This document shows positions 1-64,000 of a stretch of DNA of 64,000 nucleotides, one piece after another. The notes under the pieces were generated by a model. That model worked only from the letters and a program-made list of their open reading frames with translations, did no database searches and was not told where the DNA came from. The stretch is from Shinella fusca (GTDB taxonomy: Bacteria > Pseudomonadota > Alphaproteobacteria > Rhizobiales > Rhizobiaceae), in the NCBI RefSeq assembly GCF_014203155.1, contig NZ_JACHIK010000007.1, positions 124,001 to 188,000 of the forward strand. Direction: 5' to 3'. A program made the translations under genes and the position numbers. Positions within the stretch are counted from its first letter, which is position 1; every line of letters starts with the position of its first letter.

Positions 1-492
1 GCGGGCGAAAAGGCGGTGGTGGGCTTCGAGGCGAACGGCGGCACGCTGACCGCGACCCCCTTTTCCGTCAACGGACATACGCTCGCCCCGCTGCCGACCC
101 GCGACAGCCTGATGCCGATCCTCGCCGTCCTTTCGCTGGCGGCCGGCGGCAAGGCGCCGCTTTCGCAGATTACGCGCGGCTTCGCCCTGCCGGCCGCCGC
201 CAGCGACCGGCTGGAGGATTTCCCGGTCGAGACGAGCGCCGAGCTGATGGCCGAGCTGCGCTCCGGGCCGGGCCCGCTTGCGGCCTTCCTCGCGCCGATC
301 GGCGTGCCGGCGAAGACGAGCGACATCGACGGGCTGCGCGTGACGCTGGAAGACGCGAGCGTCATCCATTTCCGCCCGTCCGGCAATGCGCCGGAAATGC
401 GCTGCTACGTGGAGGCCGCCGACGAGGCCGCCGCCGCCCGCCTCCTGGAGGCGGGGCTCTCGCGCATCCGTGCCTGGGCGGTGAGCCGCTGA
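1..492 (+). CDS. Phosphomannomutase/phosphohexomutase, C-terminal part (5' truncated by window edge)
   Basis: The reading frame is open from base 1 and ends at TGA 490-492, so the first codons lie outside the window. The visible 163 residues match the C-terminal third of alpha-D-phosphohexomutases. The motif RPSGNAPE near the end is the phosphate-binding loop of domain 4 in phosphomannomutase/phosphoglucomutase, which interconverts sugar-6-phosphate and sugar-1-phosphate in the cytoplasm for polysaccharide precursors. The active-site Ser and metal loop are not in view, so PMM and PGM cannot be told apart here. There is no terminator between its stop and the tRNA-Leu promoter. Confidence 0.85.
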   Translation, partial: AGEKAVVGFEANGGTLTATPFSVNGHTLAPLPTRDSLMPILAVLSLAAGGKAPLSQITRGFALPAAASDRLEDFPVETSAELMAELRSGPGPLAAFLAPIGVPAKTSDIDGLRVTLEDASVIHFRPSGNAPEMRCYVEAADEAAAARLLEAGLSRIRAWAVSR

Positions 493-534
493 GCGGCTTT
501 TCGCCAAGCTGTTGCGAAAACTTCAAAAAGCCTG

Positions 535-563
535 TTGACACCGGCGGGCGCTCCTTCTACATG
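535..563 (+). promoter_or_regulatory. Promoter of tRNA-Leu
   Basis: TTGACA at 535-540 is followed after 16-17 bases by CTACAT/TACATG around 557-563. This is a good sigma-70-type alphaproteobacterial promoter about 10 bases ahead of the mature tRNA 5' end. Confidence 0.65.
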
Positions 564-573
564 CGTCTCCGTC

Positions 574-660
574 GCCCAGATGGCGGAATTGGTAGACGCG
601 CCAGCTTCAGGTGCTGGTACTCGAAAGGGTGTGGAGGTTCGAGTCCTCTTCTGGGCACCA
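574..660 (+). tRNA. tRNA-Leu (anticodon CAG)
   Basis: The 87-base gene folds as a class II tRNA. The acceptor arms GCCCAGA (574-580) and TCTGGGC (650-656) pair perfectly. The anticodon stem CCAGC/GCTGG encloses the loop TTCAGGT with anticodon CAG at 608-610. A long variable arm follows, and the T-loop carries GGTTCGAGTCC. The 3' CCA is encoded at 658-660. A strong promoter lies upstream and a hairpin terminator downstream, so it is a single-gene transcription unit. Confidence 0.97.
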
Positions 661-690
661 AATTCCGTTCCGGTCTTTCCGGAACCTGCC

Positions 691-717
691 AAAAAGCCCG
701 GCTTGCCGGGCTTTTTT
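691..717 (+). terminator. Rho-independent terminator of tRNA-Leu
   Basis: The arm AAAAAGCCCGGC (691-702) pairs with GCCGGGCTTTTT (705-716) around a 2-base loop and runs into a T tract. It is placed 30 bases after the tRNA. Confidence 0.9.
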
Positions 718-846
718 GTTGCCTGCGATTCGCCTGCCAGCGCGCTTTCGGCGAAACAGAATCTTTCCGGCGCACTCTTGCGTCGCCCGCGCGATGCGCA
801 CATAAGCCACGGGACGTTTTCTGCCTCTTTTCTCATCAGGATCATC

Positions 847-1992
847 GTGGCCGCCTCGAAGCACGATGCCCGCAAAACGGGCTTTTGGTCAAAATATCGG
901 CTGTTTGTCCCCATCCTGGCCGGCGCCACCCTCAAGGAACGCCTGATCGGCTGCGTGGGCGCGCTGATCGGCATCTGCCTTACCGGCCTCGTCTGCGGCC
1001 TCGCCATGGGCGAGGGCCCGCATCTTCCGCTGATCGTCGCCCCGGTCGGCGCCTCCGCCGTCCTGCTCTTCGCCGTGCCCGCCAGCCCGCTCGCCCAGCC
1101 CTGGTCCATCGTCGGCGGCAACACCATTTCCGCCCTGGTCGGCGTCACCGTCGCCGCGCTCGTCACCGATCCGGCGCTCGCCATCGGCCTTGCCGTCGCG
1201 CTTGCCATCCTCGCCATGTCGCTCACCCGCTCGCTGCATCCGCCGGGGGGCGCCGCCGCGCTCACCGCGGTCATCGGCGGGGCGGCCGTCACCCGCGCCG
1301 GCTTCTGGTTCCCGCTCGTTCCCGTCGCGGTCAATTCGCTGCTTCTCGTCGGCGTCGGCATGCTGTTCCACCGGCTTTCCCGCCGGCAATATCCGCACCG
1401 TCAGACGGTCGCGCCCGTCAATGCGCACCGCACCGCCGATCCGCCGGCCGCCTTCCGCGTCGGCTTCAACACGGCCGATATCGATGCGGCCGTCGCCAGC
1501 CTGAACGAGACCCTCGACATCAGCCGTGCCGACCTCGACGCGCTGCTGCGGCAGGTGGAGTTGCAATCGCTCCTGCGCCAGCACGGCGAGCTCACCTGCG
1601 CCGACGTCATGTCCCGCGACGTGGTGACGACCGTGCCCGACGCCAGCGCCGAGACGGTGCGCGGCCTCCTGCTCGCCCACGACATCCGCACCCTGCCCGT
1701 GCTCGACGGCGAGGGCCGGCTTGCCGGCACGGTCGGCCTGCGCGAGCTTGCCGCCGCCGCGCCCGATGCCCGCCTGCCGGTCTCGCAGGCGGCGACGGCG
1801 AAGGCCGGCGACCCCGCCATCGGCCTCGTGCCGCGCCTGACGGACGGGACGATCCATGCCGTCGTCGTGACCGACGGCGACAACCGGGTCGTCGGCATCA
1901 TTTCCCAGACCGACCTTCTGGCGATGCTCGCCAAGAGCCTCTCCGAGACCCGCCCCATACCCATGATGGCCGGCCACGGGCAGGGCATATGA
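847..1992 (+). CDS. HPP family integral membrane protein with C-terminal CBS-domain pair
   Basis: 381 residues from the proposed GTG start, which has AGGA six bases upstream; no in-frame ATG occurs before the first membrane helix. Residues ~20-180 form several hydrophobic helices with the HPP-family signature LHPPGG near residue 129. Residues ~250-372 hold two CBS motifs (CADVMSRDVVTTVP and HAVVVTDGDNRVVGIISQTD), which usually bind adenine nucleotides. HPP proteins are inner-membrane proteins, some linked to nitrite transport in phototrophs. The CBS tail suggests activity gated by energy state, which is inference. gdhA follows after 53 bases. Confidence 0.85.
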   Translation: MAASKHDARKTGFWSKYRLFVPILAGATLKERLIGCVGALIGICLTGLVCGLAMGEGPHLPLIVAPVGASAVLLFAVPASPLAQPWSIVGGNTISALVGVTVAALVTDPALAIGLAVALAILAMSLTRSLHPPGGAAALTAVIGGAAVTRAGFWFPLVPVAVNSLLLVGVGMLFHRLSRRQYPHRQTVAPVNAHRTADPPAAFRVGFNTADIDAAVASLNETLDISRADLDALLRQVELQSLLRQHGELTCADVMSRDVVTTVPDASAETVRGLLLAHDIRTLPVLDGEGRLAGTVGLRELAAAAPDARLPVSQAATAKAGDPAIGLVPRLTDGTIHAVVVTDGDNRVVGIISQTDLLAMLAKSLSETRPIPMMAGHGQGI

Positions 1993-2033
1993 AAGGCCGG
2001 TCCCGCAAGTTTTCCAGAAAGCATGAAAGATGA

Positions 2034-3401
<1,368 letters not shown>

Positions 3402-3417
3402 TCGCACCTGCCGATCC

Positions 3418-3930
3418 TCATGCCGCAGACGGCCCCGGACCCGGTCCGGGGCCGTTTTCGTTGGCCGGGTCGAAGGCGCGCTCGTCAAGGCCGCCGGCAA
3501 TCAGCCTGAAGACCGGGCGCACGTCGGCCGGAACGGAAGCGCCGGTCCCCGCCTGGAAATGCACCTTCTCCAGCGCCACCCAGTCGCGAATGCCCTCCGG
3601 CCGGTCGAAGGTCATGGCCTCGCCCTCGCGAAGGCCGACAAGCGCAAGGCCGTAGAAGGTGGTCACCGGCAGGAAGACGCCGCCCGGCGCATAGGTGCCG
3701 GGAAGGCAGATCGTGCGGGTATCGGTAAGCCCGCTTGCGCAGCGGAACGTGACGCGCGCGTCGATCGTCGCAAGATCGGCGGGGATGCGGCTTTCGGCCG
3801 GCAGGCGGCCTGCCGTCAGTTTCCGTTCGAGGAGCGCGAGCCATTCCGGCGTCAGCGGCGACCAGTCGCGCAGCATCCGTTCCAGTACATATCCGTCCCT
3901 TGCCGTCAGCGTTGCGGGATCCTGTCTCAT
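3418..3930 (-). CDS. Rnk/GreA-GreB C-terminal-domain-like protein
   Basis: 170 residues from ATG 3930, which has GGAG at 7-base spacing; an upstream in-frame ATG (3942) has its ribosome site too close. Residues ~45-150 resemble the GreA/GreB C-terminal fold seen in Rnk nucleoside-diphosphate-kinase regulators (IDARVTFRCASGL, LPGTYAPGGVFLPVTTFYGLALVGL). It is probably a cytoplasmic RNA-polymerase or nucleotide-pool factor. The C-terminus is a Pro-Gly run (ENGPGPGPGPSAA) encoded by the terminator hairpin of gdhA. It lies downstream of, and on the same strand as, the rnk-like gene at 4094-4522, and looks like a diverged paralogue. Confidence 0.6.
   Translation of the reverse strand: MRQDPATLTARDGYVLERMLRDWSPLTPEWLALLERKLTAGRLPAESRIPADLATIDARVTFRCASGLTDTRTICLPGTYAPGGVFLPVTTFYGLALVGLREGEAMTFDRPEGIRDWVALEKVHFQAGTGASVPADVRPVFRLIAGGLDERAFDPANENGPGPGPGPSAA
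3429..3458 (+). terminator. gdhA terminator, embedded in the 3' end of the convergent gene
   Basis: ACGGCCCCGGAC (3429-3440) and GTCCGGGGCCGT (3444-3455) form a perfect 12-bp stem with a 3-base loop, followed by TTTT. The hairpin lies inside the last codons of the reverse-strand gene at 3418-3930. Confidence 0.85.
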
Positions 3931-4093
3931 AGCATTCTCCATCCTGCCCGCACGGGAGGCGGGGCATTCGACATCCATCATGGAGACGCCCCCTGGCCGC
4001 GGATGCGGCGCAGGGGGTCAGGATCCTGCGACGAGGCAACCTCCGATGCGTCCGGACTGGGAGAAGGAGAGGAATTTCATGGCGGCCGGTGCC

Positions 4094-4522
4094 TCAGGAG
4101 GCGCGGGCCGCATCCGGCGCGGCTTCGTGCACGGCGATCACGCTGAGGCGCCGGCCCTTGCCGTCGCGCGCGGCCCATTCGATCGACTGGCCGGCGGACA
4201 TGCCGAGAAGCGCCGCGCCGACCGGCGTCAGCACGGAGATGCGCTGGCGGGAGATGTCGGCATCCTTCGGGAAGACGAGCTCGGCGCTCTGCGGCGCCTC
4301 GTCGTCGATGCGGAATTCGGCGACCGAGCCCATGCGCACGATGCCCGGTGCCATGCGCGCGTCGTCGACGATCTTCGCGCGGTCGAGCTCGGCGGCCAGC
4401 AGCTCGGCGGCCTGCGGATCGCGCTCGGCCAGCATGTCGGCAAGGTTGGAGAGCCGCGCATGCTCGGAGCGGGCGATGGTGATGGCGGGCAGGCGGCCCG
4501 CCCTGGTCTTGGTGGCGGTCAT
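4094..4522 (-). CDS. rnk: Rnk-like nucleoside diphosphate kinase regulator
   Basis: 142 residues. The N-terminal helical part (ITIARSEHARLSNLADML) and the C-terminal GreA/GreB-like domain (MGSVAEFRID, ELVFPKDADISRQRISVLTPVGAALLGMSAGQSIEW) match Rnk. In enterobacteria Rnk binds RNA polymerase and affects nucleoside diphosphate kinase levels. ATG 4522 has GAGG five bases upstream; ATG 4534 (four more codons) is possible. Transcription runs towards the paralogue at 3418-3930, 163 bases on. Confidence 0.82.
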   Translation of the reverse strand: MTATKTRAGRLPAITIARSEHARLSNLADMLAERDPQAAELLAAELDRAKIVDDARMAPGIVRMGSVAEFRIDDEAPQSAELVFPKDADISRQRISVLTPVGAALLGMSAGQSIEWAARDGKGRRLSVIAVHEAAPDAARAS

Positions 4523-4854
4523 GGAAAACCTCATGGGCTCCCGCAGCCTGGGGATGCGGGCAAGGAATGAAAAAGAAGATGGTGTCGCGCTGGTCCGGTG
4601 CGGTTCGCCTGAAGAAACGGAACCGCTTTCGCCCCACGGCCGGGGCGCGACGCGGCCGGGCCGGGGGCTAGTGTCCTGCGAGAGGAAACAGCCGCTTCAG
4701 AAATCGGGCGATGGAGAGCGTCGTCGTCATGCCCCATGATGGGCCGCTGGCGGCGGTAAAGTCAAGCGCAAGGCCCTGCGACCGACTGGCGGTTTGACAG
4801 AAGCCAGTTCAGGGTCGATAGCTCGGCTATCCCTTAAGAATGGAGTGCTTGCCG
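4523..4854. other. Intergenic region between divergent rnk-like gene and carbonic anhydrase
   Basis: No convincing coding frame over 332 bases. TTGACA at 4794-4799 could be the -35 box for the carbonic anhydrase. A small inverted repeat, GATAGC-TCG-GCTATC (4817-4831), sits where the -10 box or early leader would be. Nothing else recognisable. Confidence 0.45.
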
Positions 4855-5457
4855 ATGATCGAGAGTCTGTTTGCCAACAACCGGGCATGGTCCGCCGAAC
4901 GCAAGGCGGAAAAGGCCGACTATTTCGACCGTCTGGCCAAGCTGCAGGAGCCGGAATATCTCTGGATCGGCTGTTCCGACAGCCGCGTGCCGGCAAACGT
5001 CATCGCCGGCCTGGAGCCGGGCGAGGTCTTCGTCCACCGCAACGTCTCCAACCTCATCCATCCGACCGACCTCAACATGCTCTCGGTCGTCGAATATGCC
5101 GTGCGCCAGCTCGGCGTGAAGCATATCATCATCTGCGGGCACTACGGCTGCGGCGGCATCCGCGCGGCCGTCAGCGGCGAGCGCTTCGGGCTCATCGACC
5201 ATTGGCTCCAGCCGGTGCGCGACGTCGCCGACCGTAGTTTCGAATGCCGCGAATGCGGGACATGGAGCGAAGGCGATCTCGACCGGCTCTGCGAGGCCTC
5301 CGTCGTTGCGCAGGTCGAGCGCCTCGCGCGCACGCCCACCATCCAGACGGCCTGGCAGGAGGGCCGCGAGGTCGCCATCCACGGCTGGGTCTACGGCCTG
5401 AAGGACGGCCTCCTCTCCAACCTCAACTGCACCGTCAGGGGAAACCGGGAGGGATAG
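4855..5457 (+). CDS. Beta-class carbonic anhydrase
   Basis: 200 residues from ATG 4855, which has GGAG nine bases upstream; the ATG at 4840 overlaps that site and is less likely. It hydrates CO2 to bicarbonate. Zinc ligands are visible as Cys40 in GCSDSR (with the Asp42/Arg44 dyad) and His96 plus Cys99 in CGHYGCGG. VFVHRNVSN and the C-terminal IHGWVYGLKDGLL are typical of bacterial beta-CAs. It is cytoplasmic, with no signal peptide. The DUF488 gene begins immediately after its stop codon, so the two are probably co-transcribed. Confidence 0.95.
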   Translation: MIESLFANNRAWSAERKAEKADYFDRLAKLQEPEYLWIGCSDSRVPANVIAGLEPGEVFVHRNVSNLIHPTDLNMLSVVEYAVRQLGVKHIIICGHYGCGGIRAAVSGERFGLIDHWLQPVRDVADRSFECRECGTWSEGDLDRLCEASVVAQVERLARTPTIQTAWQEGREVAIHGWVYGLKDGLLSNLNCTVRGNREG

Positions 5458-5811
5458 ATGCCCGTCAGGATCAAGCGCGTCTACGACGCACCAGCCAAGG
5501 AGGACGGCGAGCGCATCCTCGTCGACCGCCTCTGGCCGCGCGGCCTTTCGAAGGAAAAGGCGCATCTCGACGAATGGATGAAGGATATCGCGCCGTCGCC
5601 GGCGCTTCGCCAATGGTTCGGCCACAAGCCGGAGCGCTGGGAAGCGTTCCTGGCGCGCTACCGGCAGGAGCTGAAGGGCAATCCCCTGCTGGACGACCTC
5701 AGCCGGCGCGCGGCGGCGGGAACGGTGACGCTGCTCTACGGCGCGCGCGACGAGAAGCGGAACCAGGCGGTGGTGCTTGCCGGCATTCTCGGCGAGAAGC
5801 CGGGGGCCTGA
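5458..5811 (+). CDS. DUF488 family protein
   Basis: 117 residues. The motifs VDRLWPRGLSKEKAHLDEWMKDIAPSPALRQWFGH and TLLYGARDEKRNQAVVL are diagnostic of the short DUF488 (YeaO-like) family, whose function is unknown; the fold has been suggested to bind nucleic acid. Its ATG directly abuts the TAG of the carbonic anhydrase gene, with GGGAGG just upstream, so translation is likely coupled. Confidence 0.88.
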   Translation: MPVRIKRVYDAPAKEDGERILVDRLWPRGLSKEKAHLDEWMKDIAPSPALRQWFGHKPERWEAFLARYRQELKGNPLLDDLSRRAAAGTVTLLYGARDEKRNQAVVLAGILGEKPGA

Positions 5812-5868
5812 TTTCATTTGCCTGGGAAGGAAAACGGCGCGATCCTTGCGGATCACGCAGGGAGGCCG

Positions 5869-6576
5869 ATGAGCATGGATGACGACGACGACAGACCCGC
5901 AACCTTCGCGTCCCCGGCCTGTTTCCTGCACGAGATCGATCCGGCCTATGCGGGCCTTCCCGGCCCGCTCGACCTTCAGGCCTGGCGGGACGTGAACCGC
6001 TGGCGCAAGAGTGAGCGCGAACGCCTCCTCGCCGAGCGCCTTGCCATTCCCGCCGAGGTGCGGGCGGGCCACGGCGAAGCCATCGCCGCCCGGGTCCTCG
6101 CCGAGATCGGCGATGTCGAGGGCCGCATCGTCAGCGCCTACTGGCCCTTCCGCGGCGAGCCGGATTTCCGGCCCTTCATGGAGGAGGTCGCGCGGCGCGG
6201 CGGGCGGACGGCGCTGCCCGTCGTCGTCGAGAAGGGGCGGCCGCTGGAATTCCATCTCTGGCAGGCGGGCGAGGCGCTGTCGCGCGGCGTCTGGAACATT
6301 CCCGTGCCGGCGGCGGCAAATCCCTGCCGGCCCGATATCGTCATCGCGCCGGTCGTCGGCTACGACCCGGCCGGCTACCGGCTCGGTTATGGCGGCGGCT
6401 TCTTCGACCGCACGCTGGCGGCGATGGCGGAGCGCCCGCGCGTCATCGGCATCGGCTACAGGAGCGCGCGGGTCTCGACGATCTATCCGCAGCTGCACGA
6501 CGTCCCGATGGACATGATCGTGACGGAGGCCTGCACCGTCCGGCCTCAGGATTCGACCGTGCGCGCATTGACGTAG
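5869..6576 (+). CDS. 5-formyltetrahydrofolate cyclo-ligase (MTHFS)
   Basis: 235 residues from ATG 5869, preceded by GGGAGG at 5-base spacing. It converts 5-formyl-THF plus ATP to 5,10-methenyl-THF. Key features: the helical WRKSERERLLAERLAI start of the catalytic domain, SAYWPFRGEPDFRPF, and the C-terminal substrate/ATP loop RLGYGGGFFDRTLA. The ~40-residue N-terminal extension (MSMDDDDDRP...) is longer than in E. coli YgfA. Its 3' end overlaps the convergent MFS gene by 31 bases. Confidence 0.92.
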   Translation: MSMDDDDDRPATFASPACFLHEIDPAYAGLPGPLDLQAWRDVNRWRKSERERLLAERLAIPAEVRAGHGEAIAARVLAEIGDVEGRIVSAYWPFRGEPDFRPFMEEVARRGGRTALPVVVEKGRPLEFHLWQAGEALSRGVWNIPVPAAANPCRPDIVIAPVVGYDPAGYRLGYGGGFFDRTLAAMAERPRVIGIGYRSARVSTIYPQLHDVPMDMIVTEACTVRPQDSTVRALT

Positions 6577-7823
6577 AGCGCCCGTCCGGCGAACCAGCCG
6601 TTCACCGCCGCGCCGAGGCCGAGCAGCACGATAAGCACCGCGCTCCAGGCGAAGCTGCCCGTCCAGCCGCGAATGAGGCCGACGATCAGCGGCCCGATGG
6701 CGGCGAGCAGGTAGCCGACGCATTGCGCCATGCCGGAAAGATGCGCCGCCATGTGCGGGTCGCGCGTGCGCAGCACGATGACGGTGAGCGCGACGGCGAT
6801 CAGCCCGCCCTGTCCGATGCCCTGGATCACGGCCCAGAACCAGACGGACCAGAGCGGCGCGAAGAGGAGACCGAGCAGCGCGACGGTCGCAAAGCCGCAG
6901 AGCACGACGTTGATCAGCCGCTGGTCCCTGCCGCGTACGGCAAGGTGCGGGGCGACGAGGCAGGCGGCTGCCTGCACCATCACCGAGACCGAGACGATGG
7001 CCCCGGCGGTGACGCCGTCGAGCCCGCGTTCGCGCAGGATCGGCACCAGCCAGCCGAAGACGCAATAGGCAAGCGCCGATTGCAGGCCCATGAAGAGCGT
7101 GACGTGCCAGGCGAGCCGGTCGCGCCACAGCCCTTCCACGCGGAAGCCGGCGCGCTTGGCCTTGCTGCGCGAGGAGAGCACCTGCGGCAGCCAGAGCAGG
7201 CCGACGAGAAGGGCCGGCAGCGCCCAGGCGGCGAGCGCCCCGTCGAGCGAGCCGCCGAGCGCCTGCTCGATGGGCAGCGTCAGGCCGGCCGCCCCCGCGG
7301 CACCCGCGCAGAGCGCCATCGTGTACCAGCCGGTCATCAGCGCCGCCTTGTCGGGGAAGTCGCGCTTGACGAGGCCCGGCAGCAGCACGTTGCCGACGGC
7401 GATCGCCGCGCCGGCAAGCGCGGTGCCGAGAAAGAGCAGCGGAATGGAGGACAGGCCGCGCATCGCCGTGCCGAGCGTCAGCAGCGTGACGACGGCGAGC
7501 AGCGTGCGTTCCGTGCCGATGCGCTGGGCGACGGGCGCGGCCAGCGGCGAGAACAGGCCGAGGCAGACGACGGGGAGCGTCGTCAGCAGGCTGGCGCCGG
7601 TGGCGGAAAGGCCGAGCGTCTCGCGGATCTCCGGCAGCAGCGCCGAGGCGCTGGAGAAGACCGGGCGCAGGTTGAAGGCGATGAGGACGAGGCTTGCGCC
7701 GAGCAGGAACCGTGCCGCCGCGCTCTTCGGCAGGTGCGGTTCGGGTGCGGGCACGCTGTCGGCCTCGGCGTCGATGAGGTCGATGGCGCCGGGGTTGGTT
7801 TCGGGGGAGGGGGAAAGGGTCAT
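6546..7823 (-). CDS. MFS transporter, CynX/NimT (cyanate permease-like) family
   Basis: 425 residues with about 12 hydrophobic segments. It is an inner-membrane major-facilitator protein; the N-terminal signature FNLRPVFSSASALLPEIRETLGLS and the mid-protein AYCVFGWLVPILRERGL fit the CynX/NimT group (cyanate, nitroimidazole and related small anions; the substrate is unknown here). It starts with an ATGA overlap on the stop of the upstream GntR gene, so the two are translationally coupled and the transporter is probably controlled by that regulator. Confidence 0.88.
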   Translation of the reverse strand: MTLSPSPETNPGAIDLIDAEADSVPAPEPHLPKSAAARFLLGASLVLIAFNLRPVFSSASALLPEIRETLGLSATGASLLTTLPVVCLGLFSPLAAPVAQRIGTERTLLAVVTLLTLGTAMRGLSSIPLLFLGTALAGAAIAVGNVLLPGLVKRDFPDKAALMTGWYTMALCAGAAGAAGLTLPIEQALGGSLDGALAAWALPALLVGLLWLPQVLSSRSKAKRAGFRVEGLWRDRLAWHVTLFMGLQSALAYCVFGWLVPILRERGLDGVTAGAIVSVSVMVQAAACLVAPHLAVRGRDQRLINVVLCGFATVALLGLLFAPLWSVWFWAVIQGIGQGGLIAVALTVIVLRTRDPHMAAHLSGMAQCVGYLLAAIGPLIVGLIRGWTGSFAWSAVLIVLLGLGAAVNGWFAGRALYVNARTVES

Positions 7824-8497
7824 GGGAGGAGCATCCGGTCGAGGGCGGAAAGGACGGGGGCCATGAAGCGGCGCACGGCGGTGTCTGCCGCCTGCGGATC
7901 GCCGCTTTCGATGGCGTCGACGATGGCGGCATGGGCGGCATCGTCGGGTTCGGGAAGCTCTTCGCTCAGGCTCGCCTCGATGGTCTCGGCGATGAGCGTG
8001 GAGAAGAAATCGTACATGCCGACGAGAACGGCATTCTGCGACGCGGCGATCACCGCCTGGTGAAAGGCGAAGTCGCGGGCGATGAAGCCCGCCTTGTCGC
8101 CGCCCTCGTAGATGCCGCGCTCGGCCAGGAGCGCGCGCAGATGCGCGACCGTTTCGGGCGTGCGGCGCAGCGCCGCCAGCCGCGCGGCCTGCGCATCGAG
8201 CGCAAGGCGCGCCTCGTACTGGTCGCGAAGGCCGGCGCGGCGCGCCATGGTGAGCGGACGAAACGCATCGGCGGCGGAAACCACATAGGTGCCGGAGCCC
8301 TGCCGCGTTTCGAGATAGCCCTGCGAGACGAGCGCGCGCACGGCCTCGCGCACCGTGCCGCGGCTGACGGAGAGCATGGCCGAAAGCCTCGCCTCGTTCG
8401 GCAGCTTCTCGCCGACCGCCCAGCGATGCGCGAGGATTTCGCCGCGGATGGCTTCGACGGCGGTGTCGGCGAGGTTCGTCTTGTTGAGAGGGTCCAT
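7820..8497 (-). CDS. GntR/FadR-family transcriptional regulator
   Basis: 225 residues. Residues ~8-75 form the winged helix-turn-helix (AVEAIRGEILAHRWAVGEKLPNEARLSAMLSVSRGTVREAVRALVSQGYLETR); residues ~90-215 form the all-helical FCD effector domain with conserved His positions. The only good start is ATG 8497, yet no Shine-Dalgarno precedes it: a 31-bp perfect inverted repeat ends seven bases upstream. This suggests autoregulation and perhaps a leaderless or very short-leader mRNA. It overlaps the downstream MFS gene by 4 bases. Confidence 0.93.
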   Translation of the reverse strand: MDPLNKTNLADTAVEAIRGEILAHRWAVGEKLPNEARLSAMLSVSRGTVREAVRALVSQGYLETRQGSGTYVVSAADAFRPLTMARRAGLRDQYEARLALDAQAARLAALRRTPETVAHLRALLAERGIYEGGDKAGFIARDFAFHQAVIAASQNAVLVGMYDFFSTLIAETIEASLSEELPEPDDAAHAAIVDAIESGDPQAADTAVRRFMAPVLSALDRMLLP

Positions 8498-8503
8498 GGT
8501 TCA

Positions 8504-8534
8504 AGTCATAAAGTCATCAGATGACTTTATGACT
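8504..8534. promoter_or_regulatory. 31-bp perfect inverted repeat, probable GntR operator
   Basis: The 15-base arms AGTCATAAAGTCATC (8504-8518) and GATGACTTTATGACT (8520-8534) are exact reverse complements around one base. Each arm repeats GTCAT at 8-base spacing. It sits directly upstream of the GntR start codon. On the reverse strand TTGACG (8558-8553) followed 17 bases on by TAGTCA (8535-8530) would place the repeat over the -10 box and transcription start. Confidence 0.8.
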
Positions 8535-8564
8535 ATTCCTCTTCGTATCCGCCGTCAAATAGAA

Positions 8565-8592
8565 TCGGCCGGACCGCATCGGGTCCGGCCGA
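8565..8592 (-). terminator. Terminator of the racemase-family gene
   Basis: An 11-bp stem, TCGGCCGGACC (8565-8575) with GGTCCGGCCGA (8582-8592), is followed on the reverse strand by TTCTATTT. It lies ten bases past the stop of the gene at 8603-9634 and separates it from the GntR-MFS pair. Confidence 0.75.
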
Positions 8593-8602
8593 TGAAGGCG
8601 CA

Positions 8603-9634
8603 TTACTGCTTGCGCGGCCAGGTGTCGGCGAGGCGGTAGCCGGCCGGCCATGGATCGTCCGGGTCGAGCATCACCTGGCTCGTGCCGGTGACCCAGGCGC
8701 GGCCCGAGATTTCCGGCACGACGGCGGGGCGGCCGCCGACCGTGGTCTCGCCGAGGATGCGGCAGTCGAAGCGCGAATCGAGGATCGAATAGCCGGAGAA
8801 GGATTGTCCGACCTTGATCTCGCCGCGGGCGTGAAGCACCGCCATGCGGGCCGAGCATCCGGTGCCGGTCGGCGAGCGGTCGAGCTTTGCCGGCTGGATG
8901 ACGACCGTATTGCGGCCGTGCAGCGCGCCGTCGCGCTCCTCGACCGGCAGCGTGAGCTGGCAGAAGGAGATGTGGTTCCAGTCCGGGTTTTCCGGATGGG
9001 TGAAGCCGAGCTGCTCGTTGGCCGCTTTCGTGATGCGGATGCCGGTTTCGGCGAGTTCCCGCGCCTCGTCCGGTGTCACGGAAAAACCGAGCGCGCGGGC
9101 GTCGGTCAAGACGAAGCTGTCGCCGCCATAGGCCGTGTCGACGGTGAGCGTGCCGAGGCCTTCCACCTCCAGCTTGGCGCCCAGCCTGTCGGCGAAGGAG
9201 GGCACGTTGGTGACGGTGATGCGCTCGGCCTTGCCGTTGCGGCAGGTGGCGACGACGTCCACGAGGCCGCCCGGCGCTTCCAGCACCATGCGCGTCTCCG
9301 GCTCGACCATCGGGATGATGCCGCTGTCGAGCAGCACGGTCGACACGCAGATCGAGTTGGAGCCGGACATCGGCGGCGTATCCTCGGGCTCCATGATGAT
9401 GAAGCCCATGTCGGCGCGCGGGTCCTTCGGCGGTACGAGAAGATTGATGTGGCGGAAGACGCCGCCGCGCGGCTCGTTGAGTACGAAATTGCGCAGCGTC
9501 TTGTCCTCGGCGATGAACCTGCGCTGTTCCCACAGCGTCTTGCCGGGCGGCGGGGCGACGCCGCCGACGATGACGTCGCCCACCTCGCCCTCGGCGTGGC
9601 AGGTGACGATGTGGATGACCTTGCTGCTGCGCAT
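8603..9634 (-). CDS. Proline racemase-superfamily enzyme with Ser/Thr catalytic positions (probable hydroxyproline dehydratase)
   Basis: 343 residues, cytoplasmic. The two pseudo-symmetric domains match the proline racemase / 4-hydroxyproline 2-epimerase / trans-3-hydroxy-L-proline dehydratase superfamily. Racemases and epimerases carry Cys at both catalytic sites (MCGH and SPCGTG). Here the first site reads MSGSNS (Ser90) and the second [10 protein letters not shown] (Thr256). Thr at the second site is the arrangement known from trans-3-hydroxy-L-proline dehydratases, so dehydration rather than epimerisation is the better guess; the Ser at site one adds uncertainty. A GntR gene is divergent from it at 9817, with a 16-bp palindrome between them, suggesting local control. 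Confidence 0.8.
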
Positions 9635-9702
9635 GGCGCGACCTCCGCTTTCCCAATGTCGTACGCCGGCGGCCGGGCCGGCGCGGTTGTCTATTCATAG
9701 AA

Positions 9703-9718
9703 ATATTGGATCCAATAT
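9703..9718. promoter_or_regulatory. 16-bp palindrome, candidate operator of the divergent GntR regulator
   Basis: ATATTGGA (9703-9710) followed by TCCAATAT (9711-9718) is a perfect palindrome in the 182-base space between the reverse-strand racemase-family gene and the forward GntR gene. Its position and symmetry fit a dimeric GntR binding site. Confidence 0.6.
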
Positions 9719-9816
9719 ACAATCCCGTTTCTCATCGGTTGTCCGCCGGGTCGCTCGGTTGCCCCGCCGCCGGTTTCGACCTATGACCATGGCTCCATTC
9801 ACCGGGGTTGGACACG

Positions 9817-10482
9817 ATGAAATTTGCTGCCGTCGATGTTCGGCAGGCCGCTTCGGCGGCCGACATCGTCTATGAGGCGCTGCGCAGGGCGATCATCGAG
9901 GGCGACCTTGCCGAGGGCGAGAACCTCCGGCAGGAAGAGATCGCGCAGATGTTCAACGTCAGCCGCATCCCCGTGCGCGAGGCGCTGTCGCGGCTGGAGC
10001 AGCACGGCCTCATCACCACGCAGCGCTACAAGGGCGCCGTCGTCGCCGGTCTTTCCATCGAGGAGATCGAGGAGATCTTCCAGTTCCGCGCCCTCATCGA
10101 GGCCGAGGTCATGCGGCTTGCCGTTCCCAATCTCGACCGTGCGACGCTGGAGCGCGCGCAGGCCTATCGCGACGCCTTCGACCGGGAGACGGACCCGCAC
10201 CGCTGGGGCGAGATCAACCGGATGTTCCACTACAGCCTCTACGAGGCCTCGCACCGCCCCTATTATCTCCAGAACGTGCGCGCCTCGCTCGACAGGATCG
10301 ACCGATACCTGCGCGCCCAGCTTTCCTTCACCGACGGCGTGCCGCGGGCCGGGCGCGAGCACGAGGCGATCCTTGCGGCCTGCGAAAAGGGCGACGCCGC
10401 TCTCGCCTCGCTCCTCACGCGCGACCACATCCTCGATGCCGGCCGCTCGCTGGTGACGTTCCTGCGCGGCCAGCGCGGTTGA
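9817..10482 (+). CDS. GntR/FadR-family transcriptional regulator
   Basis: 221 residues from ATG 9817; a TTG three codons upstream (9808) is possible but not needed. Winged HTH at ~15-75 ([50 protein letters not shown]) and an FCD domain at ~85-210 with candidate metal-ligand His residues ([17 protein letters not shown]). It is divergent from the racemase-family gene and is its likely regulator through the palindrome at 9703-9718. Effector unknown; an amino acid or hydroxyproline derivative is inferred from the neighbour. Confidence 0.92.
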
Positions 10483-10564
10483 GCGGGGCTTTTCAAGGCG
10501 GCGGCGCTTTTGTATAAGGCTTTCAAATCGATTTAAATTCCCCGGAAAACCGCAAGGAAAGCCG

Positions 10565-10945
10565 ATGTCGCGCCGCAAATGCATCGCCCTCATCGCCCAT
10601 GACGAGAAGAAGGACGACATGGCGGCCTTCGCCGCCGAGAACGAAGCCTTTCTCGCCGAAGCCCGCATCGTCGCCACCGGCACGACGGGCGGAAGGGTGC
10701 TGGAGGCCTGCCCCGGCCTCGACGTGACGCGGCTGAAGAGCGGCCCGCTCGGCGGCGACCAGCAGATCGGCGCGCTGATCGCGACGGGCGAGGTGGACCT
10801 GCTGATCTTCTTCGTCGATCCGCTGACGCCCATGCCGCACGACGTCGACGTCAAGGCCTTGATGCGCCTTGCCATCGTCTACGACATTCCGATGGCGCTC
10901 AACCGCGCGACGGCGGAAAGCCTGCTCGACTTTGCGGGCGATTGA
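10565..10945 (+). CDS. mgsA: Methylglyoxal synthase
   Basis: 126 residues. It converts dihydroxyacetone phosphate to methylglyoxal and phosphate, a bypass of lower glycolysis. The catalytic-loop motif [12 protein letters not shown] holds Asp65, equivalent to the E. coli nucleophile, and TGTTG binds phosphate. [22 protein letters not shown] and NRATAESLL are family hallmarks. AAGGAAAG lies upstream of ATG 10565. It stands 62 bases before glk, forming a small sugar-metabolism cluster. Confidence 0.96.
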
Positions 10946-11007
10946 CGCCACCTTGGGCGGGGCCGCGCGCAAGCAGGTCCATTCATGTGAAAGAACGGGA
11001 CAGTCCG

Positions 11008-12033
11008 ATGGTAAGGCCGAACGACAACGACACGCATTTCCCCTTTCCCATCCTCGTCGGCGATATCGGCGGCACCAATGCGCGCTTCGCGCTGCTGGTC
11101 GATGCCTTCGCCGAGCCGAAGCTGCTTCCCATCATCCAGACCGCCGACTATCCGAACATCGACGACGCTCTGCAGCAATGCATCCTCGACAAGACGTCGG
11201 TGCAGCCGCGCTCGGCGATCCTGGCGCTCGCCGGCCCCATCGAGGGCGACGAGGTGCCGCTGACCAATTGCCCCTGGGTCGTGCGCCCGCGCGACATGAT
11301 CGCCAATCTCGGCTTCGAGGACGTGCTGCTCGTCAACGACTTCGAGGCGCAGGCGCTCGCCGTCGCCTCGCTGGGTGACGGGGACCGCGAGAAGATCGGC
11401 CCCGGCATCGAGCGTCATTCGGCCTCGCGCACCGTGCTCGGCCCGGGCACCGGCCTCGGCGTCGCCGGCCTCGTCCATGCCCGCCAGAGCTGGATCCCGG
11501 TTCCGGGCGAGGGCGGCCATGTCGATGTCGGACCGCGCAGCGAGCGCGACTACCAGATATGGCCGTTCCTCGAACCCATCGAGGGCCGCATTTCCGCCGA
11601 GCAGCTCCTGTGCGGGCGCGGCATCATGAACATCTACCACGCCATCTCCGCCGCCGACGGCGTCGATGCGCCGCTTGAGACCCCGGCCGACGTGACGGCG
11701 AAGGCGCTCGCGCAGGAGGACCGCGCGGCCATCGAAACGGTCGCGCTGTTCTCCACCTATCTCGGCCGCGTTGCCGGCGACATGGCGATGATCTTCATGG
11801 CCAAGGGCGGCGTGTTCCTTGCCGGCGGCATCTCGCAGAAGATCCTTCCCGCCCTCCGCGGTCCGGAATTCCGCGCCGCCTTCGAGGACAAGGCGCCGCA
11901 CAGCGCGCTCCTCCGCTCCATCCCCACCTATGTGGTCACCCATCCCGTGGCGGCGCTGGCGGGCCTTGCCGCCTTCGCGCGCATGCCGGAGCGATTCGGT
12001 GTTGCAACCGAGGGACGCCACTGGAAAAGGTGA
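11008..12033 (+). CDS. glk: Glucokinase
   Basis: 341 residues from ATG 11008. It phosphorylates glucose with ATP. The Glk-family signatures are clear: [12 protein letters not shown] (phosphate loop), [30 protein letters not shown] (catalytic Asp), [12 protein letters not shown] and EGGHVD. It is not of the ROK type, as the zinc cluster is absent. An in-frame TTG at 10942 would overlap mgsA and has no ribosome site. The ABC exporter follows after 117 bases. Confidence 0.96.
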
Positions 12034-12045
12034 GCCTTTCGCAAA

Positions 12046-12131
12046 GGTCTCGACGCTCCGCGGACTCGCCAAAGCCGGGTCCAGCCCCTATAGAGCGCCC
12101 TAGGGCCGGTCCGCCGGCCGCTGTCGAGACC
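12046..12131. repeat. Distant 9-bp inverted repeat flanking the glk-ABC exporter intergenic region
   Basis: GGTCTCGAC at 12046-12054 is the reverse complement of GTCGAGACC at 12123-12131, 68 bases apart. The space between is GC-rich and can fold further (GCCGG/CCGGC). It could form a structured leader ahead of the TTG-started exporter gene. No known RNA family recognised. Confidence 0.35.
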
Positions 12132-12150
12132 GTGCAGGAAAGTCAGTTTA

Positions 12151-13944
12151 TTGACCGATAAAAGTCGAACCGAGCGCCCGCCCGTCAGCTCCGACACCGT
12201 TACGACCGTGCTCAAGCGCGTCATCGCCGAAAACGGCCGCGAGCATCTGCGCGGCTATCTTGCGGCCATCGCCTGCCTCGTCGTGGTCGCGATGACGACG
12301 GCCTTCACCGCCTGGATCATGGAATCGGTCGTCAACGAGGCCTTCGCCAACAAGCGCGCCGACCTCGTGCTCATCATCTGCGGCGCGATCTTCGTTGCCT
12401 TCGTGCTGCGCGGCTTTGCGACCTATTACGAGGCCGTCATCCTCTCCAAGATCGGCAACAATATCGTCGCGCGCTACCAGCGCCGGCTCTATTCGCACCT
12501 GATGGCGCTCAGCGTCGGCTTCTTCAGCGAGTCGCGCTCGGCCTATCTCGCCGCCCAGATCAGCCAGAACGTCACCGGCATCCGCGACGTCCTCAACATG
12601 ACGGTGACCTCGCTCGCCCGCGACGTGCTCACCCTCGTCGCGCTCATCGGCGTGATGATCTCCAAGGACTGGCTGCTGACGCTCATCGTCTTCGTCGTCG
12701 CCCCGCCGCTGCTCCTCGGCCTGCGTTACGTCTCCAAGCGCCTGCGCAGCGCGACGCGCGAGGCGGTCGAGCTCAACAGCCATGTGCTCGGCGCCATGCA
12801 GGAGACGATCCAGGGCATCACCATCGTCAAGGCCTTCACCATGGAGGACCAGCTTCGCGGCAAGGTCGAGGCGATCATCGACGAGGCGGAGCGCCGCTCC
12901 AACCGCATCGCGCGGCTGACCGAGCGCACGGCGCCGATGACGGAAACCTTCGCGGGCTTCGCCATTTCCGGCGTGCTCGCCTATGCCGCCTACCGCTCCA
13001 TCTACGGCGACGTGATGCCGGGCGCCTTCTTCGCCTTCGTCGCCGCGCTCCTGATGGCCTACGACCCGGCGCGCCGCCTTGCGCGCCTGCAGGTCTCGCT
13101 GGAACGCGCGGCCGTCAATGCGCGCATGATCTACGAGGTCCTCGACCTCAAGCCGCGCCAGGCCGACCGGGCCGACGCGAAGCCGCTCGCCATCACCGAC
13201 GCGTCGATCGACTTCCGCAATGTCCGCTTCGGCTATTCGGAGGGTGAGACCATCCTCAAGGGCGTGAGCTTCACCGCCGAGGGCGGGCGCACCACGGCGC
13301 TCGTCGGCCCCTCCGGCGCGGGGAAATCCACCGTCATCAGCCTCATCCCGCGCTTCTACGATCCGGCCGAGGGCGAGATCCTGATCGACGGGCAGGACAT
13401 CGCCCATGTCACCAAGCAGTCGCTGAGAAACGCCATCGCCTATGTCTCGCAGCAGCCCTACCTCTTCGAGGGCACGATCCGCGACAACATCCGCTACGGC
13501 CGGCCGGAGGCGAGCGATGCCGAGGTGGAGGCCGCGGCCCGCCACGCCTATGCGCACGATTTCATCCTCGCCCAGCCGCTCGGCTACGACACGCCCGTCG
13601 GCGAGAACGGCGTGACGCTTTCCGGCGGCCAGCGCCAGCGGCTTTCCATCGCCCGCGCGCTGGTGCGCAATGCGCCGATCCTCCTCCTCGACGAGGCCAC
13701 CTCCGCGCTCGACACCGAATCCGAGCAGGCCGTGCAGAAGGCGCTCGACGAGGCGATGAGCGGGCGCACCGTCGTCGTCATCGCCCATCGCCTTTCCACG
13801 GTGGTGCGGGCCGACAAGATCGTCGCGATGCAGGACGGCCGCGTCATCGAAGAAGGCACGCACGAGGAGCTTGCGGCCCGCGAAAACGGCCTCTACGCTC
13901 GCCTCAACAATCTTCAGGCGCCCGCCGTCAGCGCGGGCAAATAG
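12151..13944 (+). CDS. ABC exporter, fused permease-ATPase (MsbA/lipid-A-exporter-like)
   Basis: 597 residues. Residues ~35-320 are a type-1 exporter membrane domain with six hydrophobic helices; residues ~345-590 are the nucleotide-binding domain, with Walker [10 protein letters not shown] at ~386, signature LSGGQRQR at ~490, Walker [13 protein letters not shown] at ~510 and H-loop IAHRLST. It acts as a homodimer in the inner membrane, probably exporting a lipid or hydrophobic compound. The start is TTG 12151 with AGGAAAG nine bases upstream. dapB begins 17 bases past its stop, so read-through into dapB-gpmA is likely. Confidence 0.9.
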
Positions 13945-13961
13945 TGCAGGGAAAGAACGAG

Positions 13962-14780
13962 ATGAGCGGCACCGCAATGAAGCTGGTCGTCGTCGGCGCC
14001 GCCGGCCGCATGGGCCAGACGCTGATCCGCACCATCCACGCCATGGAAGGCGCGGCCGTCTTCGCCGCCGTCGAGCGCGAGGGCTCGCCCTTCGTCGGCC
14101 GCGATGCGGGCGAGCTTGCCGGCCTCGGGCCGATTGGCGTTCCCGTCACCGACAAGCCGCTGGAAGCCTTCCTCGAAGCCGAAGGCGTGCTCGATTTCAC
14201 CGCACCGGCCGCCACCGTCGAATTCGCCGGCCTCGCGGCGCAGGCGCGCATCGTCCATGTGGTCGGCACGACCGGCTGCGCGCCGGCGGACGACGAGAAG
14301 ATCCGCGCTGCCGCCCGCCATGCGCGGATCGTCAAGTCCGGCAACATGAGTCTCGGCGTCAACCTCCTCGGCGTCCTGACGCAGACGGCTGCCCGTGCGC
14401 TCGGCCCGGCCGACTGGGACATCGAGATTCTCGAAATGCACCACAAGCACAAGGTCGACGCGCCCTCCGGCACGGCGCTGCTTCTCGGCGAGGCAGCGGC
14501 GCGGGGCCGCGGCATTTCGCTTGCAGAGCATTCCGTGCGCACGCGCGACGGCCACACCGGCCCGCGCCCGTCCGGCGCCATCGGCTTTGCCACGCTGCGC
14601 GGCGGCTCGGTCATCGGCGAGCATTCGGTCTTGCTGGCCGGCGAGGGTGAGCTGCTGACGCTCTCGCACAGCGCGACGGACCGCTCGATCTTCGCCCGCG
14701 GCGCGGTGCATGCCGCGCTCTGGGCGCGCGAGCGCAAGCCCGGCTTCTACTCCATGCTCGACGTGCTCGGGCTCAACTGA
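13962..14780 (+). CDS. dapB: 4-hydroxy-tetrahydrodipicolinate reductase
   Basis: 272 residues from ATG 13962; GTG 13944 and ATG 13977 are alternatives. It reduces hydroxy-tetrahydrodipicolinate with NAD(P)H in lysine/diaminopimelate synthesis. The Rossmann fingerprint [11 protein letters not shown] is at the start, and the DapB active-site signature [16 protein letters not shown] holds the catalytic His pair and Lys. [12 protein letters not shown] is also typical. It lies between the exporter and gpmA with short gaps on both sides. Confidence 0.97.
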
Positions 14781-14802
14781 TCCAACATCGGAGACCTATC
14801 CC

Positions 14803-15438
14803 ATGAGCGGAACCCTCGTCCTCGTTCGCCACGGCCAGAGCGAATGGAACCTGAAGAACCTCTTCACCGGCTGGCGCGACCCGGACCTCACCGCGCTCGG
14901 CATCGAGGAAGCCACGACCGGCGGCAAGGCGCTCGCCGAAACCGGCATCAAGTTCGATATCGCCTTCACCTCGGCGCTGTCGCGCGCGCAGAAGACGCTG
15001 CAGATCATTCTCGACGAGATCGGCCAGCCGGGCCTCGAGACGATCCGCGACGAAGCGCTGAACGAGCGCGACTACGGCGATCTCTCCGGTCTCAACAAGG
15101 ACGATGCCCGCGCCAAGTGGGGCGAGGAGCAGGTGCATATCTGGCGCCGCTCCTACGACGTGCCGCCGCCGGGCGGCGAGAGCCTGCGCGACACCGGCGC
15201 GCGCGTCTGGCCCTACTACCTGACGGAGATCCTGCCCCGCGTGCTGCGCGGCGAGAAGGTGCTCGTCGCCGCCCACGGCAATTCGCTGCGCTCGCTGGTC
15301 ATGGTGCTGGACCGGCTTTCGAAGGAAGAGATCCTGAAGCTCAACCTCGCGACCGGCGTGCCGATGGTCTACGTGCTCAACGCCGATTCCACCGTGCAGT
15401 CCAAGGACGTGCTCGGCGACATGTCCGGCGCGCATTAA
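14803..15438 (+). CDS. gpmA: 2,3-bisphosphoglycerate-dependent phosphoglycerate mutase
   Basis: 211 residues. It interconverts 3- and 2-phosphoglycerate in glycolysis. The catalytic phospho-histidine motif [10 protein letters not shown] begins at residue 6, and the second histidine lies in [23 protein letters not shown] and [13 protein letters not shown] are cofactor-dependent mutase signatures. ATG 14803 is preceded by CGGAG. It is 22 bases after dapB and ends at a strong terminator. Confidence 0.97.
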
Positions 15439-15474
15439 CCGGCCGTTTACCACGCCGTTCGAAGATCGTGGACC

Positions 15475-15498
15475 GGGGCGCCCTGCGGCGCCCCTTTT
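15475..15498 (+). terminator. Terminator after gpmA
   Basis: GGGGCGCC (15475-15482) pairs with GGCGCCCC (15487-15494) around a CTGC loop and is followed by TTTT. It ends the exporter-dapB-gpmA unit. Confidence 0.85.
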
Positions 15499-15555
15499 GC
15501 CGTCCGTTAGCCGGCGGCGTGCTATTTCGGGACAGATCCTTCCGGAGACCGTCCC

Positions 15556-16095
15556 ATGTTCCTTCGCAGCCTCGTTCTTGTCGTCGGGTCCGTCGCGGCC
15601 GCGGCCGCCTTCGTGCCCGGCCTTGCGACGCGCTATCTCGAAACGGCCGCATCCGGCACGCCGCCCGCAAGGGTCGAGAAGGCTTCGGTTTCGGCGGGCC
15701 AGGATGCGGCGCGCTATACCGGCAACCGCAGCGCCGTCATCGCGGCCGATGCGGACGGCCATTTCACCGGCCTCTTCTCCATCAATGGCCGCAAGGAGGA
15801 GGGCATGGTCGATACGGGCGCCAGCATGGTCGCCCTCAACGTCTCCACCGCCCAGCGCCTCGGCATCGACAAGGCGGACCTCGATTTCCGCTACGCGGTC
15901 GACACGGCCAACGGCAAGGCGCGTGCCGCCTATATCCGCCTCGACAGGGTCGAGATCGGCCCGGTGCGCATGGAGAAGGTCGGCGCCATGGTGCTGGAAG
16001 ACAAGGCGCTTTCCGGCACGCTGATCGGCATGAGCTTCCTCAAGGGGCTCTCGTCCTACAAGGTCGAGGACGGCAAGCTGCAGCTCACGCGCTGA
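15556..16095 (+). CDS. Retropepsin-like aspartic protease (TIGR02281 type), membrane anchored
   Basis: 179 residues. A hydrophobic N-terminal segment (~3-22) suggests a signal anchor and a periplasmic domain. Residues ~65-175 form a single retropepsin-like lobe with the catalytic motif DTGAS at ~86 (VDTGASMVALN) and the second hydrophobic GTLIGMSFLKGL, so it would act as a dimer. Substrate unknown. ATG 15556 has CGGAG upstream. Its end overlaps the convergent deoA by 11 bases. Confidence 0.85.
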   Translation: MFLRSLVLVVGSVAAAAAFVPGLATRYLETAASGTPPARVEKASVSAGQDAARYTGNRSAVIAADADGHFTGLFSINGRKEEGMVDTGASMVALNVSTAQRLGIDKADLDFRYAVDTANGKARAAYIRLDRVEIGPVRMEKVGAMVLEDKALSGTLIGMSFLKGLSSYKVEDGKLQLTR

Positions 16096-17398
16096 CGGCC
16101 TCGAGGATTTCCGGCGCGGCGGCCGGCGCTTCCGGCGTGGTCCGGTAGAGCGCGGCAAGCCGCATCGCCGCGCGCTCGGCGGCATCGGTGCTTGCCGCAT
16201 GGACGCGGCCGATCTCCATGCCCTTTTCCACCTTCGTGCCGAGCGGCAGCAGGCGGTCGAAACCGACCCGGTGGTCGACGGTATCGTCCGGCCGGCTGCG
16301 CCCGCCGCCAAGCTCGATGACGGCAAGGCCGATGCCCCGCGTGTCGCAGGCGGCAAGGTAGCCGGCCTCGTCCGCAAGGACCGGGCGGATGACCGGGGCG
16401 GGCGAGAGATAGACCGCCGCCCGCTCGACGATATCAGCCGGGCCGCCGAGAGCGTGCACCATGCGCCCGAAGACCTCCGCCGCGGCGCCGCTCGTGAGCG
16501 CTCCCCTCGCCTGCGCGAGGGCCGCGGCGGGATCGGTCTCCAGCCCGGACAGCGCCAGCATTTCGGCGGCGAAAGCCAGAACGATGCGCTCCAGCCGCGT
16601 GCCGGCCTTCTCGCCCTTGAGGAAGGCGATGCAGTTTGCGATCTCCACCGCGTTGCCGGCGGCGTCCGCCAGCGGCTGGTTCATGTCGGTGATGAGCGCG
16701 GATGTCTTCACGCCCGCCCCGTTCGCCACCTCGACCAGCGAGCGGGCGAGCGTCTCGGCCTCGGCCATCTCCGTCATGAAGGCGCCGTTGCCGACCTTCA
16801 CGTCCAGCACCAGCGATTGCAGGCCGGCGGCGAGCTTCTTGGAAAGGATCGAGGCGGTGATCAGCGGCACGGAATCGACCGTCGCCGTCACGTCGCGGAT
16901 GGCGTAGATGCGCTTGTCGGCGGGCGCGAGGTCCGCCGTCTGGCCGATGATCGCGCAGCCGATGTCCTTCACCGTACGGCGGAAGATGTCGGCGGAGGGC
17001 ATGATCGTGTAGCCGGGGATCGATTCCAGCTTGTCGAGCGTGCCGCCGGTATGGCCGAGGCCGCGCCCGGAGATCATCGGCACGGCAAGCCCGCAGGCGG
17101 CCGCGATGGGCGCCAGCATCAGCGAGACATTGTCGCCGACGCCGCCGGTCGAATGCTTGTCGGCGACCGGGCGGCCCAGGTCCGACCAGTCGAGCACGTC
17201 GCCCGAATCGCGCATGGCCAATGTCAGCGCCACGGTCTCCTCGCGCGCCATGCCGTTGAACCAGACCGCCATGGCGAAGGCGGCGACCTGCCCCTCGGAG
17301 ACGCTGCCGTCCGTCACGCCGGCAACGAGGCGGGAAATCTCCTCGGGCAAGAGCGGCTCGCCATTGCGCTTTCGGCGGATCGTCTCCTGCGGCAGCAT
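16085..17398 (-). CDS. deoA: Thymidine phosphorylase
   Basis: 437 residues, close to the E. coli enzyme (440). It cleaves thymidine/deoxyuridine with phosphate to base plus deoxyribose-1-phosphate. Signatures: DKHSTGGVGDNVSLMLAPI (phosphate binding), GRGLGHTGGTLDKLESIPG, and KKLAAGLQSLVLDVKVGNGAFM. It is the last gene of the nucleoside operon; its ATG lies one base past the deoC stop, so translation is probably coupled. Confidence 0.96.
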   Translation of the reverse strand: MLPQETIRRKRNGEPLLPEEISRLVAGVTDGSVSEGQVAAFAMAVWFNGMAREETVALTLAMRDSGDVLDWSDLGRPVADKHSTGGVGDNVSLMLAPIAAACGLAVPMISGRGLGHTGGTLDKLESIPGYTIMPSADIFRRTVKDIGCAIIGQTADLAPADKRIYAIRDVTATVDSVPLITASILSKKLAAGLQSLVLDVKVGNGAFMTEMAEAETLARSLVEVANGAGVKTSALITDMNQPLADAAGNAVEIANCIAFLKGEKAGTRLERIVLAFAAEMLALSGLETDPAAALAQARGALTSGAAAEVFGRMVHALGGPADIVERAAVYLSPAPVIRPVLADEAGYLAACDTRGIGLAVIELGGGRSRPDDTVDHRVGFDRLLPLGTKVEKGMEIGRVHAASTDAAERAAMRLAALYRTTPEAPAAAPEILEAVSA

Positions 17399-17399
17399 C

Positions 17400-18161
17400 T
17401 CAGTAGCTTGCCGGCGCGGCGGGCGCGGGCTGGCCGCCGAGCACGGAAAGAATGTCGCCCAGAAGCCCCGAGGCGCCGAAGCGGAAGGTTCTCGGCGTCG
17501 CCCAGCCTTCGCCGAGGATCGAGGCGGCGAGCGCCAGGTATTCGCCGGCATCCGCCACGGTGCGCACGCCGCCCGCCGGCTTGAAGCCGACCGGCCTGCC
17601 GCTCGTCTTGATGGCGTTCAGCATGATCTCTGCGGCCTGCAGGGTGGCGTTGACGGCAACCTTGCCGGTGGAGGTCTTGATAAAATCCGTGCCGGCGGCA
17701 ATGGCAAGGTCGGAGGCCTCGCGGATCAGCGCCGGGTCCTTGAGTTCGCCGGTCTCCAGGATGGTCTTGAGCGTGACGGGCGGCGGGCAGGCGGCCCTCA
17801 CGGCCGTCACCATCTCCGTCACGGCCTCTTCGTCGCCGGTGATGAAATCGCGGTACGGAATGACGAGGTCGATCTCGTCGGCGCCGTCGGCAATCGCCTG
17901 CTTCGTCTCGGCGACGACGTCCGCAATGGCCATGTCGCCCGAGGGGAAGTTGACGACGGTGGCGATCTTCACCGCATTGCCCTTGCTGAGGATGCCGCGC
18001 GCCTGAGCCACGAAGCGCGGCCAGATGCAGATGGCGGCCGTGGGCCCGAAGGGCGTCTGCGCCTGCCTGCAGAGCTTTTCGATGGCCGCCGCATCGCAGG
18101 TGTCGGTCAGATCGGTCAGGTCGAGCAGCGAGAGCGCTTTCTTGGCGGTGGCCTCATGCAT
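17400..18161 (-). CDS. deoC: Deoxyribose-phosphate aldolase
   Basis: 253 residues, matching the long DeoC type. It splits deoxyribose-5-phosphate into glyceraldehyde-3-phosphate and acetaldehyde. The Schiff-base Lys162 lies in TDFIKTSTGK; EIDLVIPYR and GFKPAGGVRT give the other active-site residues. It overlaps the upstream phosphorylase gene by 8 bases and precedes deoA by one base. A phosphopentomutase gene, needed to link DeoA to DeoC, is not in the window. Confidence 0.96.
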   Translation of the reverse strand: MHEATAKKALSLLDLTDLTDTCDAAAIEKLCRQAQTPFGPTAAICIWPRFVAQARGILSKGNAVKIATVVNFPSGDMAIADVVAETKQAIADGADEIDLVIPYRDFITGDEEAVTEMVTAVRAACPPPVTLKTILETGELKDPALIREASDLAIAAGTDFIKTSTGKVAVNATLQAAEIMLNAIKTSGRPVGFKPAGGVRTVADAGEYLALAASILGEGWATPRTFRFGASGLLGDILSVLGGQPAPAAPASY

Positions 18162-18966
18162 GGTCGTCGTCTCCGCCCGCGATCATCTCGGCGAGGATTG
18201 CGGCGAGCCGCTTTCCGCCGACCGGGGCCATGTCCTTGGTTTCGTGATGGCTGAGTTCGCCGCCCGTCATGCCGGCGCCGAAATTGGTGATGACCGAGGC
18301 GGCGGCGACCCTGAGGCCGAGATGGCGGGCGATCAGCACTTCCGGCACGGTCGACATGCCGACGGCATCGGCGCCGAGCACGCGCGCCATGCGGATTTCC
18401 GCCGGCGTCTCGAAGCTCGGCCCGGAGAACCACATGTAGACGCCGCTGGAGAGCGGGATGCCGAGCTTTTCCGCCGCCCGCTCCATGCTTGCGGCGAGCC
18501 CGGCATCATAGGCATTGGTCATGCCGACGAAGCGGTCATCGCCGGCAAGGCCGATCAGCGGATTGGTGCCGGAGAAATTGATGTGGTCGGAAATGCGCAT
18601 CACCGAGCCGGGCGGCATGTCGTCCCGCAGCGATCCCGCCGAATTGGTGAGGATCAGCGAGGTGACGCCGAGCCCCTTCAGCACCTCGATGGGCGTGCGC
18701 ATGGCATTGGCGTCGCCGCTCTCGTAGTAGTGCACGCGGCCGGAGAGCACGATGACGGGGACGGCGCCCAGATGGCCGATGACAAGCTCGCCGGCATGGC
18801 CCGAGACGGCGCTGACCGGAAAGCTCGGCAGGTCGGAGTAAGAAATGCGCAGCGGATCGGTGATCGCTTCCACCAGCGAGCCGAGGCCGGAGCCGAGCAC
18901 GATGCCGTGGCGCGGCGCGACGCCGCCGAGGCGCGAGATGAGGAGGTCGGTCGTCGTGGCGCTCAT
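18154..18966 (-). CDS. Purine nucleoside phosphorylase (trimeric, PNP/MTAP type)
   Basis: 270 residues. It phosphorolyses inosine/guanosine-type nucleosides. The low-molecular-mass trimeric class is shown by GIVLGSGLGSLVEAI (phosphate loop), LSGRVHYYESGD, LTNSAGSLRDDMPPGS and GPSFETPAEIRMARVLGADAVGMSTVPEVL, like PunA/XapA and unlike hexameric DeoD. The start ATG 18966 overlaps the stop of cdd (ATGA), and its own stop overlaps deoC by 8 bases. Confidence 0.94.
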   Translation of the reverse strand: MSATTTDLLISRLGGVAPRHGIVLGSGLGSLVEAITDPLRISYSDLPSFPVSAVSGHAGELVIGHLGAVPVIVLSGRVHYYESGDANAMRTPIEVLKGLGVTSLILTNSAGSLRDDMPPGSVMRISDHINFSGTNPLIGLAGDDRFVGMTNAYDAGLAASMERAAEKLGIPLSSGVYMWFSGPSFETPAEIRMARVLGADAVGMSTVPEVLIARHLGLRVAAASVITNFGAGMTGGELSHHETKDMAPVGGKRLAAILAEMIAGGDDDHA

Positions 18967-19355
18967 CCGATCACGTCCGTTGCAAAGCCATGCGGCAGAA
19001 GCTCTTCCATCGTCATGGTCTTCTTCACGCCGGTCTCGTCGCAGAGGTAGATCTGCGTTTTCGCCGAGGCGAATTCGGCGATCTTCTGCCGGCAGCCGCC
19101 GCAGGGCGGGCAGAGCGGCAGCTTCTCGGCAATCACCGCCATCTCGACGATCTTCGTCGCGCCGGCCATGATCATGTGGCTGATGGCGGTGGGTTCGGCG
19201 CACCAGCCCTGCGGGAAGGAGATGTTCTCGATATTGGCGCCGGCATAGATTCTCCCGTCCTCGGCACGGATGGCCGCGCCGACGGGGAATTTCGAATAGG
19301 GCGCATAGGCGTGGGCCATCGCCGCGCGCGCCGCCTCGAAGAGGTCGTGGGACAT
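18963..19355 (-). CDS. cdd: Cytidine deaminase
   Basis: 130 residues, the homotetrameric type. It deaminates (deoxy)cytidine to (deoxy)uridine. Zinc site: Cys52 with the catalytic Glu54 in CAEPTA, and Cys85/Cys88 in PCGGC. APYSKFPVGAAI is the nucleoside-binding loop. It starts two bases after the permease stop and overlaps the following phosphorylase gene by 4 bases, which places it in the import-and-salvage operon. Confidence 0.96.
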   Translation of the reverse strand: MSHDLFEAARAAMAHAYAPYSKFPVGAAIRAEDGRIYAGANIENISFPQGWCAEPTAISHMIMAGATKIVEMAVIAEKLPLCPPCGGCRQKIAEFASAKTQIYLCDETGVKKTMTMEELLPHGFATDVIG

Positions 19356-19357
19356 TT

Positions 19358-20329
19358 CTAGCGCTCCTTGACGTAGGGCACGCCGCCGGCCTTCGGCGGA
19401 ATGGCCTTGCCGATGAAGCCCGCAAGCAGGATCACCGTGAGGATATAGGGCAGCGCCTGCATCAATTGTACCGGCACCTTGCCGATCAGCGGGAAGGCGT
19501 AGCCCTGGTAGCGGATGGCGAAGGCATCGAGGAAGCCGAAGAGCAGGCAGGCGAAGAGGATGTTCTTCGGCCGCCACTTGGCGAAGATGAGGGCGGCGAG
19601 CGCGATATAGCCCTTGCCCGCCGTCATGCCCTTGGTGAAGCCGGCATTGGCCGCAAGCGAGAGATAGGCGCCCGCCACGCCGCACAGGATGCCGCAGCAG
19701 ATGACGGCGCGGTAGCGCAGCCAGATGACGGAGATGCCGGCGGTATCGACCGCGCCCGGATTTTCCCCGACGGCGCGAAGGCGAAGGCCGAAGCGCGTGC
19801 GGTAGAGGATCCACCAGCTCGCCGGCACCATCAGGAAGGCGAGATAGGTGAGGGGCGAGTGGCCGGAGAGGAGGTCGGAATAGACCTGCCCGAGGATCGG
19901 CACGTCGCGCAGGCTGTCGGCGAAGGGCAGCTTGATCGTGCCGAAGCGGCCGTCCGCCGAGAGCGCGGGCGTGCGCCCGCCCTGCTTGAACCAGGCCTGG
20001 CCGAGGATGACGGTGGCGCCGGCGACGACGAAGTTGATGGCGACGCCCGAGACGATCTGGTTGCCGCGCTGGGTGATCGAGGCATAGCCGTGCACCAGCG
20101 AGAGCAGCACGGAAATGAGGATGGCGGCAAGCAGCCCCATCATCACGGACTGGGTGATGTAGGCGACGGCGCCGGCGGCGAAGGCCGCGCCCAGCATCTT
20201 GCCTTCGAGGCCGATGTCGAAGACGCCGGCCCGCTCGGTGAAGAGGCCGGCGAGGGCGGCGAGGATCAGCGGCGTCGAGACGCGGACGGTCGACTGCGCA
20301 AGCTCGATGAAGACCTGAAAGAGTTCCAT
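19358..20329 (-). CDS. Nucleoside ABC transporter, permease subunit 2
   Basis: 323 residues with 8-9 hydrophobic helices. It belongs to the BPD_transp_2 permease family (LAALAGLFTERAGVFDIGLEGKMLGAAF and RAVGENPGAVDTAGISV are signatures of the YufQ/NupC-type subunit). It pairs with the permease encoded immediately upstream to form the inner-membrane channel. The gap to that gene is 3 bases and to cdd 2 bases. Confidence 0.92.
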   Translation of the reverse strand: MELFQVFIELAQSTVRVSTPLILAALAGLFTERAGVFDIGLEGKMLGAAFAAGAVAYITQSVMMGLLAAILISVLLSLVHGYASITQRGNQIVSGVAINFVVAGATVILGQAWFKQGGRTPALSADGRFGTIKLPFADSLRDVPILGQVYSDLLSGHSPLTYLAFLMVPASWWILYRTRFGLRLRAVGENPGAVDTAGISVIWLRYRAVICCGILCGVAGAYLSLAANAGFTKGMTAGKGYIALAALIFAKWRPKNILFACLLFGFLDAFAIRYQGYAFPLIGKVPVQLMQALPYILTVILLAGFIGKAIPPKAGGVPYVKER

Positions 20330-20332
20330 GGT

Positions 20333-21466
20333 TCAGGCTCCCTTGGTGGCGGCGACGTCGCTCGTCTTCGGCGAGAGCCCGAGGACGATGCGCGTGATGG
20401 CCGGGCGGAACATGTGCTCCAGCGCGCCGGCAAAGAGGATCACCAGGCCCTGGATGATGACGATCATGTCGCGCGAGATGGAGGGCATCTCGAAGGAGAT
20501 TTCCGCGCCGCCCTGGTAGAGCATGCCGAAGAGGAGGGCGGCCGGGATGATGCCCGCCGGATGCGAGCGGCCCATCAGCGCCACGGCGATGCCGACGAAG
20601 CCGGCGCCCTGCACGAAATCGAGCTGCATGCGGAACTGCTCGCCCATGATCGGGTTCAGCGCCATCATGCCGGCGAGCGCGCCGGAGAGCATCATGGTGA
20701 TGATGATGATCTTCGCTTCCTTGATGCCGGCATAGCGGGCGGCGGCAGGGCTGTGGCCCATGGTGCGCATCTCGTAGCCGAGCTTGGTGCGCCAGATCAG
20801 CACCCAGACGCCGAAGGAGACGAGAAGCGCCAGCAGGAAGGAGATGTTGAACGGCGCCGAGCCGACGGAAAGGCCGAAGATCGACATCAGCCAGTCGAGC
20901 TTGGGAAGCTGCCCACCCGCATCGAAGGTGCGGGTTTCGAGCGACATGGAGCCGAGCGGCTTGAACACCTTGTTGAGCAGGTAGTTCATGAGGCTGGCGG
21001 CGATGAAGTTGAACATGATCGTCGTGATGACGATATGGCTGCCGCGCTTGGCCTGCAGCCAGCCGGGAATGAGCGCCCAGAGCGCGCCGAAGAACGAGGC
21101 GCCGACGATGGCGATCGGGAAGACGAGATACCAGGGCAGCGTCCGGTCGAAGGCAAGGCAGGCGAGCGCCACGCCGATGCCGCCGATATAGGCCTGCCCC
21201 TCCGTGCCGATGTTGAAGAGGCCGCAATGGAAGGCGACCGCGACGGAAAGGCCGGTGAAGATGAAGGTCGTCGTATAGTAGAGCGTGAAGCCGATATATT
21301 CGCCGCGCCCGAAGGCGCCGTTGATCATGTGGTAGGCGGCTTCCAGCGGGCTTTCGCCGACGATGAGCACGACGAGGCCGGAGATCAGGAAGGCGACGAC
21401 GAGGTTGACGAGCGGGATCAGGCCGTATTCGGCCCAGGCCGGCAGTTTCGCATAGGGTACGCTCAT
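20333..21466 (-). CDS. Nucleoside ABC transporter, permease subunit 1
   Basis: 377 residues with about ten membrane helices, BPD_transp_2 family, YufP/NupB type (FHCGLFNIGTEGQAYIGG; RAMGHSPAAARYAGIKE-like coupling loop TMGHSPAAARYAGI). The ATG overlaps the stop of the ATPase gene by 4 bases, indicating translational coupling. The heterodimer with the next gene would import nucleosides, as judged by the BMP binding protein and the salvage enzymes downstream. Confidence 0.92.
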   Translation of the reverse strand: MSVPYAKLPAWAEYGLIPLVNLVVAFLISGLVVLIVGESPLEAAYHMINGAFGRGEYIGFTLYYTTTFIFTGLSVAVAFHCGLFNIGTEGQAYIGGIGVALACLAFDRTLPWYLVFPIAIVGASFFGALWALIPGWLQAKRGSHIVITTIMFNFIAASLMNYLLNKVFKPLGSMSLETRTFDAGGQLPKLDWLMSIFGLSVGSAPFNISFLLALLVSFGVWVLIWRTKLGYEMRTMGHSPAAARYAGIKEAKIIIITMMLSGALAGMMALNPIMGEQFRMQLDFVQGAGFVGIAVALMGRSHPAGIIPAALLFGMLYQGGAEISFEMPSISRDMIVIIQGLVILFAGALEHMFRPAITRIVLGLSPKTSDVAATKGA

Positions 21467-22998
21467 TCCGCGGCCTCCTTCGGGCCTTCCACGCCGGCCA
21501 TCAGCAGGCCGAGTTCACCTTCGGATGCCTCGGGCGTGCGCTCGCCGACGATGCGGCCGGCGAACATGACGAGGATGCGGTCCGACAGCGCGCGGATCTC
21601 GTCGAGCTCCACCGAGACGAGCAGCACCGCCTTGCCCTGGTCGCGCATCTCGATGATGCGCTTGTGGATGAATTCGATGGCCCCGACGTCGACGCCGCGC
21701 GTGGGCTGGCCGATGATCAGCACCTCGGGGCCGCGCTCCATCTCGCGCGCCAGAACGATCTTCTGCTGGTTGCCGCCGGAGAAGTTGGCGGTTTTCAGCC
21801 GCGGGTTCGGCGGGCGGATGTCGTAGGCGGTGATCTTCTCTTCCGCGTCGGCGCGGATCGCGTCGACGTCGAGCAGGAAGCCCTTCCGGTATTTCGGATC
21901 GTCGTGATAGCCGAGGATGGCGTTCTCGCTCTCGTCGAACTTCAGGACGAGGCCGACATGGTGGCGATCCTCCGGCACATGGGCAAGGCCGCGCTTGCGC
22001 AGCGCCGCCGGGTCGGCATCGCCCGTCACGTCGATTGCGCTGCCGGAAAGCAGCACGGTGCCCGAGGCCGCCCGGCGGATGCCGGAGATCGCCTCCAGCA
22101 GTTCCGACTGGCCGTTGCCGGCAACCCCGGCGATGCCGACGATCTCGCCGGCGCGGATATCGAAGGAGACGTCGTCCACCATCGTCACGCCCCGGCTGTC
22201 GCGGACCGTGAGGTTGCGGACGGAAAGCTTGACGTCGGCGGGCTTCGCCTCGCCCTTTTCCACGCGCAGCAGCACGCGGCGGCCGACCATCAGCTCGGCC
22301 AGCTCCTCCACCGAGGTCTCCGTCGTCGTGCGCGTCGCCACCATCTCGCCGCGGCGCATGACGGAGACCTCGTCGGTGATCGCCATGATCTCGCGCAGCT
22401 TGTGGGTGATGAGGATAACGGTCTTTCCCTGCTCCTTGAGCTGCTGGAGGATGCGGAAGAGGTGATCGGCCTCCGCCGGCGTCAGGACGCCCGTCGGCTC
22501 GTCGAGGATGAGGATATCGGCCCTGCGGTAGAGGGCTTTCAGGATCTCGACGCGCTGCTGGATGCCGACCGGCAGCTCCTCGATAACGGCGTCCGGATCG
22601 ACCTCCAGCGCATATTCCTTTTCGAGCCGCTTCAGCTCCGCGCGCGCCTTGGTGATGCCGGCATTGAGGATCTGGCTTTCCTCCGCGCCGAGCATGATGT
22701 TCTCCAGCACGGTGAAATTCTCGACCAGCATGAAGTGCTGGTGGACCATGCCGATGCCGGCGGCGATCGCCGCGTTCGGATCGCGGATGTCGACCTTGCT
22801 GCCGTCGATCAGGATGTCGCCGTGGTCGGCCTGGTAAAAGCCGTAGAGGATCGACATGAGGGTGGATTTGCCGGCGCCGTTCTCGCCGATGATGCCGTGA
22901 ATGGTGCCCTTGCGGACCTTCAGGTTGATGTTCCGGTTGGCGTGGACGAGGCCGAAGCTCTTGTCGATGCCCTTCAGTTCGATTGCCAATTCGCTCAT
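21463..22998 (-). CDS. Nucleoside ABC transporter, two-domain ATPase
   Basis: 511 residues with two ABC modules, as in sugar/nucleoside importers. The N-terminal module has Walker A GENGAGKST and Walker B ILILDEPTGVLTPAEADHLF, where an ordinary signature motif is replaced by LPVGIQQRVEILKAL. The C-terminal module has the degenerate P-loop GVAGNGQSELL and signature FSGGNQQKIVLARE, usual for this family. It is peripheral at the inner membrane. First of the seven contiguous genes down to deoA; the binding-protein gene lies further upstream beyond slyX. Confidence 0.94.
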   Translation of the reverse strand: MSELAIELKGIDKSFGLVHANRNINLKVRKGTIHGIIGENGAGKSTLMSILYGFYQADHGDILIDGSKVDIRDPNAAIAAGIGMVHQHFMLVENFTVLENIMLGAEESQILNAGITKARAELKRLEKEYALEVDPDAVIEELPVGIQQRVEILKALYRRADILILDEPTGVLTPAEADHLFRILQQLKEQGKTVILITHKLREIMAITDEVSVMRRGEMVATRTTTETSVEELAELMVGRRVLLRVEKGEAKPADVKLSVRNLTVRDSRGVTMVDDVSFDIRAGEIVGIAGVAGNGQSELLEAISGIRRAASGTVLLSGSAIDVTGDADPAALRKRGLAHVPEDRHHVGLVLKFDESENAILGYHDDPKYRKGFLLDVDAIRADAEEKITAYDIRPPNPRLKTANFSGGNQQKIVLAREMERGPEVLIIGQPTRGVDVGAIEFIHKRIIEMRDQGKAVLLVSVELDEIRALSDRILVMFAGRIVGERTPEASEGELGLLMAGVEGPKEAAE

Positions 22999-23162
22999 GA
23001 CGATCCGCTCTTACGGGGATTTGGGGCCGAAGGGCCGCGCTTCCGGCCTATCGGCTCGTAGTCTTGTTGCTTCCGCCGCTCTTGTCCAGCCCGATTGCGG
23101 GCAGGGTCCCGCGCCGCTATAGCTCGTGCCGCCGCCTCTGACCGGCAAGGAGGACCATGCCC

Positions 23163-23387
23163 ATGCCCGACCGTTCCGAAGAAACCCAGGCCGAGCGCAT
23201 CGCCCGTCTGGAGGAGCATGTCGCCCATCAGGCCAACACGATCGAGGAGCTTTCCGACCAGCTCGCCGAGCAATGGCGGGTGGTCGAGCAGCTTCGCACA
23301 AAGCTCGACCGGCTGACGGAACGGTTCCTCGTGCTGGAAGAAGGGTCGCTGGAAGCCCCGGCCGTCACCCGTCCACCGCACTATTGA
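23163..23387 (+). CDS. slyX: SlyX family protein
   Basis: 74 residues from ATG 23163, which is 8 bases after AAGGAGGA; ATG 23157 (two more codons) is only 2 bases from it. A short coiled coil (ERIARLEEHVAHQANTIEELSDQLAEQWRVVEQLRTKLDRLTERFL) ending in PPHY matches SlyX, a small conserved protein of unknown function. Curiously it is transcribed against, and located inside, the nucleoside transporter gene order, between the binding-protein and ATPase genes. Confidence 0.88.
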   Translation: MPDRSEETQAERIARLEEHVAHQANTIEELSDQLAEQWRVVEQLRTKLDRLTERFLVLEEGSLEAPAVTRPPHY

Positions 23388-23403
23388 GGCCATGAGACGG
23401 AAT

Positions 23404-23431
23404 CGGCCCGCCTGCTTGCGCAGACGGGCCG
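23404..23431. terminator. Hairpin between convergent slyX and BMP genes
   Basis: CGGCCCGCCTGC and GCAGACGGGCCG pair with one mismatch around a short loop. There is no T tract on either side, so it may be a weak bidirectional terminator. It lies 17 bases past slyX and 19 bases past the stop of the binding-protein gene. Confidence 0.5.
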
Positions 23432-23450
23432 GTGATCTGGCCGATGCCGC

Positions 23451-24443
23451 TTAGTAGGGGCAGGTCTCGTCCGACATGTAGTCGTGGACCTGTACCGTGC
23501 CGGCGATGATGTCGGCGCGCGCCTTGTCGATGGCGGCCTTCATTTCCGGGGTGATGAGCGGGGCGTTGTTCTCGTCCATGGCGACGTCCACGCCGCCTTC
23601 CTTGAGGCCGAGCACGTTGATGCCGGGCTTGAACGTGTCGTTCTTGGCCGACATGAAGGCGTCGTAGACGGCAACGTCCACGCGCTTGACCATCGAGGTC
23701 AGCACCTTGCCGGGCTGCAGGCCGTTCTGGTTGGAATCGACGCCGATGCCGAGCTTGCCCGCGTCGGCCGCAGCCTGCAGGACGCCGACGCCCGTGCCGC
23801 CCGCGGCATGGTAGACGACGTCGGAGCCCTGGTCGAACTGCGACTTGGCGATCTCGCCGCCCTTGACCGGGTCGTTCCAGGCGTCCGGCGTCGTGCCCGT
23901 ATAGGCTTCGAGCACGTTATAGTCCGGGCCGAGCGACTTGGCGCCGCCGATATAGCCGCAGGCGAACTTGTGGATCAGCGGAATGTCCATGCCGCCGACG
24001 AAGGAGACGGTCTTCGTCTTGGAGGCCATACCGGCGAGGATGCCGGCGAGCCACGAGCCTTCCTCTTCCTTGAAGACGACCGAGCGGACGTTCGGCTTGT
24101 CGAGCACCATGTCGATGATGGCGAACTTGGTGTCCGGATATTCCGCGGCGACCTTCTCGAGCGCTGCGGACCAGGAGAAGCCGGCCATTACTATGGGGTT
24201 GTTGCCGTCGCCGGCAAAGCGGCGCAGCGCCTGCTCGCGCTGGGCGTCGTTGGCGATTTCGAAGTCGCGGTATTCGATGCCGGTCTCGGTCTTGAACTTT
24301 TCCGCGCCGTTGAAGGCTGCCTCGTTGAACGACTTGTCGAACTTGCCGCCGAGGTCGTAGATGATGGCCGGCTTGATGTCCGCGGCGAGCGCGCTGGCCG
24401 ACATCGCAGCGGTGGCAAGAAGGGTGAGAAGGGTTTTCTTCAT
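23451..24443 (-). CDS. BMP-family nucleoside-binding protein of ABC transporter
   Basis: 330 residues with a Sec signal peptide (MKKTLLTLLATAAMSASALA, probable cleavage before ADIKP). The mature part is a BMP/PnrA-like periplasmic binding protein: IIYDLGGKFDKSFNEAAFNGAEKF, FIGG-like SFVGGMDIPLIHKFACGYIGG and VVYHAAGGTGVGVLQAA. PnrA-type proteins bind purine nucleosides. Same strand as the transporter and salvage genes, but separated from the ATPase gene by slyX on the other strand. On the reverse strand a TATAAG box lies about 30 bases ahead of the start. Confidence 0.93.
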   Translation of the reverse strand: MKKTLLTLLATAAMSASALAADIKPAIIYDLGGKFDKSFNEAAFNGAEKFKTETGIEYRDFEIANDAQREQALRRFAGDGNNPIVMAGFSWSAALEKVAAEYPDTKFAIIDMVLDKPNVRSVVFKEEEGSWLAGILAGMASKTKTVSFVGGMDIPLIHKFACGYIGGAKSLGPDYNVLEAYTGTTPDAWNDPVKGGEIAKSQFDQGSDVVYHAAGGTGVGVLQAAADAGKLGIGVDSNQNGLQPGKVLTSMVKRVDVAVYDAFMSAKNDTFKPGINVLGLKEGGVDVAMDENNAPLITPEMKAAIDKARADIIAGTVQVHDYMSDETCPY

Positions 24444-24595
24444 TGTGCAGCCCTGTTCGCTATTGATCTTATAGGGACCTTCCGGGCGGCGCGTGAAACA
24501 GCGCGCACGGAGCCACCGACCCCTTTCCCTCGGGTCAGGCTGGCGGCATCCTTGCACGGCTGCTGGAAAAATTCACCAGAAATTTTTCAGTTGGT

Positions 24596-24649
24596 AAAAA
24601 ATATGGCCGCTGCAGGCAAAGGGTTTCCCCTTCCGCTGTAGCGGCCATA
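24596..24649 (-). terminator. Terminator-like hairpin downstream of msrA
   Basis: On the reverse strand the arms TATGGCCGCT (24649-24640) and AGCGGCCATA (24611-24602) pair over 10 bp, with an inner AAGGG/CCCTT stem, and are followed by TTTTTT (24601-24596). It sits 22 bases after the msrA stop, so it probably ends msrA transcription. It also precedes the BMP gene, so a role in that leader cannot be excluded. Confidence 0.6.
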
Positions 24650-24671
24650 ACCTCTTGGAATAACGGCGCTA

Positions 24672-25322
24672 TCAGCCGATGGCGCAGGAAACGCCCGTGC
24701 CGCGCAGGCCGCAATAGCCGCCCGGATTCTTGGCGAGATACTGCTGGTGCGCCTCCTCGGCGAAGTAGAACGGACCGGCCTCGGCGATCTCCGTCGTGAT
24801 GCGGTCCGTGCGCCCGGCCGCCGTCAGCGCCGCCTGGTAGGCGTCGCGCACGCGGCGCGCCGTCTCAAGGTCGCCCGCGTCCCCGGCATAGATCGCCGAG
24901 CGGTAGGTCGTGCCGATATCGTTGCCCTGGCGCATGCCCTGCGTCGGGTCGTGCGCCTCGAAGAAGGCCTTCAGTAGGGTTTCGAGCGAGACCTTTGCCG
25001 GATCGTAGACGACGAGCACGACTTCGGCGTGGCCGGTGAGCCCCGTCGTCGTCTCGTGATAGGTGGGGTTCGGCGTGAAGCCGCCGGAATAGCCCGATGC
25101 CGTCACCCAGACGCCGGGGATCTGCCAGAGCAGCCGCTCGGCGCCCCAGAAGCAGCCCATGCCGAGGAGCACCGTGCGGTAGCCCGCCGGATAGGGCCCC
25201 TTTAGCGGATGGCCGTTCACGAAATGGGTTTCGGATGTCGCAATGGGCTCGTGGCGGCCGGGCAGGGCTGCCTCGGGCGCGGGCATGGCGGTCTTCTTGT
25301 TGAACATGTCGATCAGGAACAT
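24672..25322 (-). CDS. msrA: Peptide methionine-S-sulfoxide reductase A
   Basis: 216 residues. It reduces methionine-S-sulfoxide in proteins. The catalytic motif [13 protein letters not shown] carries the active Cys, and [14 protein letters not shown] and GHAEVV are MsrA hallmarks. The C-terminal [15 protein letters not shown] holds the resolving Cys residues. The ~45-residue N-terminal extension ([17 protein letters not shown]...) is common in rhizobial and E. coli-type MsrA. A small membrane-protein gene lies 35 bases upstream on the same strand. Confidence 0.96.
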
Positions 25323-25357
25323 TCTGGCCTCCCTGGCCGGACTTGGAGAAACGGGCT

Positions 25358-25675
25358 TTACGCGGTGAAGCGGCCCGCGACGGGCGGCCGCCTGTAGGCG
25401 ATCACCCAGAAGAACAGCGAAACGATAAGCAGCACGGCGAAGGCCGGCTGCGAAAGCACCCACATGGCCGCCGGATCCCACGCATAGGGAAAGTTGCGCA
25501 TGATGCTGTCGGCGACGAGGGCGATCGTATCGGGGCTCGCCGTGCTCCAGGCGACGGCAAGCGGCGTCAGCACCGGCTCGGAAGCCGAGACCGACTGGAT
25601 CGCGTCGATCGTGCCGGCCATGATGGCGACGACGAGGGCGAAAAGGCTGATGGCCTTGAGGACGAACCGTATCAT
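25358..25675 (-). CDS. Conserved small membrane protein of unknown function
   Basis: 105 residues. Two hydrophobic segments (~5-25, [23 protein letters not shown]; ~72-92, [23 protein letters not shown]) suggest a two-helix inner-membrane protein with a short loop between ([33 protein letters not shown]) and a basic tail YRRPP. I do not recognise a named family with a function. It lies upstream of msrA on the same strand and may be co-transcribed with it. Confidence 0.7.
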
Positions 25676-25809
25676 CGCGCCCTCCCGGCGCAGCCCGCGA
25701 GCGGCAATTCCGCCCCGCTTTCTTCCTGCCTATAGATAGGAAGACGGCCGGCCTTGCGCAATCCTTCGCCGCAGCGCGGGAAATCCTTCAAGTTTCTGTC
25801 AGAAAGCGG

Positions 25810-25837
25810 TTGATCCCGCTGCAAACCTCGGTATATA
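25810..25837 (+). promoter_or_regulatory. Promoter of tRNA-Ser
   Basis: TTGATC (25810-25815) and TATATA (25832-25837) with a 16-base spacer. This predicts a leader of about 60 bases before the tRNA. Confidence 0.55.
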
Positions 25838-25907
25838 TCGCGCCGTCTCGCCGGAATGGAAACAGGAAAGCGATCCGCGCCGGACTGACCGCCGGCAGCG
25901 AGCGGAC

Positions 25908-25997
25908 GGACAGGTGGCCGAGTGGTTGAAGGCGCACGCCTGGAACGCGTGTATAGGGGAAACTCTATCGAGGGTTCGAATCCCTCTCTGTCCGCCA
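25908..25997 (+). tRNA. tRNA-Ser (anticodon GGA)
   Basis: A 90-base class II tRNA. The acceptor GGACAGG (25908-25914) pairs with TCTGTCC. The anticodon stem CACGC/GCGTG encloses CTGGAAC, giving anticodon GGA. A long variable arm is followed by the T-loop GGTTCGAATCC, and CCA is encoded at 25995-25997. The TadG-like gene converges on it 35 bases downstream. No duplicated 3' end (att-like repeat) is apparent nearby. Confidence 0.97.
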
Positions 25998-26032
25998 TCC
26001 CTTCCCAAATCATTGATTTTTAATGCGTGCCG

Positions 26033-27328
26033 TCAGCTCGACAGGCGCGGGGATTTTACCGTCTTGAGGAAGAGCGCCTTCATGGCCGCCTCGATGCCCT
26101 CGGTGGGGCTGACCTCGAAATAGAGGCCGTCGCTGGCGCATTCCTTCATCTTCGTGCCGATCTCGTTCTGGAAGGGCGAGATCCAGGTATTGTACCAATC
26201 GTTGGTGGGGAGCGGCAGGTAGGTCGTATAAAGGACCGCGATGCGGATGCCGCGCTTCTTCAGGGCGTCGCAGTATTTCGTGTCGATCGGCTCCTGGCAG
26301 CGGTTGCCGGTCAGCTTCTTCGTGCAACCCTTGGCCTTCTCGCTGTCGCCGACACCATCGGCGACGAAGAAGACGACCTTTTCCCGGCTCGCCGTGCTGC
26401 TGCCGTCGCCCGGATCGTCGATCTCGCCGCCGATCTTGGTGAGCGCATCGTCGAAACTGGTCTGCTGGTCGTTGTTGTAGCCCTGCTTGGGAATGCTCAT
26501 GAGCTTGATGTTCGCCGTCGCCTTCTTCAGCGTATTGAGGTCCGACGTCAGCTTGGAGACCGTGAAGAGCTTCACGTCCGTCGCCGCCTCGCCGAACGTA
26601 TAGGCGGCGATGCGGAACTGGTTGGCGTATTTCTGCGTGGCGACGGCCTCGTCCATGAGGGCCGCCGTCGCCTTCGCCACCACGTCGATGCGAATGGTCG
26701 CGCCGATCTTCCGGGCGAGGTTGTAGTAGCTGTTCTTGTCGTCGACGCCGTTGTTGACGATATGGCAGGCGAAGGCGCACTTGTCGGAAGTCGCCGCCAC
26801 CATCTTGGCGACGTCGCCCGGCGTCGCGCCCACGCCCATCGAGGGCGTGTTGTCGAGCAGCATGTAGAAGTCGGTGAAGCTCTCCGTCTGGTAGACGGCC
26901 GTCGCCGTGCCGCTCACCGTGATCACGTCGTGGCCGATGATCCGCAGGAAGGTTGTCGGCACGGCGGCGGAGAAATGCACCGCGGACGACAGGTTGTTGC
27001 CCTTCTTGTTTACCGTGACGGCAACGTCCACCGGCGCCTGGAGAAAGGAATCGCTGCTCTGGGAGAGGAAAAGCTCGCGCCCGTCGGCGTTCGCGACCGG
27101 GACGTCGCCGTCCGCCGACATCTTGATCGCCGCCGCAACGCCCTTCGACTGCTCGGTGATCGCCCCGAGGGCTGCGGAATCGGCCGCGTCCATCAGCTGC
27201 GAGCGGATGCGCAGGGCATTGGTGAAATCGATCGCCATGCCCGCGCAGCCGAGGAGCGGCACCATGATGAGCGCAGTGAGAATCCCGAAATTCCCCTGCC
27301 TGTCGGATAGAATGCGGCGTGGCTGCAA
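26033..27328 (-). CDS. TadG-like protein: Tad_N (TadE/G N-terminal) plus von Willebrand A-type domain
   Basis: 431 residues from TTG 27328, preceded by GGGGAA; a TTG at 27385 has no ribosome site. The N-terminus RRILSDRQGNFGILTALIMVPLLGCAGMAIDFTNA is the TadE/TadG transmembrane motif. Residues ~60-130 continue the Tad_N domain (QLMDAADSAALGA). From ~155 a vWA-like domain begins with the metal-site variant DNTPSM in FYMLLDNTPSMGVG and runs to the C-terminus. Such proteins are pseudopilin-like or surface-exposed partners of Tad pili. No other tad/cpa genes lie nearby, so it is an orphan copy. Confidence 0.87.
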   Translation of the reverse strand: MQPRRILSDRQGNFGILTALIMVPLLGCAGMAIDFTNALRIRSQLMDAADSAALGAITEQSKGVAAAIKMSADGDVPVANADGRELFLSQSSDSFLQAPVDVAVTVNKKGNNLSSAVHFSAAVPTTFLRIIGHDVITVSGTATAVYQTESFTDFYMLLDNTPSMGVGATPGDVAKMVAATSDKCAFACHIVNNGVDDKNSYYNLARKIGATIRIDVVAKATAALMDEAVATQKYANQFRIAAYTFGEAATDVKLFTVSKLTSDLNTLKKATANIKLMSIPKQGYNNDQQTSFDDALTKIGGEIDDPGDGSSTASREKVVFFVADGVGDSEKAKGCTKKLTGNRCQEPIDTKYCDALKKRGIRIAVLYTTYLPLPTNDWYNTWISPFQNEIGTKMKECASDGLYFEVSPTEGIEAAMKALFLKTVKSPRLSS

Positions 27329-27384
27329 CGTCGTTTCCCCAATGCCCCGTCTTTGAAGCGGAGCATCGCATGAGGAAATGAACA

Positions 27385-27399
27385 ATTAGTAATACTAAT
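27385..27399. repeat. 15-bp perfect inverted repeat upstream of the TadG-like gene
   Basis: ATTAGTA (27385-27391), A, TACTAAT (27393-27399). It is AT-rich in a GC-rich setting and lies ~57 bases ahead of the TTG start, so it could be an operator or promoter part. Confidence 0.45.
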
Positions 27400-27418
27400 C
27401 CGGCCGCTTCGCACCCCG

Positions 27419-28273
27419 TCAGGAAACGACGGCGCGATCGGTGACGCGGCGCCAGTTCGTGCCGTCGCTGAAGGCGAGGACGGCGCCGCCCGACGCGTCT
27501 GTGACGTGGATGATCTGCCCCGCCCCGGCGCCGGCGGGCGGCAGGGCGGCGACCGTGTAGCCGGCGACCCGCACGGGCCCGGCGACATCGAGCCTGCAGA
27601 CCGGCGTCGCGCTCAAGCCGACACCGAGGTTGCCGGTCGCCGCGTCCGCCCGCATAACTTCGGTAAAGGTGCCGCCGTCGGAGGAGACCTTGACGGTGAG
27701 ATTGTCATCGCCGACGAGGCCGATCTCGGCGCGGCCGGAAAAGCCGGTCTGGAGCAGGAGCGAGGCGGTGTTGCCGGTGCCCGCCTTGTTGATGACCTTG
27801 CGGGCGTCGCCGCTGCCGGGCGTGACGTCGTCATGGCTGAGAAGCTCGGCATTCGCCTTGACGGCCAGCCGGTTGTTCGCGTCCGCGCCGGTGTTGATGC
27901 CGAGGGAGGGCACGTTGTCGCCCGAAAGCGGGATCGTCCGCCAGGCCGTGCCGTCGAACAGCAGGAACCGGCCGGTATCCATCGCGTAGGCAAGAAAGCC
28001 GGCGGCCGGCGGGATGGCCGTGAAGGCGCCGTCCTGGAAGACCGCGATATGGGTTTCGGCAAGGATGTCCCAGGCGGGGCCGGACCGGCCGGCGGGCAGG
28101 ATATAGGCATCGCCCTCCGCCGGCGTGCCCGGTTCCCCGGTCGTCGTCGCGGACTTCACCGCGCATTGCACCACGGCGTCGAGCCGGCGCAGGCTCTCGT
28201 TGACGGTGACGTGCTTCTGGGCCTGCGACGGCATTACATAGCCAAGGCCGATGCGCGGCGAAACTTCTGTCAT
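27419..28273 (-). CDS. DUF2793 domain-containing protein (phage/GTA tail-like)
   Basis: 284 residues. Residues ~5-95 are a DUF2793 domain: PRIGLGYVMPSQAQKHVTVNESLRRLDAVVQCAV, AYILPAGRSGPAWDILAETHIAVFQDGAFTAIPP and FLLFDGTAWRTIPL. The C-terminal ~150 residues are rich in Gly, Thr and Asn with repeated short beta-type segments (NLGVGLSATPVCRLDVAGPVRV), like tail-fibre or spike proteins. DUF2793 is often found with gene-transfer-agent or phage-tail genes, but no other structural phage gene is present here. Co-directional with the TadG-like gene. Confidence 0.8.
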   Translation of the reverse strand: MTEVSPRIGLGYVMPSQAQKHVTVNESLRRLDAVVQCAVKSATTTGEPGTPAEGDAYILPAGRSGPAWDILAETHIAVFQDGAFTAIPPAAGFLAYAMDTGRFLLFDGTAWRTIPLSGDNVPSLGINTGADANNRLAVKANAELLSHDDVTPGSGDARKVINKAGTGNTASLLLQTGFSGRAEIGLVGDDNLTVKVSSDGGTFTEVMRADAATGNLGVGLSATPVCRLDVAGPVRVAGYTVAALPPAGAGAGQIIHVTDASGGAVLAFSDGTNWRRVTDRAVVS

Positions 28274-28358
28274 GTTCCTGATCCTCGATGACGTTGCGCG
28301 ATGTCGCGGACTCTAGCATCGAGGGGAAAGGCGGGGACGAAGGGGGAAATTCCCGTCG

Positions 28359-30041
28359 TCAGGCGAGCCAGGCCGGCAGGCGTGGCGGCACGCGGCCGGT
28401 CAGCGCCGCCTCCACGCAATCGGCAAGGTTGCCGAAGCGCACGGTGCGGCCGGAAAGACCCGGGCCGTAATGGGCGTATTTGCCGGAATTGGTGATGAGC
28501 GCCCGCGTCTTCGTCGGGAAGACGGGCTCGGAGATCGAGCACCAGCAGAGGTCCGGCAGCACCTGCACACCGCTTTCCCGCAGCCGGGCAAGGACGTCGC
28601 CGGCTTCGGCCATGACGTCGCGGCCGGCGGTGACGATCACCGTGACGTCCCCGTGCCGCTTGCGGCCGGCAAGCGCGTCGGCGAAGGCGCGGCATTCGGA
28701 GGCCGAGGCATGCGGGCTGCCGATGGCGACGAGCTCGACTTCTTCGGGGCCGTCGTTGAACATCGTCCAGACGTCGATCATGTCGGCGCGGGTGATCGCC
28801 GCACGGTCGGCATCCGGCGCGGCGGCGCCCTCGGCCTCGGGCGTCACGCCCTCGATATGCAGCATGGGTGCGGCCGAGGTGGTGCCGAAGGCGGCGCAGA
28901 GGGCCTTGAGGTCGTCCCGCGTCGGTTTCGCATCGACAAGGCCGGTGAGGAGGGGGATGCGGTCCGGCGCGGCGCGGCCGGCGAGATAGCCGACCAGCGG
29001 CCAGAAGGCGTCGTCGATCTTCTCGGGAAGCTCCACCGCGATGACGCGGCTCGCCTTGCGGTGTTCGGCAAGATAGACGCCGGAAAGCGGCGCGCGGCCG
29101 GTGAGGGCGATGCAGAGGTCGAGGAAGTCCGGGTGCTTGGCCGTGCGCGCGCCGAGCACGGTGTTGGCGAAGATCACGGCATTGGATTCGGCCCAGGCGA
29201 TCGCCTCGCCCGCCTTCGGCGCGCTGTCGAGCAGGTAGGGCGAGCAGGTAAAGGTCGGCCGGCAGCCCATGCGCACATAGGCGTCGGCAAGCCGGGCGGC
29301 CGGATCGCCGAAGTCGTGCGGCACGCCCTGCCTCTCCCAGTTGGCGCGGTCGACGGAAATGGCGTTCATCGTGGTCGGCACGCGCACCTTCGCGCCCATG
29401 TCCGCCATCTTCTCGGCAAAGGTCAGGTTGGCGGGGCTGGCATAGATGCAGCCGTCGATATGGCCCTGCACCACGTCGACGAGCTTTTCCGCGCCCTGCT
29501 GGGCGGCCATGGCGGCGGTGATGCGCATGGCGAGCTGCACGGCGATGCCGTCGCGGCCCTCCAGCATGGCGCGGTCGTCGCCGGTGAGGTCGAGCGCGGC
29601 GGTGGCGGGCGGGGAGACGGGGACCGTCAGGCCGTCGGCCTCGATGGCCGTGTCGCCTATCCTTGCCGACTTCGCCCGACAGAGCGTGTCGAAGGCATCG
29701 TGAGAGAGGCGCAGCACCGGCAGCGACTTGCCGAACATCTCGGCGGCGATGAGCGCGCCGAGGGTCAGCACGTCCTCCGCCTCGCTGAAGATGAGGGCCG
29801 CGGGCGCGCGGCCGGTCAGCGCGAGGTCGAGCAGCACGCCGGAGCCCGTGCAGGAGCCGCGGCTCGACGGCATCATCAGGATGCCGCCGGTGATCGTTCT
29901 GCCGTGCAGCGGATGGTGCACGTCGATGACCTTGCCGGTCGCCGGATCGACCCCGCCCCAGAAGCTCAGCGCCTCTCCCGCCGCGATGATCGGGCCGGCG
30001 GCGGTGCCGGCGAGGATGCTGCGGGCGGAAAGGTCGGCCAT
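28359..30041 (-). CDS. acnX: Aconitase X, fused small and large domains (cis-3-hydroxy-L-proline dehydratase type)
   Basis: 560 residues. Residues ~5-130 are the swivelling small domain (DUF126: [38 protein letters not shown]), fused to the large DUF521 domain (~140-550: [87 protein letters not shown]). Fused bacterial AcnX proteins have been characterised as cis-3-hydroxy-L-proline dehydratases giving delta1-pyrroline-2-carboxylate; the context here agrees. It is ten bases after the D-amino-acid dehydrogenase gene, at the end of the transporter operon. The specific substrate is inferred. Confidence 0.88.
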
Positions 30042-30051
30042 GGGACGGCTC

Positions 30052-31302
30052 CTAGAAGCGTTGCGGAGAGAAGGGGGCGATGTCGATGCTCGTCGGCTGC
30101 CCCGTCAGGAGCTCGGCGACGAGACGGGCGGTGCCGGCCGACTGGGTGAGGCCGAGATGGCCGTGGCCGAAGGCGTAGACGACGTTCGCCGTCGCGCGGG
30201 CGCGGCCGATGGCCGGCAGGCTGTCCGGCATGGAGGGGCGGAAGCCCATCCACTGCACGCCGCCGTCCGGCTTCAGGCCGGGCAGGAAGCGCCGCGCCTT
30301 CTCCAGCATGGCTTCCGACCGGCGGAAGTTCGGCGGTAGCTTCAGTCCGCCGAGCTCCACCGCGCCGCCAACGCGGATGCCGGTCGAAAGCCGGGTGACG
30401 ACGAAGCCGTGGCCGCCGAAGGTGACCTGCGTGCGGAGGTCGAAGGCGTCCGCCGGCAGCGTCGTGTTGTAGCCGCGCTCGGTTTCGAGCGGGATGTTTT
30501 CGCCAAGGCCGCGCGCAAGAAGGTGCGAGAAGGCGCCGGCTGCGAGCACGACCCGCTCCACGCGCCGCGTGCGCCCGTCCGCGGTGGCGATCTCCACGCC
30601 GCCGTCTATGGCTTTCAGGCCGGAGACCTCGGCGCGCTCGATCACGCCGCCCCTGGCACGGAAATGGTCGGCGAGCGCCAGCGTGTAGAGCTTCGGGTCG
30701 GCGATGGAATACCAGCCGGGCGTGAAGGTGCCGTGCGTGAAGCGCGGGGCGAGGCCGGGCTGGATCTCCGCCATCCCGGCGGCGTCCATGTGGCGGAATT
30801 CGATGCCGTGTTCCGCGCGGGCCTTCCAGCCGGGCAGCGAGGTGTCGAGCTCGGCTTGGCTCTCGTAGACCTGGAGATTGCCTTCCTTGCGCAGCATGGA
30901 CGCCGTGCCGGTCTCAGTGAGGAACGGTTCGAGCGCGGCCTTGGAAAGGTCCATCAGCGCCGTCTGCGCGGCGGTGGAAAGGGCGACGCGGCTCGCCGAG
31001 CAGGCGCGCCAGAAGCGGAACATCCACGGCGCGATCTGCATGGCATAGGACGGCGGTATGCTGAGCGGCCCGAGCGGGTCGAGCAGCCATTTCGGCGCTT
31101 TCCTCAGGATGCCGGGCGAGGCGAGCGGCAGGATGTCGGTGAAGGCGAAGGCGCCTGCGTTGCCGGCGGAGGCGCCCGCGGCGGGAGCCTCGCGTTCGAG
31201 GACGGTGACGGCAAGGCCGCGCGCCTCAAGCGCGATGGCGGCCGACAGGCCGACCACGCCGGCGCCGATGACGACGACGCCGGGCTCGATTTCGGTTTTC
31301 AT
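30052..31302 (-). CDS. hypO: FAD-dependent D-amino acid (D-hydroxyproline) dehydrogenase
   Basis: 416 residues of the DadA/DAO family. The N-terminal dinucleotide fingerprint [29 protein letters not shown] binds [11 protein letters not shown] and the C-terminal [23 protein letters not shown] are typical of DadA. Within this gene set it most likely oxidises cis-4-hydroxy-D-proline to 1-pyrroline-4-hydroxy-2-carboxylate (HypO/LhpB role). Preceded by the importer ATPase (7-base gap) and followed by acnX (10-base gap). General D-amino-acid or D-proline oxidation is the alternative. Confidence 0.85.
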
Positions 31303-31309
31303 GTTGGCC

Positions 31310-32032
31310 TCAGTGCGTTGCGGCGAGGAAGGTCTGGAGCTCGGGGTCCTTCGGCGCGTCGAACAGCTCTTCCGGCGGGGCGATCTCGGCCATCACGCCC
31401 TTGTGGAAGAAGGCAACGCGGTCGGAGACCTCGCGGGCGAACTTCATTTCATGCGTCACGCAGATCATCGTCATGCCCTCGGAGGCGAGCATGCGCAGCG
31501 TGTCGAGCACTTCGCCGACGAGCTGCGGGTCGAGCGCCGAGGTCACCTCGTCGAACAGCATGTAGGCTGGCGACATGGCGAGCGCGCGGGCGATCGCCAT
31601 GCGCTGCTGCTGGCCGCCGGACATGCGGCTCGGATAGACCTTGAGCTTGTCGGCGAGCCCGACATGGCTGAGCTGCTTGACGGCCATCGCCTCGGCCTCG
31701 GCCTTCGACTGGCCGAGCACCTTGACCGGCGCCAGCATGACGTTCTCCAGCACGGTCAGGTGCGGGAAGGCGTTGAACTGCTGGAAGACGATGCCGAGCT
31801 TGCGCCGCAGCTTGTTGAGGTCCGTGCCCTTGGCATGGACGTCGGTGCCGTCGACGACGATGCGGCCGGCGTCGATGGTCTCCAGCCCGTTGATGCAGGT
31901 CAGCAGCGTCGACTTGCCCGAGCCCGAGCCGCCGATGATGGTCAGCACCTCGCCCTTCTTCACGGTGAGGTTGATCCCCTTGAGGACTTCGAGCTGGCCG
32001 AAGGATTTGCGGACGTTTTCGATCTCAATCAT
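31310..32032 (-). CDS. Polar amino acid ABC importer, ATPase
   Basis: 240 residues from ATG 32032. All motifs of the PAAT-family ATPase are intact: Walker A GGSGSGKST, Q-loop VFQQFNAFPHLTVLENV, signature MSGGQQQRMAIARAL, Walker B MLFDEVTSALDPQLVGEVL, and H-loop VTHEM. It overlaps the upstream permease by 8 bases. With the two permeases and binding protein it forms one importer, probably for hydroxyprolines given its operon partners. Confidence 0.95.
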   Translation of the reverse strand: MIEIENVRKSFGQLEVLKGINLTVKKGEVLTIIGGSGSGKSTLLTCINGLETIDAGRIVVDGTDVHAKGTDLNKLRRKLGIVFQQFNAFPHLTVLENVMLAPVKVLGQSKAEAEAMAVKQLSHVGLADKLKVYPSRMSGGQQQRMAIARALAMSPAYMLFDEVTSALDPQLVGEVLDTLRMLASEGMTMICVTHEMKFAREVSDRVAFFHKGVMAEIAPPEELFDAPKDPELQTFLAATH

Positions 32033-32678
32033 TGGGGGACCACCGTTTTTCGAGATACCCGCCAAGCCGGGCGACTGGGAAGGAGATGATGAAGTAGATG
32101 GCGCCGCAGATGATGAGGATGAACAGCGGCTCCTGAAGGCGCGTGACGAGGATCTGCGAGGCGCGCAGCAGCTCGATGAGGCCGAGCCAGAGCACGAGCG
32201 CCGAATCCTTCATGACGCCGAGCGTCAGGCCGATCCAGGCGGGCAGCGAGACGCGCGTGGCGAGCGGGGCCACGATGTAGCGCATGTCCTGCCACCAGGT
32301 GAGACCCAGCGAGCGGGCGGCGCGGCGCGTCGTCGCCGGCACGGAGGAGATGCCGCCGCGCACGATCTCGGTGCAATAAGCGGCCGTATAGAGCGACAGC
32401 ACGACGCAGGACGTGGTGAAGGGCGGCCAGCCGAGCTTGAAGATAGACTGCGCCGCATTGCCGAGCACGAGCTGGATGAGCAGCGGCACGGAGCGGAAGA
32501 CGTCGAGCAGGAAGGTCAGCGGGATCGACCAGTAGGGACCGGCCTGGTTGCGGATGACGCCGAAGACGATGCCGAGGATGGTGCCCGCGATGACGGAGAC
32601 GGCGGTGACGGCGAGCGTCATGGCCGCGCCCTGCGCGAGGAAGCCGAGATCGGCCAGGGTGAGGGAGGTGTCGAACAT
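32025..32678 (-). CDS. Polar amino acid ABC importer, permease 2
   Basis: 217 residues with about five membrane helices. The HisM/GlnP-type permease signature is present (EIVRGGISSVPATTRRAARSLGLTWWQDMRYIVAPLA). It sits 12 bases after permease 1 and overlaps the ATPase gene by 8 bases. It acts in the inner membrane as half of a heterodimeric channel. Confidence 0.93.
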   Translation of the reverse strand: MFDTSLTLADLGFLAQGAAMTLAVTAVSVIAGTILGIVFGVIRNQAGPYWSIPLTFLLDVFRSVPLLIQLVLGNAAQSIFKLGWPPFTTSCVVLSLYTAAYCTEIVRGGISSVPATTRRAARSLGLTWWQDMRYIVAPLATRVSLPAWIGLTLGVMKDSALVLWLGLIELLRASQILVTRLQEPLFILIICGAIYFIISFPVARLGGYLEKRWSPND

Positions 32679-32690
32679 GGCTTACCCCTC

Positions 32691-33356
32691 TCAGTAGCGG
32701 AACATGCGCGCGGCGAAGAGGCGCGCGATGAGCGTCACGGCCTTGGCGATGAGATAGTAGATCACCGCCGCGATCGCGAAGAATTCGAAGGTGCGGAAGG
32801 AACGGGCGTTCAGCTCCTGCGTGACGCCGGCAAGGTCGGTATTCATGCCGACGGTGACGCCGAGCGAGGTCATCAGGATCGCCCAGACCATCTGGTTGGT
32901 GGCCGGCAGGAAGGCGACGCGCAGCATCTGCGGCAGCACGATGTAGCGGAAGGCCTGCAGCGGCGTCATGCCGAGCGAACGGCCGGCGCGCGTCTGCGTG
33001 TCCGGGATCGCCTTCAGCGCGCCGCGGAAGTTCTCCGCAAGATAGCCGGCATTGTTGAAGGCGATGCCGACCAGAAGCGCCGTATAGGGGCTGAGGTGGA
33101 TGCCGAAATTGCCGAGGCCGAAATGGGCCATGTAGATCTGGAAGAGCGCCGGCGTGTTGCGCGCGATCTCGACCCAGCCCGTGGCGAAGCCGCTCAAGGC
33201 GCGGTTGCCGGACAGGCGGAAGAGCGTCAGCGCCAGGGCGACCGCAAGGCCGACGACCATGGACAGGATCGCGATCTGCAGCGTGACCAGAGCGCCGTCC
33301 AGCATCTGCGGCAGCGCCTTGAACGCCTGGTTCCAGTGGAAGGAATAACTGATCAT
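32691..33356 (-). CDS. Polar amino acid ABC importer, permease 1
   Basis: 221 residues from ATG 33356, preceded by AAGGGTGAG. Five hydrophobic helices and the coupling motif AENFRGALKAIPDTQTRAGRSLGMTPLQAFRYIVLP (EAA loop) assign it to the HisMQ family. It is 68 bases downstream of the binding-protein gene, with no strong terminator between. Confidence 0.93.
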   Translation of the reverse strand: MISYSFHWNQAFKALPQMLDGALVTLQIAILSMVVGLAVALALTLFRLSGNRALSGFATGWVEIARNTPALFQIYMAHFGLGNFGIHLSPYTALLVGIAFNNAGYLAENFRGALKAIPDTQTRAGRSLGMTPLQAFRYIVLPQMLRVAFLPATNQMVWAILMTSLGVTVGMNTDLAGVTQELNARSFRTFEFFAIAAVIYYLIAKAVTLIARLFAARMFRY

Positions 33357-33424
33357 TGCCGTCTCACCCTTCGGAAACGAACAGCGGCGCGGGAGATCGT
33401 CCCGCGCCGCCGGGAAGCGGCAGA

Positions 33425-34234
33425 TTAGCGATAAACGCCGTTGACGGACAGGGACGGAAGGTCGCCGCCGACCCACTTCTCGTAGAGCTCGGCGTAGCGG
33501 CCGGTACGGACCTGCTGGTTGATGAAGAGGTTCAGGTAGTTGATGAGGCCGTATTCTTCGCGGTTGGTGAAGAGCGAGACGTAGTCGATGTCGTAAGGAG
33601 CCATGCCGACGACGGAGATGCCGGCGAACTTGCCGCTCTTGACGTTGGACTGGGCAACCGTCGAGGTCGAGACGGTGGCGTCGATCTGGCCCTGGCTGAG
33701 CGCGAGGAAGACGTCGGCCTGGGTCTGGTACGGACGGAATTCCCCGGCGCCCCATTCCTTGACCGATTTTTCGAGCGCGATGGCCTCGAACGTGCCGGCG
33801 GTGGCGCCGACGGTCTTGCCCTTCATGTCCTCGAAGGACTTGATGCCCGACTTGTCGTTGGCGGTGACGGCCATCTGGAAGGCGAAGTAGGGGATCGTCA
33901 TGCCGACGGTCTTGGCGCGTTCCAGCGTGTCGGAGGTCGAGGCGACGCCGACGTCGACGCGGCCGGACATCAGGGCCGGGATGCGTTCCGGGAAGGGCGT
34001 TTCGACGATTTCGGCCGTGACGCCGAGCGCCTTGGCGAGGTCGTTGCAGTAATCGACGTCGAAGCCGATCGGGTTGTTGTTCTCGTCGCGCGAGCCCATC
34101 GGCGGGAAGTCGAGGACGACGGCGCAGCGCAGCGTGCCGGACGAGATGATGTCGTCCAGCTTGTCGGCCTTGGCCGGGCTGGTCAAAGCGGTGGCGGCAA
34201 CGAGGCCGAAGGCGAGGACCGAGGTCTTCTTCAT
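33425..34234 (-). CDS. Polar amino acid ABC importer, periplasmic substrate-binding protein
   Basis: 269 residues. The signal peptide MKKTSVLAFGLVAATALTSPAKA is probably cut before DKLDD. The mature protein is an SBP family 3 (type II) amino-acid-binding protein (GTLRCAVVLDFPPMG, PIGFDVDYCNDLAKALGV, FPERIPALMSGRVDVGVASTS with the Arg/Asp residues that hold an amino-acid head group). First gene of the importer-hypO-acnX operon. The 11-bp-spaced operator array lies 80 bases upstream. Confidence 0.94.
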   Translation of the reverse strand: MKKTSVLAFGLVAATALTSPAKADKLDDIISSGTLRCAVVLDFPPMGSRDENNNPIGFDVDYCNDLAKALGVTAEIVETPFPERIPALMSGRVDVGVASTSDTLERAKTVGMTIPYFAFQMAVTANDKSGIKSFEDMKGKTVGATAGTFEAIALEKSVKEWGAGEFRPYQTQADVFLALSQGQIDATVSTSTVAQSNVKSGKFAGISVVGMAPYDIDYVSLFTNREEYGLINYLNLFINQQVRTGRYAELYEKWVGGDLPSLSVNGVYR

Positions 34235-34312
34235 AACTCTCTCCCTGGGTTGGTCTGTCGATCCACGCGGGCGGAGGTCCGTCCTGCGCCAGAGGCGTAA
34301 ATCTCCTCTAAA

Positions 34313-34340
34313 ATACAAGTAATATACAAAAAGTATATAC
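34313..34340. promoter_or_regulatory. Operator array D (importer operon)
   Basis: ATACAA at 34313-34318 and again at 34324-34329, exactly 11 bases apart, with a weaker ATATAC at 34335-34340. It lies 80 bases upstream of the binding-protein start. The same hexamers and spacing recur at 35990, 38289 and 39041. Confidence 0.65.
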
Positions 34341-34357
34341 CTGCGGCGAGAAAATGT

Positions 34358-34393
34358 GCGGAGCATGGCCGTTCCGTGACGGCCGCGCTCCGC
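34358..34393 (-). terminator. Terminator of the semialdehyde dehydrogenase gene
   Basis: GCGGAGC (34358-34364) pairs with GCTCCGC (34387-34393), with an inner GGCCGT/ACGGCC stem. On the reverse strand it is followed by ACATTTTC. It lies 18 bases past the dehydrogenase stop and isolates that gene from the importer operon. Confidence 0.75.
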
Positions 34394-34411
34394 AGGGGGC
34401 AGGCCCTTGAC

Positions 34412-35929
34412 TTAGTTGAGGAAATCCTCCGGCAGCAGGCATTCCGGCATGTTCTGGTAGGAGACCGGGCGCAGGAAGCGGCGGATCGACAGGGTGCCGA
34501 CGCTCGTCGCGCCGAAATTGGTCGAGGCCGGGTAGGGGCCGCCGTGAACCATGGAATCCACCACTTCGACGCCCGTCGGGAAGCCGTTGACCAGCACGCG
34601 GCCGGCCTTGCGTTCCAGCACCGGGCGCAGGCGCTTGGCGTCATCGAGGTCGCCGGCATCCATGTGGATCGTCGCCGTCAGCTGGCCCTCGAAGTTGCGG
34701 GCGAGCTTTTCCATCTCGTCCACCGAGGAGACGCGCACGACGAGGCCGAGCGGGCCGAAGACCTCTTCGGAGAGCGCATGGTCGGCGAGGAACTGTTCGC
34801 CGGAGATCTCGAAGAGGTTCGGCAGCGCCTCGCGGCCTGAGGACTGCGTCGTCAGCAGCGGCTTGACCGTGTTGCGGCTCTCGAAGCGCGCCTGGCCGTC
34901 GTGATAGGCCTTGGCGATGCCGTCGGTCAGCATGGTCTGCGGGCCGACCTTGGAGAGCGCCTCCACGGCGGCGGCCGTGAAGCGGTCGGCATCCGCGCCG
35001 TCCGTGACGACGGCGATGCCCGGATTGGTGCAGAACTGGCCGGCGCCCATGGTGAGCGAGCCCGCCCAGCCCTGGCCGAGGCCTTCCGCGCGGGCCTTCA
35101 TGGCTTCCGGCAGCAGGAACATCGGGTTGACCGAGCCGAGCTCGCCGAAGAACGGGATTGGTTCCGGGCGGGCGGCGCACAGGTTGAAGAGGGCGCGGCC
35201 GCCGGCAAGCGAGCCGGTGAAGCCCACGGCCTTGATCAGCGGATGCTGCACGACGGCTTCGCCGACCTGGCGGTTGCCGCCCTGGATCAGCGAGAAGACG
35301 CCCGGATGCACGCCGGTCTTTTCGATGGCGGCAAGGACCGCCTCGGCGACGATCTCGCCGGTGCCCGGATGGGCGGAATGCCCCTTGACGACGACGGGGC
35401 AGCCGGCGGCAAGCGCCGCGGCCGTGTCGCCGCCGGCCGTCGAGAAGGCGAGCGGGAAGTTGGAGGCGCCGAAGACGGCGACCGGGCCGATCGGCCGCTG
35501 GATCAGGCGGATTTCCGGACGCGGCGCCGGCTGGCGGTCCGGCTGGGCGGCATCGAAGCGGCGGTCGAGGAAGTCGCCCTTCTCGATATGGTCGGCGAAG
35601 AGGCGGAGCTGGCCGGTCGTGCGGCCGCGCTCGCCCTGGAGGCGCGCGACGGGAAGGCCGGTCTCCTGCGTGCCGATCTCGGTGATGGCCTCGGCGCGGG
35701 CCTCGATCTCGTCGGCGATGGCGCGCAGGAAGGCGGCGCGCGTCGCACGGGAGGAATAGCCGTAGCTGAGGAAGGCTTCCTCTGCGGCCTCTGCGGCGCG
35801 GTTCACCAGCTCGACCGTGCCGACGGCGAATGCATGTGCCGGGCCATGGGCGGGAGAGGAGGTGAACGTGCCGTTGCCGTCCAGCCATTGACCGGCGACG
35901 AGGTGTTTACCGTTGGGAGTGAAAGCCAT
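34412..35929 (-). CDS. hypH: Alpha-ketoglutarate semialdehyde (2,5-dioxovalerate) dehydrogenase
   Basis: 505 residues, aldehyde dehydrogenase superfamily. The catalytic nucleophile is Cys300 in GAGQFCTNPG and the general base Glu263 in FFGELGSVNP; FGASNFPLAFS and GFTGSLAGG are cofactor-site motifs. GELGSVNP and QFCTNPG are characteristic of the KGSADH group that oxidises alpha-ketoglutarate semialdehyde to 2-oxoglutarate. That is the last step of hydroxyproline (and some sugar-acid) breakdown, matching the HypD-like gene upstream. It is divergent from the LDH2-family gene and has its own terminator. Confidence 0.92.
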   Translation of the reverse strand: MAFTPNGKHLVAGQWLDGNGTFTSSPAHGPAHAFAVGTVELVNRAAEAAEEAFLSYGYSSRATRAAFLRAIADEIEARAEAITEIGTQETGLPVARLQGERGRTTGQLRLFADHIEKGDFLDRRFDAAQPDRQPAPRPEIRLIQRPIGPVAVFGASNFPLAFSTAGGDTAAALAAGCPVVVKGHSAHPGTGEIVAEAVLAAIEKTGVHPGVFSLIQGGNRQVGEAVVQHPLIKAVGFTGSLAGGRALFNLCAARPEPIPFFGELGSVNPMFLLPEAMKARAEGLGQGWAGSLTMGAGQFCTNPGIAVVTDGADADRFTAAAVEALSKVGPQTMLTDGIAKAYHDGQARFESRNTVKPLLTTQSSGREALPNLFEISGEQFLADHALSEEVFGPLGLVVRVSSVDEMEKLARNFEGQLTATIHMDAGDLDDAKRLRPVLERKAGRVLVNGFPTGVEVVDSMVHGGPYPASTNFGATSVGTLSIRRFLRPVSYQNMPECLLPEDFLN

Positions 35930-35989
35930 TTGACGTACCTTTCTCGGGGGATAGGGATTCGCCCGGCAGGAGAGGCGGGCGAATTGCAC

Positions 35990-36017
35990 TTGTCGAAATC
36001 TTGTATACTCTATGTAT
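35990..36017. promoter_or_regulatory. Operator array C (hypH / LDH2 divergent promoter)
   Basis: TTGTCG (35990-35995), TTGTAT (36001-36006) and ATGTAT (36012-36017) follow one another at 11-base intervals. The array lies 61 bases ahead of the reverse-strand dehydrogenase and 53 bases ahead of the forward LDH2 gene, so it could control both. Confidence 0.65.
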
Positions 36018-36069
36018 GCAATTGTTCAATCGCCAACCTGCCGTGGTCGGCCAACCTGACGAGACGAAA

Positions 36070-37107
36070 ATGACGCAAAGCTCCACCCTGACGATTGACG
36101 CCCTTCATGCGCGTGTCGAAGCGATCTTCCTGAAGGCCGGCCTCAATGCAGTGCAGGCCGGAGCGCTTGCCCGCGTCATTGTCGCCGGTGAGCGTGACGC
36201 CTGCAAGTCTCACGGGATCTATCGTATCGAGGGTGCGCTGCGCACCGTCAAGGCCGGCAAGGTCAGGCCGGATGCGGTGCCGGTGCTCGACCGCAACGAG
36301 GGTTCGGCCATCGTCAAGGTCGATGCCGCGGGCGGCTTTGCCAACCCGGCCTTCGAGCTCGGCGTTCCGGTGCTTGCCGAACGTGCCCGCACGCTCGGCA
36401 TCGCCGCCCTCGTCATCAACGACTGCACGCATTTCTCGGCGCTCTGGCCGGAGGTGGAGGCGGTGACGAAGGAAGGCCTTGCCGCTCTCGTCATGTGCCC
36501 GAGCTATGCGACGGTCGCCCCCACCGGCGGCAGCAAGCCGCTGCTCGGCACCAATCCCTTCGCCTTCGGCTGGCCGCGCAAGGGGGCCCCGCCCTATGTC
36601 TTCGACTTCGCCACCTCCGTCGCCGCGCGCGGCGAGATCGAATTGCACCGCCGTGCCGGCAAGCAGCTTCCCGAAGGCTGGGCGATCGACGCCGACGGCA
36701 ACCCGACCACCGATCCGGAAGCCGCGCTTGCCGGCGCCATGCTGCCTTTCGGCGGGCACAAGGGCTCGGCCATCGGCACGATGATCGAGCTTCTCGCCGG
36801 CATCATGATCGGCGACCTGACGAGCCCGGAAGTGCTCGACTATCTCGGCACGACGACGCTCGTCCCCTTCCACGGCGAGCTCATCATCGCCATGTCGCCG
36901 GAAGCCTTCGCCAAGGGCCGCCCGGGCGATCCCTTCGCCCGCGCCGAAGTGCTCTTCGAGGCCATCGTCGGCGGCGGCGCACGCCTGCCCTCCCAGCGCC
37001 GCTTCGCCGCCCGCGGCAAGTCGGAAGCCGAGGGCGTCACGCTGACCGCCGCCGAGGTGGAGCAGCTCGACCGCCTGCTGGACGAGGGCCTCGACGCGGT
37101 CAACTGA
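36070..37107 (+). CDS. LDH2/malate-lactate dehydrogenase-family protein, probable delta1-pyrroline-2-carboxylate reductase
   Basis: 345 residues from ATG 36070; earlier in-frame ATGs fall within the operator array. The LDH2/MDH2 family is shown by ARVIVAGERDACKSHGIYRIEGAL, INDCTHFSALWPEVE, APTGGSKPLLGTNPFAFGWP and MLPFGGHKGSAIGTMIELLAG. Members beside hydroxyproline genes reduce delta1-pyrroline-2-carboxylate to L-proline with NAD(P)H, which would complete the route from AcnX. The only forward-strand gene of the locus, and divergent from hypH. Other keto-acid reductase activities are possible. Confidence 0.82.
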   Translation: MTQSSTLTIDALHARVEAIFLKAGLNAVQAGALARVIVAGERDACKSHGIYRIEGALRTVKAGKVRPDAVPVLDRNEGSAIVKVDAAGGFANPAFELGVPVLAERARTLGIAALVINDCTHFSALWPEVEAVTKEGLAALVMCPSYATVAPTGGSKPLLGTNPFAFGWPRKGAPPYVFDFATSVAARGEIELHRRAGKQLPEGWAIDADGNPTTDPEAALAGAMLPFGGHKGSAIGTMIELLAGIMIGDLTSPEVLDYLGTTTLVPFHGELIIAMSPEAFAKGRPGDPFARAEVLFEAIVGGGARLPSQRRFAARGKSEAEGVTLTAAEVEQLDRLLDEGLDAVN

Positions 37108-37135
37108 CCGCGGCCCGGCCTCACCCCGCTCTCGG

Positions 37136-37170
37136 CGTCATCCCCCGGGCTTGACCCGAGGATCCACGCC
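37136..37170. repeat. Dispersed intergenic palindromic repeat, copy 1
   Basis: The core CCCGGGCTTGACCCGAGG is an imperfect palindrome with flanks CGTCATCC and ATCCACGCC. The same element occurs twice more at 57564-57645. It lies between the convergent LDH2 and hypD-like genes. Confidence 0.75.
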
Positions 37171-37201
37171 CCACGACACGCCTTCGCCACAGGCAAAACA
37201 A

Positions 37202-37227
37202 AAAGGCCCTCCTTGCGGAGGGCCTTT
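37202..37227 (-). terminator. Terminator of the hypD-like gene
   Basis: AAAGGCCCTCC (37202-37212) and GGAGGGCCTTT (37217-37227) form a perfect 11-bp stem. On the reverse strand it ends in TTTTTGTTTTG. It stands 20 bases past the stop. Confidence 0.9.
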
Positions 37228-37247
37228 CGCTTGGGAGGCGCGTAAAT

Positions 37248-38210
37248 TTACGCCTTGTAGGTCTGCACGGCGCCGGGGAGCTCGCTCCATTCGGCATACC
37301 AGGTGTCGAAGAGCTTGAGCTGGCTTTCGACATAGCCGCGCTGGCTGTCGGAGAGCGCGTCGGTCTCGTTGAAGTGCAGCGTGTATTCCTTGTCGCCCTT
37401 CAGCACCATCATGTGCTTGAAGTAGAGGACGAGGTCCGGGCCTTCGTCGAACGAGGAGAGCACGCCGAGGGCCGATTCCAGCTCCAGCGCGCGGGCGCGG
37501 GCGTCCGCATCGCCCCGGGCGGCCGCCTGGGCGAGGTTGCACATGTGGAGGACTTCCTTCGGCAGCACGCAGCCGATGCCGGTGATCGCGCCGACGGCGC
37601 CGCAATTGACGAAGCCGTGGAAGACGCAGGTGTCGACGCCGATCATCAGCGAGACGTCGTCGTCCCGGCTGGTGATGTTCTCGGCCGCATAGCGCATGTC
37701 GGCAGCGCCGCCGAATTCCTTGAAGCCGACGAGGTTCTTGTGGTCCTGGCGCAGCGCGAAGAAGAGGTCGGCGCGCGTGGCGAAGCCGTAATAGGGGCTG
37801 TTGTAGATGACGGCCGGAAGATCGGGGGCGGCCGAGAGGATCGCCTTGAAGTGGTTCTTCTGGGCGGCGATGACGGAGCCGCGGGAAAGGACGCGCGGGA
37901 TGACCATCAGGCCCTGCGCGCCGACCTTCTGGGCGTGGGCGGCATGCGCGACGGCCGAGGCGGTGTTGACGGCGCCGGTGCCGACGATGACCGGGATGCC
38001 GGCCTTCACGAGGCGTTCGACGCCTTCCATGCGCTGTTCGTCGGTCAGGAGCGGCCAGTCACCCATCGAGCCGCAATAGACGACGGCGGACATGCCCTTT
38101 TCGATCAGTTCCTTGCCCTTGCGCACCAGCGCGTCGAAGTCGGGCGTGCGGTCGTCCTTGCAGGGGGTCATCAGGGCGGGAATGACACCGGAAAAAATCT
38201 TGGCCTTCAT
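37248..38210 (-). CDS. hypD: Dihydrodipicolinate-synthase-family protein, probable 1-pyrroline-4-hydroxy-2-carboxylate deaminase
   Basis: 320 residues of the DapA/NAL superfamily (class I aldolase fold). Schiff-base Lys164 lies in NLVGFKEFGG, and the conserved Tyr136 in VIYNSPYYG. SAVVYCGSMGDWPLLTDEQRMEG is typical of the HypD/LhpC deaminases that turn 1-pyrroline-4-hydroxy-2-carboxylate into alpha-ketoglutarate semialdehyde and ammonia, the substrate of the KGSADH encoded nearby. ATG 38210 follows AGGAGA. The strongest operator array (38289-38320) lies 79 bases upstream, and the FadR-type regulator gene just beyond it. Confidence 0.9.
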   Translation of the reverse strand: MKAKIFSGVIPALMTPCKDDRTPDFDALVRKGKELIEKGMSAVVYCGSMGDWPLLTDEQRMEGVERLVKAGIPVIVGTGAVNTASAVAHAAHAQKVGAQGLMVIPRVLSRGSVIAAQKNHFKAILSAAPDLPAVIYNSPYYGFATRADLFFALRQDHKNLVGFKEFGGAADMRYAAENITSRDDDVSLMIGVDTCVFHGFVNCGAVGAITGIGCVLPKEVLHMCNLAQAAARGDADARARALELESALGVLSSFDEGPDLVLYFKHMMVLKGDKEYTLHFNETDALSDSQRGYVESQLKLFDTWYAEWSELPGAVQTYKA

Positions 38211-38288
38211 GTCGATCTCCTATGGCGGGTTCGGTCGGGCGGTCGGCGATGCAAGGCCTCCCCCTCTCTCGACGATGGATATAGCATC

Positions 38289-38320
38289 TTGTATTTTATT
38301 TGTCGACAAGAAAAATACAA
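38289..38320. promoter_or_regulatory. Operator array A (hypD promoter)
   Basis: TTGTAT (38289) and TTGTCG (38300) are 11 bases apart; on the other strand CGACAA (38304) and ATACAA (38315) are again 11 apart. The whole is symmetrical about the perfect palindrome TTGTCGACAA (38300-38309), with outer arms TTGTATTTT/AAAATACAA. It is the fullest version of the motif shared by four promoters of the locus. Confidence 0.75.
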
Positions 38321-38324
38321 AAGC

Positions 38325-39029
38325 TCAAAGCGCGATATCGAGCCTGTCGTTCCGGCTGAAAAGCTTTTGCACCTGCGCGACGATCGCCTCCGCATGCGCC
38401 TTGCCGAGCCGGTCCGCCTCCTCGATGTCGCGCGCCTCGATGGCGGCGATGATCGCGGCATGCTCGTCCACGAAGCGCTGCGGGAACTGCTCTTCGTAGG
38501 ACTGGTAATAGAGCTGCAGGATGCGACGGCCCTCATCGAGCAGCCGACGGAACAGGCTGGTGAAATAGGGATTGCGGCCGGCCTCGGCGATGGCGGCGTG
38601 GAAGGCGGCATTGGTGGCGATCATCGTCAGGTTGTCGCGCATGGCCAGCGCCGCCGCATAATCCTCGTGGAAGCCCCTGATGACCGGCAGGTCCTCGGGC
38701 CGGTGGTTCTGCGCGGCAAGCCGCGTCGTCACCCGGTACATCAGCACCAGCGCGTCGAAGAAGGTGTGGAGGTTGAGGAAATCGATGTTCGACACCATGG
38801 TCGAGCGGTTCGGCAGGGTCTCGATCAACCCTTCGCCGGCAAGCCGCACCAAGGCTTCGCGGATCGGCGTGCGCGACATCTTGAACCGCTCGGCAAGCTG
38901 CACCTCGTCGATGGGGCTGCCGGGGGCGAGCTTCAGGTCGAGGATCTGGTCGCGCAGGAGGTCGTAGACCATCTTCACGCCGGAGCCGCGCTTGCGTTCG
39001 GGCAGGGAATGGGAATCGGTGTCGGTCAT
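38325..39029 (-). CDS. GntR/FadR-family regulator of the hydroxyproline locus
   Basis: 234 residues from ATG 39029, preceded by GAGG; a TTG at 39050 is inside the operator. The winged HTH lies at ~20-85 (VYDLLRDQILDLKLAPGSPIDEVQLAERFKMSRTPIREALVRLAGEGLIETLPNRSTMVS) and the FCD effector domain at ~95-225 with candidate metal-binding His/Asp residues (FHAAIAEAGRN, DEHAAIIAAIEARD). It is located directly upstream of hypD, and the same operator half-sites lie before its own gene and the other three transcription units, so it is the natural candidate for their regulator. Confidence 0.93.
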   Translation of the reverse strand: MTDTDSHSLPERKRGSGVKMVYDLLRDQILDLKLAPGSPIDEVQLAERFKMSRTPIREALVRLAGEGLIETLPNRSTMVSNIDFLNLHTFFDALVLMYRVTTRLAAQNHRPEDLPVIRGFHEDYAAALAMRDNLTMIATNAAFHAAIAEAGRNPYFTSLFRRLLDEGRRILQLYYQSYEEQFPQRFVDEHAAIIAAIEARDIEEADRLGKAHAEAIVAQVQKLFSRNDRLDIAL

Positions 39030-39040
39030 CGAAAATCCTC

Positions 39041-39061
39041 TTGTCGACAAAAGAAATACAA
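39041..39061. promoter_or_regulatory. Operator array B (regulator's own promoter)
   Basis: TTGTCGACAA (39041-39050), five bases, ATACAA (39056-39061). This is the same arrangement as 38300-38320 at array A. It ends twelve bases before the regulator ATG, as expected for autoregulation. Confidence 0.75.
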
Positions 39062-39231
39062 TTGTCCGCCGGCGCTATCAATCGTTTTAAGTGGGCCCTT
39101 TGGCGAAAGCGCCGTCAAGCCCGCCGGGCCGGCAGGCGACAAGAAGGATGGGGAAAGCCGCATGCGCGCAGCCCGTTCCGCGCCCCGCCGCGGGGAAGCG
39201 GCAGGGGGAGGCAGGGTTCGGTGCGGGCCGG

Positions 39232-39576
39232 TCAGAAAAGGGTTTCGTAGATTTCCGGCTTGAAGCCGGCCGTCAGCGCGCCGTCGCGGTCGAGGATGGG
39301 GCGCTTGATCATCGATGGCTGGGCCTGCATCAGCGCGATGGCCCTGGCGGCGTCGAGGTCCTGCTTGTCGGCGTCCGGCAGGGCGCGGAAGGTGGTGCCG
39401 GCCCGGTTCAGCACGGCTTCCCAGCCGAGCGCGCCGACGAAGCGCGTCAGGCTCGCCGCGTCGATGCCCTCGGCCTTGTAGTCGTGGAAACGGTAGGCGA
39501 CGCCCCTGGCGTCCAGCCAGGCCCGCGCCTTCTTCATCGTGTCGCAGTTCCTGATGCCGTAGATCGTGACGGTCAT
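39232..39576 (-). CDS. ArsC/Spx-family (YffB-like) thioredoxin-fold protein
   Basis: 114 residues, the length of YffB. The N-terminal IYGIRNCDTMKKARAWLD holds a single Cys in the thioredoxin-fold position; the C-terminal PSMIKRPILDRDG is the ArsC/Spx/YffB signature. True arsenate reductases have CX4-5R variants not seen here, so arsenate reduction is unlikely. A thiol-redox role of unknown target is inferred. It is followed 24 bases later by the stop of the aminotransferase. Confidence 0.88.
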   Translation of the reverse strand: MTVTIYGIRNCDTMKKARAWLDARGVAYRFHDYKAEGIDAASLTRFVGALGWEAVLNRAGTTFRALPDADKQDLDAARAIALMQAQPSMIKRPILDRDGALTAGFKPEIYETLF

Positions 39577-39600
39577 GCGCCTCTCCTCATGCCCTGCCGC

Positions 39601-40770
39601 TCAAAGGCTCAGGAACTTCTCGATGACGGCATCGACCTCCGCCGTCTTCAGGCCGGCGATGTTGATGCGGCCGGAGGTCGGCATGTAGATCGCCTGCTCG
39701 GCGCGCAGCTTCAGCACGTCCGCCGCCTCCAGCGGCAGCAGCGAGAACATGCCTTCCTGCTCGCGGATGGCCGTCGCCACCTGCCAGCGGCGGGAAAGGC
39801 CGGCGGCAAGGCGCTCGCGGATGGCGGTGATGCGCAGGCGCATCGCTTCGATCTCCGCCATCCAGTCCGCCTTCAGCGCTTCATCGCCGAGGATCGTGCT
39901 GACGATGGCCGAGCCGTGGTCCGGCGGCATGGAATAGTTGACGCGGGCGAGCGCCGCGAGGTTGCTGCGCAGCGCCGGCACGGCATCGGCATTGCCGCAG
40001 GCGGCATAGATCGCGCCCGTGCGCTCGCGGTAAAGCCCGAAGGACTTCGAGCAGGAGACGGCGACCAGCATTTCCGGCACGGCGGCAAGCAGCATGCGCA
40101 GGCCCGCGGCATCCTCGTCGAGGCCGCGGCCGTAGCCCTGGTAGGCGATGTCGACGAGCGGCATCAGGCCGCGCGCGGCGATGAGGTCCGTGACGGCGCG
40201 CCACTGCTCGGCGGAGAGGTTCGCGCCTGTCGGGTTGTGGCAGCTTGCGTGCAGCAGCACGGCGTCGCCGGGCGCCGCGCCCGAAAGCGCCTCCACCATG
40301 CGCTCGAAGAGCACGCTCTGCGAGGGAATGTCGAAGAAGGGATAGGTGGCGATCTCCAGGCCGGCGGCCTGGAAGATGCTGGCATGGTTCGGCCAGGTCG
40401 GCATGCCGAGCCAGATGCGCTTGACGCCGAGGCGCACGAGAAGGTCGCCGCCGATGCGCAGCGCACCCGAGCCGCCCGGCGTCTGCAGGCCGGCGACGGC
40501 GCGTCCGCGTCCGGCTTCGCCCGCCGTCAGGTCCCACAGGCGCTCGAGGAAGACGGGGTCGCCTTCCGGGCCGACATAGGCCTTGGTCGGCTGCGTCTCG
40601 ACGAGGCGGCGCTCGGCCTCCTTCACCGCGCGGAAGATCGGCGTCGCGCCCGTCTCGTCGCGGTAGACGCCGACGCCGAGGTCCACTTTGCCGGGCCGGG
40701 CATCGGCGCGGTAAAGGCCGATGAGGGCGAGCAGCGGGTCGTCGGGCTGGGGGGCGAGGGCGTCGAACAT
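39601..40770 (-). CDS. Aspartate/aromatic amino acid aminotransferase (class I)
   Basis: 389 residues. PLP-dependent fold type I of the AspC/TyrB group: KVDLGVGVYRDETG at the start, KAYVGPEGDPVFL, HASCHNPTGANLS, DIAYQGYG and the PLP lysine in VSCSKSFGLYRERTGA. It transfers amino groups between aspartate or aromatic amino acids and 2-oxoglutarate. Which substrate dominates cannot be read from sequence alone. TTGCGC-type inverted repeats lie upstream at 40843-40859. Confidence 0.93.
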   Translation of the reverse strand: MFDALAPQPDDPLLALIGLYRADARPGKVDLGVGVYRDETGATPIFRAVKEAERRLVETQPTKAYVGPEGDPVFLERLWDLTAGEAGRGRAVAGLQTPGGSGALRIGGDLLVRLGVKRIWLGMPTWPNHASIFQAAGLEIATYPFFDIPSQSVLFERMVEALSGAAPGDAVLLHASCHNPTGANLSAEQWRAVTDLIAARGLMPLVDIAYQGYGRGLDEDAAGLRMLLAAVPEMLVAVSCSKSFGLYRERTGAIYAACGNADAVPALRSNLAALARVNYSMPPDHGSAIVSTILGDEALKADWMAEIEAMRLRITAIRERLAAGLSRRWQVATAIREQEGMFSLLPLEAADVLKLRAEQAIYMPTSGRINIAGLKTAEVDAVIEKFLSL

Positions 40771-40842
40771 GGCCGGGATTCCTGTGCGGGGGTCTGTGCT
40801 GCAAGCGGTTTAGGCCAAAGTTCGCGCAAAATCGACAGGGAT

Positions 40843-40859
40843 ATTGCGCTAGTCGCGCA
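40843..40859. promoter_or_regulatory. Inverted repeat upstream of the aminotransferase
   Basis: TTGCGC (40843-40848), TAGTC, GCGCAA (40854-40859), with another GCGCAA at 40823-40828. It lies 73 bases ahead of the reverse-strand start and may bind a Lrp/AsnC- or LysR-type regulator; the regulator type is a guess. Confidence 0.4.
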
Positions 40860-41011
40860 AGAAACGTCGCACCCCCCCCCCGGGTTTTGCGCGGAAGACG
40901 GGCATGGGCGGCACGCGCTGCCCCGATATTTGCGGAACCTTCCTGTCGCAGGGTGGTTGCCGGAAGGAAGCCGCCCCCCATATGATGACCGGGTGCCATG
41001 AGGAAGGTCCG

Positions 41012-41854
41012 TTGGACAGGAATGCCAAGATCGCACAGGCCGCGCTGCTGACGGCCATTCGCAACCGCCGCGGCCATCGGCCGCCGGAGAACAATCGCCC
41101 GGGCGACACCGTGATCGCGTCCTACAACGTGCACAAATGCGTGGGCGTCGACCGGCGCTTCGATCCCGGGCGCACGGCATGCGTGATCGCCGAGATCGAT
41201 GCGGACATCATCGCCGTGCAGGAGGCCGACAAGCGGTTCGGCGAGCGCTCCGGCCTCCTCGACCTCGAAGCGCTGGAGCGCGACTGCGGCCTCGTGCCGG
41301 TGCCGATCACCGCGCTCTCCTCGACCGGCCACGGCTGGCACGGCAACATGATCATGATCCGCAAGGGGGCGGTCGGCGGCGTGCGGCAATTGAAGCTGCC
41401 GGGTGTCGAGCCGCGCGGCGCGCTGGTCGTGACGCTCGACCTGCCGCTCGGCAAGCTGCGGCTCGTCGCGGCGCATTTCGGCCTCCTCAGGCGCTCGCGC
41501 GAGCAGCAGGCGATGGCGATCCTCGCCTCGGTGGCGGAGGAAGAGGAAATGCCCACCCTGCTCGTCGGCGACCTCAACGAATGGCGTGTCGGCCGGCGGT
41601 CCTCGCTCGCCCGCCTCCAGCCGACCTTCGATCCGGCCTCCGGCGCGGTGCCGAGCTTTCCCTCGCGCTTTCCCGTGCTGGCGCTCGACCGGGCGCTCGG
41701 CCATCCGCACGACCTCGTCACCTCCGTGGAGGTGCACGACACGCCGCTCGCCCGCCTTGCCTCCGATCACCTGCCGATCAAGGCGCATATCGACCTCAAG
41801 GTTGCCTCGGAGCGGAGCGCGGCGCCTAAAGATACGGCGAGCCGAGCCATGTGA
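41012..41854 (+). CDS. Endonuclease/exonuclease/phosphatase-family protein
   Basis: 280 residues from TTG 41012, which has GAGGAAGG just upstream; ATG 40985, nine codons earlier, is an alternative. The EEP fold is evident: IASYNVHKCVGVDRRFDP (Asn of site 1), IIAVQEADKRF (metal-binding Glu), LLVGDLNEW (GDxN) and ASDHLPIKAHI (catalytic SDH). Members are Mg-dependent phosphodiesterases acting on DNA, phospholipids or inositol phosphates. No signal peptide. Its 3' end overlaps the convergent phospholipase D gene by 29 bases, so the two may form a phospholipid-related pair. Confidence 0.85.
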   Translation: MDRNAKIAQAALLTAIRNRRGHRPPENNRPGDTVIASYNVHKCVGVDRRFDPGRTACVIAEIDADIIAVQEADKRFGERSGLLDLEALERDCGLVPVPITALSSTGHGWHGNMIMIRKGAVGGVRQLKLPGVEPRGALVVTLDLPLGKLRLVAAHFGLLRRSREQQAMAILASVAEEEEMPTLLVGDLNEWRVGRRSSLARLQPTFDPASGAVPSFPSRFPVLALDRALGHPHDLVTSVEVHDTPLARLASDHLPIKAHIDLKVASERSAAPKDTASRAM

Positions 41855-43286
41855 TGCGCTCGACGAGGCGCTGGGCGAAGGGCCGGGCCTTCAGGTCCTC
41901 CAGCCTCACCTCTTCGGCGCTCGACAGCGCGGCGGCGATGCGTCGGCCGATGAGGTCGGCGAAACCCGCATCGATCACCTCGATATCCACCTCGAAGTTC
42001 AGCCGCAGCGAGCGCGGGTCCATGTTGGACGAGCCGACATAGGACCAGGCGCCGTCGACGACCGTGAGCTTGGAATGGTTGAAGGGCCCCGACGCGCGCC
42101 AGATGCGGCAGCCGTATTTCAGGAGCTGGTCGAACTGCGCGGTCATGGCGAGGTCGACGAGCTTGAGGTTGTTGGAGGAGGGGACGACGATGTCGATCGC
42201 CACCCCGCGCCGCGCCGCCGTCACGATGGCGCTGATCAGCTCCCGGTCCGGCAGGAAATAGGGCGACATGATGCGGATATGCCGCTTGGCGACCGAGACG
42301 GCGCCCATCAGCATGCGGTGGTTGGTCTCAAGGCTCTTGTCCGGCCCGGAGGCAACGACGCGGGCGAACATGCCGCTTCCCGGCGCATCCGGCGGCGGGG
42401 CGATCTGCCAGGCCTCGCCGGAAAGGTCGTCGCCGCCGGAAAAGCGCCAGTCCTCGTAGGCGATGCGGAAGAGATCGCCGACGACCGGGCCGGTGAGGCG
42501 GAAATGCGTGTCGAGCGCGGCGGCCTCGCCGGAGAACTCCGTGCAGAAGCCCGAGCGGATGTTGAGCCCGCCGGTAAAGGCGAGGCTGCCGTCGACGACG
42601 AGGATTTTCCGGTGGGTGCGCAGGTTCGCATAGGGCAGGCGCAGCCCCATGACGATATTGCCGTTGAAGACGTCCGCCGGCACCTTCGCCCGCCTGAGGT
42701 CCGAGACGATGGAGGGGATGGAGTAGCGGGCGCCGACGGCGTCGATCAGCACGCGGACCGCGACGCCCCGCGCCACGGCCGCCGAAAGCGCCGCGACGAA
42801 GCGCTCGCCGGCATCGTCGCGGTCGAAGATATAGGTTTCGAGCAGGATGGAGCGTTCGGCGGCGCCGATCGCGGCGAGCATGGCGGCGTAAGCCTCGTCG
42901 CCGGTCGAAAGCAGGTCGATGCGGTTGCCGGACGTGAGCTTGCAGCGCCCCACCGTATCGCCGAGCCGCAGCATGGCGGCCAGCGCCTCGCCGTAGATCG
43001 CCTGCACTTCCGTGTCTGAGACGTCGTATTCCTCGAGATGGTGCCAGCCGGCGGCAAGCAGCCCCTCGCGGCCGAGATTGAGCGTCTTGCGGCGGATGCG
43101 GTTGACCCCGCCGACGGCGTAGATGAGCGGTCCGACGACGGGCGAGAGCACGATGACGCCGACCCAGCCGATGGCCGCGCGGACCTCCTCCTTCGTCATC
43201 GTCGCGTGGATGGCGGCCGGAACGCCGAGGGCGACCGACAGGACGACGAGGATATGGGGCCAGTAGGCCGAGAGCGTCTCAAACAT
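41826..43286 (-). CDS. Phospholipase D-family cardiolipin synthase
   Basis: 486 residues, the usual length of ClsA. Two N-terminal membrane helices (~8-26 and ~40-62) precede a catalytic region with two HKD motifs: THRKILVVDGSLAFTGGLN and NHSKLTVVDGAWSYVGSSNMDPRS. It would make cardiolipin from two phosphatidylglycerols at the inner membrane. The second motif's SSNMDPRSLRLNFE is diagnostic of bacterial Cls. Named cls in many genomes; a related PLD activity cannot be excluded. Confidence 0.92.
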   Translation of the reverse strand: MFETLSAYWPHILVVLSVALGVPAAIHATMTKEEVRAAIGWVGVIVLSPVVGPLIYAVGGVNRIRRKTLNLGREGLLAAGWHHLEEYDVSDTEVQAIYGEALAAMLRLGDTVGRCKLTSGNRIDLLSTGDEAYAAMLAAIGAAERSILLETYIFDRDDAGERFVAALSAAVARGVAVRVLIDAVGARYSIPSIVSDLRRAKVPADVFNGNIVMGLRLPYANLRTHRKILVVDGSLAFTGGLNIRSGFCTEFSGEAAALDTHFRLTGPVVGDLFRIAYEDWRFSGGDDLSGEAWQIAPPPDAPGSGMFARVVASGPDKSLETNHRMLMGAVSVAKRHIRIMSPYFLPDRELISAIVTAARRGVAIDIVVPSSNNLKLVDLAMTAQFDQLLKYGCRIWRASGPFNHSKLTVVDGAWSYVGSSNMDPRSLRLNFEVDIEVIDAGFADLIGRRIAAALSSAEEVRLEDLKARPFAQRLVERITWLGSPYL

Positions 43287-43401
43287 GATGCGTGCGGATT
43301 ATCCCAGGCCGGCAGCCGTTGTGCCTCTATATATTGCCTGGGACGATCCGAATGCGAGAGGGAGGAACATGCAAGCGGCGAAAGATTTTCGCCGCCGTCG
43401 G

Positions 43402-44460
43402 TCAGTCCTCCAGCGTGCCGGGCTTGCGGTCCTTGCGGGTCGCCTCGCGGCAGGCGATCTTCATCAGGTCGTCGCCGCGCCGGGCATGGCGGGCGGAGCT
43501 GCGCGTGGCGACCAGCCCGTCGTGGCGCGCCGTCACCTCCAGCGTGCCGTCCGCCTCGCCCGGCCGCACGATCAGTGTCGCCAGCAGGTCGCCGGCCTTC
43601 ACCTCCTCGCCGATGTCGCGGTGGAAGAGGATCGTGCCCGGCTCGGGCGCACGCACCATCTCGATATTGTCGAGCGGCACGGCAGGGCCGGCATAGGTTC
43701 TTGCCTGATGCGCCGGATCGGCGACGATGCCGCGGCCGGCAAGGAAGGTCCACAGCCCGTCCGCATCGTGCTTTGCCATGTCGGGATAGACGTCGCGCCG
43801 GCCGCGCAGTTCCACGGTCGTCGCGAGCCGGCCGGGAACGCTTTTCAGCTTGTCGCCGCCCTGGTGCTTGAAGGCATGGCCGACGGCCTCCTCGAAGGCG
43901 GTGCTTTCGCCGTCGGAGAGGAACACGGCCTGCATGTCGAGGCTTGAGGCAAGGTCTGCCGCCTCCGGCCAGAAGGCCTCGTCGATATAGGCATATTGCA
44001 GGGATTCGTCGTCGCAATGCAGGTCGAGCACGAGGTCGGCGCCGAGCGCGGTGTGCAGCAGCGTGCGCTTCAGCCGGTCGGCGGCGCTGCGGCGCTCCAG
44101 GCCTTCGAGCAGGCCGTCGCGTCCGGCAAGCGCCACCAGCGGGAAGTCGCGGTTGAAATTGGTGCGCGAGCCGAGGTCGAAGCGGCCCTGCATCTCGCCG
44201 AAATGCGACTGGGCGAGCCCGATCGGGTTCGCCTGCGGCACGACGGTGATGTCGCCGCGGATCGCACCCTCGCCATCGGCCTTGCGCAGCCGCTCGAGGA
44301 AGAAATGGAGGAGGGCGGTGCCCGGCAGCTCGTTGGAATGCAGCGCCGCCTGGATATAGACGGAGGGCGCCGCCGCATCGCTGCCCTTGAAGCGGTAGAC
44401 CGGCACGCGCCATTCGATGCCAGCCGTATCGCCGCCGATGATGATCTCGGATCGTTCCAC
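43402..44460 (-). CDS. Succinylglutamate desuccinylase/aspartoacylase-family deacylase
   Basis: 352 residues, M14-like zinc hydrolase. Zinc-site residues: His41 and Glu44 in ALHSNELPG and a later His in DLVLDLHCDD; the arginine in RTNFNRDFP binds the substrate carboxylate. The C-terminal ~90 residues form a barrel-sandwich lid (GTILFHRDIGEEVKAGDLLATLIV) as in AGE/DoeB-type ectoine deacetylases. The amide substrate is unknown; N-acyl amino acid or ectoine derivatives are possible. No ectoine gene neighbours are seen. Confidence 0.87.
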   Translation of the reverse strand: MERSEIIIGGDTAGIEWRVPVYRFKGSDAAAPSVYIQAALHSNELPGTALLHFFLERLRKADGEGAIRGDITVVPQANPIGLAQSHFGEMQGRFDLGSRTNFNRDFPLVALAGRDGLLEGLERRSAADRLKRTLLHTALGADLVLDLHCDDESLQYAYIDEAFWPEAADLASSLDMQAVFLSDGESTAFEEAVGHAFKHQGGDKLKSVPGRLATTVELRGRRDVYPDMAKHDADGLWTFLAGRGIVADPAHQARTYAGPAVPLDNIEMVRAPEPGTILFHRDIGEEVKAGDLLATLIVRPGEADGTLEVTARHDGLVATRSSARHARRGDDLMKIACREATRKDRKPGTLED

Positions 44461-44592
44461 GTCGTCTCCTCCTGAATCGTTTGCCGAGGGTTATGCGAAT
44501 TGCCCGCGCATGGCGCAAGCCCCGGCAAGAAACGGGTTGAAAGTCGCCGGGCAAAGCCCGATCTTGTGACAAAACGGGAACAGGAGCCGGAT

Positions 44593-45153
44593 ATGGCCCA
44601 CAAGACGCACTATCTGATCTTCGAGACCGAGGCCGGTCCGTGCGGCATCGCCTGGAGCGAGGCCGGCGTCCTGCGTTTCCAGCTTCCCGGCGAGAGCGCC
44701 GAGACCACGCGCCGCCTGCTGCTGCGCCATCTGCCCGAGGCGGAGCCGGCCGAGCCGCCGCCGGCCGTCGCGAAGGCTGTCGCCGGGGCGAAGCGCTATT
44801 TCGCCGGCGAAGCCGCGGATTTTTCCGACGTGCCGCTCGACCTTGCCGGCCAGAGCGTTTTCTTCCTGAAGGTCTATGCGGCGGCGCGCCGCCTCCACTG
44901 GGGCGAGACGACGACCTACGGCACACTCGCCCGCGAGCTCGGTGCCGGGCCGGAGGCGGCCCGCGAGGTGGGGCAGGCCATGGCGAAGAACCCCGTCGCC
45001 CTCATCATCCCCTGCCATCGGGTGCTCGCCGCCGGCGGCAAGGTCGGGGGCTTCTCCGCGCCCGGCGGGGCGTCGTCGAAACTGAAGATGCTGGCGCTGG
45101 AAGGCATCTCCCTTGCTGCGCCGGAGCCGGCGCAGCAATCGTTCGGGTTCTGA
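44593..45153 (+). CDS. ogt: Methylated-DNA--protein-cysteine methyltransferase
   Basis: 186 residues from ATG 44593, with AGGAG at 7-base spacing. It repairs O6-methylguanine by suicide alkyl transfer to Cys141 in IIPCHRVLA. The HTH-containing DNA-binding part is seen in WGETTTYGTLARELGAGPEAAREVGQAMAKNPVALI. The usual Gly after the Cys loop is modified to AAGGKVGGFSAPGG, still with the paired Gly. Convergent with pheT, 13 bases apart. Confidence 0.94.
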   Translation: MAHKTHYLIFETEAGPCGIAWSEAGVLRFQLPGESAETTRRLLLRHLPEAEPAEPPPAVAKAVAGAKRYFAGEAADFSDVPLDLAGQSVFFLKVYAAARRLHWGETTTYGTLARELGAGPEAAREVGQAMAKNPVALIIPCHRVLAAGGKVGGFSAPGGASSKLKMLALEGISLAAPEPAQQSFGF

Positions 45154-45166
45154 GCAGGCTACGCGG

Positions 45167-47593
45167 TTACGCCCGCAGCGTCCCGCCGGTGGTCTTCACG
45201 ACATTGCCGACGATCTTGGCGGTCAGGGCCTCGAAATCCTCGTCGGTCAGCGTCTTGTCGACCGGCTGGATGACAACCTCGATGGCGATGGACTTCCGGC
45301 CTTCGCCCAGCGACGCCCCCTCGAAGACGTCGAAGACGTTGACGGCGGCGATCAGCTTGCGGTCGGCGCCGCTCGCCGCGCGGACGATCGCGCCCGCTTC
45401 CACCGACTTGTCGACGACGAAGGCGAAGTCGCGCCTGACGGCCTGGAAGGGCGAGAGGTCGAGCGCCGGCTTTGTGCGCGTCGCCTTCTTCTTCGGCTCC
45501 GGCATGGCGTCGACGAAGATCTCGAAGCCTGAGAGCGCGCCGGAGACATCGAGCGCGCCGAGCGCCTTCGGGTGGAACTCGCCGAAATAGCCGAGAACGA
45601 TCTTCGGGCCCATCTTGATCGTGCCGGAGCGGCCCGGATGATACCAGCCGGGCGCGCCGGGCTCGATCTGCACATTGCCCATCGGCAGGCCGCAGGCCTC
45701 GATCACGGCGAGCGCGTCGGCCTTGGCGTCGTAGACGTCGACCGGCTTGCCGCCGCCCTTGGCGGCGTTCGACCAGAGGCGGCCGGAGCCCGAAAGCGAG
45801 GCCGTGCCGCGGCGGATGCCGCCGGCAACGCGCCGCTGGCCTTCCGGCCGGTCGCTCTCGTAGGTGCCGGAGACCTCGAAGAGCGCCACGTCGCCATAAC
45901 CCTTGTCGGCATTGCGCTGGGCGGCCGAAAGCAGGCCCGGCAGCAGCGAGGGGCGCATGTCGGACATGTCAGCCGCGATGGGGTTGGAGAGCGCCAGCGA
46001 GGCCGCACCGCCGCCGAAGATCTCGGCATGGGCCTTCGGAATGAAGGACCAGGTGACGGCCTCCAGCATGCCGCGGGCGGCAAGCGCCCGCCGGGCGAGC
46101 CGCGAGCGGATCTGCAGCGTGGTGAGGATGCGGCCGTTGACCGCGCCGTGGCTTTCCAGCGGCGCCGGACGGATGTTGTCGACGCCGTGGATGCGCATGA
46201 CCTCTTCGACGAGGTCCGCCTTGCCGTCGACGTCCGGGCGCCAGGAGGGAACCGCGACCGAGACGCGTTCGCCCGCGCCCGTCACGGTGAAGCCGAGGCG
46301 GGTGAGGATGTTGGTGCTCTCGGCTTCCGAGACGTCGAGACCGGTCAGGCGCCGGACTTCCGAGAACGGGAAATCGACGACCTTGGCGTCATAGCCCTTG
46401 TAGCCGACGACATCGGTCTTCGCAGCCGTGCCGCCGCAGAGCTCCAGCACCAGTTCGGTGGCGCGCTCGAGGCCCGGCACCATGTATTCCGGGTCCACGC
46501 CGCGCTCGAAGCGGTAGCGCGCATCGGTGATGATGCCGTGCGAGCGGCCGGTCTTGGCCACGTTCATCGGGTCCCAGAGCGCCGATTCGATCAGCACGTC
46601 GACGGTGTTCTCGTCGCAGCCGGAATGTTCGCCGCCCATGATGCCGCCGATGGATTCGACGCCGTTGTCGTCGGCAATGACGATGTTGGACGGGTTGAGC
46701 GTATATTCGCGGGTGTCGAGCGCCAGCACCTTTTCGCCTTCCGCCGCGCGGCGCACGACGAGGTCGCCCTTCACCTTGGCAGCGTCGAAGACATGCAGCG
46801 GACGGCCCTGGTCGAAGGTCATGTAGTTGGTGATGTCGACGAGCGCGTTGATCGGGCGAAGGCCGATGGCGAGAAGCCGCTGCTGCATCCAGCGCGGGCT
46901 CGGGCCGTTCTTCACGCCGCGCACAAGGCGGAGCGCGAAGCCGGGGCAAAGGTGGTCGTCGCCGCCAAGCTCCAGCTTCACCTTGACCGGCGTCTCGCCT
47001 TCCACCGTGAAGGACGGCGCCTTCGGGGTTTTCAGCGTGCCGAGGCCGGAGGCGGCAAGATCGCGGGCGATGCCGAAAATGCTCGTGCAATCCGGACGGT
47101 TCGGCGTCAGGTTGATCTCGATGACCGGATCGTCGAGGCCGGCATAGGCGGCATAGCTCGTGCCGATCGGCGCATCGGCCGGAAGGTCGATGATGCCGTC
47201 ATGGTTGTCGGAGATTTCCAGCTCCTTCTCCGAGCACATCATGCCGCGGCTCTCGACGCCGCGGATGGTGCCGACGGAAAGCGTGACGTCGATGCCGGGC
47301 ACATAGGTGCCGGGCGCGGCGAAGGCGCCGACAAGGCCGGCGCGCGCGTTCGGCGCGCCGCAGACGACCTGGACCGGGTCGCCCTTGCCGGTATCGACCA
47401 TCAGGACACGCAGCTTGTCGGCGTTCGGATGCTGTTCGGCGGAGACCACCTTGGCGATGACGAAGGGCCTGAAGGCCGCCTTGTCGTCGACATGTTCCAC
47501 TTCAAGGCCGATCGCCGTCAGCTTGTCGCAGATCTCTTCGAGCGTGGCGTTGGTGTCGAGATGATCCTTCAGCCAGGAGAGCGTGAATTTCAT
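45167..47593 (-). CDS. pheT: Phenylalanyl-tRNA synthetase beta subunit
   Basis: 808 residues, typical of bacterial PheT. Domain order: EMAP/OB-fold tRNA-binding domain (~40-150), B3/B4 editing domain (~210-380, with [23 protein letters not shown]), B5 (~400-475), core (~490-700) and C-terminal FDX-ACB anticodon-binding domain (~715-808). It forms the alpha2-beta2 enzyme with PheS, charges tRNA-Phe and edits mis-charged Tyr. ATG 47593 has AAGGAGAAAG upstream, 22 bases after pheS. Confidence 0.98.
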
Positions 47594-47615
47594 TGTCTTT
47601 CTCCTTGGATGCCGG

Positions 47616-48701
47616 TTATGCGCTGAGGCCGCCGAACAGGGTCGGCATGTCGAGCGGGCGGAAGCCGTAGTGGCTCAGCCAGCGGACGTCGGCGTTGAAA
47701 AAGTCGCGCAGGTCCGGCATGCCGTATTTCAGCATGGCGATGCGGTCGAGGCCCATGCCCCAGGCAAAGCCCTGGTATTCGTCGGGATCGAGCCCGCCGG
47801 CGCGCAGCACGTTCGGATGGACCATGCCGCAGCCGAGGATTTCCATCCAGTCCGTGCCCTCGCCGAACTTGACGATCGGGCCGGACGAGCGGTCGCACTG
47901 GATATCGACCTCGAAGGACGGCTCGGTGAAGGGGAAGAAGGACGGGCGGAAACGCATGGTGACGCTGTCGACCTCGAAGAAGGCCTTGCAGAATTCCTCC
48001 AGCACCCAGCGCATGTTGGCGACATTGGCCTTCGTGTCGACCACGAGGCCTTCGACCTGGTGGAACATCGGCGAATGCGTCGCGTCACTGTCCTGCCGGT
48101 AGGTCTTGCCGGGGATGATGATGCGGATCGGCGGCTTCTGCGCCTCCATGGTGCGCACCTGCACGGGCGAGGTGTGTGTGCGCAGCACCTTGCGCTCGCC
48201 GCTCTCGTCGGCGGGGAAGAAGAACGTGTCGTGCATCTCGCGGGCGGGATGGCCCTCGGGGAAGTTCAGCGCCGTGAAGTTGTAGTAGTCCGTCTCGACG
48301 TCCGGGCCCTCGGCGATGGAAAAGCCCATGTCGCCGAAGATCGCGGTGATCTCGTCGACGATCTGGCTGATCGGATGGATGCGCCCGCGCTCGGCGGGCG
48401 AGGAGCGGACGGGCAGGCTGACATCGACCGTCTCGGCGGCAAGGCGCGCCGCGATGGCGGCATCGCGCAGCGCGCTCTTGCGCTCGGCGATGGCGTCGGT
48501 CACGCGCGTCTTCAGCGCGTTGATCGCCGCGCCGCGCGTCTGGCGCTCTTCCGGCGACATGGTGCCGAGCGTCTTCAGGAGCTCGGAGACGGAGCCCTTC
48601 TTGCCGAGCGCGGAAACCCGCACGGCTTCGATCGCCGCCTCGTCGGAGGCGCCGGCAACGTCGGACAGGAGCTGTTCTTCCAGTGTGTCGAGTTCAGTCA
48701 T
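47616..48701 (-). CDS. pheS: Phenylalanyl-tRNA synthetase alpha subunit
   Basis: 361 residues from ATG 48701. N-terminal coiled coil (~1-85), then the class II catalytic core with motif 2 ([20 protein letters not shown]), [17 protein letters not shown] and motif 3 ([18 protein letters not shown]). It activates phenylalanine and forms the heterotetramer with PheT. Its ATG overlaps the 3' end of the kinase-like gene by 8 bases, so in this genome pheS translation is coupled to that gene instead of directly following rplT. Confidence 0.98.
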
Positions 48702-49569
48702 CTTTACCTGCTTTGCTTGCGTCGGCCGGGCGGGGAGGCAGAAGAACCTCGCAGAGATAGCGGGTTGCGGCGAGGAAGCGTCGCAGATCACTACCCATGT
48801 GGACGCGCCCGATCAATCGGGTGGTGGACAAAAACTTGGCGAGGAACCGCACCATGTCCGCAAGCGCCGCCTCGGCGGCGGGCGGCGCATTGGCGCGCCA
48901 GGCGGCATAGGCTTTTTCGGCCGTCGCATCGCCGAGGCGCGCACGGTCGACGAGCTGCAGGAAGAGCAGCCACAGATCGCGCGCCTGGGCGGTCGCGAGC
49001 GGCATGGCCGCCTCCGGCTCCTCCTCGAAATCCATGAAGCCGATGCGCCGCTCGCCGGCCACGAAGAAGTCGCGCGGATGGGGGCGCCCGTGGCAGAGAC
49101 CCTTGCCGTGCAGCGCGCCGAGATGGGCGGCGCAGGCGACGAGCAGGCCGTCATGGGCGGCGGGGTCGCTGTCGCGCAGCACATCGAGCCGCGCCGTCAC
49201 CGTTGGCGCGACGTCGGAGAGGACGAGCGCGCTGCCGGAGGAATAGAGCACCTTCGGCACGGGCACGCCGGCTGCAGCGAAGGTCCCGATGCGGCGGATC
49301 TCGCGGGCGATCATGCCCTTGCTGTCGAGAGTGGGGGAGGGGCGCAGGAACGGCTGGCCGAACAGGCGGGCGAGGAGGTTTTGCGCCTTCGTCCAGACCG
49401 GCGGGTGCTCCGTGCCGTAGCGCTTGATCCAGACGGCGCCGAAGGAAAGCTCCACGCGCTCGACGCGGCGCGCCTCGCGGGTGAGCGCGGCAAGCAGCGT
49501 GCGGATGTCCGCATCGGTCATCTCGGGAATCGCGCCGAGCGCGGCGAGCCTTGCGTCCATGGTCCTCAT
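48694..49569 (-). CDS. Protein-kinase-fold (aminoglycoside/Kdo-kinase-like) protein of unknown target
   Basis: 291 residues from ATG 49569; ATG 49560 is equally possible, and neither has a clear ribosome site. A kinase-like core can be followed: [14 protein letters not shown] (beta-strand lysine), [37 protein letters not shown], then a modified catalytic loop [18 protein letters not shown] and metal-binding [11 protein letters not shown]. The usual HGDxHxxN is HGRPHPRDF here, so the catalytic Asp is missing or shifted and activity is uncertain. It lies between rplT and pheS, overlapping pheS by 8 bases. Confidence 0.68.
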
Positions 49570-49583
49570 CCGGATCAAAAACA

Positions 49584-49613
49584 AAACCCGCCCCGGTTCC
49601 CCGGCGCGGGTTT
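49584..49613 (-). terminator. Terminator after rplT
   Basis: AAACCCG (49584-49590) pairs with CGGGTTT (49607-49613), with an inner CCCGG/CCGG stem. On the reverse strand it is followed by TGTTTTTG. It stands 33 bases past the rplT stop and just ahead of the kinase-like gene, so part of the transcription may stop here. Confidence 0.8.
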
Positions 49614-49645
49614 CACAACGAAGCAGGAATGGTTGTGAGCGCCGG

Positions 49646-50050
49646 TTAGTTGACGGCGGCCTCAAACTCGTTCTGCGTGCCGGCTTCCTTGAGGTATTCC
49701 AGCGCCTTCTTGGCGGCTGCGACGAGCGCGCCGAAAGCTGCGGTCTCATGGATCGCCATGTCGGAAAGCACCTTGCGGTCGACTTCGATGCCGGCCTTGT
49801 TGAGGCCGTCGATGAAGCGGCCGTAGGTCAGGCCATGCTCGCGAACGGCAGCGTTGATGCGCTGGATCCACAGAGCGCGGAAGTTGCGCTTGTTGACCTT
49901 GCGGTCGCGGTAGGCGAACTGCTTGGAACGATCAACCGCTGCCTTGGCGGCGCGGATGGTGTTCTTGCGGCGGCCGTAGAAACCCTTGGCTGCCTTGAGT
50001 GTCTTCTTGTGCTTGGCGTGGGACGTTACGCCGCGTTTTACACGTGCCAT
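49646..50050 (-). CDS. rplT: 50S ribosomal protein L20
   Basis: 134 residues; the family is 117-135. The strongly basic N-terminus [32 protein letters not shown] binds 23S rRNA during early 50S assembly. [35 protein letters not shown] is the conserved globular part. The C-terminal tail ([21 protein letters not shown]) is the alphaproteobacterial extension. It lies 39 bases after rpmI, in the standard infC-rpmI-rplT order. Confidence 0.99.
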
Positions 50051-50089
50051 GTCATGATCTCCTTAACGTATCAAATTGCTCGAGAAGTC

Positions 50090-50293
50090 TCAGAGACCGT
50101 TCGGCAGGTAGTTCTTGATGACCTTCTTGCCATCGGGCTCGGCCAGCACCATGGTGCCGCGCGCGTCGCGAATGAACTTGTTGGTACGCTTGATCATGCC
50201 GTGGCGCTTGCCGGCGGCGGCAGCGACGACCTTGCCGGTCGCGGTGATCTTGAACCGCTTCTTGGCAGACGACTTCGTCTTCATCTTGGGCAT
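50090..50293 (-). CDS. rpmI: 50S ribosomal protein L35
   Basis: 67 residues from ATG 50293: [20 protein letters not shown] is the invariant L35 start, followed by [24 protein letters not shown] small basic protein of the large subunit. The proposed start fits exactly; longer upstream readings are not part of the family. It is encoded 217 bases downstream of infC, with a hairpin in between at 50465-50486. Confidence 0.99.
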
Positions 50294-50464
50294 TTTGCTA
50301 CTCCATTCTTCTTGAATTCGAGACGGCTGACGAGGCGCGTCTCCAGCGTAAAGAACGGCCACGGCATGCCCTGCCGGACCGTTCGGACGGCGGCTTGTAA
50401 CCGAAGTCCCCGAAAAGCGCAACCCGATTCCGTGGAAAGGCCGGTTTTGCGGGCGGAAATGGAA

Positions 50465-50486
50465 AAGCCGCCCCGAAAGGCGGCTT
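50465..50486 (-). terminator. Terminator or attenuator between infC and rpmI
   Basis: AAGCCGCC (50465-50472) and GGCGGCTT (50479-50486) make an 8-bp stem followed on the reverse strand by TTCCATTT. It may end part of the infC transcripts or act as an attenuator ahead of rpmI-rplT. Confidence 0.65.
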
Positions 50487-50510
50487 GATCCGTTCGGAAG
50501 GCCCGCGGGT

Positions 50511-51047
50511 TTACCGCGGCGCGAGCACCATCATCATCTGGCGGCCTTCGAGCTTCGGCTCGGCTTCGACCTTGGCGATGGTCTGGGTGTCTTCCTTGAC
50601 CTGCTGCAGGAGCTTCATGCCGAGTTCCTGGTGGGCCATTTCGCGGCCGCGGAACTTCAGCGTCACCTTCACCTTGTCGCCTTCGTCGAAGAAGCGGTTC
50701 ATCGCCTTCATCTTCACCTCATAGTCATGGGTGTCGATGTTCGGGCGCATCTTGATTTCCTTGATCTCGACGATCTTCTGCTTCTTGCGCGCTTCGGCCG
50801 CCTTCTTCTGGTTGGCGTATTTCAGCTTGCCGAGGTCAAGGATCTTGCAGACGGGCGGCTCGGAGTTCGGTGCGATCTCCACGAGATCGAGGCCGGCTTC
50901 CTCGGCCATGCGGAGCGCCTGATCGGTGGGGACGGTGCCGTGGTTGTGGCCTTCGGCATCGATGAGCTGGATCCGGGGAACCCGGATTTCCCTGTTGGAG
51001 CGCGGGCCGTCCTTGACGGGGGCTTCCGCTTTGAATGGTCTGCGAAT
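50511..51047 (-). CDS. infC: Translation initiation factor IF-3 (ATT start)
   Basis: 178 residues if translation starts at ATT 51047. No ATG or GTG exists before the conserved N-domain: the frame reads (I)[29 protein letters not shown], and the first ATG (50909) is internal, at residue 47. GAGGAG lies about nine bases upstream of ATT. IF-3 is well known to start at AUU in enterobacteria, where the rare start lets IF-3 repress its own synthesis. The N-domain, the Lys-rich linker ([25 protein letters not shown]) and the C-domain to VLAPR are all intact. Confidence 0.96.
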
Positions 51048-51130
51048 GGTCGTGTTCTCCTCGAACTGTTTCGACTGGTACGATGGCGTGCGTCGATCGG
51101 GCCGTCTTGCCGCCCTGCGGCGTCTGTCGG

Positions 51131-51159
51131 CAATGTGTTGATCGCGCTTCCGAAGTCAA
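51131..51159 (-). promoter_or_regulatory. Candidate infC promoter
   Basis: On the reverse strand TTGACT (51159-51154) is followed after 16-17 bases by CACATT/ACATTG (51137-51131). This would give a leader of about 80 bases before the ATT start. Confidence 0.45.
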
Positions 51160-51279
51160 TAGCATGGGACGTGGAAAAAATCACCACCTGTCCTTGCGGT
51201 TGCGAATCTGGTCTAGGACGGGGCCGACAGGCGGGAGCCGGGCGGTTTTCCGACCGCGGCGCACGACAGGGAGATAGGC

Positions 51280-52098
51280 ATGGCGACGGCGAACGGCAAC
51301 GGGGACGCGGTGGAATTCATCACGGTCGGCACGGGCGGGGATGCGCGCGGGATCACCGTTTCGCTCCAGCGTCCCGCAGCCGGCAACGGCCTTGCCCATT
51401 TCGTCTGGCTCGGCGGCTACCGTTCCGACATGTCGGGCACCAAGGCGATGGAGCTCGCCGGCCTTGCCGCACGCCTCGGCGCCGGCTGCGTGCGCTTCGA
51501 CTATTCCGGCCACGGCGCCTCGGGCGGCGCCTTCACGGACGGCACGATCTCGCGCTGGCTCGAGGAAGCTCTCGCCGTGATCGATCATGCGGTAAAGACG
51601 ATCGGCACGCGCCGCGCCGTGCTGGTCGGCTCCTCCATGGGCGGCTGGATCGCGCTGCGCGCCGTCGAGGAGCTCGCAAGGCGGAACGGCGTCGAGATCG
51701 CCGGCCTCGTCCTCATCGCGCCCGCGCCGGATTTCACCTCGGAGCTGATCGAGCCCAACCTGACGCAGGCGGAGCGCACGGCGCTTGCCGAACGCGGCCA
51801 GTTCGAGGAACCGACGCCCTACGGCCCCGACCCGAACATCTATACCTTGAAGCTCATCGAGGACGGACGGCAGAACCGCGTGCTCGACGGCGTCATCGAG
51901 ACGGGCTGCCCCGTGCATATCCTGCAGGGCATGGCCGATCCGGACGTTCCCTATGCCCATGCGGTGCGCTTGATGGAGCATCTTTCCGGCGACGACGTGG
52001 TGCTGACGATGATCCGCGACGGCGATCACCGCCTCTCGCGCCCGCAGGATATCGCGAAGATCCTCGAGGCCGCTGAGGCGCTTGCCGGCGCGCCGTGA
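51280..52098 (+). CDS. Alpha/beta hydrolase
   Basis: 272 residues, cytoplasmic. The nucleophile elbow is GSSMGGWIAL, and the catalytic His lies in IRDGDHRLSRPQD, with the acid in GMADPDVPYAHA. FVWLGGYRSDMSGTKAMELAGLAARLG is the oxyanion-side loop. Such proteins act as esterases or acyl hydrolases; the substrate is unknown. ATG 51280 has GGGAGA upstream. It is divergent from infC. Confidence 0.88.
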   Translation: MATANGNGDAVEFITVGTGGDARGITVSLQRPAAGNGLAHFVWLGGYRSDMSGTKAMELAGLAARLGAGCVRFDYSGHGASGGAFTDGTISRWLEEALAVIDHAVKTIGTRRAVLVGSSMGGWIALRAVEELARRNGVEIAGLVLIAPAPDFTSELIEPNLTQAERTALAERGQFEEPTPYGPDPNIYTLKLIEDGRQNRVLDGVIETGCPVHILQGMADPDVPYAHAVRLMEHLSGDDVVLTMIRDGDHRLSRPQDIAKILEAAEALAGAP

Positions 52099-52117
52099 AG
52101 CGCCGGCCGGCCGCGTC

Positions 52118-52188
52118 TTAACCATAATGCGGCATCGCCAAAACTGATGATTGACGAAAGGTCCTTCTGGCCGTTAACTTTTTGTTAA
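52118..52188. promoter_or_regulatory. Candidate CtrA boxes upstream of the transglutaminase-like peptidase gene
   Basis: TTAACCAT (52118-52125) matches the CtrA half-site. TTAA-N7-TTAA (52174-52177 and 52185-52188) matches the full CtrA consensus. TTGACG (52151-52156) lies 17 bases ahead of TTAACT (52174-52179), so the full box overlaps the -10 region of a plausible promoter. Confidence 0.6.
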
Positions 52189-52205
52189 CGATGAGGGGAC
52201 GTTTC

Positions 52206-52823
52206 ATGGCACGAATGACTGGTGCAAAGGCCGGGGCTGCAGCGGTGCTCGCTCTCCTCGTATCTTCTTCCTCGGCCTTCACGGCGCCGGCTTCGGCGCT
52301 TTCCATGCGGACCGGCGCGGTGACCTCGCAGCCGATCGGCCATTACGAATTCTGTCAGACCCACAAGTCCGAATGCCGCGCCGGCGTGCGCAACCTGGCG
52401 CCCGCCAAGGTCACGTCCTTCGGCTGGACGGTCGTCCGCAAGATCAACGCCAGCGTCAACCGCGACATCGCGCCGATGACCGACAAGGACCTCTACGGCA
52501 AGGACGAGTTCTGGGCCTATCCCGACAAGGCCGGCGATTGCGAGGACTTCGTGCTCCTCAAGCGCCGCAAGCTGATGCAGCAGGGCTTTGCCGCGGGCGA
52601 CCTGCTCGTCACCGTCGTGCGCAAGCCGGACGGCGAGGGCCATGCAGTCCTGACGCTGCGCACCACCGAGGGCGACTACATCCTCGACAACCTCAACAAC
52701 GAGGTGAAGCTGTGGACCGAGACGCCCTATCGCTATCTCAAGCGGCAGGCCTCGTTCAACGCCGGCCGCTGGGTATCGATCGAGAACGGCGACGCCGTCA
52801 TGGTGTCCTCGGTCGGCCAGTAG
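52206..52823 (+). CDS. Bacterial transglutaminase-like cysteine proteinase (BTLCP, peptidase C93 type)
   Basis: 205 residues from ATG 52206, with GAGGGGA at 7-base spacing. The signal peptide (~1-32, to AFTAPASA) predicts periplasmic location. The catalytic triad is visible as Cys112 in AGDCEDFVLLKRRKL, His146 in GEGHAVLTL and Asp161 in YILDNLNNEV. GHYEFCQTHKSEC is the family's N-terminal motif. In other bacteria the related LapG cleaves a surface adhesin under c-di-GMP control, but no lapD or adhesin gene is seen here. CtrA-type boxes lie upstream and a strong terminator downstream. Confidence 0.92.
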   Translation: MARMTGAKAGAAAVLALLVSSSSAFTAPASALSMRTGAVTSQPIGHYEFCQTHKSECRAGVRNLAPAKVTSFGWTVVRKINASVNRDIAPMTDKDLYGKDEFWAYPDKAGDCEDFVLLKRRKLMQQGFAAGDLLVTVVRKPDGEGHAVLTLRTTEGDYILDNLNNEVKLWTETPYRYLKRQASFNAGRWVSIENGDAVMVSSVGQ

Positions 52824-52846
52824 GCATCCGCCTATGGGAATTCCGG

Positions 52847-52875
52847 AAAGGCCGCGGATCGCTCCGCGGCCTTTT
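52847..52875 (+). terminator. Terminator after the BTLCP gene
   Basis: AAAGGCCGCGGA (52847-52858) pairs with TCCGCGGCCTTTT (52863-52875) around TCGC. The A-rich 5' side and T-rich 3' side also let it serve the convergent aldo/keto reductase gene. Confidence 0.9.
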
Positions 52876-52882
52876 GCTTTGT

Positions 52883-53881
<999 letters not shown>

Positions 53882-53999
53882 GGCGAAATCCTTCTGGAAG
53901 GCGGAAACGGGGCCGGGCGGCGGGGAAGCCGCCGTCATCCGGCAAGGCTCAATCTAGGGCTTGCCGCCTCTTCTGAAAATTGCTGCAAAAGCCAACGAC

Positions 54000-54020
54000 T
54001 TGTTCTATCTGTTCGAACAA
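54000..54020. promoter_or_regulatory. LysR-type operator overlapping the LysR start codon
   Basis: TTGTTC (54000-54005), nine bases, GAACAA (54015-54020) is a 21-bp dyad of the T-N11-A type bound by LysR proteins. Its last base is the A of the LysR ATG. It lies 119 bases from the divergent aldo/keto reductase start. Confidence 0.55.
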
Positions 54021-54910
54021 TGAACCGGACCCAGCTTTCCCAGCTCGCCGTGCTGGCCGTCGTCGCGGAAGCGCGCTCCTTCCGCAAGGCGGCCGCGGAG
54101 CTTGCCGTCGCGCCCTCGGCCGTCAGCCATGCCGTCTCGGCGCTGGAGGCGAGCCTCGGCGTGCGGCTGCTGGCCCGCACCACCCGCTCCGTCGCGCCGA
54201 CGGAGGAGGGGCGCCTGCTGCTCGACACGCTCGCGCCCGCACTTGCCGATATCGGCAATGTCATGGAGGCCTTGGCCGACCGGCAGGGCCGCCCCGCCGG
54301 GCCGCTGCGGGTCACCATGCCGCTGATCGCCGCCGAGGAGATCGTCATGCCGCGCCTCGGCGCGTTCCTTTCGGCCTATCCGGAGATCGAACTGGACCTT
54401 CGCACGGACGACCGCTTCGAGGACATCGTCGAGAAGGGCTTCGATGCGGGGCTGAGGCTTGGCGAGCATCTGGAGGCGGACATGATCGCGGCCCGGGCGA
54501 GTGGCCCGTGGCGCGGCCTCGTCGTCGGCGCGCCCGCCTATTTCGAGCGGCACGAAAAGCCCCTGCAGCCGCGCGATCTCATGCAGCACCGCTGCGTCCG
54601 CCGGCGCTTTTCCAGCGGGCGGATCTATCGCTGGGAACTGGAGAAGGACGGGCGGCAGGTGACCGTCGATGTCGACGGGCCGCTCATCGTCTCCGACCAG
54701 CGGCTGATGCGCGCCGCCGCCATCGACGGGGCGGGCCTTGCCTATGTCTTCGACCAGCGCGTTGCCGAGGACATCGCCGCCGGCCGGCTCGTGCCGGTGC
54801 TGGAGGACTGGTGCCCGGCCTTCGACGGCTTTTCGATCTACTATCCTTCGCGCCGGCAGATGCGCCCGGCGCTGCGCGCCTTCGTCGATTTCTTCCGCTA
54901 CCGGGGCTGA
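54020..54910 (+). CDS. LysR-family transcriptional regulator
   Basis: 296 residues. N-terminal winged HTH (~1-60: LAVLAVVAEARSFRKAAAELAVAPSAVSHAVSALEASLGVRLLARTTRSVAPTEEG) and a periplasmic-binding-like effector domain (~90-290). ATG 54020 has no ribosome site; the operator dyad ends on it, which suggests a leaderless or near-leaderless transcript. It is divergent from the aldo/keto reductase, its likely target, and belongs to the group that usually controls such oxidoreductases. Confidence 0.95.
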   Translation: MNRTQLSQLAVLAVVAEARSFRKAAAELAVAPSAVSHAVSALEASLGVRLLARTTRSVAPTEEGRLLLDTLAPALADIGNVMEALADRQGRPAGPLRVTMPLIAAEEIVMPRLGAFLSAYPEIELDLRTDDRFEDIVEKGFDAGLRLGEHLEADMIAARASGPWRGLVVGAPAYFERHEKPLQPRDLMQHRCVRRRFSSGRIYRWELEKDGRQVTVDVDGPLIVSDQRLMRAAAIDGAGLAYVFDQRVAEDIAAGRLVPVLEDWCPAFDGFSIYYPSRRQMRPALRAFVDFFRYRG

Positions 54911-54913
54911 GGC

Positions 54914-55357
54914 TCAGGTCGCAAGGCGGTAGCGCAGGTGCCCGTCGGTCTCCACATAGCTGTCGTAGAGCCTGCGGGCGCGTTCGTTCTTCTCGCTGAC
55001 ATGCCAGTAGATGCCGCGCCAGCCGTGGCGCCTGGAGATGGCGACGAGGTCGTCGATCAGCGCCCGCCCGACGCCCTTGCCGCGCGCTGCGCCGTCCACG
55101 AAGAGGTCTTCCAGGTAGCCCTCCGGTGCGATGTCCCAGGTGGAATCGTGATAGTGGTGGATGGCAAAGCCGAGCAGCCTGCCGTCGTCCTCGGCGACGC
55201 GCATCGAGACGCGCGAGGCGGGATCGAGGATGCGCGCCCAGGTGAAGGCCGTCACCTCCTCCGATACCTCGGTGCCGTAGAAGGCGAGATAGCCGGCCCA
55301 GAGTGTCCTCCAGGCCGCCTCGTCGGTTTCGCGTGCGTCGCGGATGAGGAGCGCCAT
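54914..55357 (-). CDS. GNAT-family N-acetyltransferase
   Basis: 147 residues. The acetyl-CoA-binding motif A reads YLEDLFVDGAARGKGVGRALIDDLVAISRRHGW, and the C-terminal ERARRLYDSYVETDGHLRYRL is typical of GNATs acting on small amines or protein N-termini. The substrate is unknown. The start is two bases past the stop of the aldo/keto reductase, so the pair forms an operon. Confidence 0.9.
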   Translation of the reverse strand: MALLIRDARETDEAAWRTLWAGYLAFYGTEVSEEVTAFTWARILDPASRVSMRVAEDDGRLLGFAIHHYHDSTWDIAPEGYLEDLFVDGAARGKGVGRALIDDLVAISRRHGWRGIYWHVSEKNERARRLYDSYVETDGHLRYRLAT

Positions 55358-55359
55358 GG

Positions 55360-56310
55360 TCACGCGCCCGCGCGGTCGAGCGCGGCCATCTGGTCGGCGG
55401 AAAGCGTCAGGGCCGCCGCCTTCGTCAGGCTGGCGAGCTGCGCAAGGCTTGTGGCGCTGGCGATGGGGGCCGTCACGGCGGGCTTGGCCATCAGCCAGGC
55501 GAGCGCGATTTCCGCCGGCGCCGCGCCCGTCTCGGCCGAAACGCTGTCGAGCGCGGCGAGGATGCGCAGGCCCTTGTCGTCGAGATAGCGGGCAACGCCG
55601 CCGCCGCGCGCCTTGCCCTCCGTATCCGCCTTGCTGCGGTACTTGCCGGAAAGGAAGCCGGAGGCGAGGCTGTAATAGGTGATGACGCCGATGTCCTCCT
55701 TGCGGCAGAGGTCCGCCAGCGGACCCTCGAAGCCCGCCCGGTCGTAGAGATTGTATTCCGGCTGCAGCGCGCCGTAGCGCGGCAGGCCCGCCCTGTCGGC
55801 GGCCTCGAAGGAGGCCTGAAGCTGGCCGGCATCGAGGTTGGAGGCGCCGAAGGCGCGCACCTTGCCCGCCTTCAAGAGGCCGGCATGGGCCTCCAGCGTC
55901 TCCTCGTAAGGCGTTTCCGGGTCCGGCCAGTGCGAGAGATAGAGGTCGATATGGTCGGTCTGGAGCCGACGCAGCGAGTTCTCCACCTCCTCGATAATCC
56001 AGGCCTTGCGCAGGTCCCGCCGCCCCTGGCCCATGTCGGAGCCGACCTTGGTGATGATCACCACCCTGTCGCGGGCGATGCCGGAACGCTTCAGCCACTT
56101 GCCGATGATCGTCTCGGATTCGCCGCCCTTGTTGCCCGGCACCCAGCGGGAATAGGCGTCCGCCGTGTCGATGGCGTTGAAACCGGCGCCGGTGAAGGCG
56201 TCGAGCAGGTCGAACGAGGTCTTCTCGTCGGCCGTCCAGCCGAACACGTTGCCGCCGAAGACGAGCGGGGCGATGGAAAGGCCGGTCTTGCCGAGGGGGC
56301 GGAGCTGCAT
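55360..56310 (-). CDS. Aldo/keto reductase
   Basis: 316 residues, YajO/Tas-like group and not closely similar to the one at 52883-53881. Barrel motifs: LVFGGNVFGWTADEKTSFDLLDAFTGAGFNAIDTADAYSRW (catalytic Asp/Tyr), VVIITKVGSDMG (Lys) and HIDLYLSHWPDPETP (His). TAPIASATSLAQLASL binds the cofactor. ATG 56310 follows GGAGGAT. Co-transcribed with the downstream GNAT gene. Confidence 0.93.
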   Translation of the reverse strand: MQLRPLGKTGLSIAPLVFGGNVFGWTADEKTSFDLLDAFTGAGFNAIDTADAYSRWVPGNKGGESETIIGKWLKRSGIARDRVVIITKVGSDMGQGRRDLRKAWIIEEVENSLRRLQTDHIDLYLSHWPDPETPYEETLEAHAGLLKAGKVRAFGASNLDAGQLQASFEAADRAGLPRYGALQPEYNLYDRAGFEGPLADLCRKEDIGVITYYSLASGFLSGKYRSKADTEGKARGGGVARYLDDKGLRILAALDSVSAETGAAPAEIALAWLMAKPAVTAPIASATSLAQLASLTKAAALTLSADQMAALDRAGA

Positions 56311-56454
56311 GGGGATCCTCCAAGGGGTTCGTGCTGAAATATTCTCTCCACATAGGGCGTTGCGCGCCCTTTGCGACGCCCGTGCGGGAATTTCGGGCGC
56401 TTGCGAGGAACGTACCTCGCCGCTAGTCTCTCGCGCAAATCAAGGAGGATCATC

Positions 56455-57441
56455 ATGTTGCGTTTCGGAATCCTGTCGACGGCCAAGATCGGCCGCGAGC
56501 TCGTCGTGCCGGCCATCCAGGATGCGGAGAACTGCGTCGTCACGGCCATCGCCAGCCGCGACCACGCCAAGGCCCGCGCCATGGCCGACCGCTTCTCCGT
56601 GCCGCATGCCTTCGGCTCCTACGAGGAGATGCTGGCCTCCGACACGATCGATGCGGTCTACATCCCGCTGCCGACCTCGCAGCATGTCGAATGGTCGATC
56701 AAGGCGGCCGATGCCGGAAAGCATGTGCTGTGCGAAAAGCCGATCGCGCTCGATGCCGGCGAGATTTCCGCGCTGATTGCGGCGCGCGACCGCAACAGGG
56801 TGCTGATCTCGGAGGCCTACATGGTCACCTACAGCCCCGTCTGGCGCAAGGTGCGCGCGCTCATCGCCGAAGGGGCGATCGGCCGGCTGCGCCATGTGCA
56901 GGGCGCCTTCACCTATTTCAACCGCGATCCCGGCAACATGCGCAACGTGCCGGCGCTCGGCGGCGGCGGCCTGCCGGATATCGGCGTCTACCCGACGATC
57001 ACCACGCGCTTCGCCACCGGCAAGGAGCCTCTCCGCGTGCAGGCGAACACCGACCGCGACCCGGACTTCGGCACGGACATCTATTCGAGCGTGCGCGCCG
57101 ATTTCGGCGATTTCGAACTGTCCTTCTACATCTCCACCCAGCTTGCCCAGCGCCAGGTCATGGTCTTCCACGGCGACAAGGGTTTCATCGAGGTCAAGTC
57201 CCCCTTCAACGCCGACCGCTACGGCGCCGAGGAGATCGAGCTGACCAACCAGAGCCACAGCGAAAGCCAGCACTTCCGCTTCCAGGACGCGCGCCAGTAC
57301 CGCCGCGAGGTCGAGGCCTTCACGCGTGCTGCGCTCGGAGAGAAGGAGGAGGTGGTGACGCTGGAAAGCTCCGCCGCCAATCAGAAGCTCATCGACGCCA
57401 TCTACCGCGCCAGCGAGAAGGACGGCTGGGAGCCGGTGTGA
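56455..57441 (+). CDS. Gfo/Idh/MocA-family oxidoreductase
   Basis: 328 residues from ATG 56455, with AAGGAGG at 6-8-base spacing. N-terminal Rossmann domain ([37 protein letters not shown]), the conserved [11 protein letters not shown] motif with the catalytic-site Lys-Pro, and a C-terminal alpha/beta substrate domain ([21 protein letters not shown]). It acts as an NAD(P)-dependent sugar, inositol or related dehydrogenase; the substrate is not predictable. It is monocistronic, followed by the palindromic repeat pair. Confidence 0.93.
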
Positions 57442-57563
57442 GTGCGACGCAAAAAGGGGAGGTGATGCCTCCCCTTCGAGTTTGAAGTCCGTTCGGCTGC
57501 TTCGGTTCGAGCGTCCGCTTGGCTGCCGTTGCAGCCGTGCCGCCTTGGCTCTACCTCCATGAT

Positions 57564-57645
57564 CGTCATCCTCGGGCTTGACCCGAGGATCCACCATGCA
57601 TGCCGTGCCGGCGGGTGGATGCTCGGGTCAAGCCCGAGCATGACG
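57564..57645. repeat. Dispersed intergenic palindromic repeat, two inverted copies
   Basis: CCTCGGGCTTGACCCGAGG (in 57564-57595) and its inverted relative GCTCGGGTCAAGCCCGAGC (in 57613-57645), with matching GTCATC/GATGAC-like and GATCCACC/GGTGGAT flanks. Each unit can fold alone, and the two can pair with each other into one long hairpin. They lie between the convergent oxidoreductase and lepA genes, where they could also end transcription. Confidence 0.85.
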
Positions 57646-57691
57646 GAGGAGGGGAGGAGGAGAGGCCGCGCCGGCGTTGAGGGACGCGGCC

Positions 57692-59515
<1,824 letters not shown>

Positions 59516-59585
59516 GCGCGCCATATAGCAGCGGGGCGGATTCCCGCAAAGCGGTAAATGAAGGGTTTCCTCGCCGCAAGCGCCG

Positions 59586-60836
59586 CTATTCCGGGGCTTT
59601 CTCGCCCTCCACCAGCGCGCCGGCATTGGGCACCTGTGCGCTGCGGATCTCGAAGGTCTCGCGCGCCTCCGGCGGCACGGTTTCGCGAAGGCGCAGGCGA
59701 TGGGCGACGAAGGCCGCATAGAGGAGCGCGACCGCCATCACCGCATAGATGAAGGTCTTGTCGCCGAAGACAGGTGTCAGCGCCGTCACGGCGAGCGGCA
59801 CCAGCGTTGCGGCGGCCGACCAGGCGACGAGCAGGGTGGAGGCGAGCGGTACGAAATCGTCGGGATCCGTGCGGTCGTTGGCATGGGCGTTTGCGATGGA
59901 ATAGACGCTCTCGACGCCGCCGGCCCACAGCGCGAAGACGATCATCAGCACGGCCATGGCGCCGAAGGAGACGAAGAGCGCGGCGACCGCCGTGCCGGCG
60001 ATCAGGAGGCAGGTGCCGATCAGCACGACGCGCCGGTCCACGCGGTCCGACAGCGTGCCGAGCGGATATTGCACGAAGAGGAGGCCGAACTGCATGACGA
60101 ACATCAGCAGCGCCACGTCGGCCTGCCCGACATCGTGGGTGGCGGCATAGATCGGCGTGAAGCCCTGCACCACCATGGAAAGGCCGCCGGCGGCCAGCAC
60201 GCCGATCAGCGCCACCGGCGAATTGCGCCAGGCCATGGCGAAATCGACATTGACGCGGGCGGGCGGCGGCGGGGTCGGCAGCCGGGTGAGGCCGATCGGC
60301 AGCAGCGCGACGGTGGTGACGAAGATGGTGACGAGGGGCGCGAGGTTGCCGTCCGCCGGCATCCGGCCGAAGAGCCACGCCCCGACGCCGAGCCCGAGCA
60401 CATAGGCCATGTAGAAGAAGGACATGGCCTTGCCGCGCCAGCGGTTGTCGCTGGCATGGTTCAGCCAGCTCTGGGCGATGATGAAGTTGAAATTGCCGGC
60501 GACGCCATAGACCCCGCGCGCGAAGACCCACAGCAGCGGGTGGATGCCGAGCGCCACGAGGAAGGCGGCGATGATGACCAGCGCCAGCGAGCAGGAGAAG
60601 GCGCGCGCATGGCCGACGCGGCGGATGACGGGGCCGGCGATGACGCAGCCGACGAGCCCGCCGAAAGCGATCATCGTGACCGCCGCGCCCGGCGTCCATT
60701 CCGGCGCGCCGACGCGGGCGAGCACATAGGGCACATAGGCCAGCATGATGCCGTTGCCGATGGCGACGAGCGTCATCGAAACGACGATGGCGGTGATGGA
60801 AAAGAGCGAGGATGCCCGCTGCGTCTCGCCTGTCAT
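59586..60836 (-). CDS. MFS transporter (YcaD-like)
   Basis: 416 residues from ATG 60836, seven bases after GGGGGAGG; ATG 60842 is only one base from it. Twelve predicted helices; [43 protein letters not shown] and [21 protein letters not shown] fit the YcaD/YfkF group of drug or sugar efflux-type MFS proteins with unknown substrate. It is divergent from an XRE-cupin regulator (142 bases), which may control it. Confidence 0.9.
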
Positions 60837-60968
60837 CTGCATGCCTCCCCCTCGCGCGGCGCCACCTTATCCGGCCGGGCGGTGTCGCATTGTCGCCGGA
60901 GCGGCATGGCGGAAATTTATTTTCGGTCGGCGGGGTAGCGGCGTTGACTCCATCATGAGGGATAATTA

Positions 60969-60984
60969 TTCCATGATAATGGAA
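60969..60984. promoter_or_regulatory. 16-bp inverted repeat at the XRE-cupin start, candidate autoregulatory operator
   Basis: TTCCAT (60969-60974), GATA, ATGGAA (60979-60984). The right arm contains the proposed start codon. TTGACT (60944-60949) with a 17-base spacer to TATTCC (60967-60972) would place transcription initiation close to 60979. Confidence 0.5.
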
Positions 60985-61554
60985 AATGAAACGGAACCTC
61001 TGGAAAGCGCCATCGGCGAGCGGGTGCGGATGCTGCGCACGGCGCGCGGCCAGACGCTCGACGACCTCGCCTCCGCCTCCGGCGTCAGCCGGGCGATGAT
61101 CTCGCGCATCGAGCGTGGCGAGGCGAGCCCGACGGCGCAGCTTCTGGCACGGCTCTGCACGGCGCTGGACCTGACGCTCTCGGCCTTCTTCGCCTTTTCC
61201 GGCGAGAGCGGCGATCCCTTGTCGCGGCGCGAGGCGCAGGTGCTCTGGCGCGATCCGGAAACGGGTTACCAGCGCCGCGCCGTATCGCCGCCCAACACCG
61301 CCTCGCGCGTCGACGTGGTGGAGGTGGAGTTCCCGGCCGGCGCGCGGATCGCCTATCCGCCGGAGACGGCGAAGGCGGGCATGACGCAGCACGTCTGGCT
61401 GTTCTCCGGCCTGCTGCGCCTGACGGTCGCCGGCATGGCGCACGACCTTCGCCCCGGCGACTGCCTCTATATGAGCATCACCGAAGGCCATGTCTTTGAA
61501 AATCCCGGCGACATGCCGGCCCGCTATGCCGTGGTGCTGGACCGCGGACGCTGA
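60979..61554 (+). CDS. XRE-family regulator with C-terminal cupin domain
   Basis: 191 residues from ATG 60979; in-frame ATGs at 60955 and 60973 are alternatives, and none has a clear ribosome site. HTH_3 domain at ~10-65 (IGERVRMLRTARGQTLDDLASASGVSRAMISRIERGEASPTAQLLARLCTALDLTLSAFF) and a cupin sensor domain at ~105-185 (EVEFPAGARIAYPPETAKAGMTQHVWLFSGLLRLTVAGMAHDLRPGDCLYM). Such regulators sense small metabolites. It is followed after 11 bases by a GNAT gene and is divergent from the MFS gene. Confidence 0.92.
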   Translation: MENETEPLESAIGERVRMLRTARGQTLDDLASASGVSRAMISRIERGEASPTAQLLARLCTALDLTLSAFFAFSGESGDPLSRREAQVLWRDPETGYQRRAVSPPNTASRVDVVEVEFPAGARIAYPPETAKAGMTQHVWLFSGLLRLTVAGMAHDLRPGDCLYMSITEGHVFENPGDMPARYAVVLDRGR

Positions 61555-61565
61555 ACGAGGAACCG

Positions 61566-62099
61566 ATGAGCGACATACGCCTGTTCGATACGAATGAAGC
61601 CCGCGCCCGCATCGGGGAACTGGCCGAAGTGCTTGCCGATTGCGTGACGGACGGCGCTTCCGTCGGCTTCATGGCGCCTTTCGGGCCGGCCGATGCGCTG
61701 CCCTTCTGGGAGGGCGTCGTCGCCGCGGTGGCGGAGGGCGCGGTGCTGCTCTTTGCCGCCGAGCGGGAGGGCCGCATCGTCGGCACGGTGCAGATCGGCA
61801 TGAGCCAGATGCCGAACCAACCGCACCGGGCGGATGTGAAGAAGCTGCTGGTCAGGACGGACGAGCGCGGCCGCGGCCTTGCCCGCGCGCTGATGGCGGC
61901 GGCGGAGGCCGAGGCGGCCCGGCGAGGCAAAACGGTGCTGGTGCTCGACACGGCGACCGGCAGCCCGGCCGAAAGCATCTACGGACGCCTCGGCTGGCAG
62001 CGCGTCGGCGTCATCCCGGATTATGCGCTCTACCCGGACGGGCGCTATTGCGGCACGACGCTGTTCTACAAGCGCGTCGGCGGGCAGGAAGCGCATTGA
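61566..62099 (+). CDS. GNAT-family N-acetyltransferase
   Basis: 177 residues. Acetyl-CoA motif A: ADVKKLLVRTDERGRGLARALMAAAEAEAARRGKTVLVLDTATGSPAESIYGRLGWQRVGVIPDYALYPDGRYCGTTLFYK. This extended C-terminal pattern is common in GNATs that acetylate antibiotics or amino-acid analogues, but the substrate is unproven. Twelve bases after the XRE-cupin gene, so probably co-transcribed and co-regulated with it. Confidence 0.92.
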   Translation: MSDIRLFDTNEARARIGELAEVLADCVTDGASVGFMAPFGPADALPFWEGVVAAVAEGAVLLFAAEREGRIVGTVQIGMSQMPNQPHRADVKKLLVRTDERGRGLARALMAAAEAEAARRGKTVLVLDTATGSPAESIYGRLGWQRVGVIPDYALYPDGRYCGTTLFYKRVGGQEAH

Positions 62100-62159
62100 C
62101 AGGAAAGGTCCGGTCCTGCACCCATGCGGGCCGAACGTTCGCAGCAATGACGGCCCGCC

Positions 62160-62633
62160 ATGTCCAAGACCACCCGCGCCACCCAGGCCCTTTCCAAAGC
62201 CGGCGTCTCCTTCACCGTCCATACCTATGACTACGATCCCGGCGCCGAGCGCGTCGGCCTCCAGGCAGCCGAGGCCATCGGGGAGCACCCGTCGCGCGTC
62301 CTCAAGACGCTGATGGCGGAGGTGGACGGCAAGCCGGTCTGCGTCATCGTGCCCTCCGACGAGGAGGTCAGCATGAAGAAGCTGGCGAGCGCCTTCGGCG
62401 GAAAATCGGCCAGCATGATGAAGCCGGCGGATGCCGAGCGGCTGACCGGTTTCGTTGTCGGCGGCATCAGCCCCTTCGGGCAGAAAAAACAGGTGCCGAT
62501 CGCCATCGAGGAAGCGGCGCTGGCGCACGATGCGGTCTACATGAACGGCGGCCAGCGCGGCCTTCAGGTGCGGCTTGCCCCGCGCGATGCGGCGGCGGCG
62601 CTGAAGGCGATCGTCGCGCCCGTCGTCGCCTGA
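62160..62633 (+). CDS. ybaK: YbaK/EbsC-type Cys-tRNA(Pro)/Cys-tRNA(Cys) deacylase
   Basis: 157 residues. YbaK fold of the INS superfamily: VHTYDYDPGAERVGLQAAEAIGEHPSRVLKTLMAEVDGKPVCVIVP, the catalytic Lys-containing segment VSMKKLASAFGGKSASMM, and GFVVGGISPFGQKKQVP. It hydrolyses mis-acylated Cys-tRNA-Pro in trans. It lies 60 bases after the GNAT gene with no terminator seen between them. Confidence 0.94.
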   Translation: MSKTTRATQALSKAGVSFTVHTYDYDPGAERVGLQAAEAIGEHPSRVLKTLMAEVDGKPVCVIVPSDEEVSMKKLASAFGGKSASMMKPADAERLTGFVVGGISPFGQKKQVPIAIEEAALAHDAVYMNGGQRGLQVRLAPRDAAAALKAIVAPVVA

Positions 62634-62695
62634 CCTTCTCTTCGCCCGTCCGGCGCACTACGTTTCCCGCATCGATTTTCAGAAAGCAGGCTGTC

Positions 62696-63934
62696 ATGAC
62701 CCATCCTTCCGTCGATCCGCAAAAACTCGAAAAGCTCGCCGAAGTCGCCGTGCGCGTCGGCCTCCAGCTCCAGAAGGGGCAGGACCTCGTGGTGACCGCG
62801 CCGGTCGCCGCCCTGCCGCTCGTCCGCCTCATCACCAGGCACGCCTATATGGCCGGCGCCGGCCTCGTCAGCACCTTCTATGCCGACGAGGAAGCGACGC
62901 TCGCCCGCTACCGCTACGCGCCGGACGAGAGCTTCGACCGCGCCACCGACTGGCTCTACGAAGGCATGTCCAAGGCCTATGCGAACGGCGCGGCGCGCCT
63001 TGCCATTTCCGGCGACAACCCGATGCTGCTCTCCGGCGAGGACCCGGCCAAGGTCGCCCGCGCCAACAAGGCCAATTCCACGGCCTACAAGCCGGCGCTG
63101 GAGAAGATCGCCAATTTCGACATCAACTGGAACATCGTCTCCTATCCCAATCCGTCCTGGGCGAAGCAGGTCTTCCCGAACGATCCCGAGGACGTCGCGG
63201 TCGAAAAGCTCGCCAATGCCATCTTCGCCGCCTCGCGCGTCGACGTCGCCGATCCGGTCGCCGCATGGGCGGCGCACAATGCCAATCTCGCCAAGCGCTC
63301 GGCCTGGCTCAACGGCAAGCGCTTTGCCGCGCTCCACTTCAAGGGGCCGGGCACGGATTTGACGGTCGGCCTTGCCGACGGCCACGAATGGCACGGCGGC
63401 GCCTCCACGGCGAAGAACGGCATCACCTGCAACCCGAACATCCCGACGGAAGAGGTCTTCACGACGCCCCATGCGCTGCGCGTCGAGGGCCACGTCTCCT
63501 CCACCAAGCCGCTCTCGCATCAGGGCACGCTGATCGACAATATCCAGGTGCGCTTCGAAGGCGGCCGCATCGTCGAGGCGAAGGCCTCGAAGGGCGAGGC
63601 CGTGCTGAACAAGGTGCTGTACACCGACGAGGGCGCGCGCCGGCTCGGCGAAGTGGCGCTGGTGCCGCATTCCTCGCCGATCTCGGCGAGCGGCATCCTC
63701 TTCTACAACACGCTGTTCGACGAGAACGCCTCCTGCCACATCGCGCTCGGCCAGTGCTATTCGAAGTGCTTCCGCGACGGGGCGAACCTTTCGCCGGAAG
63801 AGATCCGCGCGCAGGGCGGCAATGAGAGCCTCATCCACATCGACTGGATGATCGGCTCCGACAAGGTCGACATCGACGGCATCGCCGCCGACGGCAGCCG
63901 CGTGCCGGCCATGCGTGCCGGTGAATGGGCGTAA
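62696..63934 (+). CDS. M29-family aminopeptidase
   Basis: 412 residues, the usual AmpS/PepS/aminopeptidase T length. VRVGLQLQKGQDLVVTAPVAALPLVRLITRHAYMAGAGLV is the N-terminal hallmark. Metal-binding residues occur in the C-terminal half: the Glu of NIPTEEVFTTP, and the SSPISASGILFYNTLFDENASCHIALG and ESLIHIDWMIGSDKVDIDG segments with Glu, His and Asp. A cytoplasmic dizinc/cobalt aminopeptidase. The start ATG 62696 follows AAAGCAGG. Its stop precedes the stop of the reverse-strand edge gene by no bases. Confidence 0.94.
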   Translation: MTHPSVDPQKLEKLAEVAVRVGLQLQKGQDLVVTAPVAALPLVRLITRHAYMAGAGLVSTFYADEEATLARYRYAPDESFDRATDWLYEGMSKAYANGAARLAISGDNPMLLSGEDPAKVARANKANSTAYKPALEKIANFDINWNIVSYPNPSWAKQVFPNDPEDVAVEKLANAIFAASRVDVADPVAAWAAHNANLAKRSAWLNGKRFAALHFKGPGTDLTVGLADGHEWHGGASTAKNGITCNPNIPTEEVFTTPHALRVEGHVSSTKPLSHQGTLIDNIQVRFEGGRIVEAKASKGEAVLNKVLYTDEGARRLGEVALVPHSSPISASGILFYNTLFDENASCHIALGQCYSKCFRDGANLSPEEIRAQGGNESLIHIDWMIGSDKVDIDGIAADGSRVPAMRAGEWA

Positions 63935-64000
63935 TCAGAAGAGAGAGCCCTGCCGGGGGGCGGGCTTTTCCGCCTCCGCCTTGGCGGGCGCCTTTTTCCG
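63935..64000 (-). CDS. C-terminal end of a reverse-strand gene (truncated by window edge)
   Basis: The last 21 codons are visible on the reverse strand, ending at TGA 63937-63935. The peptide is a Lys/Ala/Pro/Glu-rich linker (KKAPAKAEAEKPAPR) followed by the terminal QGSLF. That ending resembles a beta-clamp-binding pentapeptide (QxSLF), as found at the ends of DNA repair and replication proteins. The gene itself cannot be identified from this stub, and the coding call rests on composition and an open frame only. Confidence 0.4.
   Translation of the reverse strand, partial: RKKAPAKAEAEKPAPRQGSLF

Follow-up and report, generated by a model that had tools for sequence, protein, structure and literature searches.

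Hexamer arrays with an 11-bp pitch in four intergenic regions of the hydroxyproline locus of Shinella fusca: probable operators of HypR

Introduction

The HypR regulator of S. meliloti was reportedly described by White et al. 2012. In this organism HypR represses the hyp genes (PMC5343134) and is released by a hydroxyproline metabolite (PMC5343134, PMC6608401). As far as the available text of Suvorova et al. 2015 (PMC4494728) goes, the palindromes recognized by GntR-family regulators may be accompanied, on one or both sides, by a weaker extra half-site located 7-12 nt from the centre; the authors suggested alternative dimerisation, extra subunits or cooperative regulation, and left these half-sites for experimental study. 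The same source gives TKGT/ACMA as the half-site of the FadR subfamily and lists HypR among the GT-N2-AC regulators. In the case of S. coelicolor HypR, direct repeats were noted in two of its seven sites (PMC6608401, available text).

In this work we analyzed the hydroxyproline (hyp) locus of Shinella fusca in a window of 64 kb (the whole stretch of DNA under study, to which all positions refer), and the corresponding loci and genomes of its relatives.

Materials and Methods

Spacing counts were based on 78 of 80 hypR, 79 of 79 hypD, 56 of 56 importer and 56 of 56 hypH-ldh2 regions, which after thinning gave non-redundant sets of 59, 60, 40 and 32 regions, respectively; palindrome anchoring was obtained for 78 of 79 hypD and 64 of 80 hypR regions, thinned to 48 and 34. 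Non-redundant sets were used for flank profiles and for spacing, flank-class and promoter-pair counts. For the importer regions, alignment to an ungapped profile was abandoned: the distance to the promoter is variable, which made the register drift from locus to locus, and spacing was therefore counted directly.

A model (R1) was built from 32 of 38 non-redundant arrays. Six hypR picks (L046, L063, L073, L087, L105 and L109) were dropped by hand, since their best-scoring window was out of array register, and the training set omits twelve loci (eleven from Shinella, plus L106). R1 scored 150 of 382 first-look candidates in the S. fusca genome and at most 49 per genome across the family; on the 80 loci it gave 258 matches at E<=0.5, unsorted by region. 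Position-matrix windows scoring at least 14 fell in hyp intergenic regions in 509 of 516 cases, with 7 elsewhere, counts that were not used as evidence because they include the training loci and several registers of the same array.

Genomes were classed as HypR-positive at an identity of at least 52% (47 genomes), a cut-off chosen after viewing the list; five weaker homologues (41-47%) were counted as HypR-negative.

Results

The genes of the locus lie mostly on the minus strand. These are hypR (38325-39029), coding for the GntR/FCD regulator that is the candidate binder of the arrays; a hypD-like gene of the DHDPS family (37248-38210; Pfam DHDPS); a hypH-like aldehyde dehydrogenase gene (34412-35929; Pfam Aldedh); and the importer operon, whose first gene codes for a periplasmic binding protein (33425-34234; Pfam SBP_bac_3). 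The remainder of this importer/catabolic operon (28359-33350) comprises five genes, coding for a presumed permease (32691-33350, with 33350 as an estimated start), a permease (32025-32678), an ATPase (31310-32065), an FAD oxidoreductase (30052-31302) and a cis-3-hydroxy-L-proline dehydratase (28359-30041). On the plus strand we find ldh2 (36070-37107; Pfam Ldh_2), of the Malate/L-lactate dehydrogenase family. As is typical of HypR orthologues, the regulator is encoded with hyp catabolic genes, and 79 of 80 loci have hypD in the neighbourhood of hypR.

The Pfam profile assigns HypR to the FCD subfamily of the GntR superfamily (GntR, 61.4 bits, 6.6e-17; FCD, 72.6 bits, 5.1e-20; both above cut-off). 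Residues N140, H144, H190 and H212 are invariant in the 26 alignment rows, and may correspond to the conserved acid/His metal ligands of FCD regulators. The structural model (mean pLDDT 75, with the winged-helix part at low confidence) matches the fold of FCD-GntR structures, and has six helices between residues 87 and 225 plus one at 75-84 with pLDDT <50; a six-helix, rather than seven-helix, FCD domain has been described for the VanR group (PMC7797058, available text).

Half-sites of the TTGTAT/TTGTCG type are found at 11-bp steps in four intergenic regions. Array A (34313-34329, minus strand), upstream of the importer operon, is a direct repeat TTGTAT-N5-TTGTAT (34313, 34324) without a complete palindrome. 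Array C (35990-36021, plus strand), in the divergent hypH/ldh2 region, carries three half-sites at 11-bp steps, TTGTCG-N5-TTGTAT-N5-ATGTATGCAA. Array B (38289-38320, no strand assigned), between hypR and hypD, is a symmetric 32-bp element, TTGTAT-N5-TTGTCGACAA-N5-ATACAA, and array D (39041-39061, no strand assigned), upstream of hypR, reads TTGTCGACAA-N5-ATACAA. All the 11-bp-step positions that had been proposed at first do check, except that the third half-site of array C, at 36012, is ATGTAT and thus one base off; Sinorhizobium/Ensifer relatives (e.g., locus L045) have TTGTAT at the matching position.

Exact same-strand TTGTMK-N5-TTGTMK pairs number five in the 64 kb, against 0.03 expected and a maximum of one in 100 shuffles, and all of them fall within the four intergenic regions (34313-34329, minus; 35990-36006, plus; 38289-38305, plus; 38304-38320, minus; 39045-39061, minus). 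With the stricter TTGTAT/TTGTCG set, the window contains five pairs at 11 bp, one at 27 bp and none at any other spacing from 6 to 30 bp. R1 likewise matches array A (34308-34334), array C (35997-36022), array B (both strands) and array D (39040-39065), in agreement with the earlier suggestion that a single type of array is common to four hyp promoter regions.

The whole genome (4,851,211 bp) contains six copies of the exact 17-bp pattern, five of them at the hyp locus (the reversed control gives one), and R1, trained on the 32 non-Shinella arrays, gives five matches at E<=10, which all lie at the hyp locus and cover the four intergenic regions (150 of 382 first-look candidates scored). Matches in this genome are thus nearly confined to hyp genes, the outcome that the first-pass annotation had named as support. 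Half-site pairs at any gap from 0 to 20 are common (166 in the genome vs 54 in the control) and, judged by eye among the matches listed, have mostly codon-phased spacings; therefore spacing-specific counts alone were used. Other detectors were discarded. A one-mismatch scan for hexamer pairs proved non-specific (54 genome matches vs 69 in the reversed control), and the degenerate palindrome TTGTMKMKACAA was uninformative, having the wrong spacing (GT-N4-AC). The palindrome alone is an insufficient marker: TTGTCGACAA occurs at five places in the genome, just two of which are at the hyp locus; the remaining three are inside long stop-to-stop frames, in one case close to the frame end and directly before a possible next start codon.

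Across genomes, the exact pattern is found in 27 of the 47 HypR-positive and 3 of the 104 HypR-negative ones (p=4.5e-14), and an R1 match in 33 of 47 vs 1 of 104 (at most 49 candidates scored per genome), counts that are not independent, since the hyp loci share descent and some of the genomes searched coincide with, or are closely related to, the fetched loci. Of the 47 HypR-positive genomes, 14 yielded no R1 match among the at most 49 candidates scored in each. In the HypR-negative genomes with the exact string (G010, G103, G135) spacers or flanks are GC-rich, and the sole HypR-negative R1 match (G093) sits in a stop-to-stop frame of 275 aa. The extended string TTGTATN5TTGTATTTT was set aside as evidence: its 9 carriers among 151 family genomes include one without HypR (G093). 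Where hypR is on another contig (which, these being draft genomes, does not prove distance), arrays are still found upstream of hypD (L117, L121, L134), between ldh2 and an oxidase gene (L117) or upstream of an oxidase homologue (L119, L120); L118 has an unlinked array with no recognized hyp gene adjoining.

The possibility that a different regulator binds the arrays has to be considered, because contig 2 of the same genome encodes a HypR paralogue (44% identical) whose recognition helix is almost the same (MSRSPIREAL against MSRTPIREAL). However, the arrays co-occur with HypR orthologues and adjoin hypR, and none of the 150 candidates scored (of 382) gave an R1 match on contig 2, where the paralogue resides; we therefore regard this possibility as very remote.

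At the sequence level, the array layout is conserved across many relatives. In the non-redundant sets, exact 11-bp pairs are present in 41 of 60 hypD, 30 of 40 importer and 20 of 32 hypH-ldh2 regions (none in 40 shuffle rounds), and no other exact spacing comes near 11 bp in frequency in any of the three. For array C, in 25 non-redundant relatives, at least five of six bases match at +11 in 92% and at -11 in 76%. In the 48 anchored hypD regions, the half-site match outside the core, taken strand by strand, peaks at -11 (4.46 of 6) and +11 (5.42 of 6), with a background of 1.92 +/- 0.36 (maximum 3.15) more than 13 bp out; offset +6 on the complementary strand scores 4.56 as well, because the AT-rich spacer is conserved, and at 5-of-6 matches a 6-bp spacing is found in 50 of 60 hypD regions and an 11-bp spacing in 60 of 60. 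The left hypD flank is xTG[TC][AG]T in 33 of 59 cases, xTGTCG in 11 and other (lost) in 15, and such switching between TTGTAT and TTGTCG is expected if a single protein reads the flank. Upstream of hypR, exact 11-bp pairs are found in only 2 of 59 regions and 19-bp ones in 3, and at 5-of-6 matches a 22-bp spacing leads (17 vs 8 for 11 bp).

The weak point of the array reading is precisely this hypR flank: in relatives the outer box is mostly just GTAT and doubles as a conserved promoter-like -10; a TTGA[TC]n-N17-TAT pair overlaps it in 33 of 59 regions (the outer half-site of array D itself overlaps this -10). The importer array, in turn, lies upstream of, and abuts, a TTGATn-N17-.A.A.T pair in 26 of 40 regions (with a 7-bp gap in 24 of 40), an unusual position for simple repression. 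Both arrangements would fit the idea that the repeats are parts of promoters (-35/-10 boxes, AT-rich upstream elements) and not operators. This idea appears quite unlikely to us, since the hypD element shows symmetry and its half-sites switch, and the R1 matches are confined in the genome to the hyp locus (150 of 382 candidates scored) and track HypR in the family; moreover, a simple promoter scan, with other promoter types outside its scope, found no sigma-70-type pair in the region.

Discussion

The sequence data give good support to the arrays themselves, to their 11-bp pitch and conservation, and to the link with HypR and the hyp genes, and we consider it likely that the four arrays represent HypR operators whose 11-bp flanks are functional. 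The TKGT/ACMA half-site published for the FadR subfamily, with the GT-N2-AC spacing listed for HypR (PMC4494728, available text), agrees with this reading. The palindrome scores 8/8 in the TTGTCGACAA of the hypD and hypR arrays; the dyads of array C reach 6/8 and those of array A 6/8 and 5/8. For S. fusca, HypR as the binder, the number of dimers, their cooperativity and repression itself are what we infer from these patterns.

The half-site TTGTAT/TTGTCG would be the unit, repeated once per helical turn (11 bp), with half-sites inverted about the TTGTCGACAA core (hypD, hypR) or in direct repeat (importer, hypH/ldh2). A HypR dimer would most likely grip the best dyad, one or two more dimers might occupy the adjacent half-sites along the same helical face, and the promoters would stay blocked by bound HypR until its release by a hydroxyproline metabolite. 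From the 11-bp step, cooperative binding on one face can reasonably be inferred, and it is nearly an even matter whether several dimers bind the arrays in this way.

A single dimer per region is a possibility to which we give some, though clearly less than even, weight; the 11-bp flanks would then be auxiliary contacts (e.g., of the wing or of a conserved basic N-terminal arm). It fits the fact that the core palindrome is the best-conserved part of the hypD and hypR regions and that the flanking dyads of arrays B and D each have a poor inner half, which matches ACAA at only 0-1 of 4 positions; Atu1419, moreover, is able to bind a lone 10-bp GT-N2-AC palindrome (PMC7797058, available text). On the other hand, arrays A and C lack a complete dyad (at most 6/8 conserved bases), and the hypD flanks read as half-sites, including the TTGTAT/TTGTCG alternation. 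It seems improbable, instead, that one HypR dimer bridges a head-to-tail pair of direct half-sites at the 11-bp step, with one DNA-binding domain swung: the importer array is indeed a direct repeat, and NanR binds direct repeats and rearranges its DNA-binding domains on DNA (PMC8012715, available text), but the symmetric hypD array consists of two overlapping 11-bp pairs round a perfect dyad, whose simultaneous use by one dimer is impossible. These two readings are variants inside the operator reading, and the degrees of confidence that we attach to them overlap and are not shares of one whole.

Taking the operator reading with several dimers further, we may tentatively speculate on a modular, helix-phased code, in which a row of HypR dimers would fill any one-turn run of TTGTNN, inverted or direct, in successive major grooves, the number and orientation of the half-sites setting the strength of repression, with no need for a long NanR-like N-terminal extension. 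The hyp locus offers a natural set, in which a single regulator is combined with four operators of inverted or direct layout, the pitch is fixed at 11 bp, and orthologous array versions number in the dozens, some minus one flank; such a set would reveal directly if flanking half-sites recruit further dimers. It also provides a sharp matrix for identifying HypR targets in relatives, also in operons that lie away from hypR.

As for described systems, the interpretation of the first-pass annotation is partly supported overall; the contrast that it drew between tandem arrays and the lone short palindrome typical of FadR-type regulators was overstated, because extra GntR half-sites (PMC4494728) and direct-repeat operators, those of NanR (PMC8012715), have already been published, as the available texts indicate. 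Nothing closer on GntR tandem 11-bp half-sites or CsiR half-sites was found among the matches listed. The HypR regulon of Proteobacteria (Leyn et al. 2016, PMC5343134) is the orthologous system, with repressed hyp genes and sites predicted across Proteobacteria; its method seeks palindromic motifs, and the available text makes no mention of a tandem HypR operator. Streptomyces coelicolor HypR is likewise a GntR/FCD repressor of hydroxyproline genes but, according to the available text (PMC6608401), it differs in having a single 14-nt motif, CTNTGC(A/C)ATGTCAC, and a 21-bp footprint at its own promoter. Atu1419/VanR of Agrobacterium fabrum (PMC7797058, available text), an FCD-GntR repressor, binds as a dimer to a 10-bp GT-N2-AC palindrome (ATGTATACAT) and its palindromes overlap promoter boxes, as in the hyp arrays; in contrast, it forms tetramers looping between palindromes 190 bp apart, and that text makes no mention of an 11-bp array.

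NanR, with its (GGTATA)3 operator, is likewise an FCD-GntR repressor acting on direct hexamer repeats, which it binds as three cooperative dimers; however, its repeat is different and its cooperativity needs an N-terminal extension of 32 residues (PMC8012715, available text). Arrays A and C do contain direct repeats, but the extension of HypR is short, with the first predicted helix starting at residue 16 and about 15 residues ahead of it, so that the likeness to a NanR-like operator is incomplete. Lastly, the extra half-sites of PMC4494728 are, in its available text, a pooled statistic in which orthologous groups are unnamed and no link to HypR or to an 11-bp pitch is made; the flanking hexamer of the hyp arrays spans, by coordinates, 10.5-15.5 nt from the palindrome centre, to be set beside a published range whose measuring convention is ambiguous. 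Compared with those half-sites, the flank of the hyp arrays often equals the core in quality, and in two of the operators the half-sites are directly repeated with no complete palindrome at the core; in this form, the hyp arrays extend the already published theme of extra half-sites beside GntR palindromes.

Probable operator arrays of the hydroxyproline locus

Four intergenic regions of the hydroxyproline locus harbor TTGTAT/TTGTCG half-sites repeated at 11-bp steps. Array A (34313-34329, minus strand), located before the importer operon, reads TTGTAT-N5-TTGTAT; array C, in the region from which hypH and ldh2 diverge (35990-36021), reads TTGTCG-N5-TTGTAT-N5-ATGTATGCAA; array B, in the hypR-hypD interval (38289-38320), is symmetric (TTGTAT-N5-TTGTCGACAA-N5-ATACAA); and array D (39041-39061), before hypR, reads TTGTCGACAA-N5-ATACAA. 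The half-site coordinates reported in the first-pass annotation agree with the sequence on re-reading, the sole correction being that position 36012, listed as a half-site together with 35990 and 36001, reads ATGTAT. The complete TTGTCGACAA palindrome is absent from two of the four array regions. The gene at 28359-30041 matches the NCBIfam family of the cis-3-hydroxy-L-proline dehydratase LhpI (937 bits, cut-off 700), and the locus therefore probably handles 3-hydroxyproline besides 4-hydroxyproline.

Chance occurrence and genome specificity

Exact TTGTMK-N5-TTGTMK pairs occur five times in the window versus 0.03 expected, a number reached by none of 100 dinucleotide shuffles of the window; when only TTGTAT/TTGTCG pairs were counted at spacings from 6 to 30 bp, five were found at 11 bp, one at 27 bp and none at the others. 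Throughout the own genome, the exact 17-bp pair pattern has six occurrences, five of which are in the locus, and its reversed control has one. Tolerating one mismatch made the pattern useless as a detector (54 matches in the own genome versus 69 for the reversed control), so that the refutation proposed in the first-pass annotation, i.e., random matching of a matrix to AT-rich intergenic DNA across the genome, hinges on how loose the matrix is. A sequence-only model was trained on 32 arrays from orthologous loci, excluding the Shinella ones, which by HypR identity stand closest to the window. At E<=10, with 150 of 382 first-look candidates scored, it matched the whole own genome five times (E-values from 0.00165 to 0.55), always within the locus and with all four regions represented. 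The plain palindrome TTGTCGACAA is found in five places of this genome, two in the locus and three in long stop-to-stop frames elsewhere; the latter three copies were not reported by the model in the same search (E<=10, 150 of 382 candidates scored), and thus specificity is higher for the array than for the palindrome alone.

Conservation of the 11-bp pitch in relatives

Eighty loci with HypR orthologues 74-96% identical were fetched, their genes were mapped, and exact same-strand pairs were counted per distance in non-redundant regions. Pairs at 11 bp were present in 41/60 hypD, 30/40 importer and 20/32 hypH-ldh2 regions, the runner-up distances reaching 6, 1 and 1 regions, respectively, and the shuffles 0. 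With 5-of-6 matching the values rose to 60/60, 38/40 and 32/32 (shuffle means of 2.7, 2.6 and 1.6); at this level a 6-bp spacing, which we attribute to the T-rich spacer, also appears in 50/60 hypD regions. As for the hypR regions, exact 11-bp pairs occur in just 2/59, below 19 bp with 3, and at 5-of-6 the top spacing is 22 bp, with 17/59 versus 8 for 11 bp.

In the 48 palindrome-anchored hypD regions, the best non-core half-site match on each strand falls exactly at -11 and +11. The downstream flank is retained in 55/59 hypD regions and the upstream one reads xTG[TC][AG]T in 33, xTGTCG in 11 and otherwise in 15 of the 59; this alternation between two halves of one vocabulary would be the behavior expected of a protein site. 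The central TTGTAT is preserved at >=5 of 6 positions in all 25 non-redundant hypH-ldh2 regions considered, together with +11 in 92% and -11 in 76% of them.

Arrays and predicted promoters

TTGA[TC]n-N17-TAT lies ahead of the palindrome in 33/59 hypR regions, and the GTAT of the outer half-site probably doubles as the -10 element, in which case selection on the half-site would be inseparable there from selection on the -10. Toward hypH, a 16-bp interval separates TTGAn from GTATAC[AT] in 29/32 regions, so that array C would overlie both the spacer and the -10 of this predicted promoter. The importer array ends 7 bp ahead of TTGAT in 24/40 regions, and TTGATn-N17-.A.A.T is present in 26/40; if this is the importer promoter, then the array lies upstream of the -35. 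In the window itself, the importer region lacks the pair, as read by eye. A terminator-like hairpin with a T-rich tail is located at 37201-37228, where the ldh2 and hypD genes converge, in a scan that yields no more such hairpins than shuffles do.

Association of the arrays with HypR

At a 52% identity cut, 47 of the 151 family genomes possess a HypR orthologue. The string TTGTCGACAA-N5-ATRCA was found in 27/47 of these and in 3/104 of those without it (p=4.5e-14, to be taken as a guide only, the genomes being related and some of them identical or close kin to the fetched loci), and model matches at E<=0.05 in 33/47 versus 1/104. We regard linkage as the best single test of the tie between arrays and HypR: hypR and the arrays are on separate contigs in G092, G081 and G094, where the arrays precede hypD (loci L117, L121 and L134) and also lie between ldh2 and the FAD oxidase gene (L117), and the unlinked arrays of G117 and G014 precede an oxidase homologue (57% identity; L119, L120). 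Thus, the arrays follow the hyp genes beyond the neighborhood of hypR, allowing that draft contigs may adjoin. One further unlinked array of the HypR-carrying G117 (L118:6957, minus strand) has no recognised hyp gene adjoining, and its two neighboring minus-strand frames gave no Pfam match.

Another 11-bp array (L112:14337-14365) lies directly after a proline racemase/hydroxyproline epimerase-like gene and is followed by a gene resembling a monophosphatase and by a different ABC transporter (names read from the translations); it is possible that this represents an extra HypR operon.

Plasmid pTM2 of Tistrella mobilis, which we take to be an alphaproteobacterium outside Rhizobiaceae, encodes a HypR 85% identical to that of the window (L074, 10001-10742), along with hypD, importer genes and arrays. 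This plasmid-borne organization suggests a horizontal transfer of the locus together with its operators.

HypR and the proposed mode of binding

HypR contains a GntR and an FCD domain. Its AlphaFold model (mean pLDDT 75, with low confidence in the winged-helix part) has six C-terminal helices beyond residue 86, and its matches among solved structures include the Brucella melitensis GntR protein 7u5q (the best), McbR, NanR and Atu1419/VanR. Across 26 orthologues, the recognition segment SRTPIREAL shows no variation, and neither do R12, R14, G15, S16 and G17 ahead of helix 1. Contig 2 of the own genome (L135:2660-3238) encodes another GntR/FCD-like protein, which shares 44% identity with HypR and has an almost unchanged recognition helix (MSRSPIREAL vs MSRTPIREAL); the array model has no match on this contig.

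At the level of sequence comparison, the elements, their pitch, their conservation and their link to HypR and the hyp genes are established. We infer that arrays A and D might each accommodate two HypR dimers and arrays B and C three, placed on the same DNA face, one turn apart, and helping one another. FadR-type regulators insert their two recognition helices into the same major groove, so that dimers in successive grooves are geometrically possible. In arrays B and D, the inner half of each flanking dyad matches poorly (0-1 of 4); a dimer bound there would make a single specific contact, which counts against a strict dimer-per-dyad view.

Comparison with known systems

In S. meliloti, HypR is a repressor of the hyp genes, 4-hydroxy-L-proline is the inducer, and the likely effector is cis-D-hydroxyproline or a downstream metabolite (PMC5343134, PMC6608401); the S. 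meliloti work did not include a DNA-binding test. Proteobacterial HypR sites were predicted in 2016 (PMC5343134). A regulon in which operators of inverted and of direct layout have a constant 11-bp pitch in common was not found in the literature searched, and RegPrecise or White et al. 2012 may describe such a case. According to Suvorova et al. 2015, a weaker half-site accompanies many GntR palindromes at a distance of 7-12 nt from their centre, and extra subunits were suggested for these added half-sites (PMC4494728); NanR binds cooperatively to direct repeats (PMC8012715). Lastly, Atu1419 binds a 10-bp palindrome, the G of which is read by an arginine, and the GT-N2-AC spacing of this site is the same as that of the array palindrome (PMC7797058).
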